A DNA stretch of 49,557 bases from Oscillospiraceae bacterium (lineage in GTDB: Bacteria; Bacillota; Clostridia; Oscillospirales; CAG-272), in the NCBI GenBank assembly GCA_015065135.1, contig SVQY01000013.1, positions 1-49,557 on the forward strand. The letters run 5' to 3'. Under the pieces are notes generated by a model, which ran no database searches, was not told the DNA's origin, and was given only the letters and a program-made list of their open reading frames with translations. Both the position numbers and the translations under genes were made by a program. Positions 1 to 49,557 of this stretch are shown here, piece by piece (position 1 is the first letter of the stretch; each line of letters opens with the position of its first letter).

Positions 1-2
1 TG

Positions 3-689
3 GTTTACGTGTTGAGTGGAAAAGCGGAGTACCGTTTTTTTACGGGTGATCGCATCACGATCACGGACGGTGACGTACTGTTTCTTTCGCCAAATTGCGC
101 TTATTCTATTGTTACGGAAAGGGCATTCAAGCATTATACCGTAAATTTTGATCTTCATGAGGATTCGTCACATCTTGATGCGTTAGGGAGGGCGTATTGT
201 CTGCTGCAAGGAAAGAACTCGGAGCAGATCGAGCGGATCTTAAAAGAATTGATCGGCGCATGGAGCTTGAAAAAGGCAGGCTATGAAATGCGGTCGGTGG
301 GTTATCTTTATGAGCTGCTCTCGCAATTTTATTTTGAATATACGAAGGAACAGAATTCTGCGATCTGTCAAAGGCTGCTCCCCGCCAAGGAGTATATTGA
401 GCAAAATTTCAAAGCCCCTATGACCTTGGAGCAGTTAGCGTTTATTTCCAACATGAGTGTGACGAATTTCAGACGGGAATGGAAAAAAATATATGCGGAG
501 GCACCGATGCAATACCGTGACGCGATACGGCTGTATTATGCCAAGGAATATCTGAATAGCGGATATTATACGGTTTCGGAGATCGCGGAAAAATGCGGAT
601 TTGATGACGTGAGCTATTTCGTTCGATTCTTTAAAAAGAACGTAGGTGTGACGCCCGGAGAATTTCGTCGGCAACTGTTAAAAAACTAA
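3..689 (+). CDS. AraC-family transcriptional regulator, 5' end cut by window
   Basis: The reading frame is open from the first bases (GTT TAC GTG), so the gene starts left of the window. The GTG at position 9 is probably internal. The visible N-terminal part resembles the cupin-like AraC ligand-binding domain (around GDVLFLSPNCAYSI). The last ~100 residues form the two-helix-turn-helix DNA-binding domain, ending in the typical segment SEIAEKCGFDDVSYFVRFFK. It probably activates or represses a catabolic operon lying further left. It points at the hairpin and spoIVB fragment at 691-868, the same arrangement as the AraC genes at 5804-6577 and 9956-10738, so it appears to be the regulator of a third cassette. 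Family assignment is secure; the ligand is unknown. Confidence 0.9.
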   Translation, partial: VYVLSGKAEYRFFTGDRITITDGDVLFLSPNCAYSIVTERAFKHYTVNFDLHEDSSHLDALGRAYCLLQGKNSEQIERILKELIGAWSLKKAGYEMRSVGYLYELLSQFYFEYTKEQNSAICQRLLPAKEYIEQNFKAPMTLEQLAFISNMSVTNFRREWKKIYAEAPMQYRDAIRLYYAKEYLNSGYYTVSEIAEKCGFDDVSYFVRFFKKNVGVTPGEFRRQLLKN

Positions 690-690
690 A

Positions 691-734
691 AATAAGGCAA
701 TATCCCATACCGTTTGGTGGGATATTGCCTTATT
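691..734. terminator. Bidirectional hairpin terminator, copy A
   Basis: A perfect 17-bp stem (691-707 with 718-734) encloses a 10-nt loop. The stem is flanked by A/T runs on both strands, so it can end the AraC transcript and transcripts reading the other way. Core stem and loop are repeated at 10743-10778, beside the intact spoIVB. Confidence 0.8.
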
Positions 735-868
735 TTATGATAGCGGTACCGCCATATTGGCAAGCATATTCTCAATAAAAATCCCATACCCCGTGGTGGG
801 ATCGCCGATGAGGACGTGAGTGACCGCGCCGATGAGGTGCCCGTCCTGAATGATGGGGCTGCCGCTCA
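735..868 (-). pseudogene. spoIVB 3'-end fragment, copy A
   Basis: Read on the minus strand this encodes [10 protein letters not shown] through the C-terminus ANMAVPLS and stop, the last ~44 residues of the intact SpoIVB at 10783-11814. Only a handful of bases differ from that gene, and identity continues through the downstream hairpin. The rest of spoIVB is missing. Homology ends at the codons of the catalytic GMSGSP motif, where a foreign 22-nt arm (869-890) begins. The internal base differences (ATTTTTATTGAG instead of ATATTCATCGAA) are shared with copy B, not with the intact gene. Confidence 0.9.
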
Positions 869-890
869 CGAGTGTGGTGGTAAAGGACAA
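869..890. repeat. Cassette arm next to spoIVB fragment A
   Basis: These 22 bases contain GTGTGGTGGTAAAGGACAA and match 20 of 22 bases at 6813-6834. They occupy the same position relative to the spoIVB fragment in both copies and are absent beside the intact spoIVB. The xylA stop codon lies 17 bases further on. This is what a conserved attachment-site arm of an integrating element would look like. Confidence 0.65.
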
Positions 891-906
891 CAAAATTTCA
901 CAAAAA

Positions 907-2223
907 TTATCCAAACAGTGTTCTGTTGACAATACTTTCAAGATATTCTTGTCTGCCGCTGTCGGGATTGGGGCAAGTACCCATTTGCTGTGCGCGAGTT
1001 GCAAGCTCATCAAGTGTGCTATTTCCGTTTCTTATCCTCTGTCCAAGTTCGCTCTTAAAGCTCTCGTATTTCTTCTCAACAAATGCGTCAAGCTCGCCGT
1101 CCTCGATAAGCTCTGCTGCCTTGATAAGTCCGAGAGCAAAGGTATCCATACCGAGAATATAGGCGTGGAACATATCCTCGTAGGTGTTGCTCGGTCTGCG
1201 GTTTTTCGCGTCAAAGTTGAAACCGCCGGTAAGTCCGCCTGCCTTCAGCACCTCGTACATACACATAGTGCTTTCATATACATCATAGGGAAACTCGTCG
1301 GTATCCCAGCCGAGCAGATAGTCGCCCTGATTTGCGTCGATTGAGCCGAGCATTCCGTTGATAGCAGAAATTCTCAATTCGTGACGGAAAGTATGTCCCG
1401 CAAGTGTTGCGTGGTTTGCCTCAATGTTCATCTTGAAGTTCTTGTCAAGTCCGTACTGACGCAAAAAGCCGATAGCCGTTGCCGCATCAAAATCATACTG
1501 ATGCTTCATCGGCTCCTTGGGCTTAGGCTCGATGTAGAAGTCACCCGTAAAGCCGATGCGTCTTCCGTATTCAACAGCCATTCTCATAAGGTTGGCAATG
1601 TTTTCCTGCTCGAATTTCACGTCGGTGTTAAGAAGCGTTTCATAGCCCTCACGACCGCCCCAGAATACGTAGCCCTTGCCGCCAAGCTTTACCGTCAGCT
1701 CAAGAGCCTTCTTTATCTGCGCCGCCGCAAAGCAATAAACGTCAACCGAGTTCGTACTGCCCGCGCCGTTCATGAAGCGAGGATTTGAGAACATGTTTGC
1801 CGTACCCCAAAGGCACTTGATGTCAGTTTCCTTCATCTTCTCAAGTATGTAGTCTGTTATCTCGTCAAGGCGGCGGTTGGTCTCGTTGATGTCCTCAGCC
1901 TCGGGGACTATATCGACGTCGTGAAAACAGAAATACTTGATACCGAGCTTCTGCATAAACTCAAAGCCTGCATCAACCTTGGCTTTTGCGTGTTCCATCG
2001 TGCCTTTTTCGGCACCAAAGCTCTTGTTTGCTGTGTCTCTGCCAAACATATCTGTGCCCGCCGCGCAGAGATTGTGCCACCAAGCCATAGCGAAAGGGAG
2101 ATGCTCGCGCATTGTTTTGCCCATAATTACTCTGTCCGCATCGTAATATCTGAATGCCAACGGATTTTTCGTCTTCTTTCCCTCATACTTTATTTCTGGA
2201 ATGTTCTTAAAAAATTCAGCCAT
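907..2223 (-). CDS. xylA: Xylose isomerase
   Basis: Converts D-xylose to D-xylulose in the cytoplasm using two divalent metal ions. The 438-residue length is standard for class II xylose isomerases. Family signatures are present: [11 protein letters not shown] (His101 and Asp104 at the active site), [22 protein letters not shown] with the metal-binding Glu, and [15 protein letters not shown]. The ATG at 2223 has a GAAAGGA ribosome binding site. It is the last gene of a minus-strand operon xylB - beta-xylosidase - xylA, 48 bp after the beta-xylosidase stop. It takes xylose released by that enzyme and hands xylulose to XylB. Its stop codon sits 17 bases from the cassette arm. Confidence 0.97.
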
Positions 2224-2271
2224 TTTATTTTTTTCCTTTCAATGAATTCAATAAAAATGTTATCCTGTGAT

Positions 2272-4209
2272 TTACCAAACAAAAATTTGATTTTTTCCCT
2301 CTTGTAAACTTACAAACGGACCTGGGATAACTCTGTTATCTCGTTTGTTACCAACGAAATCGCAAGAAAGATCAATGGGAGTACCATCCGAATTTTCGTA
2401 AGGTTCTTCCGAAATACAAGGCTTTCCAAGCCGCTCTCCGGTAACGGCTTGACAAGAAGCGTTTGCCAACGAGTCGGAGACAAACAGTGTCAAAATCCAC
2501 GATTCGTCAGTTTCTTCAAGAGAAACTCGTGTTTTCTTTGCATCGATCGGATCGATCTCATTTTTATGATGCTTTGCAAAGCCCGCATATGCATTTTCTT
2601 CAACCCAAACGGGTTGTGGAACGTTGAAAATAACGTTATGATCCTGAGGTTTAAGTTGCTCATCCATCATTTTTCGATAATCATCGAACGTGGAGTATTT
2701 AGAGTGTGAATTACCAAAATGCTTTAACAAACTAGATTCAGGACCCGTTCCTATTACAATATTATTTATCAAGCGGTCATCTCCACCATAAACGAAAGCA
2801 TATCCTTTAACATCGGTGCTATGCGCAAAGTGATACGGGGTTGCTCTGTCCACAATTTTATAGCTCCATACCTTGCCGCAGATCAGATTATGAACGTAAG
2901 CGGTTCCTTGCGCCGCGTTTTGAATAGCAATTGGCGAAAGAAAAATATTGTCATCCACAAGGCATGGACCGTGTGTGACCTCGATCATCAAATCGCGTCC
3001 GTTTTTGTGGAATAAATTTTTTGTAATTCGTGTACCCTGAACCTGCCAATCAAGCCAAATTCCTAAAGAACAGTCGTGGATATTATTATTTTCAATTACC
3101 GTATCTATGGGAGCGTGTAACTTAATTCCCGCGATTTCGTGTCCCCAAAATTCCTGCTTTCTACCGATGTTGTAGATGTGATTGTGTTCAATACGGCTAA
3201 ATGCACAACCCATGTGTCCAACGATTCCCGTTTGCCCGCAATCGTGAATAACGTTGTTGCGAACGACGTGAGAACCAATGTTCTCACGGTTCCATCCCGC
3301 CGAGTATATTGCATAAAAAACGGATTCCATTTGATGCTGATACCCCGATTTTCTGAGAAAACGCGATTTTAAATTATGTCCCGTGGAGATTTCTTTACCA
3401 AGACTTACCGCTGAACATTTTGCATCGTGGAAATGATTGTTTTCTATGATCCAACCTTTTGCCCAATGCGGTCCTATCATACCGATCTGCTCGGCGGTGG
3501 GAGGTGCCCATTGCGTTGCGGCGTGAGCCATTTCAAAGCCCCGAACGGTGATATAATTCAATCCTGTTTTTTTGGGGAAAAAGCAACTTGGGCGAACGCT
3601 TATCTCAACCGTTTCTCGATTTGGATCATACTCTCCGAAATTGCAGAACAGTTCGGTATAGCTGTCTTCCACTTGAGCATACCACTGATATACCGTACTG
3701 TCGGGATCTCCGATCGTCTCGTCAAGCTCCATCAAATCGGCCCTAAATCGCATCCAACGAATACGTTTTTCTGCGACGAGCAAAGATTCCATATCAGGAG
3801 CTTCGTACATTGAAACACCATTCAGATAAACGTCACCGAGATGAACATCATAATCCATAGGAAAAGTCATCCAATCTCCAAAAATCTTCGTTGCAAACGG
3901 GTTGAATTCACCAAACATAGAGTTTGGCAAAACAGTTTTCCACACATTTCCTTCTACGTGCTCCCACCCAATAACAACTTCCGAGCCTTTTATAATCGGA
4001 GTTTCTCCTGCAACGGCTTCATATACGATACGGCAATCGTCACTTGTACCACCATTTTGGGGCACTACAGTTTCGCGGTACACACCGCCAAATACACGCA
4101 CAGTATCTCCTGCAACGGCAAGCTGTGCTGCGTGATTTATGGTCTTGAAGGGGCGATCTTTTGTTCCTGAGGAACTATCGTTTCCTCTGCTCGATACGTA
4201 ATAAATCAT
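2272..4209 (-). CDS. GH120 family beta-xylosidase (right-handed beta-helix)
   Basis: The 645-residue protein matches, along its length as I recall it, the GH120 beta-xylosidase XylC of Thermoanaerobacterium: an N-terminal parallel beta-helix opening (KTINHAAQLAVAGDT), an inserted domain around residues 75-210, and the conserved stretch GFEMAHAATQWAPPTAEQ. The catalytic pair of that family is visible as Asp387 in WLDW (nucleophile) and Glu410 in IEVTHGP (acid/base), with the same 23-residue spacing as Asp382/Glu405 of XylC. There is no signal peptide, so it should cleave imported xylo-oligosaccharides to xylose in the cytoplasm. The start overlaps the xylB stop by 4 bp (ATGA), with a GGGGG ribosome binding site inside xylB. 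Automatic annotation may call it only a DUF1565 or beta-helix protein. Confidence 0.88.
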   Translation of the reverse strand: MIYYVSSRGNDSSSGTKDRPFKTINHAAQLAVAGDTVRVFGGVYRETVVPQNGGTSDDCRIVYEAVAGETPIIKGSEVVIGWEHVEGNVWKTVLPNSMFGEFNPFATKIFGDWMTFPMDYDVHLGDVYLNGVSMYEAPDMESLLVAEKRIRWMRFRADLMELDETIGDPDSTVYQWYAQVEDSYTELFCNFGEYDPNRETVEISVRPSCFFPKKTGLNYITVRGFEMAHAATQWAPPTAEQIGMIGPHWAKGWIIENNHFHDAKCSAVSLGKEISTGHNLKSRFLRKSGYQHQMESVFYAIYSAGWNRENIGSHVVRNNVIHDCGQTGIVGHMGCAFSRIEHNHIYNIGRKQEFWGHEIAGIKLHAPIDTVIENNNIHDCSLGIWLDWQVQGTRITKNLFHKNGRDLMIEVTHGPCLVDDNIFLSPIAIQNAAQGTAYVHNLICGKVWSYKIVDRATPYHFAHSTDVKGYAFVYGGDDRLINNIVIGTGPESSLLKHFGNSHSKYSTFDDYRKMMDEQLKPQDHNVIFNVPQPVWVEENAYAGFAKHHKNEIDPIDAKKTRVSLEETDESWILTLFVSDSLANASCQAVTGERLGKPCISEEPYENSDGTPIDLSCDFVGNKRDNRVIPGPFVSLQEGKNQIFVW

Positions 4210-5687
4210 TCTTTTATCCCCCTATATAAATTCTTGACCGCAGGATATATCTTGCGGTATTTTTCGTATCTATCCGCGTAAAGTGCTACAAGCTCCTTGT
4301 TGGGCAGAACCGTTTCCTTTATTTCAAAGAACTTGTCGGTAGCCGTCTTTACACTATCAAACTGTCCCGATCCCACCATGGCGAGAATTGCCGAGCCGTA
4401 ACCGGGACCTTGCTCGGTGGTGGGAATATTAAGCTCAATATCAAGCACGTTAGCGAGTATCTCTCGCCATAGCTTCGATTTCGCTCCGCCTCCGCACAGA
4501 CAGCTTGCTTTCACGTCAATACCGAATTGCTTAATCACCTCAAGGTTGTCCTTGATAGCAAAGGCAACGCCCTCAAGCACGGCTTGATACATATCTGCTC
4601 TTGATGTATTTGGGCGAAGTCCTATGAACATACCCGTTGCGTCCGTGTCGTTTATGGGGCTTCTCTCTCCCATCAAATAGGGCAAGAAGAATACCTCGTT
4701 TCTGCCGAGTCGGTTGCGTTCGATCGTAGTCTCCTCGAATTGATAATCGGCGGTTTTCAGCACTTCGTCGCAAAACCATTTGTTGCAGGAGGCGGCCGAA
4801 AGGATACAACCCATCAGATGATAACCGCCGTCGGCGTGACAGAAGGAGTGGATCGCATGCTTTTCATTGCCCGAAAAACGGTCGCTTGAAACAAAAATCG
4901 TTCCCGATGTGCCGAGAGAAATGTTGCATCTTCCATCTCCGACCGTTCCCGTTCCGACTGCGGCTGCCGCGTTGTCTCCCGCCCCCGCAACCACAACGGC
5001 ATTTCGATTGATTCCAAATTTTTTCGCGATCGAAGGTTTGATTTTGCCAACCGCCGAAAAGCTTTCGTAAAGCGCGGGCATTTGCTGCTCCGAAATGCCG
5101 CAGATTTCCAGCATTTCCCGTGACCAGCATTTCTTTTCTACGTCCAAGAGAAGCATTCCAGCCGCATCGGAAAAATCGGTGCAATGCACTCCCGTGAGAA
5201 GAAAGTTGATATAATCCTTGGGAAGCATGATTTTTTTGATTTTTGCAAAATTTTCGGGCTCGTTTTCGCGCAACCACAACAGCTTCGGCGCGGTAAAGCC
5301 CGCAAAGGCAATGTTTCCCGTAAGCGCAAACAGCCGTTTTTTGCCAACCGTTTCGTTCAAAAATGCTGTTTCCTTGCGGGTGCGTCCGTCGTTCCAAAGG
5401 ATCGTTGGACGGATAACCGCGCCATTTTCATCCAGCACCACGAGTCCGTGCATCTGTCCCGCCGTACCGATGCCGCGAATGGCTTGACCGTCCACCTCGC
5501 CGAGCAATTCAGGGAGTCCGTTGCAGATGGCGTTCCACCAATCGGCAGCGTTTTGTTCACTCCAGCCCGAGTGAGGATAGGATACGGGATATTGACGACT
5601 CACTGTTTTTTGAATGATACCCTCACCGTCCAAAAGCATCAGCTTTACCGAGGAGGTGCCGAGATCAATGCCAATATAATATTCCAT
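4206..5687 (-). CDS. xylB: Xylulokinase
   Basis: Phosphorylates D-xylulose to D-xylulose 5-phosphate with ATP, feeding the pentose phosphate pathway. This is a FGGY-family kinase of 493 residues, the normal length. The N-terminal ATPase motif IGIDLGTSSVKL, the substrate-site segments GQMHGLV and WNDGRT, the catalytic GAGDNAAAAVG and the C-terminal nucleotide motif CGGGAKSKLW are all present. It is the first gene of the minus-strand operon. The ATG at 5687 has a GGGGG ribosome binding site, and the stop overlaps the beta-xylosidase start. It is divergent from the AraC gene starting near 5804, which probably controls it. Confidence 0.96.
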   Translation of the reverse strand: MEYYIGIDLGTSSVKLMLLDGEGIIQKTVSRQYPVSYPHSGWSEQNAADWWNAICNGLPELLGEVDGQAIRGIGTAGQMHGLVVLDENGAVIRPTILWNDGRTRKETAFLNETVGKKRLFALTGNIAFAGFTAPKLLWLRENEPENFAKIKKIMLPKDYINFLLTGVHCTDFSDAAGMLLLDVEKKCWSREMLEICGISEQQMPALYESFSAVGKIKPSIAKKFGINRNAVVVAGAGDNAAAAVGTGTVGDGRCNISLGTSGTIFVSSDRFSGNEKHAIHSFCHADGGYHLMGCILSAASCNKWFCDEVLKTADYQFEETTIERNRLGRNEVFFLPYLMGERSPINDTDATGMFIGLRPNTSRADMYQAVLEGVAFAIKDNLEVIKQFGIDVKASCLCGGGAKSKLWREILANVLDIELNIPTTEQGPGYGSAILAMVGSGQFDSVKTATDKFFEIKETVLPNKELVALYADRYEKYRKIYPAVKNLYRGIKE

Positions 5688-5700
5688 TTTGCCCCCTTTT

Positions 5701-5725
5701 TCGTTCTAAAAAACGAATCGAACGA
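5701..5725. promoter_or_regulatory. Inverted repeat between xylB and araC, candidate operator
   Basis: TCGTTC (5701-5706) and GAACGA (5720-5725) form an inverted repeat in the xylB leader, with further GAATCGAACGA-like half-sites between. Its position between divergent genes suits a site for the adjacent AraC regulator. No footprint-level support is possible from sequence. Confidence 0.35.
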
Positions 5726-5755
5726 AGATTTCAAGACAATAATAGCATTTATTTC

Positions 5756-5784
5756 TTGACAATTCCAGCAAAAAAGCGTATAAT
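5756..5784 (+). promoter_or_regulatory. Sigma-A promoter of the cassette 1 araC gene
   Basis: TTGACA (5756-5761) and TATAAT (5779-5784) are separated by exactly 17 bp, a perfect consensus. The TTG of the -35 box is also the first possible in-frame start of the AraC reading frame, so the real start must lie downstream. Confidence 0.85.
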
Positions 5785-5803
5785 AGTAGACAGAATTTTA
5801 CTT

Positions 5804-6577
5804 TTGAGGAAAAACATATTTTATCAAAACCAACATTTTGGAATTTCCGAATATTTTTGCAAGGAAATGGGGGAGAATTTTTCCTTTCCCGCGCACATTC
5901 ATCATTCGTTCGAATTGATTACGGTGCTGGAGGGGCATATGATGGTGACGGTGGGCACGGACAGATATGAGTTGAGTGTGGGAGAGGGAATTGTTGTGTT
6001 TCCCGAGCAGATCCATTCGCTCGGCAGCACAAAAAGCCGACACCTACTCGTGATCTTTTCTGCGGATATCGTGAACGCGTACTATTCCAAGCACGCCTCT
6101 GAAATCCCCCAAAGTGGAAAGATCACCCTTCCCGACTATCTCTTAAACCAAATATCACTTCTCGAAAGCTCCACCCCCTCTGTAAAAAAGAAAGCGGTGC
6201 TGTACTCGGTGTGTGCGCTTCTTGATGAAAGCACCGAATACAAAAAAAGAAAAAACGCGGAAAACGGACTGCTCCGCGCAATCTTTGACTTTGTGGAGGG
6301 CAATTTTCAAAAAAAATGTACACTGGAGGATCTGGGCAACGCCACAGGCTACAATCGTTCGTATCTCTCTCGATATTTCAGCGAGGCCACCAATATGTCC
6401 TTTCTGTCGTTCGTGAATCGGCGCAGAATCAGTAAGGCGTGCGAGTTATTGAAAAGCAGTGACAAAACGGTTCTCGAATGTGCCTACGACTGTGGCTACA
6501 CGTCGCTTCGAAGCTTCAATCGCAATTTCAAGCTGTATATCGGAGTTTCTCCAAAGGATTATAGGAATAACGCATAA
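5804..6577 (+). CDS. AraC-family regulator of the xylose cassette
   Basis: The N-terminal cupin domain carries FPAHIHHSFELITVLEG and VFPEQIHSLG. The C-terminal ~100 residues hold two helix-turn-helix motifs (LEDLGNATGYNRSYLSRYF and VLECAYDCGYTSLRSFNRNFK). It probably senses xylose or a xyloside and controls the divergent xylB operon. The frame is open from 5756, but that codon lies in the promoter -35 box. Later candidates are TTG 5804, the rare ATA 5816 (5 nt after GAGGA), and ATG 5867. I list 5804 as a compromise because the segment FGISEYF before 5867 looks like genuine domain sequence. The gene ends in the cassette hairpin at 6633. Confidence 0.88.
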   Translation: MRKNIFYQNQHFGISEYFCKEMGENFSFPAHIHHSFELITVLEGHMMVTVGTDRYELSVGEGIVVFPEQIHSLGSTKSRHLLVIFSADIVNAYYSKHASEIPQSGKITLPDYLLNQISLLESSTPSVKKKAVLYSVCALLDESTEYKKRKNAENGLLRAIFDFVEGNFQKKCTLEDLGNATGYNRSYLSRYFSEATNMSFLSFVNRRRISKACELLKSSDKTVLECAYDCGYTSLRSFNRNFKLYIGVSPKDYRNNA

Positions 6578-6632
6578 ACATTAATTTTAGGTTAGCTGCC
6601 GGATTGGACTTTGGAAAACGAAACATAATAGC

Positions 6633-6673
6633 AAAAGGCAATATCTTTCCGTTTCGGAATGATATTGCCTTTT
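6633..6673. terminator. Bidirectional hairpin terminator, copy B
   Basis: A 13-bp stem (6633-6645 with 6661-6673) extends inward by TTCCG/CGGAA after a one-base mismatch and is followed by a T-run. It is analogous to the hairpins at 691 and 10743 (shared AAGGCAATAT and ATATTGCCTT) but has a different loop, matching the different spoIVB allele next to it. Confidence 0.8.
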
Positions 6674-6678
6674 TTGTT

Positions 6679-6812
6679 TTACCCCGCTAAATCTCTCATC
6701 TGATTCAGCATATTCTCAATAAAAATCCCGTACCCCGTGGTGGGATCGCCGATGAGGACGTGAGTGACTGCGCCGATGAGGTGCCCGTCCTGAATGATGG
6801 GGCTGCCGCTCA
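6679..6812 (-). pseudogene. spoIVB 3'-end fragment, copy B (different allele)
   Basis: On the minus strand this encodes [10 protein letters not shown] to GIFIENML and then a unique ending, NQMRDLAG-stop, in place of the resident ANMAVPLS. The core is nearly identical to copy A and to the intact gene; the last 24 bp are unrelated to either. It looks like the 3' end of another strain's or species' spoIVB, brought in with a cassette. There is no upstream part of the gene. Confidence 0.88.
6731..6768. repeat. 38-bp block identical in all three spoIVB copies
   Basis: This stretch (also at 787-824 and 10835-10872) is identical in all three copies and encodes [12 protein letters not shown]-like residues of the SpoIVB C-terminus. 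It is the longest run shared by all three and so a candidate for the crossover zone of integration or homologous recombination. Confidence 0.7.
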
Positions 6813-6834
6813 GGTGTGTGGTGGTAAAGGACAA
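6813..6834. repeat. Cassette arm next to spoIVB fragment B
   Basis: Second copy of the 22-nt arm, including GTGTGGTGGTAAAGGACAA. The activase stop codon begins only 4 bases beyond it. Two mismatches to 869-890 lie at the end nearest spoIVB. Confidence 0.65.
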
Positions 6835-6838
6835 AAGT

Positions 6839-7669
6839 TTATAAAAAAATCTTTTTTAGCTTTGACATTTTTTCTTCACTTGGCACAGAAAACATTTTCA
6901 CTTCCTTGCCGATAGCCGCATACTTATGCTCACCCATAGCGTGATAAGGCAAAAGTTCAACCTTTTCGGGATATTTGCACGAACGCAGAAAGGCTCTGAT
7001 ATGTTGCAGTTCTTTCTCATCATCGTTGACTGAGGGAATAATGGGGATTCTTACCCATACGGATCTGCCTGTTTTCAAAAGCTTTTCGAGATTTGAGAGA
7101 ATTAACTCGTTTGCAGCACCCGTATATCGCTTGTGCTTTTCACTGTCGAAGCATTTGACATCATAAAGAAACAGATCGGTGAAGGGAAGTATTCTTTCAA
7201 AGCACTCAAACGGCACGTTTCCCGCGGTATCGACCGCAGTATGTATGCCGTTTTGCTTGCAAGCCTTCAAAATCTCCTCAAGAAAATCAATTTGCAGCAT
7301 ACATTCGCCGCCCGAGAAGGTGACACCGCCGCCAGAGTTTTCATAGAAAACCTTGTCTTTCAGGATTTCTCTCATAACCTCGTCGACGGTATATTCCTTT
7401 CCGCAGATCTCCCTTGCGTCGTGAGGGCAATAAATCGTACATTTGCCGCAAAGCTCGCACGATTCCAAATGATTCGGGCATTTTTCTTTGCATTTTCCGC
7501 AACCCGTACACTTGTTTTTGTAAAACATCATTTGCGGCAAAGCACTTTGACTTTCGGGATTGTGACACCATGCGCAACGCAGATTACAGCCCTTGAAAAA
7601 TACCGTCGTGCGAATCCCGGGGCCGTCAACGTAGGAGTTGCGTTCAATATCGAATATCGTTGCTTTCAT
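6839..7669 (-). CDS. Glycyl radical enzyme activating enzyme (radical SAM)
   Basis: Uses S-adenosylmethionine and a 4Fe-4S cluster to abstract a hydrogen from the glycine of its partner enzyme. The radical SAM triad is Cys28-x3-Cys32-x2-Cys35. Two further clusters are predicted from ferredoxin-like cysteines 54/57/60/64 and 71/74/77/81, the arrangement seen in activases of dehydratase-type glycyl radical enzymes rather than PflA itself. VTFSGGE supplies the SAM-contacting GGE motif. The 276-residue protein starts 7 bp after the stop of the glycyl radical enzyme it must serve, so the two are co-transcribed. Confidence 0.93.
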
Positions 7670-7676
7670 AGTTCTC

Positions 7677-9803
7677 TTATCGCGTTTGTGTCGTTCTGGC
7701 GATCACATCATCCTGCAAGGCTTGGTTCAGCTTGACGAAATAATCCGAAAAGCCCGAGACTCGGACACGAAGATGCTTGTAGGAATCGGGATCTTCTTGC
7801 GCGCGGAGCAAATCCTCCTTGGAAACGTAGGTGAGCTGGAAGTGGATGCCCCCGCTTTGCAAATAGGTTTCAAACAGCTTTACTGTTTTTTCGAAATGCT
7901 CGTCGTTCATGACCAATTGCGCATCAATGGTGACGTTTGTGACGGTAGGACCGTTGAGAATATGATGTGGGTCGCATTTTGCTACCGAATTCAGCAGGGC
8001 GGAAAGTCCCTCTCGATCGTGTCCGCCGCTTTGCCCAAGTCCGAACTTGAAGGGCTCACCGCTTTTTCGTCCGTCGGGAGTAGCGGGGGTTCTCTCTCCG
8101 AACCATTTGTGATGCTCATGATATCCGATGAGGTTTCCGGCCAAATATTTATGTCCGAACATGGAACGTTTATCGTTCAGATAGTGATACAGGCTGCCTG
8201 TAAAGCGTCTTGCAACCTCGTTTGAGGGTTCGTTATCGTTTCCAAAGAAATTACCTTTCTTTTGGATCAGCGCGAGCAGATCCTCGTGTCCTTCCCAATT
8301 GTCGCGCAATGCCTCGAGAAGCTCTCCCATAGAAAGGAGCTGTTCGTCGTATACGAACTGCTTCATGACGGCAAGGGAGTCGATGACGTTGGGGATGCCG
8401 ATCAGGTCAATTCCCGAGCAGGCTACCGTAGCGCCGCCCTGTGTCACGCTCTTACCGCGCTCCACACAGCCCTTGAAAAAGATACTGCTGACGATATTGA
8501 CATCTCTTGCTCGCAGAAGATTGAATTTGTCCTCATAATCCAGAATCTCACCAAGATCGGCAAACAGTTCCTTTTCATAGATTTGATAAAAGTCATCGAA
8601 GGTCGAACAGGAGAGTAGGGCATCGCTGCGTTCATGCAGAGTACGGGCAAGCGAACGAACAATGTTTTCCTGTGCGGAGCCCATATAGATCCCTCCCGGG
8701 AAGGCGACCTCGTTGCAGCCGACCATGGTATAATTGACGGCATCCTCGTAGGGCATTCCAAGATATTCGGTAAATGCCTTGATCTTTGGCTCGTCGTTGA
8801 CGAATGCGATCCGCTTGTTCGGATCCTTGCGCTCACAATCCATCATAAAGCGAAAGACCTCGGAGGGGGTCTTTTTTGTCCAACGCAGGGAGATCTGGGG
8901 AATATAGGTGGGAAGATCCATCAGCGCTTCCACGATCAGCCGCGACAGCTCGTTGAAGCCATCCTCTCCGTTCGGCAGATAGCCGCCAATGGCAAAATGA
9001 GATTCGCCGCCGCGATAAAAATTGGACCACTTTTTGGGCGTGTGGGATTGCAACATCAAAAACAGTTCTTGCAGGTATTCCTTTGCCATATCCTTGGTCA
9101 GTGTTCCGTTTTGGATGTCCTTTTGATAATAGGGATAGAGATAACGGTCGGCAAGACCGATACTGTCCGGAACGAAGGAAAAGCAAAGATAGACCGTCAG
9201 CACGGCTTCATAAAAGCTTTCGGCGGGATGCTCGGGAACCTTTTTCAGGCTCTCGGAGAGCAGGAGCAGGTTTTGACGGTATTTTTGTGTGCCCGTGCTT
9301 TGCGCAAGCGCATAGGCCTTGTGGGAGCATTTGTGCGCCCAGCCGATCAACGCATCGCAAAAGTCCGAGAGGGCACCAAGAAATTCGATGGCTTCACCGT
9401 CTTCTGCGTGAAACTGCTTAGACGCATTTATGCGCCTGCGTATGCCGCTGATACCGTCTTTGAGAACTTCCTCAAAGTTTGCGGTGGAGTGCTGCCATTC
9501 AAGCGTGACGAGATTGTGCAAGGGAGACTTATAAAAAGCCTTTTTTGCTTGCTGAAAAGCGAGATGTCCTTTTCGCCCGAAAATATCCCCTTCCACCGTG
9601 CCGTCGAAAATCAAATGCCCCGTCATTGCGCACTCCTCGCGGAGCATAGGCTCTTGCGCCAGAATATATTCGCAGACTCGCTTAGCCGACATGGCAACGG
9701 GGGAAAGAAACAGGTCCTCCCGATCATATTCGACTGCGACGGTTTGGGGATACATTTCTCCTGCAAGAGTTATTTCTGCCAGCTTTTTGATTCTTTCGTT
9801 CAT
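7677..9803 (-). CDS. Glycyl radical enzyme, substrate unknown (GCxE class)
   Basis: The ATG at 9803 follows a GGAGG site, giving 708 residues; the longer open frame to 9965 lacks support. The C-terminal glycyl radical motif is RVSGFSDYF with Gly684. The active-site cysteine lies in VGCNE (Cys363, Glu365). A Cys-x-Glu pair is known from the eliminase branch (glycerol and propanediol dehydratases, choline TMA-lyase, hydroxyproline dehydratase) and separates this protein from pyruvate formate-lyase, which has Cys-Cys. The Asn between them and the short length differ from the members I know, so I leave the substrate open. Neighbours are only the activase and an AraC regulator, with no microcompartment or aldehyde dehydrogenase genes. 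Confidence 0.88.
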   Translation of the reverse strand: MNERIKKLAEITLAGEMYPQTVAVEYDREDLFLSPVAMSAKRVCEYILAQEPMLREECAMTGHLIFDGTVEGDIFGRKGHLAFQQAKKAFYKSPLHNLVTLEWQHSTANFEEVLKDGISGIRRRINASKQFHAEDGEAIEFLGALSDFCDALIGWAHKCSHKAYALAQSTGTQKYRQNLLLLSESLKKVPEHPAESFYEAVLTVYLCFSFVPDSIGLADRYLYPYYQKDIQNGTLTKDMAKEYLQELFLMLQSHTPKKWSNFYRGGESHFAIGGYLPNGEDGFNELSRLIVEALMDLPTYIPQISLRWTKKTPSEVFRFMMDCERKDPNKRIAFVNDEPKIKAFTEYLGMPYEDAVNYTMVGCNEVAFPGGIYMGSAQENIVRSLARTLHERSDALLSCSTFDDFYQIYEKELFADLGEILDYEDKFNLLRARDVNIVSSIFFKGCVERGKSVTQGGATVACSGIDLIGIPNVIDSLAVMKQFVYDEQLLSMGELLEALRDNWEGHEDLLALIQKKGNFFGNDNEPSNEVARRFTGSLYHYLNDKRSMFGHKYLAGNLIGYHEHHKWFGERTPATPDGRKSGEPFKFGLGQSGGHDREGLSALLNSVAKCDPHHILNGPTVTNVTIDAQLVMNDEHFEKTVKLFETYLQSGGIHFQLTYVSKEDLLRAQEDPDSYKHLRVRVSGFSDYFVKLNQALQDDVIARTTQTR

Positions 9804-9833
9804 ATCGCACCTCCAAAAAATCAGGTTGATATC

Positions 9834-9862
9834 AGTATACCCCTTGCCAAAAGCCAAGTAAA
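9834..9862 (-). promoter_or_regulatory. Promoter of the glycyl radical enzyme operon
   Basis: On the minus strand, TTTACT (9857-9862) and TATACT (9834-9839) are spaced 17 bp apart, upstream of the GGAGG and ATG at 9803. The weak -35 box suits an activator-dependent promoter. Confidence 0.55.
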
Positions 9863-9911
9863 TGCACGAAATACTTCTTTTGCATTTTTCCGTACAACTT
9901 TTGAGAATATA

Positions 9912-9940
9912 TTGACAAATTTCAGCAGAGATGTTATACT
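9912..9940 (+). promoter_or_regulatory. Sigma-A promoter of the cassette 2 araC gene
   Basis: TTGACA (9912-9917) and TATACT (9935-9940) have 17-bp spacing. Transcription would begin around 9947, only about 9 nt before the ATG at 9956. Confidence 0.8.
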
Positions 9941-9955
9941 GCAATGGGTGATAGT

Positions 9956-10738
9956 ATGGACACAAAGTTTATGATTACGGGCATCGACCGAGTGATAATG
10001 GTTGGACAAGACGAATATGCCGATCAAAAGATCTCTTTTAATCACACATTAAAATCAAATGAATTGATTTTTCACTTTTCGGGACACAGCACGGTATATT
10101 TTGACGATCTGATTTTGGAAACGGCTCCGAACACCGTTCGCTTTTTGCCAAAAGGAAAGCCCCAAAGATACGACGTGATGCATCACGAAAAGGGAGAATG
10201 TATTGACGTGTTCTTTCAAACCGACCGTCCGATCTCCGAATGCGCTTTTAACGTCAACGTTGCGCAAAACGAGAAGCTCGGCTCGCTATTTAAAAGGATC
10301 TTTGCAACGTGGGTCGGAAGAAACGACGGATATTATTTTGAATCGCTATCCCTCCTTTACAATATTTTCGCCGAGCTGCAAAAAAACAATCACAGTCCCA
10401 AACAGCATTCCCTTAAAATAAAGCCTGCGGTAGATCATATCCACGACAGATTTTTGCAGGATGAGCTTTCAACCCCGGAGCTTGCCGCAATGTGTGGTGT
10501 CAAAGAATCCTATTTCCAAAGGCTCTTTAAGGAAAAATACGGTCTCTCTCCCAAAAAATACATCATCCAATTAAAGCTCAACCATTCCTGTGATCTGTTG
10601 CGCCTTGAGCGTTATTCCGTGGCGCAGATTGCCGAGATCTGCAATTTTTCCGACATCTACTATTTCAGCCGAAAGTTCAAGGAATACATGGGAATCACAC
10701 CGACCGAATTTATCAAAAAATATAAGTCTTCAAAATGA
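9956..10738 (+). CDS. AraC-family regulator of the glycyl radical enzyme cassette
   Basis: A 260-residue protein. The N-terminal part is a cupin-like sensor (FHFSGHSTVYFDD, RFLPKGKPQRYDV). The C-terminal part has two helix-turn-helix motifs, LAAMCGVKESYFQRLFKEKYG and IAEICNFSDIYYFSRKFKEYMG. The in-frame ATG at 9944 falls at the expected transcription start, so ATG 9956 is the likelier start. The leader would then be too short for a normal ribosome binding site, and none is visible. It is divergent from the enzyme operon it presumably controls. It ends in the hairpin bordering spoIVB. Confidence 0.9.
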   Translation: MDTKFMITGIDRVIMVGQDEYADQKISFNHTLKSNELIFHFSGHSTVYFDDLILETAPNTVRFLPKGKPQRYDVMHHEKGECIDVFFQTDRPISECAFNVNVAQNEKLGSLFKRIFATWVGRNDGYYFESLSLLYNIFAELQKNNHSPKQHSLKIKPAVDHIHDRFLQDELSTPELAAMCGVKESYFQRLFKEKYGLSPKKYIIQLKLNHSCDLLRLERYSVAQIAEICNFSDIYYFSRKFKEYMGITPTEFIKKYKSSK

Positions 10739-10742
10739 AAAC

Positions 10743-10778
10743 AGGCAATATCCCATACCGTTTGGTGGGATATTGCCT
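10743..10778. terminator. Bidirectional hairpin terminator, copy C
   Basis: A perfect 13-bp stem (10743-10755 with 10766-10778) and 10-nt loop, same core sequence as at 691-734. It lies between the convergent AraC gene and spoIVB. Confidence 0.82.
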
Positions 10779-10782
10779 TATT

Positions 10783-11814
10783 TTATGATAGCGGTACCGC
10801 CATATTGGCAAGCATATTTTCGATGAATATCCCATACCCCGTGGTGGGATCGCCGATGAGGACGTGAGTGACCGCGCCGATGAGGTGGCCGTCCTGAATG
10901 ATCGGGCTGCCGCTCATGCCTTGAATGATCCCCCCGCTTTTGGCGATCAGATCCTTGTCGGTCACGTGGACGGTGAAGCATTTGTTGCCATCCGCCTCCC
11001 GATGGATGGCAGAGATCTCGGCGGCATATTCCCGCGGTGTGTTGTCATCCAGAGTGCACCACAGGGTCACCGCACCGTTGTGGATCTCGTTTTTATACGC
11101 AATGGGCAGCTTGCCTGCGGGTAGCGTGGGACAGGCGGAAAAGCTACCGAACACGCCGCAGGGAGTGTTCTGCGTAAGGGTGCCGACCCGATCTGCGGAA
11201 AAGTGCCCCTTCAGCTCGCCCGGCGCACCCGGCGCACCACGGGTAAGACCGCCGATGGTCACCCCCATGACGTTGCCGCTGGCAAGTGGGATCAGCGCGC
11301 CGCTCTCGCTGTCACAGATACCGTGTCCAAGGCCGCCAAAGGTGTTCTGCTCGGTGACAAAGGTCACGGTGCCGATGCCGGCACCCGAGTCTCTGACAAA
11401 CAGCCCCGTGCGCCATTTTCCATCCTTATCGCAGGCTACCGGCATCAGGCTTGCTTTGCGCTCCTCGCCATCACGTCGATAGGAAATTTCAATACCGTTA
11501 TGGGCATTTTCGGTAATTTTGGCCGAGAGCTCTGTTGCGCTCGACACCGCTTGGCCGTTGACACAGTAGATGCAATCGCCGGGGCAGATGCCCGCTGCTC
11601 TGGCAGGGTTTTCAGTCTTGCCGCCGTGCTCCACGTCGCAGTATCCCACTACCAGAACACCATCGGTCACAAACCGCACACCAAAGGGAACGCCGCCCAC
11701 AAAAAGCGTGGGGCGGGCCTCCTCCGCGGCCGCCCGTACCGGCAGCACCGCTGTTATCATTAGAATGAAGAGCAGCAACAGGCTGCCATATTTTTTTATT
11801 TTGTTTGAAAGCAT
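10783..11814 (-). CDS. spoIVB: SpoIVB serine peptidase (stage IV sporulation)
   Basis: SpoIVB is made in the forespore and cleaves SpoIVFA, triggering pro-sigma-K processing in the mother cell. The 343-residue form starts at ATG 11814 behind a GGGGGA site; the in-frame TTG at 11829 overlaps that site. An N-terminal hydrophobic anchor (residues 10-28) precedes a PDZ domain (about 40-125) and the S55 peptidase domain. Catalytic residues are visible as His164 (GLGHGICD) and the Ser of GMSGSP (Ser301). This is the only complete copy. Its last ~133 bp are repeated at 6679 and 735, and both fragments diverge from it exactly at the catalytic-serine codons. The usual neighbours spo0A and recN are not in the window. 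Confidence 0.95.
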   Translation of the reverse strand: MLSNKIKKYGSLLLLFILMITAVLPVRAAAEEARPTLFVGGVPFGVRFVTDGVLVVGYCDVEHGGKTENPARAAGICPGDCIYCVNGQAVSSATELSAKITENAHNGIEISYRRDGEERKASLMPVACDKDGKWRTGLFVRDSGAGIGTVTFVTEQNTFGGLGHGICDSESGALIPLASGNVMGVTIGGLTRGAPGAPGELKGHFSADRVGTLTQNTPCGVFGSFSACPTLPAGKLPIAYKNEIHNGAVTLWCTLDDNTPREYAAEISAIHREADGNKCFTVHVTDKDLIAKSGGIIQGMSGSPIIQDGHLIGAVTHVLIGDPTTGYGIFIENMLANMAVPLS

Positions 11815-11966
11815 GATCTTTTCCCCCAAAAAATTCGCTTGCTATTACTATGTGCGATTTCGTGGCTCTTCATCAATAGCAATTAAAACGCATATTGCCA
11901 TGATTTTATGAAACGCAAAGCACGAGGTTTTTTATAATTTAATCGTAAAAAAGCCGTGGTCGGCGA

Positions 11967-11994
11967 TTGACAAAATAAAAAAATCGTTTATAAT
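11967..11994 (+). promoter_or_regulatory. Promoter of the marR-ABC exporter operon
   Basis: TTGACA (11967-11972) and TATAAT (11989-11994) with 16-bp spacing, directly followed by the palindrome at 11998. Confidence 0.8.
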
Positions 11995-11997
11995 GTA

Positions 11998-12015
11998 ATT
12001 AGTTTACTAACTAAT
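11998..12015. promoter_or_regulatory. MarR-type operator palindrome
   Basis: ATTAGTTTACTAACTAAT has perfect 7-bp arms around a TACT centre. It lies at the expected transcription start of the MarR gene. Such A/T-rich AACTAAT-type palindromes are typical MarR operators, so autorepression relieved by a drug-like ligand is likely. Confidence 0.75.
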
Positions 12016-12034
12016 CATTTGAAAGAGGTATGGT

Positions 12035-12508
12035 ATGACACAGGAACATCTGTTACCGTCTCCACCCGAACGCGAGGAGCTGCGCGCGCTGCCGCAGGCG
12101 CCCCGTATGATCATGGAGCTTTCGCGTATGCTGCGCTTTCGCGCAAGGCAGGGCGAAGCGGAGGGGATCATGACCCAGAACACCGCCCGCTTGGTGCTTT
12201 CGCATCTGGCGGTGCACGATGGCGTGAACCAGCTGGAGCTGGTGAAGCTGACCCGATTGAAGGCGCCGACCGTCAGCGTTCTGCTCAAACGGATGGAGGC
12301 AGAGGGTTACGTAGAGCGAGTGCCGGATCCAAAGGACGGGCGTGCTGTTCTCGTGATGCTGACCGAGCGGGGCAGAGCCTTTGACAGCGAGCGCCTTTCC
12401 CGTATTTCGAATAACGACCAAACGGCTATGCACGGTTTTTCTGCCGAGGAGGAGGCGCTTCTGACCTCTATGCTCACACGCATTCGGCAGAATTTGCTGG
12501 AGGGGTGA
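12035..12508 (+). CDS. MarR-family transcriptional regulator
   Basis: A 157-residue winged-helix regulator. The recognition region reads NQLELVKLTRLKAPTVSVLL and the wing DPKDGRAVLVMLTERG, both typical of MarR. The start has GAAAGAGG upstream. It is the first gene of an operon with two ABC exporter half-transporters (4 bp to the next gene) and most likely represses the operon through the palindrome at 11998-12015, as in many multidrug exporter loci of Bacillota. Confidence 0.93.
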   Translation: MTQEHLLPSPPEREELRALPQAPRMIMELSRMLRFRARQGEAEGIMTQNTARLVLSHLAVHDGVNQLELVKLTRLKAPTVSVLLKRMEAEGYVERVPDPKDGRAVLVMLTERGRAFDSERLSRISNNDQTAMHGFSAEEEALLTSMLTRIRQNLLEG

Positions 12509-12512
12509 CCGG

Positions 12513-14315
12513 ATGAGAAAGCTGTTTCGATTTCTGAAGCCCTATTGGCATTATGCCATTGTTTCTCCCTTGCTGATGATCCTGGAGGTCACGGCGGATC
12601 TTTGTTTGCCGTATCTGATGTCCTTCATTGTCAATTACGGCATCATCGGAGACAATATTGCCGAAAACAGGTTTGCCTCCGGTGTGATGAACCTTGTGTT
12701 CGGAGAGGGCAATTACCGCTCGCTGCATATCATCATCACCTTTGGCGTGCTGATGCTGCTGGTGACTCTTGTGGGCGGCTTTTTCGGCACGCTTTGCGCC
12801 TATACCGCCGCCAAGGCCTCCCAGGGCTTTGGTCACGATCTGCGCCGTGCTGCTTATCAGCGCGTGATGTCGTTATCTATTGAGCAGACCGATCAGTTTA
12901 CCACCGGCTCGCTGGTCACGCGCATGACCAACGACATCGCGATGATCGTGGAGTTTATGGAGATGATCCTGCGGATGTTCGTGCGTGCGCCCTTTTTTAT
13001 GATCGGCGGAACCTTCTTCCTGCTCTCACTCGATATCAAATTCGGCGTGGTGCTGCTGGCAGCGCTGCCAATGCTGATCGTGACGCTGGTGCTGGTGCTC
13101 AGCCGTGCCGTGCCGCTGTTCGGTACGGTGCAAAAGAAGCTGGACCGCGTGAACTGCGTGGTGCAGGAGAATGTCAGCGGCGCTCGTGTAGTCAAGGCCT
13201 ACGTGCGCGAGGAGTATGAGTGCGAGCGCTTCCGCACGGCCAACGCAGAGCTGCGAAACGTGAATTATCGCGTGCAGAAGCTGATGGCGATCATCCATCC
13301 CGTGCTGGTTGTGGTGCAGAATTTTGCTGTGATCGCCATTATTTGGCTGGGTGGCAGGAGCATTGCCGACGGCATTGGCGGCATGAGCACCGGTAACGTG
13401 ATGGCTGCGGTGACCTATACCATCCAGGTGGTCTCCTCGATCATGATGATCACGATGATGTTTCAATCGGTCTCCCGCGCATTGGCCTCGGCGGCACGTG
13501 TGCGCGAGATCATGGATTGCGATCCCGTTATCCGCGGCGGCGAGGCCACCGCTGCCCCTGCGCCGGTGGCGGTCAGCTTCCGTAACGTCAGCTTCCGTTA
13601 TCCCGGCACGGTAGGTAGCCCGGTGCTGCACGATATTAACTTGGATATCCGTAAGGGCGAGACCTTGGCCATCGTCGGTGCAACGGGATCAGGCAAATCC
13701 TCGCTTGTGCGGATGATCCCGCGCTTCTATGATGCGGTGGCGGGCGAGGTGCTGATCGACGGTGTGCCGGTCAAGGAATACGATCTGAAGGAGCTGCGAA
13801 AAAAGATCGGCTTCGTGCTGCAGAAAAGCGAGCTTTTTTCGGATACGGTGGCCAACAATATCCGTTGGGGCAAAGAGGATGCTACCGATGAGGAGATCCG
13901 CGCAGCGGCTGTCATTGCTCAGGCAGACGGGTTTGTGCAGGGCTTTTCTGAGGGGTATGAGACCTTTGTGGCAGAAAAGGGTGCCTCCCTCTCGGGTGGA
14001 CAGAAGCAGCGCCTTTCTATTGCGCGCGCGTTGGCGCGCAAGCCCGAGATCCTGATCCTGGACGATGCTACCTCTGCGCTGGATCTTGCTACCGAGGCCA
14101 AGCTGCGCTGTGCGCTGAACGAAGCGATGGCGGATACCACAGTGATCCTGATCGCTCAGCGCATAGCGAGCGTGCGCGAGGCCGATCGTATCGCCGTACT
14201 GGAAAACGGTACCATCAAGGCCTGCGCGCCTCACGCGGAGCTGATGGAAACCTGCGATACCTACCGCGAGATCTATGCTTCTCAGATGGAGAGAGGGGGT
14301 GCGGCCAATGGATAA
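12513..14315 (+). CDS. ABC exporter half-transporter A (multidrug type)
   Basis: A 600-residue type IV ABC exporter: six membrane segments in the first ~310 residues, then a nucleotide-binding domain. Walker A GATGSGKSS begins at residue 389, the signature is LSGGQKQR, and Walker B ends in Asp517. The next residue, the catalytic base, is Asp518 instead of Glu. Together with the LSQGQ signature of the partner this marks one degenerate ATP site, as in heterodimers such as BmrCD or TM287/288. It follows the MarR gene by 4 bp and overlaps the partner gene by 8 bp. The substrate is unknown; drug or peptide export is likely. Confidence 0.93.
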   Translation: MRKLFRFLKPYWHYAIVSPLLMILEVTADLCLPYLMSFIVNYGIIGDNIAENRFASGVMNLVFGEGNYRSLHIIITFGVLMLLVTLVGGFFGTLCAYTAAKASQGFGHDLRRAAYQRVMSLSIEQTDQFTTGSLVTRMTNDIAMIVEFMEMILRMFVRAPFFMIGGTFFLLSLDIKFGVVLLAALPMLIVTLVLVLSRAVPLFGTVQKKLDRVNCVVQENVSGARVVKAYVREEYECERFRTANAELRNVNYRVQKLMAIIHPVLVVVQNFAVIAIIWLGGRSIADGIGGMSTGNVMAAVTYTIQVVSSIMMITMMFQSVSRALASAARVREIMDCDPVIRGGEATAAPAPVAVSFRNVSFRYPGTVGSPVLHDINLDIRKGETLAIVGATGSGKSSLVRMIPRFYDAVAGEVLIDGVPVKEYDLKELRKKIGFVLQKSELFSDTVANNIRWGKEDATDEEIRAAAVIAQADGFVQGFSEGYETFVAEKGASLSGGQKQRLSIARALARKPEILILDDATSALDLATEAKLRCALNEAMADTTVILIAQRIASVREADRIAVLENGTIKACAPHAELMETCDTYREIYASQMERGGAANG

Positions 14316-16284
14316 GCAGAGACAGCTGCCAATGCCGGGTCCCGGTGCCGGTGGCAGAAACAATATGAGCCGTGTGAACGGCGAAAAGCCCAAGCATACC
14401 AGAGAAACGCTGAGGCGACTGACCAAGTATATCGGCCGCAGCCGCTATGTGCTTATCGCCCTGCTGGCGTTGACGCTGCTGATCGCAGTCATTGATCTTA
14501 CCGGTCCCTTGCTGCAGGGTAATGCCATCGATGCGATCGAAGCCGTTTATTACGATGCCTCCACCTATGTGGAGGGCGGGGAAAATATACCACTTTACGA
14601 CTACAGCGCAAATGATCCACAGTACGAGGGGATGGAGATCAAGACCAAATATGTGGTCCATTGGAAGCGCGAGGCATACGTGGGCAAAAAGGATGCCTAT
14701 ACCAACGGTATGCTGCCCAACCTCATTGCGATGGGCGTGCTTTTTGCGGTCTCGGCGGTGCTGAACTACTTTATGGGCATTTTGGCAGCCAAGCTCTCGC
14801 AGCGTACCGTGTATACGATGCGCAATGATCTTTTTGAAAAGATCTCGCGTCTGCCCATCCGCTATCTGGATACGCATAAGCACGGCGATATCATGTCGCG
14901 TATCACCAATGATGTGGAAAACGTTTCCAACGCCATCTCCAGCGCCATCACCTTACTGTTTTCCGGCATTCTGACCATCGTTGGAGCCCTTGTGATGATG
15001 CTGATCCTAAGCCCCGTTATGACACTTGTGGCTATGATCACCATTCCGCTCTCGATCCTCATCTCCTCCAAGCTGACCAAATTTATGCGCAAGCATTTTA
15101 TCCGTCGGCAAAAGCTGCTGGGCGCTATGAACGGCACGGTAGAGGAGATGGTGACCTCCTACGGCACCGTGGTAGCATATGGCAAGGAGCCGGAGGCGGT
15201 AGAGAAATTTGCCGCATACAGCGGTGAATATCGTGATTGCTCGATCAAGGCGCGCGTGTGGGGCTCTATTATGGGGCCGCTGATGAACTTCCTTGGCAAC
15301 CTGCAATACGTACTGGTGGCGGCCACCGGCGGTGCGCTGTATCTGTACGGCGGAACCGGCATCAGCATCGGCAACATCCAATCGATGCTTTCCTACTCCA
15401 AAAGCTTTACGCGTCCGGTCAATCAGATCGCCAATCAGTATTCCACCATTCTTACCGCTCTGGCGGGCGCCGAGCGTATTTTCGAGATCATGGACGGCAA
15501 GGACGAGATCGACGAGGGTACGCGCGCGATGCCAACCGCTGCGGTGGAGGGGAACATTTCCTTCCGTCATATCGATTTCGGCTACGTGCCGGGCGAACCG
15601 GTTCTGAAGGGGCTTGACCTGGAGGTCGGCAAGGGCAAAAAGATCGCCATTGTTGGTGCGACCGGCTCGGGAAAGACCACGATCGTTAATTTGCTGACGC
15701 GTTTCTATGAGTTGGATGGCGGCGAGATCTCCATCGATGGGGTGAACATCACCGAGATTCCCAAGGCGGATCTGCGACACGCCATTGCGATCGTTCTGCA
15801 GGACACCGTTCTGTTCCGCGATACCATTCGTAATAATATCAAATACGGCGCGGAGAATGCCAGCGACGAAGAAATGAAGCGTGCAGCACGTCACGCGCGC
15901 GCAGATCGCTTTATCGAGCGTCTGCCCGACGGATATGACACGATGCTGACCGAGGGGGGCGGCAACCTTTCCCAGGGGCAGCGGCAGCTGCTCTCTATTG
16001 CAAGAGCGGTGCTGGCGGATCCCAAGATCCTGATTCTGGATGAGGCCACCTCCTCGGTGGATACCCGTACTGAGATGCATATCCAGCAGGCGATGGTGGC
16101 GTTGATGAAGAATCGCACCTCGCTGATCATCGCGCACCGGCTTTCCACCATTCGCGATGCGGATACCATCGTGGTGCTGCGCGGTGGCACCATTGCAGAG
16201 GCGGGTAATCACGAGGAGCTGCTGGCCAAGGGCGGCGAATACGCCAAGCTTTACAGCAACCAGTTTGCGGGGATCGCCACATGA
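14308..16284 (+). CDS. ABC exporter half-transporter B (multidrug type)
   Basis: Partner of the preceding half-transporter, 658 residues from ATG 14308, which follows GAGAGAGGGGG and overlaps the previous stop by 8 bp. An N-terminal basic extension precedes six membrane segments. An extra stretch of about 60 residues between the first two segments (around ALEAVYYD to VGKKDAYTNG) is predicted to be extracytoplasmic. Walker A GATGSGKTT is at residue 450, the signature is the variant LSQGQRQL, and Walker B is ILILDE with catalytic Glu579. This subunit carries the competent Walker B of the heterodimer. Confidence 0.93.
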   Translation: MDKQRQLPMPGPGAGGRNNMSRVNGEKPKHTRETLRRLTKYIGRSRYVLIALLALTLLIAVIDLTGPLLQGNAIDAIEAVYYDASTYVEGGENIPLYDYSANDPQYEGMEIKTKYVVHWKREAYVGKKDAYTNGMLPNLIAMGVLFAVSAVLNYFMGILAAKLSQRTVYTMRNDLFEKISRLPIRYLDTHKHGDIMSRITNDVENVSNAISSAITLLFSGILTIVGALVMMLILSPVMTLVAMITIPLSILISSKLTKFMRKHFIRRQKLLGAMNGTVEEMVTSYGTVVAYGKEPEAVEKFAAYSGEYRDCSIKARVWGSIMGPLMNFLGNLQYVLVAATGGALYLYGGTGISIGNIQSMLSYSKSFTRPVNQIANQYSTILTALAGAERIFEIMDGKDEIDEGTRAMPTAAVEGNISFRHIDFGYVPGEPVLKGLDLEVGKGKKIAIVGATGSGKTTIVNLLTRFYELDGGEISIDGVNITEIPKADLRHAIAIVLQDTVLFRDTIRNNIKYGAENASDEEMKRAARHARADRFIERLPDGYDTMLTEGGGNLSQGQRQLLSIARAVLADPKILILDEATSSVDTRTEMHIQQAMVALMKNRTSLIIAHRLSTIRDADTIVVLRGGTIAEAGNHEELLAKGGEYAKLYSNQFAGIAT

Positions 16285-17057
16285 CGGTGGGCAGTAGCAT
16301 TACCTTTGCGCGGCTTTGCCACGAGGAGCTGCTGCGTGAGAAGGAAAGAGACGGGATCGGCCTTCTGGCAGAGAAGCGCCTGCACAGCGTGCTGAAGCGC
16401 TGGATGTATGACGATTTTACCGCTCATGAGCAAAAAGTGCCCCAACGGGATGGAAAAATCAGTAGATTTGTGGCAGATATCCTGACACCGGAGAGGGAGA
16501 TCATTGAGATCCAGACGGGCGATCTGTTTCCGTTGCTCCGCAAGATCACCTTCTACATGGAGCAGACCGACTATAAGGTCACATTGGTGCATCCGCTGGT
16601 GGCAGAAAAGCAGGTCTCCTGGCTGGATCCTGCTACCGGCGAGCTGCGCGAGCGGCGGAGATCACCGCTGCACGAGACTGCTCTTAGCGGTATTGCGCTG
16701 TTGAAGCCGTTCTTGAGCTATCTTGGGGAGGAGCGCTTTTCGGTGCTGTTTCCGTTCCTGGAGCTGGAGGAATACAGATTGTTGGACGGCTGTCGCAGCA
16801 ATCGCAAAAAGCGCTCGCACCGCTACGAGCTGATCCCACTGGGGCTGCAGGGTGCAGAGCTGTTGGAGAGCAAGGCGGATTATCTGGCCCATTTTCCGAC
16901 AGATCTGCCTGCTGAATTTACCGCCAAGGTGTTCTCAAAACACACCCGTTTGGGGGGATATGCGTTATATGACGCCATTGCGGTCTATGAAGCGCTGGGT
17001 GCCGTGGAGCGCATCGGCAAGGAAGGGAGAGCAACGCTTTTCGCTCGCAAAATATAA
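16281..17057 (+). CDS. Hypothetical protein, possible PD-(D/E)xK-like fold
   Basis: A 258-residue protein that I do not recognise. It overlaps the exporter gene by 4 bp (ATGA), so it is translationally coupled and belongs to the MarR operon, which ends at a terminator just after it. The N-terminal third contains ISRFVADILTPEREIIEIQTG, with an Asp followed by Glu-x-Gln after hydrophobic strands. This recalls the core of restriction-endonuclease-like folds, though the usual Lys is Gln. The C-terminal third (residues 215-255) looks like a small winged helix. No signal peptide or membrane segment is seen. Function is unknown. Confidence 0.8.
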   Translation: MTVGSSITFARLCHEELLREKERDGIGLLAEKRLHSVLKRWMYDDFTAHEQKVPQRDGKISRFVADILTPEREIIEIQTGDLFPLLRKITFYMEQTDYKVTLVHPLVAEKQVSWLDPATGELRERRRSPLHETALSGIALLKPFLSYLGEERFSVLFPFLELEEYRLLDGCRSNRKKRSHRYELIPLGLQGAELLESKADYLAHFPTDLPAEFTAKVFSKHTRLGGYALYDAIAVYEALGAVERIGKEGRATLFARKI

Positions 17058-17062
17058 GGCAT

Positions 17063-17097
17063 AGGCGCCGCACACCGTGCGGCGCCTTCACTTTTAT
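17063..17097 (+). terminator. Terminator of the marR-ABC operon
   Basis: A perfect 11-bp GC-rich stem (17063-17073 with 17077-17087) with a 3-nt loop, followed by TTCACTTTTA. Confidence 0.75.
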
Positions 17098-17148
17098 GAC
17101 GGTGCCGTCATATACTGCCGTTGGAATATTTTTTGCGAGGTGAAGCTT

Positions 17149-18984
17149 ATGTGCGGCATCATTGGTTATACCGGGCATCGGGAGGCGCTTCCAATATTAC
17201 TTGGGGGGCTATCGGCACTGGAATACAGAGGATATGATTCAGCAGGCGTTGCCTTGGTCGGCGACGGCATCTGCACCGTCAAGCGAAAGGGAAGGATCTC
17301 CGCGCTGCGCGAGGCGTTGGCAACGGTAGAGCTGCCGACGGCGTGCTGTGGCATTGGGCATACCCGTTGGGCCACGCACGGCGCGCCGAGCGATGGCAAC
17401 GCCCATCCGCACGGTACCGCGCGCCTGGCGCTGGTACATAACGGTATTATTGAAAATGATGGGGAGATCGAGGCTTTTTTGCGACAACGGGGGTGCGATT
17501 TTGTGTCCGAGACCGATACCGAGCGCGCGGCATTGCTGATCGATCGGTTTTACGGAGAGAGCGGTGGCGACCCTGTGGCGGCTATCTTTTCCGCCGTGGC
17601 GATGCTGCGCGGTGCGTATGCCTTTGGGGTGGTTTTTGCGGATTTTCCTGAACGCATCTATGCTATCCGACAGGATAATCCGTTGATTGTGGCGACCACC
17701 GCGCAGGGCAGTCTGATCGCATCGGATATTCCGGCACTGCTGGCTTATACCAAGGAATATTATCGGCCGGACGACGGTGTGCTGGCAGAGCTTACGCCAA
17801 GGGGCGTGCGTTTTCTGGATGCGGCGGGCAACACAGTCACGCCGCGATCCGAGCGCGTGGATTTCGATGTAACGGCGGCGCAAAAGGGCGGCTTCCCCCA
17901 TTTTATGCTTAAGGAGATCTACGAGGAGCCGGTGGCACTTTGCCGTACGGTGCGACATTATCTCGGTGCTGACGGTCTGCCGAGATTTGAAGAAAACGGA
18001 CTGGATGCTTCCTTTTTTTCGCGTTTTGCGCGGGTGCATATCGTGGCCTGCGGCACAGCGATGCACGCAGGGCTGATCGGGCGTTATGTGCTGGAAAAGC
18101 TGGCTCACCTGCCTGCTTTTGTGGAGATCGCCAGCGAATTTTATTGCCGAGAGCCGTTGCTTCACAGCGATGATCTGGTGATCCTGCTCTCGCAATCCGG
18201 CGAAACGGCAGATACGTTGGCTGCGCTGCGCTATGCGAAAAAGAAGGGGGTCAGCACGCTGGCTATCGTGAACGTAGTCGGCTCTTCGGTGGCAAGAGAG
18301 GCGGATGCGGTGCTTTATACGCCGGCCGGACCGGAGATCGCCGTGGCCAGCACCAAGGCCTATAGCGTGCAATGCGCGCTGTTGCATTTGCTGGCCGTTC
18401 GCTTTGCGCTATGCCGGGGGCAGCTGACAAAAGAGGAGGCAAGGCGGATCTGTGATACGTTGGTGGAGCAAATGCCGCAACGGGTAGAGCAGGTACTGGC
18501 AAGAGCAAAGCAGATCGAGCGCTGCGCCGGTATGCTACAGAGCGCGGAGCATCTTTTTTATATTGGACGTGGCGTGGACTTCTCGCTTTGCACCGAGGGC
18601 TCGCTGAAGCTGAAGGAGATCTCCTACATCCATAGCGAGGCATATGCGGCAGGTGAGCTCAAGCATGGCACCATTTCGCTCATTGAGCAGGGCACGCCGG
18701 TGGTGGCGGTGGTCACGGCTGATCATCTGGCTGAAAAGATGCTGTCCGCGATACGCGAAGTGCGTGCGCGTGGCGCCCGCGTGCTGCTGATCGTGACCGA
18801 GGAGATCGCGGCGCGTCTGGCATTGCCTTGCGACGATATGATCCGTCTGCCGGCTGCCGATGTGCTTTGCGCACCCTTTACGGCAGCTACGGTGCTGCAG
18901 CTGCTTGCCTATCACGTGGCTGCGGGGAAGGGACTGGATGTGGATAAGCCGCGCAATCTGGCAAAATCGGTTACAGTGGAATAA
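17149..18984 (+). CDS. glmS: Glutamine-fructose-6-phosphate aminotransferase
   Basis: Makes glucosamine 6-phosphate from fructose 6-phosphate and glutamine, the first step toward UDP-GlcNAc and peptidoglycan. The ATG at 17149 follows GAGGTG and exposes the catalytic Cys2 (MCGIIGYTG) after methionine removal. The N-terminal half is the Ntn glutaminase (GIGHTRWATHG); the C-terminal half holds two SIS sugar isomerase domains (SQSGETADTL, ending in KSVTVE). Length 611 is normal. Only 61 bp separate the gene from the upstream terminator, too little for the glmS ribozyme common in Bacillota, so control must differ. Confidence 0.97.
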   Translation: MCGIIGYTGHREALPILLGGLSALEYRGYDSAGVALVGDGICTVKRKGRISALREALATVELPTACCGIGHTRWATHGAPSDGNAHPHGTARLALVHNGIIENDGEIEAFLRQRGCDFVSETDTERAALLIDRFYGESGGDPVAAIFSAVAMLRGAYAFGVVFADFPERIYAIRQDNPLIVATTAQGSLIASDIPALLAYTKEYYRPDDGVLAELTPRGVRFLDAAGNTVTPRSERVDFDVTAAQKGGFPHFMLKEIYEEPVALCRTVRHYLGADGLPRFEENGLDASFFSRFARVHIVACGTAMHAGLIGRYVLEKLAHLPAFVEIASEFYCREPLLHSDDLVILLSQSGETADTLAALRYAKKKGVSTLAIVNVVGSSVAREADAVLYTPAGPEIAVASTKAYSVQCALLHLLAVRFALCRGQLTKEEARRICDTLVEQMPQRVEQVLARAKQIERCAGMLQSAEHLFYIGRGVDFSLCTEGSLKLKEISYIHSEAYAAGELKHGTISLIEQGTPVVAVVTADHLAEKMLSAIREVRARGARVLLIVTEEIAARLALPCDDMIRLPAADVLCAPFTAATVLQLLAYHVAAGKGLDVDKPRNLAKSVTVE

Positions 18985-19030
18985 AAAAGACTACCGTTTT
19001 CGCATATATGCGAAAACGGTAGTCTTTTTT
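18983..19030. terminator. Bidirectional terminator between glmS and spoVT
   Basis: Perfect 23-bp arms (18983-19005 with 19008-19030) with A-run and T-run ends. They serve the convergent glmS and spoVT genes and overlap both stop codons. Confidence 0.93.
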
Positions 19031-19607
19031 AGGTCTCCATTTGTCGGCCGAGAAAGCCTGCGGCGGTCTGGATCAGCTTGATCTCCACGTCGTCACCAAG
19101 TGCCTTTTTGTCGCTCTTTTCTGTATCGCAAAGTGAGCAGACGCAGCCCACGATGTCGCCGCTTTGTGAGAGAATGGGCATCGCGCAGCGCACGGCGTGG
19201 CTGCCGCCGTCAGCAATGGCGGTGATGGGATCTGTGCCCTCTCTCCAAAAATAAAGCGCGCGGCTGTCCATGATCTTTTCCAGCTCCTCGGAAAGCATCT
19301 TGTCCGCATATTCCTTGCGCGGAACGCCTGCCGTGGCGATCACGGCATCGCGGTCACAGATCACAACGGACAGAGCACAGGTCTTATACAGGGTCTCGGC
19401 GTATTCGCTAGCAAAGGTAGCCAGCTCGCCGATGGCAGAATATTTTCTGAAAATAATAGAGCCCTCTCGGTCGGTAAATATCTCCAGAGGGTCGCCCTCG
19501 CGGATGCGCATGGTGCGTCTGATCTCGCGGGGAAGAACAACGCGGCCCAGATCGTCGCAGCGGCGCACGATACCGGTGGCGCGTCTGGCGGTTTCGGTCG
19601 TTTTCAT
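19029..19607 (-). CDS. spoVT: SpoVT-type AbrB-family sporulation regulator
   Basis: A 192-residue protein. Residues 1-55 are an AbrB/SpoVT swapped-hairpin DNA-binding domain (RRCDDLGRVVLPREIRRTM, EGDPLEIFTDREG). The rest is a GAF-like sensor domain with ALSVVICDRDAVIATAG and a C-terminal CVCSLCD segment. In Bacillus, SpoVT tunes sigma-G genes late in forespore development; spoIVB is one sigma-G gene. The ATG at 19607 has an AAGGAG site; the longer open frame reaching 20069 has none and would run into the divergent LuxR gene. Confidence 0.92.
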   Translation of the reverse strand: MKTTETARRATGIVRRCDDLGRVVLPREIRRTMRIREGDPLEIFTDREGSIIFRKYSAIGELATFASEYAETLYKTCALSVVICDRDAVIATAGVPRKEYADKMLSEELEKIMDSRALYFWREGTDPITAIADGGSHAVRCAMPILSQSGDIVGCVCSLCDTEKSDKKALGDDVEIKLIQTAAGFLGRQMET

Positions 19608-19792
19608 CGTTTTCAACTCCTTGTATTTCACTTGGGCATCCAAACGCCCGATGGTGACGGGCATGCAGTGCCCTTGCAGCTTCTGACAAGGGTATTGTTT
19701 GTAAACCTGCCGAAAAATATCCATAACAAAGAATGGAAAAAACGGTAGCACCTGCATCTTTTGGTAAAAGTATTCTTTCAATAGCCTCATAC

Positions 19793-19821
19793 TTGACAAC
19801 TGCGCTTGAGCGAAGTATAAT
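19793..19821 (+). promoter_or_regulatory. Sigma-A promoter of the luxR-type gene
   Basis: TTGACA (19793-19798) and TATAAT (19816-19821) with 17-bp spacing, a perfect consensus. The rest of the 253-bp gap to spoVT shows nothing I recognise. Confidence 0.85.
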
Positions 19822-19835
19822 AGAATTATCAAAAG

Positions 19836-19849
19836 TTCGTTCGAACGAA
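19836..19849. promoter_or_regulatory. Perfect palindrome in the luxR-type gene leader
   Basis: TTCGTTCGAACGAA, a 14-bp perfect palindrome 14 bp after the -10 box and just before the ribosome binding site. It is well placed as an autorepressor site. It is not the Gram-positive LexA box, whose half-sites point the other way. Confidence 0.6.
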
Positions 19850-19860
19850 GCGGAGGGCGT

Positions 19861-21087
19861 ATGGAGTATATGACGGTGCAGCAGGCGGCAGAGGGCTGGG
19901 GCGTTACCCCACGCCGCGTGCAGGACCTTTGCAAAAGAGGGGAGATCGCCGGAGCGATACTATGGCATCGCAGCTGGATGATCCCGGAAAATGCGGCATA
20001 TCCGAGCAAGCGGAGCGTGCAGGGGGTGACGCCCCGACTTCCGATGCCGCGCAAGGCGCCTTTTCTCAATATGACCGATCTTTATACCAAGCCCGGCACG
20101 GCGGATGACTGTGTGGCGGCGATGGCCTCAAACCCGGAGGCACAGGCGCTGCTTGCCGCCGAGATCGCATATAGCAGGGGAGAGATCGATCGGGTCATTG
20201 ATCATGCGGCGTATTTTTTAGAGGCGCATTCCGGCTTTTATGCCGTCAATGCAGGCGGTATGCTTCTGGCCCTTGCGGCGATGTGGAAGGGCGACATCAG
20301 CCTTTATCGGCAGGCGAAGATCCATATTTGTGAGGCTCCTTGGAAAAATGCGGAGGATAAGTCGATCATGGCGCTGTCTCTGGCGTGTATCGATAGCGCG
20401 GTGCGGGATATTTCCAGCTATCCCGAGTGGTTTCGCCGCGGTCAGTTTGATCATCTGCATCCCGATTCTCACCCTGCCGCCAAGGTGTTCTACATTAAAT
20501 ATCTCCTGATCTGTGCGCAGGAAAACGCCAAGGGTCTGCTGAAGCTGCCTGACATTTCGGGTATGGGGCTGATGCGCATGATCCCCTACATTGCCGAGCC
20601 GCTTATCGCACGCGTGGTGGCAGAAGGAGTTATTGTTCCCGAGATCTATCTGCGCTTGCTCGTGGCGGTGGCTTATCACCAGATCGGTGACGATGCCAGC
20701 GCGACCCTTCATATTGATAAAGCCATCGCGCTGGCGCTGCCCGATCGGTTGCTTGGGCTTCTGGCCGAGCATCGGCGCAATCTGGATACCCTGCTTGACG
20801 ATCGGTTGATGCGTGTGGATCCCGAGGCATTTGCTTGCTTCAAGGAGCTACAGAGCACCTTGCAGGAGGGGTGGACGAGGCTGCACAACTCGCTGCACTC
20901 CAAAAATATCTCCACCGCACTTACGGCAAGAGAACGCGAGGTAGCGCGGCTTGCCGCCTTTGGGCTTTCCAACACGGAGATCGCGCAACGGCTTTGTATC
21001 TCGCTGCCCACCGTGCGCAAAACGCTTTTCAATGCCATGAATAAGACGGGTACCAACAAACGTCGCGAGTTGGGCGCTTTCGTTTAA
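19861..21087 (+). CDS. LuxR-type transcriptional regulator with N-terminal helix-turn-helix
   Basis: A 408-residue protein. Residues 1-45 resemble a MerR/excisionase-type helix-turn-helix (MTVQQAAEGWGVTPRRVQDLC ... GAILWHRSWMIP). The middle 270 residues are helical, TPR-like and without clear motifs. The C-terminal 60 residues are a LuxR/GerE domain (TAREREVARLAAFGLSNTEIA, LPTVRKTLF). There is no receiver domain, so it is not a classical response regulator. GGAGG precedes ATG 19861. The palindrome in its leader suggests autoregulation. The only nearby downstream genes are the small protein at 21204 and the surface protein, after a terminator. Target unknown. Confidence 0.85.
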   Translation: MEYMTVQQAAEGWGVTPRRVQDLCKRGEIAGAILWHRSWMIPENAAYPSKRSVQGVTPRLPMPRKAPFLNMTDLYTKPGTADDCVAAMASNPEAQALLAAEIAYSRGEIDRVIDHAAYFLEAHSGFYAVNAGGMLLALAAMWKGDISLYRQAKIHICEAPWKNAEDKSIMALSLACIDSAVRDISSYPEWFRRGQFDHLHPDSHPAAKVFYIKYLLICAQENAKGLLKLPDISGMGLMRMIPYIAEPLIARVVAEGVIVPEIYLRLLVAVAYHQIGDDASATLHIDKAIALALPDRLLGLLAEHRRNLDTLLDDRLMRVDPEAFACFKELQSTLQEGWTRLHNSLHSKNISTALTAREREVARLAAFGLSNTEIAQRLCISLPTVRKTLFNAMNKTGTNKRRELGAFV

Positions 21088-21128
21088 AATACGCATTTTT
21101 TGTGCCGAAAAGTTACCCTCAAGATCAG

Positions 21129-21176
21129 AAAAATTCCGTATAATGATAGTGAACCTATCATACGGAATTTTTTTGT
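21129..21176 (+). terminator. Terminator after the luxR-type gene
   Basis: Arms 21129-21149 and 21155-21174 pair over about 18 bp with a 2-nt bulge, ending in TTTTTTTTG. Confidence 0.8.
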
Positions 21177-21203
21177 TTGCGCCATGCGGAAAGGAGGGCG
21201 GCG

Positions 21204-21551
21204 ATGATGCAGCATAAGGAGGGTGACCTGTACAGGGTCATCGAGCTGGAGGGTGTGCGCCTGGAGATCCGTTATGGCTATTACGATCCACCGTTGGAGC
21301 GTGGAAATATCGAGCCGATGCCGATCTTTCCCGACCTTGCGACAGATCCCCTATATACAAAGGAGGGATATTTGCTCGTAACGGCGGATCAGGAGATCTG
21401 CGAATGCTTTGCTCCGGTGGCGAGCGCCTCGGAGGAGGGCTGGTGCCATGACTGTCGGCATCTTACGCTTTATGAGGAGTGCCTTGGCATTTGCAAATGC
21501 GAGGACAAACGGAGAAATCATTTTAAAACAGATATACGGAGGGAACTATGA
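21204..21551 (+). CDS. Small cysteine-rich hypothetical protein
   Basis: A 115-residue protein from ATG 21204 behind GGAGGG. It is not a family I recognise. The N-terminal half is acidic and strand-rich. The C-terminal third holds seven cysteines (CECF, GWCHDCRH, ECLGICKC), suggesting a metal site. There is no signal peptide. Its stop overlaps the start of the surface protein gene (ATGA), so the two are translationally coupled. The downstream protein is also rich in Cys-x2-Cys pairs. Confidence 0.75.
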   Translation: MMQHKEGDLYRVIELEGVRLEIRYGYYDPPLERGNIEPMPIFPDLATDPLYTKEGYLLVTADQEICECFAPVASASEEGWCHDCRHLTLYEECLGICKCEDKRRNHFKTDIRREL

Positions 21552-23848
21552 AAAAAGTAAAAAAGATCAGCACGATAGGGATCGCGCTGCTTGTCCTGGC
21601 GCTGCTTGGCGGCGTGCTGCTGGGATTTGGCGCATTGAAGGCGGATGCGGCTGCGGCGGATCTGTACGACGCGCAGACCGGTGTCACGCTGCGGGATACC
21701 GACGGCGACGGCTACTACGAGATCGGCAATGCCGATGCGCTGGATGCCTTCTCCTCGCTGGTGAACAGCAACGCCGATATCAACGGCGAGCTGACTGCCA
21801 ACATTGTTTATAATTCGGGTGATCTTTCCACCCTGACGGGCGAGACCGCAGGCAAGCGGGCGTGGTCGCCCATCGGCTGGAAGCTGAAAAGCGACGGCAC
21901 GATGCAGCACACCACCGTGGTGTATACCGGGCAGTTTAACGGTAACGGATATACCGTATCGGGGCTTTACTTCTTTTACGGTATGAGCTATGATGCCTAC
22001 GGCGGACTTTTTGCACGGCTTGGCGCCGGCGGCAGCATCAAAAACGTAACGGTAGCCAAATCTTATTTCGCAGGTGTTTCCTATATGGGTGCCATCGTTG
22101 GCGACGTGACGGGAGCCGGCACTATTGAGAATTGCCATAACCAAGGCTCCTTTGTCGGTGCCTCCACCCGTGCGGGCGGTATCGTGGGCGATGTAGGAAG
22201 CGGAACCATCAAGCACTGCACCAACAGCGGTAACGTTAAATATTACGCAGTCAACAACTCGATCAACCGCACGCTGGAAAGCTTTGGCGGTATTACGGGA
22301 AGCGTGGATGGCGGTATCGTGTCCGATTGCTTTAATAGCGGCAAGGTGGATGCCACCATTTCCGATAGCTTGAGCGCCGCGAGCGTTGGCGGTATTGCGG
22401 GTGATGCGATCGACTATGCCAGAGTGGAGCGTTGCATGAACACCGGTGCCGTGATCTCCGCCCAGAACGGTAACGTGGGCAGCATCGTCGGCTTCTCGTA
22501 TCATGTCCATCTGCATAACTGCCTGGCCCTTGGTGATGTAACGGGTTATCAGCGTGTGGGACATGTATACGGTGGTGTCAATACTCCGGAGAGCTATAGC
22601 AATCTCTATTATTTCCACACCGTTACGGTTACGAGAGAAGATTATAAAGATACCTGGGATAAATACAGCGTGGAGGCTACGGAGGCTCAGCTGAGATCGG
22701 GTGAGCTTGCTTATATGCTGGGTAGCGCGTTCGGTCAGAATATCGACAACGGTTCGCCCAATGAGGGAGAGCCTACTTACGGCGGCGCCCTCGTACGGCG
22801 TGGTTATACCACCTGCAGCGAGACACAGAGCACAGCGATCTACACCAACGGCCAGGTGACTGAAACCAAGCCGCAGCACGAGTTTGAGGGCAAATATGAC
22901 GATAACGCCCATTGGGAAGAGTGTGATTGCGGTGCAACGCGGAATAGTAATGCTCATGTGGGTATCGATGACGGTAGCTGCCTTACGGCACTGATCTGCT
23001 CCGGCTGTCCGCAGGTGATAACCGAAGGCCGCGCTGCGCACGAGCCACAGGCGGATGATGACAACTGCACGACCTCCGTGCTCTGTGCGCATTGCCCCAC
23101 GGAGACCATCCCGGCGAAGTCGGCCCACGTTCCGGGCGAGGATGATGGCGATTGCACGACGGCGGTAACCTGTATCAACTGCCCTACGGTGACCACCCCG
23201 GCGAAGTCGGCCCACGTTCAGGGAGAGGATGATGGCAATTGCACCACGGCGGTGACCTGTATCTACTGCTCCGAGGTATTCGTTGCAGCGAAGGCAGCGC
23301 ATATCCCGCACAATGATGACGATGACTGCACCACGGCGGTGATCTGCATCTATTGCCCGACGGAGACTACCCCGGCGAAGTCGGCCCACGTTCCGGGTGA
23401 GGATGATGGCGACTGCACCACGGCGGTGATCTGCGCCAATTGCCCCACGGTGGCCACCGCGGCCAAGGAGGCACACGTTCCGGGCGAGGATGACGGCGAC
23501 TGCACGACGGCGGTGACCTGCATCCACTGCTCCGAGGTGCTCACCGCGGCCAAGGCGGCGCACGCATACGGAGAATGGGAGAACGTGACACAGCCCACCG
23601 AAAGCGAAAAGGGAAGCAGATCCAGAAAATGCACTGTGTGCGCCCACACCGATACCGAGGAGATCCCCGCAACGGGAAGCGGAAGCGGGAATGCCGGTAG
23701 CTTTGGCGCCGGTGGCGCGGACGGAACTGCGGAAAAGAGTGGGCTTGGCGCCGGCGCGATCGTTGGTATCGTGCTTGGTTCTGTGGCACTTTTGGGCGCA
23801 GGCGGCTTTGCAGTCTATTACTTTGTGATCAAAAAACGCGAACGGTAA
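21548..23848 (+). CDS. Surface protein with GLUG motifs and cysteine repeats
   Basis: A 766-residue predicted cell-surface protein. Residues 1-35 form a signal peptide ending near ALKADAAAA. Residues 40-370 contain GLUG-type motifs (GGLFARL, GAIVGDVTGAGTIENC, GGIVGDVGSGTIKHC, GGIAGDAIDYARVERC), probably a beta-helical adhesin-like domain. Residues 469-670 are seven tandem 29-residue repeats of the type AHVPGEDDGDCTTAVTC, each with Cys-x5-Cys-x2-Cys. A further partial unit, a Gly-rich linker and a C-terminal membrane anchor (AIVGIVLGSVALLGAGGF) with basic tail KKRER follow. There is no LPxTG; the anchor is transmembrane. A terminator follows. Function unknown, likely adhesion or wall-associated. 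Confidence 0.88.
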   Translation: MKKVKKISTIGIALLVLALLGGVLLGFGALKADAAAADLYDAQTGVTLRDTDGDGYYEIGNADALDAFSSLVNSNADINGELTANIVYNSGDLSTLTGETAGKRAWSPIGWKLKSDGTMQHTTVVYTGQFNGNGYTVSGLYFFYGMSYDAYGGLFARLGAGGSIKNVTVAKSYFAGVSYMGAIVGDVTGAGTIENCHNQGSFVGASTRAGGIVGDVGSGTIKHCTNSGNVKYYAVNNSINRTLESFGGITGSVDGGIVSDCFNSGKVDATISDSLSAASVGGIAGDAIDYARVERCMNTGAVISAQNGNVGSIVGFSYHVHLHNCLALGDVTGYQRVGHVYGGVNTPESYSNLYYFHTVTVTREDYKDTWDKYSVEATEAQLRSGELAYMLGSAFGQNIDNGSPNEGEPTYGGALVRRGYTTCSETQSTAIYTNGQVTETKPQHEFEGKYDDNAHWEECDCGATRNSNAHVGIDDGSCLTALICSGCPQVITEGRAAHEPQADDDNCTTSVLCAHCPTETIPAKSAHVPGEDDGDCTTAVTCINCPTVTTPAKSAHVQGEDDGNCTTAVTCIYCSEVFVAAKAAHIPHNDDDDCTTAVICIYCPTETTPAKSAHVPGEDDGDCTTAVICANCPTVATAAKEAHVPGEDDGDCTTAVTCIHCSEVLTAAKAAHAYGEWENVTQPTESEKGSRSRKCTVCAHTDTEEIPATGSGSGNAGSFGAGGADGTAEKSGLGAGAIVGIVLGSVALLGAGGFAVYYFVIKKRER
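22952..23557 (+). repeat. Seven tandem 87-bp coding repeats
   Basis: Six units of 29 codons and one of 28 within the surface protein. Units 3, 6 and 7 are nearly identical at nucleotide level; unit 1 is the most diverged. This implies recent expansion or homogenisation and possible repeat-number variation between strains. Confidence 0.85.
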
Positions 23849-23879
23849 GGCCTTTGCGGTATCGTTTCGCAAAAAAGAG

Positions 23880-23912
23880 GAGCCCCATCCGTGAGCGGAT
23901 GGGGCTCTTTTT
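23880..23912 (+). terminator. Terminator after the surface protein gene
   Basis: A 12-bp perfect stem (23880-23891 with 23896-23907), TGAG loop and T-run. Confidence 0.9.
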
Positions 23913-23983
23913 GTATTTCTCACACCGATGCGGTGTCATTTGCAAAGAAGCTCTATGTAAATGCAGGGAGAAATGAGATTGTT

Positions 23984-25525
23984 TTATTTTGCGTAGTCTA
24001 CCGCGCGGCTCTCGCGGATCAGATTGACCTTGATCTGACCGGGGTACTTGACCTCGTCCTGGATCTTCTTGGCCATATCTCTTGCGATCAGCTTCATGCC
24101 CTCGTCGGTCACGTCCTCGGGCTTGACCATCACGCGCAGCTCGCGGCCGGCCTGAATGGCGAATGCCTTATCCACACCCTCAAAGCCCTTGGCGATCTCC
24201 TCCAGCTTTTCCAGGCGCTTGATGTAGTTCTCCAGGTCCTCGCGACGGGCACCGGGGCGGGATGCGGAGATCGCATCGGCGGCCTGCACCAGAATGGCGA
24301 TAACGGTCTGGGGTTCTACGTCGTTGTGGTGTGCCTCAATGGCGTGTACCACATCCTTGTTTTCCTTGTACTTGCGGGTCACGTTCACACCCAGCTCAAC
24401 GTGGGTGCCCTCGACGTCGTGGGGGAATGCCTTACCGATGTCGTGCAGCAGACCTGCGCGCTTTGCGGTGGCGGCGTCTACGCCCAGCTCCTCGGCCATA
24501 ATGCCGGCGAGGAAGGCGACCTCGATGGAATGCTTGAGTACGTTCTGACCGTAGCTGGTACGGTAGCGAAGTCTGCCAAGCAGCTTCACCAGCTCGGGAT
24601 GCAGGTTGGGGATGCCCACCTCGTAGGTAGCGCGCTCGCCTGCCTGCTTGACCACAGCCTCGACCTCACGGCGGCATTTCTCCACCGTTTCCTCGATGCG
24701 TGCGGGATGGATGCGACCGTCCGAGATGAGACGCTCCAGCGTCAGTCTCGCGACTTCGCGGCGAACAGGGTCAAAGCCGGAAAGGGTAATGGCCTCGGGC
24801 GTATCGTCGATGATCAGCTCAACGCCGGTCAGGGTCTCCAGCTTCTGAATGTTGCGGCCCTCGCGGCCAATGATGCGGCCCTTCATCTCCTCGCTGGGGA
24901 TCTGGACCACGGAAATGGTGGATTCCGCCACGTGATCGGTGGCGCAGCGCTGAATGGCGAGAGAGAGGATGTTGCGTGCCTTGGTGTCGGCCTCGTCCTT
25001 GAACTGGGCATCCAGCTCATCAAGGCGCTGGGCCAGCTCGTGCTTGACCTCGCTCTCTACGCGCTCGATCAGCTCCTCCTTGGCTTCCTCGGCGGTCAGA
25101 CCCGCCAGATCCTCCAGAACCTTTTTATGCTCCGCCAGGGTGGCAGAGATCTCCTCGCGCAGCAGATCGTTTTCTTTGATCTTCTGCTCCAGAGTCTCGT
25201 TCTTACGGTCCAGGGTCTCAGACTTGTGATCCAGATTTTCTTCCTTCTGGGTCAGTCTGCGCTCCATGCTCTTGACTTCGGCACGGCGCTCTTTCAGATC
25301 GGCTTCGGTTTCGTTGCGCAAACGAAGAATGTCTTCTTTTGCTTCCAACAAGCGTTCCTTCTTCATGGCTTCAGCCTGCTGCGCGCAATCCTTCAGAATG
25401 CGTTCTGCTTCCGCTTTTGCCGAGCCGATCTTCTTTTCCGCCAGAATTCTGCGGATCAGAAAGCCGATGGCACCGCCAAGAACAAGGGCCGCTGCAATCA
25501 AGCCGATTGCAAGTCCCATATTCAT
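23984..25525 (-). CDS. rny: Ribonuclease Y
   Basis: Membrane-anchored endoribonuclease that starts decay of many mRNAs in Bacillota. The 513-residue form starts at ATG 25525 behind AAAGGAGGT; the frame extends to 25582 without a site. An N-terminal membrane helix ([18 protein letters not shown]) is followed by a long charged coiled coil (about residues 30-200), a KH domain ([12 protein letters not shown]) and an HD domain with LLHDIGKAF. The gene is alone on its strand, convergent with the surface protein gene. Confidence 0.96.
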
Positions 25526-25607
25526 AATGTACTTACCTCCTTTTTTGATTTTGTTTTTGCTTGGAATATATACGAAAGACATATGTCACCATTGTATATA
25601 CCATTTT

Positions 25608-25636
25608 ATTATACACTATTAAAATAGAAATGTCAA
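25608..25636 (-). promoter_or_regulatory. Sigma-A promoter of rny
   Basis: On the minus strand, TTGACA (25631-25636) and TATAAT (25608-25613) with 17-bp spacing. The ~185 bp between here and the nrdD promoter hold nothing recognisable. Confidence 0.85.
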
Positions 25637-25820
25637 GGGTGACAGGGGCGGTTTAAGGGTGTTTTTTTGCCGTTTCTCTCCTGCAGCAAGGTGGCAAAAA
25701 CGCCCAAACCCCGATGGCGTGGGCGGTTGCGCCGATCGGGCGAAAATCCCTTGCCCAAAAGAGAAAAAAGACACCAAAAATGGAGGGCTTTTTTTGTGCA
25801 ATATTTTTGCTGATTTTGGC

Positions 25821-25849
25821 TTTACTTTTGTGGGCATCCGTGGTATACT
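25821..25849 (+). promoter_or_regulatory. Promoter of nrdD-nrdG
   Basis: TTTACT (25821-25826) and TATACT (25844-25849) with 17-bp spacing, about 95 bp before the nrdD start. Confidence 0.6.
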
Positions 25850-25862
25850 AATCATCGGCACG

Positions 25863-25878
25863 CCACAAGATATAGTGT
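25863..25878. promoter_or_regulatory. Candidate NrdR box
   Basis: The 16-mer ending in ATATAGTGT matches 13 of 16 positions of the NrdR consensus ACACTATATATAGTGT and lies just after the likely nrdD transcription start. NrdR boxes usually come in pairs; I do not find a good second one. Confidence 0.45.
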
Positions 25879-25943
25879 AAGTGTGGTTTACATATAACAA
25901 AATATGGAAATTTTGAGAAAAAGACAAGGAGGAGCGAAAAGAC

Positions 25944-28127
25944 GTGAAGATCATTAAAAGAAACGGCTCGGAAACGACCTTTGACAGACTGAAGATCTGC
26001 CGCGCTATCCAGAAGGCAAATGAGAGCGGTGAGGGCAAGCCCGAGCTGACGCAGCGCCAGATTGACTATATTTCCTTTGTGATCGAGGATTACTGCAACG
26101 AGATCGGCAGAGCACTCTCCGTGGAGGAGATCCAGGAGCTGGTCGAGTCGCTGATCATTCAGCAGAATGCGCCCGAAACCGCAAAGCGCTACATTCGCTA
26201 TCGCTTTACCCGTAATCTGGCACGCCAGTCCAATACCACCGACGGCAACATCCTCTCGCTGATCGAATGTAATAATGAGGAAGCAAAGCAGGAGAACGCC
26301 AACAAGAACCCCACCGTCAATAGCGTGCAGCGTGACTATATGGCAGGTGAGGTCTCCAAGGATATCACCCGTCGTATCCTGCTGCCCGAGGACATCGTAA
26401 AGGCACACGAGGAGGGCATCATCCACTTCCACGATGCCGACTACTTCGCCCAGCATATGCACAACTGCGATCTGGTGAACCTGGAGGATATGCTGCAGAA
26501 CGGCACCGTTATCAGCGGCACGATGATCGAAAAGCCCCATAGCTTTTCCACCGCTTGTAACATCGCCACCCAGATCATTGCGCAGGTGGCATCCAACCAG
26601 TACGGCGGTCAGAGCATTTCGCTCACGCATCTTGCGCCCTTCGTACAGATCTCCCGTGAAAAGATCGCCCGTCAGGTGCGCGCAGAGGTAGAGAGCCTTG
26701 GCGCCGTTGCCGACGAGGCGAAGATCGCCGAGATCGTGGAGAACCGCCTGCTGGAGGAGATCCGCCGTGGCGTACAGACCATTCAGTATCAGGTGGTGAC
26801 TTTGCTGACCACCAACGGCCAGGCACCCTTTGTGACCGTTTTCATGTATTTGGGCGAGGCAAAGGATCCCGCGCTGAAGCGCGATCTGGCGCTCATCATC
26901 CGCGAGGTGCTGGAGCAGCGCTGCGTGGGCGTGAAAAACGAGGCCGGCGTTTACGTGACCCCCGCCTTCCCCAAGCTCATCTACGTGCTGGAGGAGGATA
27001 ACATCCGTGAGGGCGCACCCTACTGGGAGCTGACCAAGCTGGCTGCCAAGTGTACCGCCAAGCGCATGGTTCCCGACTATATTTCCGAAAAGATGATGCT
27101 GAAGCTGAAGGTTGACCAGAACGGTGACGGCCAGTGCTACACCTGCATGGGCTGCCGCTCCTTCCTGACCCCTTGGGTGGATGAGAACGGAAAGGCGAAG
27201 TATTACGGCCGCTTCAATCAGGGCGTCGTGACCATCAACCTGGTGGATGCCGCCTGCACCGCCGTCAAGGACGGCAAGAACGAGGAGAAGTTCTGGGAGG
27301 TCCTGGAGGACCGTCTGGAGCTTTGCCATCGCGCACTGCAGTGCCGCCACGAGCGCTTGGAGGGCACTCTTTCGGATGCCGCGCCCATTCTGTGGCAGTA
27401 CGGTGCATTGGCAAGACTGGAGAAGGGAGAGCCTATCACCAAGCTCCTGCACGGCGGTTACTCCACCATCTCTCTCGGCTATGCGGGCCTTTGGGAGTGC
27501 GTCTATGCCGTGACCGGCAAGAAGCTGACCGATCCCGAGGGCGAAAAGTTCGGTCTGAGAGTTATGCAGAAGCTGAACGATGCCTGCGCCAAGTGGAAGG
27601 CTGCGGAAAATATCCACTATTCTCTCTACGGCACCCCCCTGGAGTCCACCACCTACAAGTTCGCCAAGTGCCTGCAGAAGCGCTTCGGCAAGATCCCCGG
27701 TGTCACCGACAAGAGCTATATCACCAACTCCTATCACGTGCACGTGACCGAGGAGATCGATGCATTCGACAAGCTGGCGTTTGAGGCCAAGTTCCAGGAG
27801 CTGTCTCCCGGTGGTGCCATCAGCTACGTGGAGGTTCCCAATATGCAGGATAACCTGGACGCGGTGCTGGAGGTCATGAAGTTCATCTACGACAACATCA
27901 TGTATGCTGAGCTGAACACCAAGAGCGACTATTGCCAGATCTGCGGCTACGACGGCGAGATCCAGATCGTAGAGGATGACGGCAAGCTTGTCTGGGAGTG
28001 CCCCAACTGTCACAACCGTGATCAGAACACCATGAACGTGGCGCGCCGCACCTGCGGTTACATCGGCTCCCAGTACTGGAATCAGGGTCGTACCCAGGAG
28101 ATCAAGGAGCGCGTTCTGCACCTTTGA
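25944..28127 (+). CDS. nrdD: Anaerobic ribonucleoside-triphosphate reductase
   Basis: Class III reductase making dNTPs from NTPs without oxygen by a glycyl radical. The 727-residue protein starts at GTG 25944 behind AAGGAGGA. Residues 1-90 are an ATP-cone regulatory domain (KRNGSETTFDRLKICRAI). The C-terminal zinc site is formed by CQICGY and CPNCHN. The glycyl radical motif RRTCGYIGS places the radical at Gly705. The activase gene nrdG begins 2 bp after the stop. Together with the absence of other reductases in view this fits a strict anaerobe. Confidence 0.97.
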   Translation: MKIIKRNGSETTFDRLKICRAIQKANESGEGKPELTQRQIDYISFVIEDYCNEIGRALSVEEIQELVESLIIQQNAPETAKRYIRYRFTRNLARQSNTTDGNILSLIECNNEEAKQENANKNPTVNSVQRDYMAGEVSKDITRRILLPEDIVKAHEEGIIHFHDADYFAQHMHNCDLVNLEDMLQNGTVISGTMIEKPHSFSTACNIATQIIAQVASNQYGGQSISLTHLAPFVQISREKIARQVRAEVESLGAVADEAKIAEIVENRLLEEIRRGVQTIQYQVVTLLTTNGQAPFVTVFMYLGEAKDPALKRDLALIIREVLEQRCVGVKNEAGVYVTPAFPKLIYVLEEDNIREGAPYWELTKLAAKCTAKRMVPDYISEKMMLKLKVDQNGDGQCYTCMGCRSFLTPWVDENGKAKYYGRFNQGVVTINLVDAACTAVKDGKNEEKFWEVLEDRLELCHRALQCRHERLEGTLSDAAPILWQYGALARLEKGEPITKLLHGGYSTISLGYAGLWECVYAVTGKKLTDPEGEKFGLRVMQKLNDACAKWKAAENIHYSLYGTPLESTTYKFAKCLQKRFGKIPGVTDKSYITNSYHVHVTEEIDAFDKLAFEAKFQELSPGGAISYVEVPNMQDNLDAVLEVMKFIYDNIMYAELNTKSDYCQICGYDGEIQIVEDDGKLVWECPNCHNRDQNTMNVARRTCGYIGSQYWNQGRTQEIKERVLHL

Positions 28128-28128
28128 T

Positions 28129-28653
28129 ATGAATTACGCTACCATCAAAAAACGGGATATTGCCAACGGTCCGGGTGTGCGGGTCTCGCTGTTTGTTTCC
28201 GGCTGCACCCACCGTTGCCCCGATTGCTTCAATGAGATCGCGTGGGATTTTTCCTACGGCGAGCCCTTTGGCGAGGCGGTGGAGGCAGAGCTGCTTGAGG
28301 CACTTTCTCCCGACTACATTCAAGGGCTGAGCTTACTGGGCGGAGAGCCGTTTGAACCGCAAAATCAGCGCACGTTATGCCATTTTTTGAAAAAAGTGCG
28401 CGAAACGTATCCGCAAAAAAACGTCTGGTGCTATTCCGGCTACACCCTGGAGGAGCTGACCGGCAAGGTGCAAAGCCGTTGCCGCTGCGAGGTTACCGAC
28501 GGGATGCTTGCCTGCATCGACGTGCTGGTGGACGGCAGGTTTGAAAAGGAAAAGAAGAACATCCGCCTGCGCTTTCGCGGCTCGGAAAACCAACGTCTTA
28601 TCGATATGAACAAGACCCGTGAGCGCGGCGAGCTCGTGCTGTGGGATGACTGA
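28129..28653 (+). CDS. nrdG: Anaerobic ribonucleotide reductase activating protein
   Basis: Radical SAM enzyme that installs the glycyl radical on NrdD. The 174-residue length is normal. The cluster motif SGCTHRCPDC has the Cys-x3-Cys-x2-Cys spacing, and LSLLGGEPF provides the GGE SAM-binding motif. The ATG follows the nrdD stop by 1 nt (TGATATG), so coupling is tight. A hairpin with a T-rich tail lies 50 bp after the stop. Confidence 0.95.
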   Translation: MNYATIKKRDIANGPGVRVSLFVSGCTHRCPDCFNEIAWDFSYGEPFGEAVEAELLEALSPDYIQGLSLLGGEPFEPQNQRTLCHFLKKVRETYPQKNVWCYSGYTLEELTGKVQSRCRCEVTDGMLACIDVLVDGRFEKEKKNIRLRFRGSENQRLIDMNKTRERGELVLWDD

Positions 28654-28702
28654 AAGAAAAAGCGCCCCGCGATTAGGGTGTTCCCCTAAAGGACAGTTTT
28701 CA

Positions 28703-28740
28703 AAAATACGGTATATCTCGAAAGGGATATGCCGTATTTT
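28703..28740. terminator. Hairpin after nrdG, probable terminator
   Basis: 15-bp arms (28703-28717 with 28726-28740) with one mismatch, A-run before and T-run after, so usable in both directions. Confidence 0.6.
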
Positions 28741-28765
28741 GCTTGTAGCCTTTAGGGCGTATAAA

Positions 28766-28784
28766 CCACCACTTGCAGTGGTGG
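28766..28784. repeat. REP-like hairpin 1
   Basis: CCACCACT-TGC-AGTGGTGG, a perfect 8-bp stem with a 3-nt loop. Related to those at 29003 and 29202. Confidence 0.6.
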
Positions 28785-28804
28785 AATAAAAATGCTTTAG
28801 CCAT

Positions 28805-28904
28805 AGGCTCTCCCCCTTGGGAGAGCTCCCGCAATAGCGGGTGAGAGGGCAGGAAATACCCCTCTCCGTCGGCTCCGCCGCCACCTCTCCCCAAGGGCGA
28901 GGCT
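28805..28904. repeat. 100-bp imperfect inverted repeat
   Basis: AGGCTCTCCCCCTTGGGAGAG at the left end is mirrored by a CTCTCCCCAAGGGCGAGGCT end, with inner hairpins CCCGCAATAGCGGG and GTCGGCTCCGCCG-like. This resembles a non-autonomous mobile repeat (MITE). Confidence 0.55.
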
Positions 28905-29002
28905 TTGCCGAATTTTCGGCAGCGGGGCGATAATTACTAATGTTTATTGTTCGGTACGTCTTCAGATGTTGTCAGCACCATTGCCTTGAAGGCACGGTGC
29001 AT

Positions 29003-29023
29003 ACCGCCACTTGAAGTGGTGGT
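29003..29023. repeat. REP-like hairpin 2
   Basis: ACCGCCACT-TGA-AGTGGTGGT, a 9-bp stem with one G-T pair and a 3-nt loop. Confidence 0.55.
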
Positions 29024-29201
29024 TATGATTTTGTGTCTACAAAAGCAGTGCTTGTCAGGAAAATTGATACGTCATAGGTGAACATAAAAAAGGCTCCCAT
29101 TTGCACAAGGGAGGCTCTTGTTGCATTCGTTGCTAAAGGTAAGTCCTAAAGTGCGTTCTACGCATCGCGAGGAACAGAGGGCTTCGCCCGCATCTGCAAT
29201 A

Positions 29202-29220
29202 CCACCCGTTTGACGGGTGG
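29202..29220. repeat. REP-like hairpin 3
   Basis: CCACCCGT-TTG-ACGGGTGG, a perfect 8-bp stem with a 3-nt loop, 26 bp from the end of the XRE gene. Confidence 0.55.
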
Positions 29221-29245
29221 ATCATTATTATCCCTGGCGGGAGAG

Positions 29246-29494
29246 TCAGATTTTCTTGTTGATCCGATAGGGCGTGCCGTCCAAGGTTTTGGGGGTATCT
29301 GTCAAGCCCGCAAGATAGTCCAAGGATACGTTATAATATTTGGCCAGCGTGATAAAGTGATGCATGGGCAATTCGCGTTCGCCTGTTTCGTATCGGGTAT
29401 ATTGCGGTTGCGTGGTTTGGAGGAGAAGCGCGACATCCTTTTGCAGCAAATTGTGATCCTCGCGCAGATCTCGCAGGCGTTGATAATATTTCAT
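29246..29494 (-). CDS. XRE-family transcriptional regulator
   Basis: An 82-residue single-domain Cro/C1-type helix-turn-helix protein: LRDLREDHNLLQKDVALLL, TTQPQYTRYETGERELPM and LAKYYNVSLDYLAGLTD are canonical. ATG 29494 has GGAAG upstream; the frame continues to 29557 across the operators. It is divergent from the small gene at 29611. Two matching palindromes between them are the likely binding sites. Such pairs are common in phage-derived or stress loci. Role unknown. Confidence 0.9.
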   Translation of the reverse strand: MKYYQRLRDLREDHNLLQKDVALLLQTTQPQYTRYETGERELPMHHFITLAKYYNVSLDYLAGLTDTPKTLDGTPYRINKKI

Positions 29495-29534
29495 TTTTAT
29501 TCTTCCTTTTTTGTTTTTTAGTATTGTATCACAA

Positions 29535-29552
29535 AATATCCAAACGGGTATT
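29535..29552. promoter_or_regulatory. XRE operator O1
   Basis: AATATCCAAACGGGTATT, an imperfect copy of O2 centred 22 bp away, about two helical turns, overlapping the start of the -35 box. Confidence 0.6.
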
Positions 29553-29579
29553 GACAAATATCCAAATGGATATTATAAT
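29551..29579 (+). promoter_or_regulatory. Promoter with operator O2 filling its spacer
   Basis: TTGACA (29551-29556) and TATAAT (29574-29579) with 17-bp spacing. The spacer is the palindrome AATATCCAAATGGATATT (29557-29574). A bound XRE dimer would block RNA polymerase directly. Confidence 0.8.
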
Positions 29580-29610
29580 AAATGTATTCTTATGAAGATA
29601 GGAGGAAAAT

Positions 29611-29871
29611 ATGAAGGATACAATGATCAAGCTATGGCATGGGGAGGGGATCACTGAGTCCGAGCATTGCCGTGAACGGGTGAGAGAGCTGGTGAAGCAG
29701 CTCTGTCAATACGAAAGGGAGCTGCATAGGCAGCTTGATGAGAAAGGAAGGGAATTGCTGGAGGCGCTACAGGATGCACACGGTGAGATCGCCTCTCTGG
29801 AAAAGGAGGAGGCATTTTCGCACGGCATGACGATGGGGCTGCGGTTGATGGCGGAGGCGCTTGAAGAGTGA
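29611..29871 (+). CDS. Small acidic helical protein, DUF6809-like
   Basis: An 86-residue protein behind GGAGG. It is almost wholly charged helix (RERVRELVKQLCQYERELHRQL) and ends in EEAFSHGMTMGLRLMAEAL, a pattern I associate with DUF6809 proteins of Clostridia, which have no known function. It is controlled by the operator-bearing promoter at 29551 and divergent from the XRE gene, 170 bp before recA. The pair might be a regulator with its small effector, but nothing marks it as toxin or antitoxin. Confidence 0.7.
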   Translation: MKDTMIKLWHGEGITESEHCRERVRELVKQLCQYERELHRQLDEKGRELLEALQDAHGEIASLEKEEAFSHGMTMGLRLMAEALEE

Positions 29872-29970
29872 ATTTCGAAATGCGGAAAAATAAAAGTATC
29901 TGTTTAAATTTGAAAAACGGGTGAATAAAAAATATTTTCCGCTTTTGGAAAGAAATATTGCAAAAACCTC

Positions 29971-29999
29971 TTGACAAGCGCATGGTTTTGCCGTATAAT
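29971..29999 (+). promoter_or_regulatory. Sigma-A promoter of recA
   Basis: TTGACA (29971-29976) and TATAAT (29994-29999), 17-bp spacing. No GAAC-N4-GTTC LexA box is visible in the 170 bp before recA. Confidence 0.88.
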
Positions 30000-30040
30000 G
30001 GGATCAACGACGAAAAATAACCGCAAAAGGAGATCGGAAC

Positions 30041-31165
30041 ATGGCAAAGGCAAGTGCACCCAAAAAGACTGTAACCTCGCTGGCAGGCGCAGACGCGGCC
30101 GAGCGCAAGAAGGCATTGGAGACTGCGATCAAGCAGCTGGAGCGCGATTATGGCGCGGGAACCGTGATGAAGCTGGGAGAGAACACCCATATGGAGGTGC
30201 AGGCCGTGCATACCGGCTCTATTGCGCTGGATCGCGCCCTTGGCATCGGCGGCGTGCCCCGTGGCAGAATCATTGAGATCTTTGGCCCGGAATCCTCCGG
30301 TAAGACCACTGTTGCGCTGCACATCGTAGCCGAGGTGCAAAAGACCGGCGGTCAGGCTGCCTTTATTGATGCAGAGCACGCGTTGGATCCCGTTTACGCC
30401 AAGGCGCTGGGCGTGGATATCAACAACCTGCTGGTCTCGCAGCCCGATTGTGGCGAGGATGCGCTGGATATCACCGAGGCGCTGGTGCGCTCGGGCGCTG
30501 TTGACGTGGTGGTCATCGACTCGGTCGCAGCTCTGGTGCCCCGTCAGGAGATCGAGGGCGATATGGGCCAGTCTCAGGTCGGCGTGCAGGCAAGACTGAT
30601 GTCCCAGGCAATGCGTAAGCTTTCCGCGGTCATTTCCAAGAGCAATGCCGTGGTCATCTTCATCAATCAGCTGCGTGAGAAGGTCGGTGTGATGTACGGT
30701 AATCCCGAGACCACCACCGGCGGCCGCGCACTGAAGTTTTATGCCTCGGTGCGTATCGACGTGCGCAAGACCGAGCAGCTGAAGAACGGTAACGATATTT
30801 ACGGCAACCACGTGAAGTGCAAGATTGTGAAGAACAAGGTCGCGCCCCCCTTCAAGGTCGCGGAGTTTGATATTCTCTACGGCAAGGGCATTTCCCGTGC
30901 CGGCGAGCTTGTGGATATCGGCCTTTCGCTGGATGTGATCCAGAAGAGCGGCTCCTGGTTCTCCTACAACGGCGAGCGCTTGGGCCAGGGCAAGGATAAC
31001 ATCCGCAAGATGCTGGAGAGCGATGAGGCACTCTTTGCCGAGATCGAGGCAAAGGTGCGTGCGCTCTCCGACAAGATGGAAGTGACTGAGGATACCTTTG
31101 ATGTCGAGGACGACGAGGAGGATGAATTCGATCTGCGCGCCCTGAAGATGGACGACGATGAATAA
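30041..31165 (+). CDS. recA: Recombinase RecA
   Basis: ATP-dependent strand-exchange protein for homologous recombination and SOS co-protease. 374 residues. Walker A is GPESSGKTT; the conserved segments [23 protein letters not shown] and [20 protein letters not shown] (DNA-binding loop L2) are all present, and the C-terminus is acidic ([20 protein letters not shown]). An unusually long N-terminal lead of about 25 residues rich in Lys and Ala precedes the core. ATG 30041 follows AAAGGAGATCGG. recX overlaps its end by 8 bp. Confidence 0.98.
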
Positions 31166-31793
31166 GAGCTATCAGATCCTGGAGGTGCGCGCCGCTGAGG
31201 GCGGCGCGCGCCTTCTTGTTGAGATCGAGGAGCGCGTGGGAGAAGCACGGCAAAAGGAAGTGCTTTCTCTTTTGTGCGCAAGGCTGACCCGCCTGCCGCA
31301 GCGCGGTGGCATTTCTTTAGAGGAGGTAGAGGAGCTGCGGCGCGAGGCTGCGATCTGTGCCGCGATCGGCGCAGGCCTGCGCGCGCTTGGTGCCTCCGGT
31401 TCCTCCCGTCGCCACCTGATCGAAAAGCTGCGCGTCAGAGGGTACAGCCATGATGTGGCCGCGGCTGCCGTGGAGGAGCTGGCAGAGAAGGGATACCTGA
31501 AGGAAGAGGAGGGGGCCCTCCGCGAGGCGGAAAAGGGCCTTGCCAAGCTTTGGGGAGATCGCCGGATCCTGGCTGATCTGCAGGCCAAGGGCTACACGGC
31601 GGGGGCGCTTAAATACGCCGAGGCGCGTTTGCGCACCGAGGACGGTGCTGCGCGTTGTGCACAGCTCATCCGCAAGCGCCGTTTGTGCCTTTCCGGAGAA
31701 GAAGCCGAGGTGCGGCGGAGTGTGGCTGCGCTGATGCGCTATGGATATACGATGCAGGAGATCAGATCGGCCCAGAAATACACGAAAAAGTGA
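31158..31793 (+). CDS. recX: RecX, regulator of RecA
   Basis: RecX limits RecA filament growth. The 211-residue protein has three-helix RecX repeats: [20 protein letters not shown] followed by [11 protein letters not shown], then [20 protein letters not shown], then [16 protein letters not shown]. It overlaps recA by 8 bp (ATGAATAA), so the two are co-expressed. The first ~60 residues are variable, as usual for the family. A strong terminator follows. Confidence 0.92.
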
Positions 31794-31815
31794 ACACGTA
31801 TTCGCTTTTTTGCGC

Positions 31816-31853
31816 AAAAAACGGAGATGAACGCAGTTTCATCTCCGTTTTTT
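31816..31853. terminator. Terminator after recA-recX
   Basis: 16-bp perfect arms (31816-31831 with 31838-31853) with A- and T-runs. Confidence 0.92.
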
Positions 31854-31863
31854 CATTGCAGCC

Positions 31864-31892
31864 TTTACAAAATGCAAGTTTTAGGGTATACT
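31864..31892 (+). promoter_or_regulatory. Promoter of the NUDIX-MFS-GDPD operon
   Basis: TTTACA (31864-31869) and TATACT (31887-31892), 17-bp spacing. Confidence 0.75.
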
Positions 31893-31924
31893 ATTAAAAG
31901 GAACCTTTGCTTTGGGAGGAATTT

Positions 31925-32479
31925 ATGCAACTGGAAGAAAAAAAGATATCCTCGAGGCTCATTTTCGACGGCAAGGTGGTGCATCTTTATGAGGATGAGG
32001 TTCTCTTGCCCAACGGCGTGCGTGCCAAACGGGAATATGTGAAGCACATTGGCGCCGTATGTGTACTGGCGCTGAATGATCACGGTGAGGTGATTCTGGA
32101 GCGGCAGTTTCGCTACCCTTTCCATGAGGAGCTGATCGAGATCCCGGCAGGCAAGCTGGATCGCGCCGACGAGGATCCCACCGAGGCCGCATTGCGTGAG
32201 CTGCGTGAGGAGACCGGTTATGTTCCGGATCAGATCACCTACATCGGCGACTACTATAGCTCGCCTGCCATTCTGGATGAGCGTATCCGTATGTTTTTTG
32301 CTACAGGATTGAAGCGAAACGCGCAACATCTGGATGACGATGAGTTTTTAGAGGTCTTCACGATGCCGCTGGAGGAGCTGGTGGCAAAGGTGTTGACCGG
32401 AGAGATATCGGATGGCAAAACACAGGTGGCTGCCCTGAAGGTCTATACTATGCTGCAGCAGAAAGGAAATAACAAATGA
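31925..32479 (+). CDS. NUDIX hydrolase, ADP-ribose pyrophosphatase type
   Basis: Probably hydrolyses ADP-ribose to AMP and ribose 5-phosphate. 184 residues from ATG 31925 behind GGGAGG. The Nudix box is complete: GKLDRADEDPTEAALRELRE continuing into ETGYVP, preceded by IEIPAG, the mark of the ADPRase branch. The family member of Bacillus is NudF. Its stop overlaps the start of the MFS gene by 4 bp, which opens a three-gene operon. Confidence 0.92.
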   Translation: MQLEEKKISSRLIFDGKVVHLYEDEVLLPNGVRAKREYVKHIGAVCVLALNDHGEVILERQFRYPFHEELIEIPAGKLDRADEDPTEAALRELREETGYVPDQITYIGDYYSSPAILDERIRMFFATGLKRNAQHLDDDEFLEVFTMPLEELVAKVLTGEISDGKTQVAALKVYTMLQQKGNNK

Positions 32480-34062
32480 AACTGAATTACAAGCGCGTGA
32501 TTCTTGTAGGCTTTGCCTTTTTTCTGATCTCGGCCTTCTGGCAGGCTTATGATACCATCGTGCCCAAGATCCTGACCGATAAGTTTGGTCTGGCGCAGGT
32601 GTGGTCGGGAGCCATTATGGCGTTGGACAATATTTTTGCGCTGTTTCTTCTGCCCCTCTTTGGTTCGCTCTCGGATAAGATCAACAGCAAGCACGGCCGT
32701 CGTACGCCTTTCATTGTGATCGGTGCCATAGTAGCAGCGGTCCTGCTGGTAACGTTGGCAGTTCCGGATAGCATTCAGCGTAATCGACTGGCAGACGTGA
32801 CTGCTACTGAGGGTGAGGCCTATACTGAGGCGCTGGAGACTATTTGGGATGCCAATCCCAAGGTGACCAAGTGGGATACGGTGGATGCCAAGAAGTATCC
32901 TCTGCAGGAGCTGATCACCAGAGAGGACTTCACCTCGATTCCTTTCACGGTAGAGGAGGACGGCGAGCAGGTCACCAATCCGGATTACAGCGAGATCGTT
33001 GTTCCCGCACGGCAGAGCTATGCGGCACAGGTCACCGCGCAAAGCGGAGCGCCGCTCGTCATCTTTATGATCCTGCTTTTCCTGGCACTGGTGGCAATGG
33101 GCAGCTTCCGCTCACCGGCGGTGGCATTGATGCCGGATGTGACCATCAAGCCCTTGCGCTCCAAGGCGAATGCCGTGATCAATCTGATGGGCACCGCCGG
33201 CGGCATTCTGGTGCTGCTGTTGGGCACCGTGCTGGGCACCGGCAAGGCGAAGAACGCTTTGATGAATTACACGCTCTTCTTTGCGATCGTGGCCGGCATT
33301 ATGATGATCGGCCTTGCGGTCTTTATCTGGAAGGTAAGAGAAAAGAAATGGGCCGAGGAAATGCAGGAGGAGACCCTGCGGCTTGGCTTAGAGGAGAATG
33401 GCGAGGATGTGAAAAAATCCGACGCAGAGGCACGCAAGCTCACCCGTGGCGAAAAGATCTCGCTCTTCCTCATTCTGGCTTCTGTTGTGTTCTGGTTCAT
33501 GGGCTACAACGCCGTGACCAGTAAATATTCTGTTTATGCCAGCACCGTGCTTGACGTGGATTATAATACTACGCTTCTGATCGCACAAGCGGCTGCGATC
33601 GCGGCCTATCTGCCGGTCGGCATTCTTTCCTCCAAGCTGGGCAGAAAGAAGATGATCCTTGGCGGTGTCGTGATCCTTGGTGTGGCATTCTTCTCCGCAT
33701 CCTTCCTCAGCGCCGATAGCCCCACGCTGGTGAAAGGCGTGCTGATGCCGATCCTGTTCGCTATGGCAGGTATCGGCTGGGCGACCATCAATGTCAACTC
33801 CTATCCTATGGTGGTGGAGCTGGCAAAGGGAAGCAATGTTGGCAAATATACCGGCTTTTATTACACTGCCAGCATGTCTGCACAGGTCATCACGCCCGTG
33901 CTTTCCGGCGCACTGATGGACGTCAACACCCGCACACTCTTCCCCTACGCGGCACTTTTTGTGGCTCTGGCCTTTGTAACGATGTTCTTTGTTCGGCACG
34001 GAGATGCCAAGCCGGATGCCAAGCAGGTGGCGCTGGATGCCGCCGGTGGAGGCGATGATTGA
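32476..34062 (+). CDS. MFS transporter, GPH/SLC45-like
   Basis: A 528-residue transporter with about 12 membrane segments. After the second one, GSLSDKINSKHGRRTPFIVIG is the loop 2-3 motif typical of glycoside-pentoside-hexuronide and sucrose-type carriers. An unusually long extracytoplasmic insert (about residues 97-190, rich in charged residues, from DSIQRNRL to ARQSYAAQ) separates segments 3 and 4. A second charged loop (about 285-330) divides the halves. It overlaps the NUDIX and GDPD genes at both ends. The substrate is probably a sugar or glycoside but is not shown. Confidence 0.88.
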   Translation: MKLNYKRVILVGFAFFLISAFWQAYDTIVPKILTDKFGLAQVWSGAIMALDNIFALFLLPLFGSLSDKINSKHGRRTPFIVIGAIVAAVLLVTLAVPDSIQRNRLADVTATEGEAYTEALETIWDANPKVTKWDTVDAKKYPLQELITREDFTSIPFTVEEDGEQVTNPDYSEIVVPARQSYAAQVTAQSGAPLVIFMILLFLALVAMGSFRSPAVALMPDVTIKPLRSKANAVINLMGTAGGILVLLLGTVLGTGKAKNALMNYTLFFAIVAGIMMIGLAVFIWKVREKKWAEEMQEETLRLGLEENGEDVKKSDAEARKLTRGEKISLFLILASVVFWFMGYNAVTSKYSVYASTVLDVDYNTTLLIAQAAAIAAYLPVGILSSKLGRKKMILGGVVILGVAFFSASFLSADSPTLVKGVLMPILFAMAGIGWATINVNSYPMVVELAKGSNVGKYTGFYYTASMSAQVITPVLSGALMDVNTRTLFPYAALFVALAFVTMFFVRHGDAKPDAKQVALDAAGGGDD

Positions 34063-34892
34063 TGGCACCTTGGTTGATCGTTTTGATCGCGATTTTCGCT
34101 ACCGTTCTCGTTTTTTTCGCGCTTTGGCTCTTTCTGATCGCGCCAAGGGCGCGTAAAAAGGCGTTGCAGCCCTTCCTGCGCCCTTACGCGCACCGCGGGC
34201 TTTGGAACGCAGATCGCCCGGAAAATTCCTTGGCGGCGTTTTGCGCCGCCGCCGAGGCGGGCTTCGCCATTGAGCTGGACGTGCAGCTTGCCGCAGACGG
34301 CACCGTGATGGTCTTTCACGACTACACGTTGGATCGCGTGTGCGGTAGAGCGGGCAAGGTGGCGGAGCTGACAGCCGCCGAGCTGACAGAGATCCCCCTG
34401 AACGGGGTAGAAAATGAATGCATACCGACTTTTCAGCAGGTGCTGGAGGCAGTCGGCGGCCGCGTGCCGCTTCTGATCGAATTGAAGGGAGAAAGCACCA
34501 ATACCGCATTGGTGCCCGCCGTTTTACGGGAGCTGGAGGGATATGAGGGCCTTTGGTGTATGGAATCCTTCAACCCGATGCTGCTGCGCGCGGTGCGCCG
34601 TCAGGCGCCCGAGGCGGTGATCGGTCTGCTTTCCTCGGATCTGATCCGCGAAAAAAGAAAAGGCAACAAGGTGTTGAATTTTGCCTTGTCCGCCCTGCTG
34701 CTGACCTTTTTGTGTCGCCCTGCGTTTCATGCATGGGATGGGCATTATCCAAACCGCCTCGCATTGCGCGTGGGGCTTGGATGGTTCGGTGCCGGATCCT
34801 TTGTGTACACGATCCACAAGGAAGAGGATTATCGCGCCTTTCTGACACAAAAGACATACCCGATCTTTGACGGATTTGTACCGCAAAAGTAA
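34062..34892 (+). CDS. Glycerophosphodiester phosphodiesterase, membrane anchored
   Basis: Hydrolyses glycerophosphodiesters to glycerol 3-phosphate and an alcohol. 276 residues from ATG 34062, which shares its A with the MFS stop (TGATG). An N-terminal membrane helix (LIVLIAIFATVLVFFALWLF) places the catalytic domain near the membrane. The GDPD signature AHRGLWNADRPENSLAAF is followed by IELDVQLAADG and VFHDYTLDRV with the metal and catalytic residues. A later hydrophobic stretch (about residues 204-220) is unusual. A terminator shared with dapB follows. Confidence 0.9.
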   Translation: MAPWLIVLIAIFATVLVFFALWLFLIAPRARKKALQPFLRPYAHRGLWNADRPENSLAAFCAAAEAGFAIELDVQLAADGTVMVFHDYTLDRVCGRAGKVAELTAAELTEIPLNGVENECIPTFQQVLEAVGGRVPLLIELKGESTNTALVPAVLRELEGYEGLWCMESFNPMLLRAVRRQAPEAVIGLLSSDLIREKRKGNKVLNFALSALLLTFLCRPAFHAWDGHYPNRLALRVGLGWFGAGSFVYTIHKEEDYRAFLTQKTYPIFDGFVPQK

Positions 34893-34913
34893 ACAAAATC
34901 CTGATACGGTATC

Positions 34914-34952
34914 AAAAAAGCGCCGCATTCCGAAAGAATGCGGCGCTTTTTT
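34914..34952. terminator. Bidirectional terminator between GDPD gene and dapB
   Basis: 17-bp perfect arms (34914-34930 with 34936-34952), loop CGAAA, with A- and T-runs. Confidence 0.93.
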
Positions 34953-34954
34953 GA

Positions 34955-35704
34955 TCAGAGATCTCCGATCACGTCGTTCATGTTGTAAAAGCCCGCTGCA
35001 CGCCCCTTCATAAAGTGGGCGGCGCGGATAGCACCGGTGGCAAAGACCTCACGGGAGGCGGCGCTGTGGGAAAGGGTAATGACCTCATCCTTGCCGCAGA
35101 ACAGCACCTCGTGCTCGCCTACGATGGTGCCGCCGCGCACGGCGTGCAGACCGATCTCACCCCGCTCACGTTGGCGGCGCTCGGCATGGCGGTCATAGAC
35201 ATAGGGGTGCTCCGCATCCTCGGAAAGCGCATCAGCGATCATCAGCGCGGTACCGCTGGGAGCATCCAGCTTTTTGTTGTGATGCTTTTCAATGATCTCG
35301 ATGTCAAAATCCGTACCAAGAGCGGCAGCGGCGCGGCGGCAGAGCGAGATCAGCAGATTGATGCCAAGCGACATGTTGCGGGAAAAGAATACGGCTACCT
35401 TTTTGGCTGCCTCCTTCATGGCGGCGGTCTCCTCCTCGGTGTGACCGGTGGTGCAGACCACCAAAGGCGTGCCTGTGGAAACGGCATAGGAGAGCAGTCC
35501 CGGCAGGGCGCTATGGTGAGAAAAATCGACGATCACATCTACCTTGCCCCGGAATTCCTCAGGGGAGGTGAAGATGGGAAAGGGGCTATCGGCTGCGGGG
35601 TTGATATCCACACCGGCCACAATGCGGTCGCCGGCCTCCTTAGCAGCGGCGATCACCGCGGCACCCATGCGGCCGCCACAGCCGCAAAGCATAATATTCA
35701 GCAT
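34955..35704 (-). CDS. dapB: 4-hydroxy-tetrahydrodipicolinate reductase
   Basis: Second step of the diaminopimelate branch, using NAD(P)H. 249 residues from ATG 35704 behind AAAGGAAG; the frame runs on to 35824 without a start signal. The N-terminal Rossmann motif is GCGGRMG, and the substrate-site signature EKHHNKKLDAPSGTA carries His141/His142 and Lys144/Lys145. It lies 23 bp after dapA, in the same transcript behind the lysine riboswitch. Products feed peptidoglycan, lysine and spore dipicolinate. Confidence 0.96.
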   Translation of the reverse strand: MLNIMLCGCGGRMGAAVIAAAKEAGDRIVAGVDINPAADSPFPIFTSPEEFRGKVDVIVDFSHHSALPGLLSYAVSTGTPLVVCTTGHTEEETAAMKEAAKKVAVFFSRNMSLGINLLISLCRRAAAALGTDFDIEIIEKHHNKKLDAPSGTALMIADALSEDAEHPYVYDRHAERRQRERGEIGLHAVRGGTIVGEHEVLFCGKDEVITLSHSAASREVFATGAIRAAHFMKGRAAGFYNMNDVIGDL

Positions 35705-35727
35705 ATTTTTACTTCCTTTCGGCAGTC

Positions 35728-36624
35728 TTACTTCAAAAGACCGTACTCGGCCATCACTGCCTTCAGCTTTTGCAGATTGCTCTCCTCCATCTGGGAGAGG
35801 GGCAGACGGATCTCCTCGCCACAAAGGCCGAGCAGAGCAGAGGCTGTCTTGACGGGAATTGGGTTGACCTCGCAGAACAGCGTGTTCATCAGCTTCAGAT
35901 ATTTCAGCTGCATCTCGGCACCGGTCTTGAAGTCACCCGCAAGGCAGGCAGCGCAAAGATCATGGGTCTCACGGGGCAGGATGCCGGAGAATACCGAGAT
36001 AACGCCCTTGCCGCCCAACGACATGATGGGCACGATCTGGTCGTCGTTGCCGGAGTACACGTCGTAGGCATCGCCGCATTCGGCGATCAGCTCGGCAATG
36101 GCGGAAAGGTTGCCGGAGGCCTCCTTCACGGCCACGATGCGCTCATGCTTGGCAAGCTCCTTGTAAACGGGAAGCGTGATGTTCACACCGGTACGGGAGG
36201 GAACGTTGTAGAGGATGATGGGCTTATCGGTCGCCTCGGCGGTTGCCAGAAAGCTCTCGATCAGTCCCTTGGGGGTCGCCTTGTTGTAGTAGGGGGTCAC
36301 CAGCAGCAACGCGTCGCAGCCCACCTCGCAGGCGTGCTTGGAGAGCGCAATGCCGTAGGCGGTATCGTTAGAGCCGGTGCCGGCGATCACGGGAACGCGC
36401 CCCGCCACGTACTCTACCGATTTTTCCAGAAGCTCACAGTGCTCCTCGTGGTCCAGGGTAGCGCCTTCGCCGGTGGTGCCGGCGATCACAAGGGCATCGA
36501 TGCCGCCTGCGATCTGACCCTCGATCAGAGTCTTCAGGGTGGGATAGTCGATCTTGCCGTCCTTGAAGGGGGTGATCAACGCGGTGGCTGCACCTTCGAA
36601 AATGCTGCTTTTCAATTTGCTCAT
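35728..36624 (-). CDS. dapA: 4-hydroxy-tetrahydrodipicolinate synthase
   Basis: Condenses pyruvate with aspartate semialdehyde. 298 residues from ATG 36624 behind GGAAG; the longer frame reaching 36837 crosses the riboswitch and terminator and is not real. The Schiff-base Lys167 (IVAVKEASGN) and Tyr139 (ILYNVPSRTG) are visible, as is the GTTGEGATL motif. It is the first gene of dapA-dapB and is preceded by a 240-bp leader with lysine riboswitch and terminator. Confidence 0.97.
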   Translation of the reverse strand: MSKLKSSIFEGAATALITPFKDGKIDYPTLKTLIEGQIAGGIDALVIAGTTGEGATLDHEEHCELLEKSVEYVAGRVPVIAGTGSNDTAYGIALSKHACEVGCDALLLVTPYYNKATPKGLIESFLATAEATDKPIILYNVPSRTGVNITLPVYKELAKHERIVAVKEASGNLSAIAELIAECGDAYDVYSGNDDQIVPIMSLGGKGVISVFSGILPRETHDLCAACLAGDFKTGAEMQLKYLKLMNTLFCEVNPIPVKTASALLGLCGEEIRLPLSQMEESNLQKLKAVMAEYGLLK

Positions 36625-36656
36625 GGTAGTACTTCCTTTCAGAGAATTCTCAAGAA

Positions 36657-36680
36657 AATAAAAAAACCGGTTGAAAACCA
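36657..36680 (-). terminator. Riboswitch-controlled terminator before dapA
   Basis: On the minus strand CTGGTT-TTC-AACCGG is followed by a T-run, between the riboswitch and the dapA ribosome binding site. Lysine binding would favour this hairpin and stop transcription. Confidence 0.65.
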
Positions 36681-36734
36681 GCCGTAGTTGTACTATAATA
36701 AGAACAGACAGTTTTGCTGTTCGGCAACATACAG

Positions 36735-36897
36735 ATAGCTCTCCATCAATAACTGACGACAGTTCCACAGCTTTGAACCGTGCGAACCAGCAAGCATCCC
36801 ACCGTGGAATGCTCACTTCGGCGCTCTGCGCTCTCATGGGGGCTGCAAGCGGTTACGGCAACCTTGCCCCGATGAGGTCGCAATGCGCACCTCTATC
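36735..36897 (-). ncRNA. Lysine riboswitch (L box) controlling dapA-dapB
   Basis: On the minus strand the element opens with GATAGAGGTGCGC (from 36897) and closes with GGAGAGCTATC (to 36735), pairing GATAG with CTATC as stem P1. The invariant GCCGAAG of the lysine aptamer core lies at 36816-36822. Length (about 163 nt), promoter 39 bp upstream and terminator downstream fit a transcription-attenuating switch that lowers dapA-dapB when lysine is plentiful. Confidence 0.88.
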
Positions 36898-36935
36898 ATT
36901 CATATTATGTTTTTCCGACTTTTTATGTCACCCAT

Positions 36936-36964
36936 ATCTTAACATATTAAAGGACGGTTGTCAA
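36936..36964 (-). promoter_or_regulatory. Promoter of dapA-dapB leader
   Basis: On the minus strand, TTGACA (36959-36964) and TAAGAT (36936-36941) with 17-bp spacing. Confidence 0.8.
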
Positions 36965-37011
36965 CCGTTTTTCAAAGGATTTGAAAATTTCTTGCCGAGA
37001 AAGGAAGACCC

Positions 37012-38091
37012 ATGACAGAACCCATTCGCAATCAGAAGATCGCCACCGATCTGCAGACCTCCGATTTTTATTACGACCTGCCCGAGGAGCGCATTGCGCA
37101 GCACCCGGTCGAGCCGCGTGACGCCTCGCGCCTGATGGTGCTGGATCGCCGGAACGGCAGCATCGAGCATAAGATCTTTCGCGATGTGATCGATTATCTG
37201 CGGGAGGGAGATGTGCTGGTGATCAATGATTCCAAGGTGATCCCCGCGCGTCTTTACGGCCACGTGGAGGGAAGACCCGAGGCGACCATTGAGCTGCTGC
37301 TGCTCCGTCAGCGCGAGCTGGATCTCTGGGAAACGCTGGTCAAGCCCGGCAAGCGCGCTCGTATCGGCTCCCGTCTCGTGTTCGGCGACGGTATGCTGAC
37401 CGCTACCGTGACCGATATCGTGGAGGAGGGGAATCGATACATCAAATTTGACTATGATCGCAATACGTATACCAATATTTATGATATTTTGCATCGCATC
37501 GGCATGATGCCGTTGCCACCCTACATCACGGCGCAGCTACAGGACAACGACCGTTATCAGACGGTGTATGCCCGCGAGGAGGGCTCTGCCGCAGCGCCTA
37601 CCGCCGGACTGCATTTCACCCCCGAGCTGCTGGAGCGGATCCGTGCCAAGGGCGTTGCCATTGCACCGGTCATGCTGCACGTGGGTCTTGGCACCTTCCG
37701 CCCCGTGAAGGCCGAGCGAGTGGATGAGCACGTGATGCACACCGAATTCATTTCGGTCTCAAAGGAGAGCGCCGATCTGATCAACAGTCGCCGTGCGGCC
37801 GGCGGACGTGTGATCGCCGTTGGCACCACCTCCTGCCGCACGTTGGAGAGTGTGGCGGATGAGCAGGGGATCGTTCATCCCGTTTCGGGGGATACCGGTA
37901 TTTTTATCTATCCCGGTTATCGCTTTAAGGCGGTGGATGCTTTGATCACCAACTTCCATTTGCCGGAGAGCACGCTGCTGATGCTGGTCTCTGCATTTTA
38001 TAACAGAGATGCGATGATCGGCGCGTATGAGCTTGCCGTTAAGGAGAAGTATCGCTTTTTTAGCTTTGGAGATGCAATGCTGATCCGGTGA
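37012..38091 (+). CDS. queA: tRNA preQ1(34) S-adenosylmethionine ribosyltransferase-isomerase
   Basis: Adds the epoxycyclopentanediol ring from SAM onto preQ1 in tRNA, the penultimate step of queuosine synthesis. The 359-residue protein has the QueA segments [53 protein letters not shown] and [19 protein letters not shown] 37012 follows AAAGGAAG. The start has about 15 extra residues compared with typical QueA ([15 protein letters not shown]). No tgt gene follows, although queA and tgt are often adjacent. It is divergent from the dapA leader. Confidence 0.96.
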
Positions 38092-38168
38092 GCGTGTGCA
38101 GTACTGCACCGAAGGTGGCGATAACTCACCCCGTTTTGGGGTATAATGATCCAAAAGGAGGGCGGACT

Positions 38169-38381
38169 ATGAGCCTGCTTGTTGATCTTGCCGTTGCGCT
38201 GCTGACCGTTCTCGTTGGCGCTGTGGCGGTTTATTTTGCCATCCGTTTGTTGGGACGGATCGCCAAAACGGTGGTGACCGTGCTGGTGGTGATCGCCGTG
38301 CTGCTGGTACTGTGGTTCGTTTTCGGTGACGGTGTGGCGTTATCGCCCTTTGCACCGCAGACGCAGTGGCTGAAAATCTGA
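38169..38381 (+). CDS. Small membrane protein, unknown
   Basis: A 70-residue protein from ATG 38169 behind AAGGAGGGCGG. Nearly the whole chain is hydrophobic, predicting two membrane helices (SLLVDLAVALLTVLVGAVAV and TVVTVLVVIAVLLVLWFVFG). A TATAAT at 38142-38147 may start its transcript. It is not recognised. It sits between tRNA-modification genes queA and miaA. Base composition matches its neighbours. The clean start signal argues that it is real. Confidence 0.65.
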   Translation: MSLLVDLAVALLTVLVGAVAVYFAIRLLGRIAKTVVTVLVVIAVLLVLWFVFGDGVALSPFAPQTQWLKI

Positions 38382-38484
38382 GAACGGTATCGGATTTTCG
38401 CAAAAAGATGCAATGTATACACACCTGCGCTCGCCTTGTATTCGGGGTGGGCGCGGTGCTTGTTTATCGGAAAGGGGAAAACAT

Positions 38485-39456
38485 ATGCCTGTTACAGAAA
38501 AGCCGCGGATCCTTGCGGTGGTAGGACCTACCGCCGGAGGCAAGAGCGCCTTGGCGCTGGCGCTGGCGAAGCGCCTTGACGGTGAGATCGTTTCCTGCGA
38601 TTCTATGCAGATCTATCGGGAAATGGATATCGGCACCGCCAAGCCTACCCCCGAGGAGCAGGGAGCGGTGCCTCATCACTTGATCGACATCGTGGAGCCG
38701 GAGGCGGATTTTTCGGTGATGGATTATGTGGCGGCTGCCGAGCGCGCAGTGACGGATATTCTTTCTCGGGGCAAGCTACCCATCCTTTGCGGTGGGACCG
38801 GCCTTTATCTGGATGCTTTTTTGCGCGGTGCGGAGCCGGAGACCCCCGGCGCAGATCCCGAGGTGCGCGCAGCATTGCACGCTTTGGCCGCCGAAAAAGG
38901 CAATCAGCATCTGCACGATCTGCTGCGTGAGGTGGACCCGGAAAGCGCGGATGCGATCCATCCCAATAATCTGCGCCGCGTTGTGCGCGCGCTGGAGATC
39001 TACCGCGCCACCGGTGTGCCGAAGTCCGAGTGGGATCGGCGCTCCTGCCGACAGCCTGACCGCTATGATGCCACCGTGATCGGTCTTGCGTTTACAAACC
39101 GTGAGCTGCTGTATGAGCGGATCGAGCGCCGCGTGGATCAGATGCTGGCTGAGGGGCTTGTGGAGGAGACCGAGCGGCTGTATCGCCGCGGTGTTTTCGA
39201 GGTCTCCGGTACCGCCGCAGGCGCCATCGGCTATAAGGAGCTGCTGCCTTATTGCAAGGGTGAATGTGAGCTGGAGGAGGCAGTGGCAGAGCTCAAGACC
39301 GCTACCAGACGGTATGCCAAGCGTCAGCTGACCTGGTTCGGTGCCAAGTCCTATGTGAAATGGATCCCGGCGGATGATGGCAAAGAAATGCGAAAAAGTG
39401 AAGAAATTGTAAATATGTCGCTTGAATTGTTTGCAAATCGCGATAATATGTTATAA
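38485..39456 (+). CDS. miaA: tRNA dimethylallyltransferase
   Basis: Adds the isopentenyl group to A37 of tRNAs that read UNN codons. 323 residues from ATG 38485 behind AAAGGGG; the frame opens at 38413 without a site. The P-loop is GPTAGGKSA (residues 14-22). SCDSMQIYREMDIGTAKP and the family's DIVEPEADFSVMDY, CGGTGLYL and RRYAKRQLTWF segments are present. No hfq follows, although it is the usual neighbour in many bacteria. Confidence 0.96.
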   Translation: MPVTEKPRILAVVGPTAGGKSALALALAKRLDGEIVSCDSMQIYREMDIGTAKPTPEEQGAVPHHLIDIVEPEADFSVMDYVAAAERAVTDILSRGKLPILCGGTGLYLDAFLRGAEPETPGADPEVRAALHALAAEKGNQHLHDLLREVDPESADAIHPNNLRRVVRALEIYRATGVPKSEWDRRSCRQPDRYDATVIGLAFTNRELLYERIERRVDQMLAEGLVEETERLYRRGVFEVSGTAAGAIGYKELLPYCKGECELEEAVAELKTATRRYAKRQLTWFGAKSYVKWIPADDGKEMRKSEEIVNMSLELFANRDNML

Positions 39457-39457
39457 T
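39430..39457 (+). promoter_or_regulatory. Promoter inside the 3' end of miaA
   Basis: TTTGCA (39430-39435) and TATAAT (39452-39457), 16-bp spacing, in a locally AT-rich stretch. It likely starts the transcript of the HlyD-like/yggS/sepF cluster. Confidence 0.65.
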
Positions 39458-39512
39458 ATAAAATATATCATTATGGCGCGTATGTTGTATGCGTGCGCAA
39501 GGGGGTGTGAGC

Positions 39513-40751
39513 ATGCGAAGAAATGCCGCAAGGCAGCAGAAGGGGCGCGTTTCGCAGCTGATCTGTGTTTTCTTGCTGCTTGCACTGTTGTGTGCCATTT
39601 TTGTGTTGGAGGTCTATCGTAACGCAAGTGATATCGGTCGCGAAACGGCACGTATCGTCACCTACACCTACATGGATCGGCTGGAGGGCTATGTGTTTCG
39701 CGAGGAAGCAGCCTTTCACAGCACGAACAACGGCCCGGTGGAATATTTGGTAGCCGAGGGGAGTGCCGTGCAGAGCGGTGCCCATTTGGCAAGCGTGTAT
39801 GTGGGCGATCTCGGCGGCACCTCTCAACGGGAGCAGGCGGCCGCGCTCTATGAGGAGATCGCACGGTTGGAGCGCGCGATGGAGCGCGATGTGATCGCGT
39901 GGCAGGCCAGCTATCTTGCCGACTATGCCGAAATGATGCAGCACACAACTGCCGGTGATTGGCAGATCGCGCTTTCCGCAGGCGAGGCACTTGCCGAAAC
40001 GCTGGAAAAGCGCAGCGTGATGATCAGCGGCGGCCAGGAGGCGCGTGTGCGCATCGCTACGCTATATGCTGAGGTTGAGGAGCTGATCCACAATGTGCAG
40101 GGCGAATATGCCAAGTGCTACGCCGCTCAGGATGGCTATTTCACGGCCACGACCGATGGCTACGAGGCCTCGTTCGGTACCGCGGCGGTGGAAGGTCTGA
40201 CCCCCGAAAAGCTGAAGACTCTGCTGGCACAGCCGAACCCCACGGCGGAAAATGTGGGGAAGGTCGTTTCCGGCAAGCAATTTTATCTGGTCATCCCTGT
40301 GTTGCCCGATGATGCGATCGGCTATGCCGAGGGGGAGAGCTATATGGTTCATATGACACGCGGCGGCAGCACCGAGATGCTGCTGGAGCGGATCTCCACC
40401 GCAGCTGACGGCAAGGAGATGCTGCTGATCATGCGTGCCGAGCGGATGCCGGAGGGGATGGATTATGCGCGCCGACAGCCCGTCACGGTGGAAAAAATAC
40501 AGGTGCGTGGCATCGGTGTGCCTCGTTCTGCGCTGGTGACAGAAACAAATGCGCACGGCTTGCCGGTCGCCCGTTACGTATACGTAGTAAAGGACGGCAG
40601 GGCGACGAGGCGCAATGTAGAGACTGTTCTGTGCGAGGACGGCGGTGCGTGCATCGTGGCCTTTTCGGTGCAGGAGGGTCATCTGGCTGTTGGCGATCAG
40701 ATCCTGATCACCTCACGCAGCATGTACGAGGGAAAGGAGCTGATCCGATGA
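39513..40751 (+). CDS. HlyD-like membrane protein of the sepF cluster
   Basis: A 412-residue protein from ATG 39513 behind GGGGGTG. One N-terminal membrane helix (LICVFLLLALLCAIFVLEVY) follows a basic start. The extracytoplasmic part begins with a biotinyl-lipoyl-like strand region (YVFREEAAFHS, VEYLVAEGSAVQSGAHLASVY), continues with a helical hairpin (about residues 110-205) and returns to beta-rich segments (VPRSALVTE, HLAVGDQILI). That is the layout of HlyD/RND membrane-fusion adaptors. No transporter gene is adjacent; instead it overlaps yggS by 4 bp and precedes sepF, so a role in envelope or division is plausible but unproven. Confidence 0.8.
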   Translation: MRRNAARQQKGRVSQLICVFLLLALLCAIFVLEVYRNASDIGRETARIVTYTYMDRLEGYVFREEAAFHSTNNGPVEYLVAEGSAVQSGAHLASVYVGDLGGTSQREQAAALYEEIARLERAMERDVIAWQASYLADYAEMMQHTTAGDWQIALSAGEALAETLEKRSVMISGGQEARVRIATLYAEVEELIHNVQGEYAKCYAAQDGYFTATTDGYEASFGTAAVEGLTPEKLKTLLAQPNPTAENVGKVVSGKQFYLVIPVLPDDAIGYAEGESYMVHMTRGGSTEMLLERISTAADGKEMLLIMRAERMPEGMDYARRQPVTVEKIQVRGIGVPRSALVTETNAHGLPVARYVYVVKDGRATRRNVETVLCEDGGACIVAFSVQEGHLAVGDQILITSRSMYEGKELIR

Positions 40752-41473
40752 GTTCCCCGGAGTATATTGCCCAAAATTTGAATGTCGTGCGGCAGGAGAT
40801 CGCAGCGGCAGAGCAAAAGGCTGACCGTGAGGGCGGCACGCGAATGCTGGCTGCCGTAAAGTACGGTAGCGATGAGGAGCTGCAGGCCCTGCTGCAAGCA
40901 GGTGTTCGTGATGTGGGAGAGAACCGCGTGCAGCAGCTGCTTGCTCATTGGCCGATCTACGAGGCGTGCGGCACGCGGGTGCATTTTATCGGCACCCTGC
41001 AGACCAACAAGGTCAAATACATTATTGATAAGGTGGCGATGATCCACTCGGTGGATTCGCTTCATCTTGCCGAGGCCATCAACCGTCAGGCTATGCAGCG
41101 AGAGCTGGTAATGGACGTGCTGGTGGAGATCAACGGTGCGCGAGAGGAGGCCAAAAGCGGCATTATGCCGGAGGAGGCCGCGGCACTTTGCCGTGAGATC
41201 CTGCAGCTCACGCATCTGTGTCTTCGCGGATTTATGACCATGGGGCCGCGCTTTGAGGATGATGATGCATACCAACGCTATTTCGCCTCGGTGAAGGAGA
41301 TCGGGGACGGGATCTGGCGTGCGCTCGGCATCGAGGGGCAGCCGCTTTATTCCATGGGAATGTCGGAGAGCTTTGTGCCGGCGATCCTTGCGGGCGCTGA
41401 TATGGTCCGCGTCGGCAGAAGGCTGTTCCGCCTGCCCGACGGGGCGGCAAACGATCAAGCAGAAAACAGATGA
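40748..41473 (+). CDS. YggS-type PLP homeostasis protein
   Basis: Alanine-racemase-fold protein that binds and buffers pyridoxal phosphate; it has no known catalytic activity. 241 residues. PLP-binding Lys38 is in LAAVKYGS, and the family marks DVGENRVQQLL, HFIGTLQTNKVKYI and YSMGMSESFVPAI are present. It overlaps the HlyD-like gene by 4 bp (ATGA). The order yggS-sepF-yggT-ylmH is the classical division cluster (ylmE-ylmF-ylmG-ylmH) of Gram-positives. Confidence 0.95.
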   Translation: MSSPEYIAQNLNVVRQEIAAAEQKADREGGTRMLAAVKYGSDEELQALLQAGVRDVGENRVQQLLAHWPIYEACGTRVHFIGTLQTNKVKYIIDKVAMIHSVDSLHLAEAINRQAMQRELVMDVLVEINGAREEAKSGIMPEEAAALCREILQLTHLCLRGFMTMGPRFEDDDAYQRYFASVKEIGDGIWRALGIEGQPLYSMGMSESFVPAILAGADMVRVGRRLFRLPDGAANDQAENR

Positions 41474-41489
41474 AAGGACGGATAGAAAA

Positions 41490-41936
41490 ATGAAGAATCC
41501 CTTTGCCAGAAAGCCCAGAAGCAATTACGACTCGTATAACGATTCCTACGACGGTGGCTTCTACCGCGGTGAGGAGCCGGAGGACGGTATCGTCGGTGAT
41601 TTTGAGGAGGAGGTCCCCGCAGCGGCATCCACTCCCAGAAAGCCCGCGCCTGCAGCACCCACGGCCGGCAGCGCCAACCAATTCAAGGTCGTCAAGCCCC
41701 GCGGCTATCAGGATGGCCCTAACATTGCCGATTATCTGGTGGATGGCTATACCGTTGTATTGAATATCGAGGATCTGGAGCGCCCCGCAGCGCTGCGCCT
41801 CATTGATTTTTTGCTGGGCGCCCTGCAGGTGCTTGGTGGCGGTCTGCGCCGCGTGACAAAGACCACGCTGGTGCTTTCTCCCCGTGCAGATGAGATCGCC
41901 GACGAGGACGAGGACGGCATTGACGATCGCGGCTGA
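41490..41936 (+). CDS. sepF: Cell division protein SepF
   Basis: Membrane-binding FtsZ partner that aligns filaments at the septum. 148 residues from ATG 41490. A disordered acidic linker rich in Tyr, Ala and Pro (residues 10-65) precedes the globular domain with VVKPRGYQDGPNIADYL and the core VVLNIEDLERPAALRLIDFL. The N-terminal membrane amphipathic helix is poorly defined (MKNPFARKPRSN), which is unusual. Length is normal. It lies 16 bp after yggS. Confidence 0.93.
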   Translation: MKNPFARKPRSNYDSYNDSYDGGFYRGEEPEDGIVGDFEEEVPAAASTPRKPAPAAPTAGSANQFKVVKPRGYQDGPNIADYLVDGYTVVLNIEDLERPAALRLIDFLLGALQVLGGGLRRVTKTTLVLSPRADEIADEDEDGIDDRG

Positions 41937-41978
41937 TCCGCACATACGTAACACCAAAATAACGGAAAGGAGTGCACA

Positions 41979-42257
41979 ATGGAGCTATTTGCGATGATCC
42001 TGATCAATACGGTCAATGCATTGCTGTCCGTGATAGAGATCTGTATGTTGGTGCGAGCCGTGCTTTCCTTTCTACCCATCAAGGATGACAATCCCTTTCT
42101 GCTCTTTACCGTGATGGTAACAGAGCCGATCATCGCACCGATCCGTGCGCTCTTTGAGCATTTCGGATGGTTCCGCAATCTTCCCATCGATATTTCCTTT
42201 CTGGTGGGATGCGTGCTGCTTTCGGTGGTCAGCACCCTGCTGATGGTGCTGGTATGA
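41979..42257 (+). CDS. YggT-family membrane protein
   Basis: A 92-residue protein with two membrane helices (around MILINTVNALLSVIEICMLV and the C-terminal LVGCVLLSVVSTLLMVLV) flanking the conserved VRAVLSFLP and EPIIAPIRAL segments of the YggT/YlmG family, linked to division and envelope integrity. GGAAAGGAG precedes the ATG. Its stop overlaps the next start (ATGA). Confidence 0.93.
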   Translation: MELFAMILINTVNALLSVIEICMLVRAVLSFLPIKDDNPFLLFTVMVTEPIIAPIRALFEHFGWFRNLPIDISFLVGCVLLSVVSTLLMVLV

Positions 42258-43036
42258 TCAGTGCCGAGGAGCTGCTTTTGCAGCGAGCGGCCGATCTTGC
42301 GGCCCGTGCCGAAAAGGGAGAGCTGACATACACACCCTTTCTCACGCCCGGTGAGCAGGTAAAGCTGATCCGCTATCTGGAGCATATCGCCGCGCCCTTT
42401 GTCTTGTGGGGCGGCTATGCCGCGGCCGAACGTCGCCGCGCTTATCTGCTGCCGCCCTATCTTGCCGAAATGGAAGAAATGCTGAAAGCCGAGCTTTTGC
42501 ACGATTGCTATGCCGAAAGCGCATTGGCGCTGGAGGTGAGGGGCAGTGGCTATCGGGAGCTGACACACCGCGATTTTCTGGGGGCGCTGCTGCATCTTGG
42601 CGTGGAGCGTGACCGCCTTGGAGATATCTGTGTCGTTGCCCCGGATCGTGCGATATTTTTCTGCGATCGGGTCATGGCCGCGTTCTTCGCGGAGCATCTG
42701 GAGCGTGTGGCAAACGATGCCGTGCGGATGCAGTCAATTGAGCTGCCGACTGATTTTGACGGTGGACGGAAGCTGCAGCCCGTCAGCGACACGGTGGCCT
42801 CACCTCGCGCCGATGCTGTGGTCGCGGCATTGGCCAATCTCTCGCGGGAAAAGGCGCAGGCCCTGTTCCGGGAGGGAAGGGTCGAGCTGGACTATGAGCC
42901 GACCGAGCGTACCGACCGTACCGTTACGGCAGGGACCGTTATCGTGATCCGCGGCTGCGGAAAATTCATCATACGTTCTGTATCGGATATGACCCGCAAG
43001 GGGCGGTATCGCCTGCTTGCCGACCGTTATGTCTGA
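42254..43036 (+). CDS. ylmH: YlmH-type S4-domain RNA-binding protein
   Basis: A 260-residue protein: N-terminal region with FLTPGEQ, middle domain with YRELTHRDFLGALLHLGVER and GDICV, and a C-terminal S4 RNA-binding domain (from PRADAVVAALANLSREKA to GKFIIRSVSD). Bacillus YlmH is reported to act on stalled ribosome complexes and is encoded next to division genes. It overlaps yggT by 4 bp. The divIVA gene that normally follows is absent; ileS comes next after 50 bp. Confidence 0.92.
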   Translation: MISAEELLLQRAADLAARAEKGELTYTPFLTPGEQVKLIRYLEHIAAPFVLWGGYAAAERRRAYLLPPYLAEMEEMLKAELLHDCYAESALALEVRGSGYRELTHRDFLGALLHLGVERDRLGDICVVAPDRAIFFCDRVMAAFFAEHLERVANDAVRMQSIELPTDFDGGRKLQPVSDTVASPRADAVVAALANLSREKAQALFREGRVELDYEPTERTDRTVTAGTVIVIRGCGKFIIRSVSDMTRKGRYRLLADRYV

Positions 43037-43086
43037 TCTTGATATCAAAAAATATACACATATATACACAGGAGCTTTGAAAAACA

Positions 43087-45885
43087 ATGGCGAAAGATTA
43101 CAGTGCATCATTGAACCTTCCCAACACCACCTTTGCAATGCGTGCCGAGCTGCCCAAGCGCGAGCCGCAGATGATGGAGTACTGGAACAGTATCGACCTC
43201 TACGGCAGCATGCAGAGCTACGCAGCGGACAAGCCGCTCTTCGTTTTGCACGACGGCCCTCCCTTTTCCAACGGTAATATCCATATGGGCCACGCGCTTA
43301 ACAAGATCCTCAAGGACTTCATCAACAAGTCCCGGCTGATGAGCGGTTACCGCGTACCCTATATCCCCGGCTGGGATAACCACGGTATGCCCATTGAGTC
43401 CGCGATCATCAAGAAGAATAAGCTGGATCACAAGAAGATGTCGGTATCCGACTTCCGTTCGGCTTGCCATGCCTTTGCGCAGAGCTTTATCGATATTCAG
43501 CGTGAGCAGTTCCAGCGTCTGGGTATCACCGGCGATTGGGAGCATCCCTATGCGACCATGGCGCCCGCCTTTGAGGCACGTGAGGTCAAGGTGTTTGGCG
43601 AGATGTACCGTAAGGGCTACATCTACAAGGGCCTGAAGCCTGTTTACTGGTGCCCCAAGGACGAGACGGCGCTGGCCGAGGCAGAGATCGAGTATAAGAC
43701 CGATGAGTGCACCTCTATCTACGTCAAGTTCCGTATGGTCGATGACAAGGGCAAGCTGGCCGGCATCTGCGATCTTGCCAACACCTACGTGATCATCTGG
43801 ACCACCACCACCTGGACCCTGCCCGGCAACCTTGCCATTGCCCTCAATCCCGTTGAGGATTACGTTGTGGTCAAAGCAGGCGCTGAAAACTATATCGTGG
43901 CAAGCGCCCTGCTGGAAAAGACGATGCAGGCAGGCGGTGTGACCGAGTATGAGGTCATTGCCACCCTGAAGGGTAGTGAATTTGAGTTTATGACCGCACA
44001 GCATCCCTTCCTGGATCGCACCTCTGTGCTGGTCAATGCCGATTACGTGACGATGGAAAGCGGTACCGGCTGCGTACATACCGCTCCCGGCTTCGGTGCG
44101 GACGACTATCAGACCTGCCGCCGCTATAACATCGATATCATCGTTCCCGTAGACGACCGCGGCTATCAGACGGCAGATGCCGGCAAGTTCGCCGGTATGT
44201 ACTATGCCGAGTCCAACGTGGCCATCCTTGCCGATATGACCGAGAGTGGCGCGCTCTTTGCCAGCGAGGAGATCTCTCACGAGTATCCGCACTGCTGGCG
44301 CTGCAAGTCTCCCATCATCTTCCGTGCGACCCCCCAGTGGTTCTGCTCTGTGGATGCCTTCAAGGATGAGGCTGTTGAGGCCTGCTCCAAGGTGCAGTGG
44401 CTGCCTGCGTGGGGCGGTGAGCGTATGGTGCAGATGGTGCGCGAGCGTGCAGACTGGTGCATCTCCCGTCAGCGCAAGTGGGGTCTGCCCATTCCCGTAT
44501 TCTACTGCGAGGATTGCGGCGAGGTGATCTGCAACGAGCAGACGATCGAGAGCGTTTCTGCCGTCTTTGGTGAGAAGGGCTCCAATGCCTGGTTTGATCT
44601 GGATGCGGCCGATCTGCTGCCCAAGGGCTTCGTTTGCCCCAAGTGCGGCAAGACACATTTCGTAAAGGAGACCAACACGCTTGACGGTTGGTTTGACTCC
44701 GGTTCTACCCACTTCGGCGTGCTGGCTGACGAGGAGTGGCCTGCAGATGTGTATCTGGAGGGCGCGGATCAGTACCGCGGTTGGTTCCAGTCCTCTCTGC
44801 TGACCGCTGTTGGCTCTACCGGTGTGGCACAGGCGCCCTTCAAAACGGTGCTGACTCACGGTTGGGTAGTAGATGGCGAGGGCCGCGCTATGCACAAATC
44901 TCTCGGCAACGGTGTTGATCCGCTGGATGTGATCAAAAAGTACGGTGCCGATCTGGTCCGCCTCTGGGTAGCCTCTGCCGACTATCACGTGGATGTGCGT
45001 GCCTCCGATGCCATCTTCAAGCAGCTGTCGGATTCCTACCGTAAGATCCGTAATACCGCTCGCTTCCTGCTGGCTGATCTCTATGACTTCGATCCCGAAA
45101 AGGACGCTGTTCCGATGAACGAGCTGACCGGCATCGATGCCTGGATCGTGGCGGGTATGAATGCGCTGATCAAGAGAGCACGCGAGGCATATGACGGCTA
45201 TGAATTCCATCTGATCTATCACGATCTGAACGATTTCTGCACCACCGAGCTTTCTAAGCTGTATATTGACATTACCAAGGATCGCGTTTATGCCGAGGCA
45301 CCCGATTCCAAGGAGCGCCGTAGCGCACAGACCGCGATGTACTATATCATCAGCGCTATGACTCGTCTGATGGCACCTCTGCTCGCATTCACCTCCGAGG
45401 AGATCTGGCAGGTAATGCCGCACAAGTCGGGCGATGAGAAGAAGAGCGTATATCTCAACGATCTGCCCGCTTTTGACGAGAGCCTGACCTTTGCCGATAC
45501 CGTTGCCGCTTGGGATAAGATCTTTGCCCTGCGTGAGTCGGTGATGAAGGCGCTGGAGCTGGCGCGCGCAGAAAAGCGCATCGGCAAGTCGCTGGATGCC
45601 AAGGTCACGGTCTATGCACCCGATGCTGAGGCTTACGGCGTACTGGAGGCCTTCAAGGCCGAGCTGCCTACCATCTTTATCGTTTCGCAGGTAGAGCTGG
45701 TGAAGGGTGCCGCTCCTGCCGAGGCCGTGGTTGAGGAGGGCGCCGCGATCGGCGTTTTGGTTGAGGCCGCTGACGGTGAAAAGTGTGACCGTTGCTGGAA
45801 TTACACCACCGTACCTGCACACGACGAGGAGGGTGGCTGTCTCTGTCCTCGCTGCAAGACGGTGCTTGGCCTGCTTAAAAAGTAA
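43087..45885 (+). CDS. ileS: Isoleucyl-tRNA synthetase
   Basis: Charges tRNA-Ile. 932 residues. The HIGH motif is HMGH (residues 66-69) in PPFSNGNIHMGHALNK; the KMSKS motif reads MHKSLGN (602-608), a variant in which Met and Lys-Ser-Leu-Gly-Asn are kept. The editing domain (WTTTTWTLPGNLA) and C-terminal zinc finger (CDRCWNY, CPRCKTVLG) are present. Only 50 bp lie upstream, with no T-box leader, so it may be transcribed with the ylm cluster. A terminator-like hairpin separates it from lspA. Confidence 0.97.
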   Translation: MAKDYSASLNLPNTTFAMRAELPKREPQMMEYWNSIDLYGSMQSYAADKPLFVLHDGPPFSNGNIHMGHALNKILKDFINKSRLMSGYRVPYIPGWDNHGMPIESAIIKKNKLDHKKMSVSDFRSACHAFAQSFIDIQREQFQRLGITGDWEHPYATMAPAFEAREVKVFGEMYRKGYIYKGLKPVYWCPKDETALAEAEIEYKTDECTSIYVKFRMVDDKGKLAGICDLANTYVIIWTTTTWTLPGNLAIALNPVEDYVVVKAGAENYIVASALLEKTMQAGGVTEYEVIATLKGSEFEFMTAQHPFLDRTSVLVNADYVTMESGTGCVHTAPGFGADDYQTCRRYNIDIIVPVDDRGYQTADAGKFAGMYYAESNVAILADMTESGALFASEEISHEYPHCWRCKSPIIFRATPQWFCSVDAFKDEAVEACSKVQWLPAWGGERMVQMVRERADWCISRQRKWGLPIPVFYCEDCGEVICNEQTIESVSAVFGEKGSNAWFDLDAADLLPKGFVCPKCGKTHFVKETNTLDGWFDSGSTHFGVLADEEWPADVYLEGADQYRGWFQSSLLTAVGSTGVAQAPFKTVLTHGWVVDGEGRAMHKSLGNGVDPLDVIKKYGADLVRLWVASADYHVDVRASDAIFKQLSDSYRKIRNTARFLLADLYDFDPEKDAVPMNELTGIDAWIVAGMNALIKRAREAYDGYEFHLIYHDLNDFCTTELSKLYIDITKDRVYAEAPDSKERRSAQTAMYYIISAMTRLMAPLLAFTSEEIWQVMPHKSGDEKKSVYLNDLPAFDESLTFADTVAAWDKIFALRESVMKALELARAEKRIGKSLDAKVTVYAPDAEAYGVLEAFKAELPTIFIVSQVELVKGAAPAEAVVEEGAAIGVLVEAADGEKCDRCWNYTTVPAHDEEGGCLCPRCKTVLGLLKK

Positions 45886-45895
45886 TAATCGTGTT

Positions 45896-45938
45896 GCCGC
45901 AAACGCCTGCCGTAAGGCGGCGTTTGCGGCCATTTTTC
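45896..45938 (+). terminator. Hairpin between ileS and lspA
   Basis: 12-bp perfect arms (45896-45907 with 45919-45930), with an inner GCC/GGC extension, followed by CATTTTTC. May be only partly efficient since lspA starts 19 bp later. Confidence 0.75.
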
Positions 45939-45956
45939 TGAAAGGAGGTACTATAT

Positions 45957-46508
45957 ATGACTTGGTGGATCGTGGCTATTCTGATCGTAGCCGGTGTGAT
46001 CGTTGCGGATCAGGTCAGCAAGCTCCTGGTGCTGGCGCACCTGTTTGAGGGGCAGTATCAGCTGATCCCCGGCGTGCTCCATTTCACCTATGTGGAGAAC
46101 CGCGGTATGGCATTTGGTATGCTCTCCGAGCATCGCTGGGTCTTTATGCTCCTCTCTGTGTTAGGCATCGCCCTGGTGGGCTTTTATATGGCCCGTTACG
46201 TCAAAAGCACGCTTGGCAGGGTGTCGCTGTCGCTGATCGTAGGCGGCGGTATCGGTAATATGATCGACCGCGTGCGCCTTGGCTTTGTAGTAGATTTTAT
46301 TGATTTCTGTGCCTTTGATTTCTGGGTATGGGTGTTCAACATTGCGGATGCCGCCGTTTGTGTCGGCGCAGCGCTTTTCATCCTGGAGCTGGTGATCGAG
46401 CTTGTACAGGAGATCAAAAAGAAGAAGGAGCTGCAATGCTCCGAGGCGGCCGAGAGGAATGAGGCCAAGGAGCATGCTCCGAAGGACGAGGACGAAAAAA
46501 ATGGCTGA
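45957..46508 (+). CDS. lspA: Lipoprotein signal peptidase
   Basis: Removes signal peptides of prolipoproteins in the membrane. 183 residues behind AAAGGAGGT, with four membrane helices. The catalytic aspartates are Asp104 in GNMIDR and Asp131 in FNIADA; VADQVSK and VENRGMAFG complete the family marks. A charged C-terminal tail of about 30 residues (KKKKELQCSEAAERNEAKEH onward) is longer than usual. It overlaps the pseudouridine synthase gene by 8 bp, an order (lspA-rluD) common in Bacillota. Confidence 0.96.
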   Translation: MTWWIVAILIVAGVIVADQVSKLLVLAHLFEGQYQLIPGVLHFTYVENRGMAFGMLSEHRWVFMLLSVLGIALVGFYMARYVKSTLGRVSLSLIVGGGIGNMIDRVRLGFVVDFIDFCAFDFWVWVFNIADAAVCVGAALFILELVIELVQEIKKKKELQCSEAAERNEAKEHAPKDEDEKNG

Positions 46509-47445
46509 CGTGTTCGTTTTTTCGGTGACCGAAGCGGATAAGAGCGAACGCTTGGACCGCTTTTTGAGTGCACGGCTGGAGGTGACGCGCTCCGCGGTGG
46601 AGCGGCTGCTGGAGGAGGGCGCGGTCACGCTTTCTCCGGGGCAGGCGACGAAAAATTATCGCTTGCGCGGCGGCGAGGAGATCCGCGTGGAGATCGCAGA
46701 CCCCGCACCCGCAGAGGCGCAGCCCGAGGATATTCCGTTGGACGTCGTGTATGAGGATGACGACATCATCGTGATCAATAAGCCTCAGGGAATGGTGGTG
46801 CATCCTGCGGCCGGCAATCCCTGTGGCACGTTGGTCAACGCCCTGCTTTATCATTGTGGCGGCTCGCTTTCGGGCGTGGGCGGCGTGGCTCGCCCGGGCA
46901 TCGTGCATCGCATTGATAAGGATACCTCCGGGCTTTTGGTGGTGGCAAAAAATGATTTTGCACACAACGCGTTGGCAGAGCAGCTGAAGACCCATACCGT
47001 CAGCCGCGTGTATCACGCGATCACCGTCGGTAATTTGAAGGAGGATAACGGTACTGTCAACAAGCCCATCGGGCGGCATCCCGTTGACCGCAAGCGTATG
47101 GCTGTTGCAAAGGCCGGAGAGGGCAGAGAGGCAATTACGCATTATGAGGTGTTGGAGCGCTTCGGCGCCTTTACTTATGTGAAATGCCGGCTGGAGACCG
47201 GGCGAACCCATCAGATCCGCGTGCATATGGCCTCCCTCGGACATCCCCTCTTGGGGGATCCCGTTTACGGTGGTGACGGCACTCGCTTCGGGGCGCAGCA
47301 CAAGGCGTGCTTTGCGGGGCAATTCCTGCACGCCGCCGAGCTGCAGCTGATCCATCCGCGCAGCGGTCAGCTGATGCGTTTTGCAGCACCGCTGCCGCCA
47401 AATTTCGATACCGTTCTGGCACTTCTCAGAAAGGAATATGACTGA
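46501..47445 (+). CDS. RluA/RluD-family pseudouridine synthase
   Basis: Converts uridine to pseudouridine in rRNA. 314 residues from ATG 46501. An N-terminal S4 domain (SERLDRFLSARLEVTRSAVE) precedes the catalytic domain, with the active-site Asp139 in HRIDKDTSGLL. VINKPQGMVVHP and RLETGRTHQIRVHM are diagnostic. The position downstream of lspA matches YlyB of Bacillus. It overlaps both neighbours by 8 bp, so the four genes from lspA to 48918 form one operon. Confidence 0.95.
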   Translation: MADVFVFSVTEADKSERLDRFLSARLEVTRSAVERLLEEGAVTLSPGQATKNYRLRGGEEIRVEIADPAPAEAQPEDIPLDVVYEDDDIIVINKPQGMVVHPAAGNPCGTLVNALLYHCGGSLSGVGGVARPGIVHRIDKDTSGLLVVAKNDFAHNALAEQLKTHTVSRVYHAITVGNLKEDNGTVNKPIGRHPVDRKRMAVAKAGEGREAITHYEVLERFGAFTYVKCRLETGRTHQIRVHMASLGHPLLGDPVYGGDGTRFGAQHKACFAGQFLHAAELQLIHPRSGQLMRFAAPLPPNFDTVLALLRKEYD

Positions 47446-48271
47446 AATGGATTTTTCCCGTTATATCATCGCCACCGACCTGGACGGTACCTTTCTGGGA
47501 CCCGACGGCAAATTTGTGGAGCGAAATATCAGGGCTGTTGAGCGGTTTCGGCAGAGGGGAGGACTTTTTACCGTTTCCACCGGCCGTGTGCATCTGAATA
47601 TTCGGGATGCCATCGGCGATCCCCGTGCGCTGCTGAGCGCACCCTGCGTCATGTGCAACGGCGCGTATCTCTATGACTTTTTTGAGGAACGGGCGCTGGA
47701 GGGCTCTATTATGGAGGCGGAAACAGTGTCCGCGCTGATCGCCTTCATCAAGAAGGCCTATCCCGAGCTACAGTTTCGCGTTTCCACCCCCACCGATCTG
47801 CGCGTGGAGCGTACCGACGGGTATCTGACCCGAGATCTGACCCGCTACGACGAGGGCAGCGTATTGGTCAGTCCTGCCCTCGACTGGCCTACCGACGATT
47901 GGTACAAGATCGTGTTTCGCGGTGAGCCGGAGCTGATGCAGTCGCTTCGCGCAGAGCTTCAGAGCCGCTTTGGTGATCAGATCTTTATGACCGCCTCGGA
48001 TAGCCGCTTCCTGGAGGTACAGGCGCCCGGCGTTAATAAAGCGGCAGGGCTGGAAAAGCTCCGTCGCATCTGTGGCGGTGACCGCATTCTGATCGCCTGT
48101 GGTGACTACGAAAACGATAGGGAAATGCTACAGGCGGCAGACATTGCTATTTGTCCTGCCAATGCCATGACGGAGATCAAGGAGATCTGCGACTATACTC
48201 TTTGTCATTGTGGTGAGGGCCTGATCGGTGACATTGTGGAGCTGCTGGAAAAAGGAGAGATCGGGAAGTGA
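47438..48271 (+). CDS. HAD-superfamily phosphatase, Cof type
   Basis: A 277-residue class IIB HAD hydrolase from ATG 47438 behind AAAGGA. Motif I is DLDGTFL with the nucleophile Asp, motif II is VSTGR, the motif III Lys lies near NKAAGLEKL, and motif IV is ACGDYENDREML. Such enzymes dephosphorylate sugar phosphates or flavin phosphates; the substrate cannot be told. It overlaps the upstream gene by 8 bp and the next one by 4 bp. Confidence 0.93.
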   Translation: MTEMDFSRYIIATDLDGTFLGPDGKFVERNIRAVERFRQRGGLFTVSTGRVHLNIRDAIGDPRALLSAPCVMCNGAYLYDFFEERALEGSIMEAETVSALIAFIKKAYPELQFRVSTPTDLRVERTDGYLTRDLTRYDEGSVLVSPALDWPTDDWYKIVFRGEPELMQSLRAELQSRFGDQIFMTASDSRFLEVQAPGVNKAAGLEKLRRICGGDRILIACGDYENDREMLQAADIAICPANAMTEIKEICDYTLCHCGEGLIGDIVELLEKGEIGK

Positions 48272-48918
48272 AGTACAAATTAGCTCTGTTTGATATGGAC
48301 GGTACAGTGCTGGATACTCTGCAGGATCTGGCTGACTCCACCAACGCGGTGCTGATGCGCCACGGCTACCCCACGCACGATATCGAGGCGGTACGGCGGT
48401 TTGTGGGTAACGGTGCCAAGCGGTTGATCGAAAACGCGGTTCCCGTGGGAACCGATGCGGCGAAGATCGATACCGTTTTGGGGGATTTCAAAAAATACTA
48501 CGGCGAGCATAGCGCGGATGCCACCAGACCCTACGATGGCATTTTGGAGATGCTGCAGCGCCTTCGCGCCGCAGGCGTGAAGACTGCCGTGGTCTCCAAC
48601 AAGCCGGATTTTGCGGTGCGTTCTCTTTCGGCACGGTATTTCGGTGAGCTGTTCGATATTTCCATAGGAGACCGCGAGGGCGTGCGCAAAAAGCCTGCTC
48701 CCGACAGTGTTTTTGAGGTGATGCGGCAGCTTGGCTGCACACCCGAGGAGTCGGTCTACATTGGTGACTCTGACGTGGATGTGCAAACGGCACAAAATGC
48801 AGGCATTGACGGTATTTTTGTGGATTGGGGATTTCGCCCTGCTGCGCTTTTGCGAGAGAGCGGCGCCGAGATCATTGTGTCCCATCCTGCCGAGATTGCC
48901 GCGCTGATATTGCAATAA
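48268..48918 (+). CDS. HAD hydrolase, phosphoglycolate phosphatase-like
   Basis: A 216-residue class IA HAD hydrolase starting at GTG 48268, which overlaps the previous stop (GTGA). Motif I is LFDMDGTVLDT; the helical cap includes RRFVGNGAKRLIENA; motif II Ser is in VVSNKPD, motif III Lys in VRKKPAPD, and motif IV is YIGDSDVDVQTAQNAG. It resembles Gph/PpaX proteins. Last gene of the operon before a terminator. Confidence 0.92.
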   Translation: MKYKLALFDMDGTVLDTLQDLADSTNAVLMRHGYPTHDIEAVRRFVGNGAKRLIENAVPVGTDAAKIDTVLGDFKKYYGEHSADATRPYDGILEMLQRLRAAGVKTAVVSNKPDFAVRSLSARYFGELFDISIGDREGVRKKPAPDSVFEVMRQLGCTPEESVYIGDSDVDVQTAQNAGIDGIFVDWGFRPAALLRESGAEIIVSHPAEIAALILQ

Positions 48919-48924
48919 GAAAGC

Positions 48925-48964
48925 AAAAAATGCGAGCCGAGACATGTCTCGGTTCGCATTTTTT
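48925..48964. terminator. Bidirectional terminator between HAD gene and araC
   Basis: A 19-bp stem with one G-T pair (48925-48943 with 48946-48964), with A- and T-runs, between convergent genes. Confidence 0.9.
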
Positions 48965-48981
48965 ATATACGGTATCAAAAT

Positions 48982-49557
48982 TTACTGCTTTCCGCGCATG
49001 GCAGAGGGGGTGGCACCGGTGATCTCCAGAAACACCCGATTGAAGGAGCGGATGCTCTGAAAGCCGCAATTCATGGCAATGTCGGATAAAGGAAGATCTG
49101 TTTCGGTGATCAGCTCCTTGGCGCGTTCGCAGCGATATTGATTGACCAGAGTGCGAAAGCGGACGTGCAGATTTTCACGAAGCACGCGGGAAAGATAATG
49201 GTATTCGTAGGAGAGGGTGTCGGCAAGTGTGTGCAGCGTGATGGGGTCGGTATAGTTCTCCTCTACGTAGGAGATGATCTGAAAGATCAGCGCCTTGTTG
49301 TCGCTTTCCTTCCTTTGCCAATGCGCTGTGGCGTCAAAAGCGGCACAAACGGCATACAAAGCGGCCTTTAGCGCGAAGGGGGAGGGCGTCGGCAGATGTA
49401 TCTGATCTTTTTGCGCGGTGGGCGTCGGCACCATTTGCTCGCGCAAGTATGCCTGCAGGGAAGGGGAAAGGGAAAAGCGGGCATCGACGGGCTCCTTGCC
49501 CGCGGTGGCAGAAACGAACTTCCCGATATGCCCTCCCGCAAAGACCGCCAAAAAATT
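48982..49557 (-). CDS. AraC-family transcriptional regulator, 5' end cut by window
   Basis: The reading frame is open to the right edge, so the N-terminus is missing. The visible ~190 residues contain the end of a sensor domain and a complete C-terminal DNA-binding domain with two helix-turn-helix motifs (LHTLADTLSYEYHYLSRVLR and LSDIAMNCGFQSIRSFNRVF). It is convergent with the HAD operon. No spoIVB-like sequence lies next to it, so it is not part of the cassette system seen at the left. Target unknown. Confidence 0.9.
   Translation of the reverse strand, partial: NFLAVFAGGHIGKFVSATAGKEPVDARFSLSPSLQAYLREQMVPTPTAQKDQIHLPTPSPFALKAALYAVCAAFDATAHWQRKESDNKALIFQIISYVEENYTDPITLHTLADTLSYEYHYLSRVLRENLHVRFRTLVNQYRCERAKELITETDLPLSDIAMNCGFQSIRSFNRVFLEITGATPSAMRGKQ

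Follow-up and report, generated by a model that had tools for sequence, protein, structure and literature searches.

Why should the 3' end of a sporulation gene, spoIVB, recur three times in direct orientation on one contig of an Oscillospiraceae bacterium, with unrelated operons in between and the gene itself still whole? The original prediction, made from the 49,557-nucleotide stretch of DNA analysed here (the window), was that recombinase-free cassettes of a regulator and an operon had been captured serially at the 3' end of spoIVB, which was thereby kept intact. Genome comparison supports this reading, and adds what the prediction had not seen: the exact point of capture, a TG before the SGSP codons, and a half-site on the side of the element.

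Three copies of the spoIVB 3' end in the window

The predicted copies lie at 690-868, 6634-6812 and 10738-10916 (the second and third 72% and 96% identical to the first), each beside a plus-strand AraC-type gene recognized by Pfam (1-689, 5756-6577 and 9944-10738), and are spaced 5944 and 4104 bp apart, where about 5.9 and 4.1 kb had been given. As also foreseen, the third copy alone is part of a full gene, a spoIVB on the minus strand (10783-11829) encoding a SpoIVB peptidase S55 (PF05580; TIGR02860, 313 bits, cut-off 305), which would constitute the attachment site B/B'. The TG at 10915-10916 (minus strand), which are the final two bases of the Met codon that precedes SGSP, is the proposed crossover dinucleotide, as judged from the join position and from the exact switch in split genes and in pairs of the same element; downstream of it, B' of the intact gene (43 codons and a stop, 10783-10914, minus strand) is the replacement end of the adjacent cassette, unit B. 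The hairpin that the copies were said to abut is present, but it is a bidirectional terminator between converging genes (10743-10778, plus strand, in the AraC3/spoIVB interval), and the recombination site lies elsewhere. Both displaced copies stop at the identical base, within the M-SGSP motif, and past this end they share a further motif (869-891 and 6813-6835) that is absent from the intact spoIVB. A fourth copy, partly deleted and with the same motif, lies on contig C39 of the same genome at about 413-533.

Two cassettes can be delimited by the repeat spacing. Unit A (869-6812, 5944 bp) holds a xylose operon with AraC2 (5756-6577, plus strand; Pfam) and, on the minus strand, xylose isomerase XylA (907-2223; TIGR02630 above cut-off), a GH120-like beta-helix glycoside hydrolase (2272-4209; PF21258, PF13229) and xylulokinase XylB (4206-5687; TIGR01312 above cut-off). 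It ends in the element half-site P (869-891, minus strand), and its B' is the displaced end R2 (6679-6810, minus strand), which is open to the stop codon. Unit B (6813-10916, 4104 bp), also supported by a match in genome G003, carries a glycyl-radical enzyme operon with AraC3 (9944-10738, plus strand; PF12833/PF00165), a PFL-like glycyl radical enzyme (7677-9803, minus strand; PF02901, PF01228) and a radical SAM glycyl-radical enzyme activase (6839-7669, minus strand; PF04055, TIGR02494 above cut-off), and ends in a P in which the first base of the GTTGTCC consensus is changed (6813-6835, minus strand). AraC1 (1-689, plus strand; PF12833) belongs as regulator to a third cassette, truncated where the contig starts, and the B' of this cassette is the displaced end R1 (735-866, minus strand). 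AraC1 with its terminator is 96.9% identical to its counterpart in a close relative, G017, and R1 is 96.2% identical to the intact spoIVB end of that genome. Strains with fewer cassettes had been suggested as a check, and G017 is one: its AraC1 lies directly at an intact spoIVB, the two window cassettes being absent.

A conserved half-site at the junction

The displaced spoIVB ends begin at one point, between the M and SGSP codons, and follow a half-site some 24 nt long (GTTGTCC..TTGACCACACTCG, then TG). TTGTCC starts 25 nt before the join in 44 of 48 distinct junctions, a count for which the script required TG at the join. The collected loci contain 57 displaced spoIVB fragments, 45 of which align from the join; with at most one mismatch, TTGTCC is found 20-31 nt upstream in 43 of these 45, in 0 of 34 intact genes and in 9.7% of shuffles. 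Many of the loci were picked via the motif itself; others were picked via spoIVB similarity alone, and TTGTCC is present there too. The motif pattern matched at 41 places in 32 of the 395 family genomes, and its reversed control matched two genomes; at least three of the 41 places are chance-like, and the matches in G242, G244 and G004:C8 look like chance. Chance is excluded as the source of the motif, and the half-site is conserved across genera and families. All that is common at the join is TG, with no 6-8 bp core, and both AGC and TCN codons follow it, even inside one array. One genome, G397, has the half-site without a spoIVB end. Palindromes of 47-49 bp also occur in array genomes (19 in 12 of 33; one genome in the control); we dropped them as active attP sites because their geometry is not 24+2+24, and regard them as remnants that may serve as terminators.

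Such junctions are spread over many genera of the window's family, and four further families of the order have them too. As had been anticipated, relatives hold different cassettes that terminate in the same spoIVB fragment. The cargo is unrelated between junctions (pentose use, glycyl-radical enzymes, phd-doc, transporters), the phd-doc cassette was seen in four genera, and single contigs hold up to six or seven displaced ends. At least two SpoIVB C-terminus matches were present in 22 of 297 genomes of the order; among the 12 multi-match genomes examined outside the family, six have the junction (G552, G517, G475, G610, G549 and G513), and it was not seen in the stretches examined of G525, G426, G540, G526, G556 and G615. 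In G540, a full 50-bp P/P' site adjoins an inverted cassette.

Replacement ends travel with cassettes

G017 and the window are 71.3% identical over the 900 nt before the join and 96.8% over the 866 nt after it, and the switch falls within about nine bases of the join. Similarly, identity rises from 57.5% before the join to 86.4% beyond the gene between G014 and G110, and from 63.8% to 84.4% between the window and G003, the top two of 171 pairs (median 34.8%); unit B is itself found in G003, at 91.5% over 3622 nt. On these sequence comparisons, cassettes move with their own B' across species and genera.

Serine recombinase triplets and split spoIVB genes

In gut elements, triplets of large serine recombinase (LSR) genes occur no more than 1 kb from the same junction; three of these elements are in the window's family. 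This link was reached only through a search with SpoIVB itself, and other LSR triplets were seen as well. Two elements (L207 and L208) have three adjacent genes with Resolvase and Recombinase domains (Pfam) near the element end, and reading gave the same order in L206, L209, L213, G636, G608, G399 and G097; this architecture is a trait of the autonomous elements, the cassettes excepted. The third LSR has a spoIVB end within 1.5 kb in 14 of 24 distinct orthologs; once orthologs found through spoIVB are excluded, the figure is 9 of the 14 that have sufficient flank, as against 0 of 57 other LSRs at E<=1e-3. Behind 5 of the 19 third-LSR orthologs with enough flank there was no spoIVB end. Pairs of the same element place the switch exactly: L207 and L293 are 100.0% identical over 1000 nt before the join and 67.6% after it, L297-L299 99.4-99.7% and 67-88%, and L209 and L265 95.3% and 71.4%, so that, by alignment, one element end is joined to the spoIVB of different hosts precisely at TG. 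In G636 and G608 the element splits spoIVB, and the flanks rejoin in frame and define a 50-bp near-palindromic attP.

The original prediction was right that the cassettes are recombinase-free, as we saw no recombinase inside any of them, but a fitting enzyme, the LSR triplet, is carried by other elements that share this site. The array contigs of the 33 array genomes yielded no LSR gene, and 11 of these genomes have no serine recombinase match at all; the enzyme must thus act in trans or be long gone. Among the genomes listed, those of the window's genus yielded no ortholog of the triplet. An LSR gene cluster (G375:C39) and two adjacent LSR genes (G255:C28) showed no half-site/spoIVB junction in the stretches read. 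In IMG/VR, the strict family motif and two attP/half-site patterns gave 0 matches. We opened 7 of 13 phage-collection matches to the SpoIVB C-terminus (H1, H2, H3, H5, H7, H8 and H9) and one of three plasmid matches (H14); H2 is element L213, and the other seven were rejected as continuous spoIVB genes.

A model for cassette capture and its alternatives

As read from the genomes, the sites, the arrays, the LSR triplets near the same junction and the exact splitting of the gene are established, and we consider it probable that spoIVB is the shared attB (B/B') of an LSR system across this clostridial order, with autonomous elements splitting the gene and recombinase-free cassettes restoring it. 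Autonomous elements, which have an adjacent LSR triplet close to one end and an attP (P/P') of 24+TG+24 bp, would insert at the TG that precedes the SGSP codons, thereby interrupting spoIVB. In cassettes the site would instead be a hybrid in which half-site P is fused at TG to B' (43 codons, stop and terminator), and a cassette circle P/B' would recombine with the chromosomal B/B' at TG, the triplet presumably acting in trans. This would join the host's 5' gene to the cassette's B', leaving spoIVB complete, regenerating the attachment site and displacing the old B' to behind the cargo; repeated insertion would yield arrays. The textbook LSR pair is attP x attB, from which P/B' x B/B' differs. 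The wider claim, of an order-wide, integron-like capture platform with spoIVB as primary site, a common pool of catabolic, toxin-antitoxin and transport cassettes, and an LSR triplet that rebuilds gene and site at each insertion through P/B' x attB, we favour only slightly over its negation.

Cassettes might instead be relics of old LSR insertions at this site that today spread and rearrange without any recombinase, homologous recombination between spoIVB ends being the sole means. Their lack of a recombinase agrees with this, and B' copies within a genome are often almost identical near the join and diverge further on (as in G001 and G034), a pattern suggestive of conversion or homologous recombination between such copies; the three B' copies of the window are a mosaic. 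We nevertheless regard such spread as the sole process as unlikely, given the abrupt switch between G017 and the window, cassettes common to genera with just 57.5% spoIVB identity before the join, the half-site conserved across genera and families and the full P/P' site beside the inverted cassette of G540.

Movement by a chromosomal, Xer-like tyrosine recombinase is much less plausible still: all 33 array genomes have at least one tyrosine recombinase, the best match in the window's genome being XerC/XerD-like and below cut-offs, but the only one on any array contig is about 108 kb away (G375:C14), and the idea is further weakened by the LSR triplets, rather than Xer, that adjoin the junction and by a join with TG alone in common. 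Least credible of all is that the pattern reflects a single, fixed ancestral duplication or an artefact of assembly or binning. The strict-motif carriers with names are all metagenome assemblies, yet the junction lies inside single contigs of two assembly series (RGIG and SIG), with differing cargo and copy number, and recurs in IMG/VR and human-gut records.

Relationship to known systems

The original prediction knew of no described system of this kind. We found no description of such a spoIVB cassette system in the open-licence literature searched, but parallels exist in integrons and in staphylococcal SCC. In integrons, cassettes that have a half-site in common are inserted one after another beside a primary site, by a recombinase acting in trans; the spoIVB cassettes share all these features, the last of them presumptively. 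Integrons differ in using a tyrosine rather than a serine recombinase, whereas spoIVB cassettes are multi-gene with their own regulators and have their primary site inside a protein gene. In place of an IntI next to attI, no PF00589 match lay near any array in the 33 genomes (the nearest at about 108 kb), and P/B' with its 24-nt half-site is, by eye, unlike the familiar form of attC.

SCC elements, with pseudo-SCC and composite islands, use serine recombinases and insert at one site in the 3' part of a chromosomal gene, which is kept intact, and they form tandem arrays in which some elements lack recombinase genes (PMC6243372). The spoIVB arrays resemble them in the intact target, the tandem elements and the recombinase-free members. 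However, the target is the SGSP codons of spoIVB and not orfX/rlmH, LSR triplets on other elements (judged by gene arrangement) replace ccrAB or ccrC, and each cassette supplies a new end of 43 codons, whereas the autonomous elements interrupt the gene. Streptococcus ICEs likewise have an adjacent triplet of LSR genes close to the end of the element, with very small repeats of 2-8 bp, and disrupt their target gene; those targets are mutT, traG and hsdM, and the relevant parts of PMC4701971 describe no cassette arrays. Finally, LSR elements intervene in other sporulation genes (skin in sigK, SP-beta in spsM, gin in gerE, yin in yabG; PMC5595907 and others), splitting them with flanks that rejoin in frame, as in G636 and G608. 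Here the target is spoIVB and the triplet is adjacent, whereas the three serine recombinase genes of gin are not, and gene-restoring cassettes are not described in the passages of those sources on intervening elements.

Implications

If this is true, clostridia would have their own counterpart of integrons and SCC, with a fixed and readable address at which whole regulated operons are exchanged among gut spore-formers, and the benefit would be a shared pool of such operons docked where sporulation need not suffer. It would offer a simple route to cataloguing the mobile catabolic gene pool and, in a group for which genetic tools are scarce, a new att site. Candidate enzymes can be named, and the biochemical question becomes whether an LSR triplet acts on a half-attP/half-attB site. 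It also raises the question of why a spore-signalling protease became the dock.

Cassette units behind an intact spoIVB

The window is contig C52 of a genome assembly with 84% completeness. It carries one intact spoIVB on the minus strand (10783-11829), and the 3' end of this gene recurs in it as two displaced copies, R2 (6679-6812) and R1 (735-868). As the original prediction held, the intact gene end and both copies each adjoin a plus-strand AraC gene. The repeat spacings of 5944 and 4104 bp delimit two whole units, with names taken from Pfam and NCBIfam: unit A (869-6812; xylA, a GH120-like hydrolase, xylB and AraC2) and unit B (6813-10916; a glycyl-radical activase, a PFL-like glycyl radical enzyme and AraC3). 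A third unit, with AraC1, is truncated by the contig start.

R1 and R2 both cease to match spoIVB at one base, immediately before the SGSP codons, whose serine we take to be the catalytic residue of SpoIVB. Past this join the two copies have a common element motif, the half-site P, which in the spoIVB sense reads approximately GTTGTCC-YTWNTTGACCACACTCG-TG and is followed by the spoIVB end (B', 43 codons and the stop). A further P|B' junction, partly deleted, lies on contig C39 of the same genome. Of 48 distinct P|B' junctions, extracted by a script that required TG, 44 have TTGTCC beginning exactly 25 nt ahead of the join. In an independent count, 45 of 57 displaced spoIVB fragments aligned from the join, and 43 of these 45 had TTGTCC, with one mismatch allowed, at 20-31 nt upstream, against 0/34 intact genes and 9.7% of shuffles; many of the loci counted were chosen by motif P itself, the others by spoIVB similarity alone.

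The replacement end travels with the cassette

AraC1 of the window lies immediately at the intact spoIVB of another genome, G017. The two sequences are 71.3% identical before the join (900 nt) and 96.8% identical after it (866 nt, comprising B', terminator and AraC1), which makes the G017 gene a chimera that switches within ~9 bases of the join. The same trend is seen for G014 and G110, which belong to different genera (57.5% before the join, 86.4% beyond the gene), and for the window and G003 (63.8% and 84.4%); among 171 pairs (median 34.8%) these two rank highest. The first 105 nt past the join are only 81-83% identical in both pairs, and the switch point is therefore less sharp.

Cargo and distribution

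We examined 37 stretches lying between one spoIVB part and the next (a few have weak matches as boundaries); they contain 110 ORFs of at least 90 aa. By our reading of the sequences outside the window, these encode glycyl-radical enzymes with activases, dehydrogenases, glycoside hydrolases, EamA-type transporters, AraC, XRE and further regulators, and phd-doc. The predicted absence of recombinases from the cargo held: none was seen among the 110 ORFs, and a Pfam search of the 33 array genomes found no serine recombinase on array contigs and a single tyrosine recombinase, ~108 kb from its array. A unit with a large serine recombinase (LSR) gene was seen behind B' in the record L207.

Several cassettes are common to different genomes. 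Unit B is also present in G003, an AraC-hydrolase-EamA cassette in both G135 and G229, and a phd-doc cassette (~0.8 kb) in seven genomes of four genera. The right end of the latter is P at the join in G002, G011, G337 and G375 (partly decayed in G375) and is different in G414, G248 and G255. The expectation that related spoIVB loci would carry other cassettes with the same 3' fragment was confirmed; in G229, one intact spoIVB is followed by six clear displaced ends and one decayed one within ~34 kb.

Among 395 genomes from the window's family, 32 match the motif pattern, in 41 places (the reversed control hits 2), and P|B' junctions were also found in four further families of the order Oscillospirales (G051, G552, G517; G475, G610; G513; G549). 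A 21-base pattern searched in 84,980 species gave 44 stretches. According to their titles, all come from metagenome genomes of Clostridia or Oscillospiraceae, and where a sample is named it is sheep, goat, deer or yak gut. At one locus (G397; L103 ~3391) the P half-site is followed directly by a terminator with the spoIVB end absent, a decayed junction.

Large serine recombinase triplets at the same junction

When viral and phage records were queried with SpoIVB, P|B' was found close behind three adjacent LSR genes in five records (L206-L209, L213). PF00239, PF07508 and PF13408 were present in all six complete LSRs tested. Orthologs of the third LSR occur in G636 and G608, in additional IMG/VR records and, within the window's family, in four genomes (G399, G146, G097, G095; >800 bits). 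In a set of 24 distinct orthologs at ~50% identity or more, B' lies within 1.5 kb of 14; five contigs end first, and B' was not seen behind five (L267, L286-L289), of which L287-L289 have one common sequence there. Leaving aside the five orthologs found through SpoIVB, B' follows 9 of the 14 with enough flank. At E<=1e-3 it follows none of 57 other LSRs, three of which have short, weaker matches. In the window's family B' follows the third LSR in three of the four genomes (G399, G097, G146); G399 and G097 have all three LSR genes, and the G146 contig begins at the third.

Side observations concern the surroundings of such genes. In G399 (C157; L314-L315) the triplet and P|B' end an island that carries genes of two-component, ABC-transporter and AraC type and that, by our reading, adjoins spoIVA and a sporulation sigma factor. 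Behind the G146 LSR (L316 ~1771-1982) the last ~12 codons of spoIVB stand in three tandem copies. Triplet elements in G636 (C22; L250-L252) and L287 have genes that we read as ParA/ParB-, ParM- and primase-like, which suggests a plasmid-like or conjugative element. Many other clusters of two or three adjacent LSR genes in genomes of the order (L220-L247) share 30-38% identity with the third LSR of the spoIVB type and presumably have other target genes. Six records deposited as 'Bacteriophage sp.' (L210-L212, L214, L215, L217) have a continuous spoIVB and chromosomal-looking neighbours and therefore look like bacterial contigs.

One element in different hosts, and a reconstructed attP

L207 and L293 are 100.0% identical before the join (1000 nt) and 67.6% after it (71 nt); L297, L298 and L299 are 99.4-99.7% and 67-88% identical, and L209 and L265 95.3% and 71.4%. 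The end of a single element thus meets different spoIVB genes exactly at TG, the outcome expected of site-specific integration.

In G636 and G608 spoIVB is split: its 5' part stands alone on one contig and ends in ATG, after which comes a 24-nt P' half with GGGACAAC at its end, and its 3' part lies behind the LSR triplet on another, preceded by a 24-nt P half and TG. When the flanks are joined, the reading frame is restored in both genomes (GGIVQGM^SG(A/S)P), and P+TG+P' makes a 50-bp site with 40 (G636) or 30 (G608) symmetric positions; shuffling the G636 site gave a mean of 12.8 and a maximum of 28. According to PMC5595907, LSR att sites are ~50 bp and attP is symmetric around a central dinucleotide. 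Behind an intact spoIVB in G540 (L197:3700-3829) are two palindromes; the second of these is a complete 50-bp P|P' site and adjoins an inverted cassette. Palindromes of 47-49 bp, without the 24+2+24 geometry, follow spoIVB parts in 12 of the 33 array genomes, and three checked on further contigs all lie by an intact spoIVB; we read the 47-49 bp palindromes as remnants.

Relation to known systems and a model

The cassettes work like SCC and share the logic of integrons, yet they lack the defining features of either and are therefore classed with neither. The autonomous spoIVB elements belong with the serine-integrase-triplet elements and the elements interrupting sporulation genes, described in PMC4701971 and PMC5595907, respectively. 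We found no prior description of spoIVB as a target of such elements in the open-licence literature searched: no paper there linked it with an integration site or a serine recombinase, and none of those that bring spoIVB together with genomic islands or mobile genetic elements appears, from titles, abstracts and passages of PMC5894183, to describe the system.

We propose that LSR-triplet elements insert at TG and so split spoIVB, and that cassettes, bearing P|B', would rebuild the gene on insertion. For these we infer action of the triplet in trans and a cassette circle: a crossover between P|B' and B|B', where B is the host side, would yield the observed arrays, in which B' copies probably also undergo homologous recombination among themselves. 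The attachment site would be regenerated with each cassette insertion.
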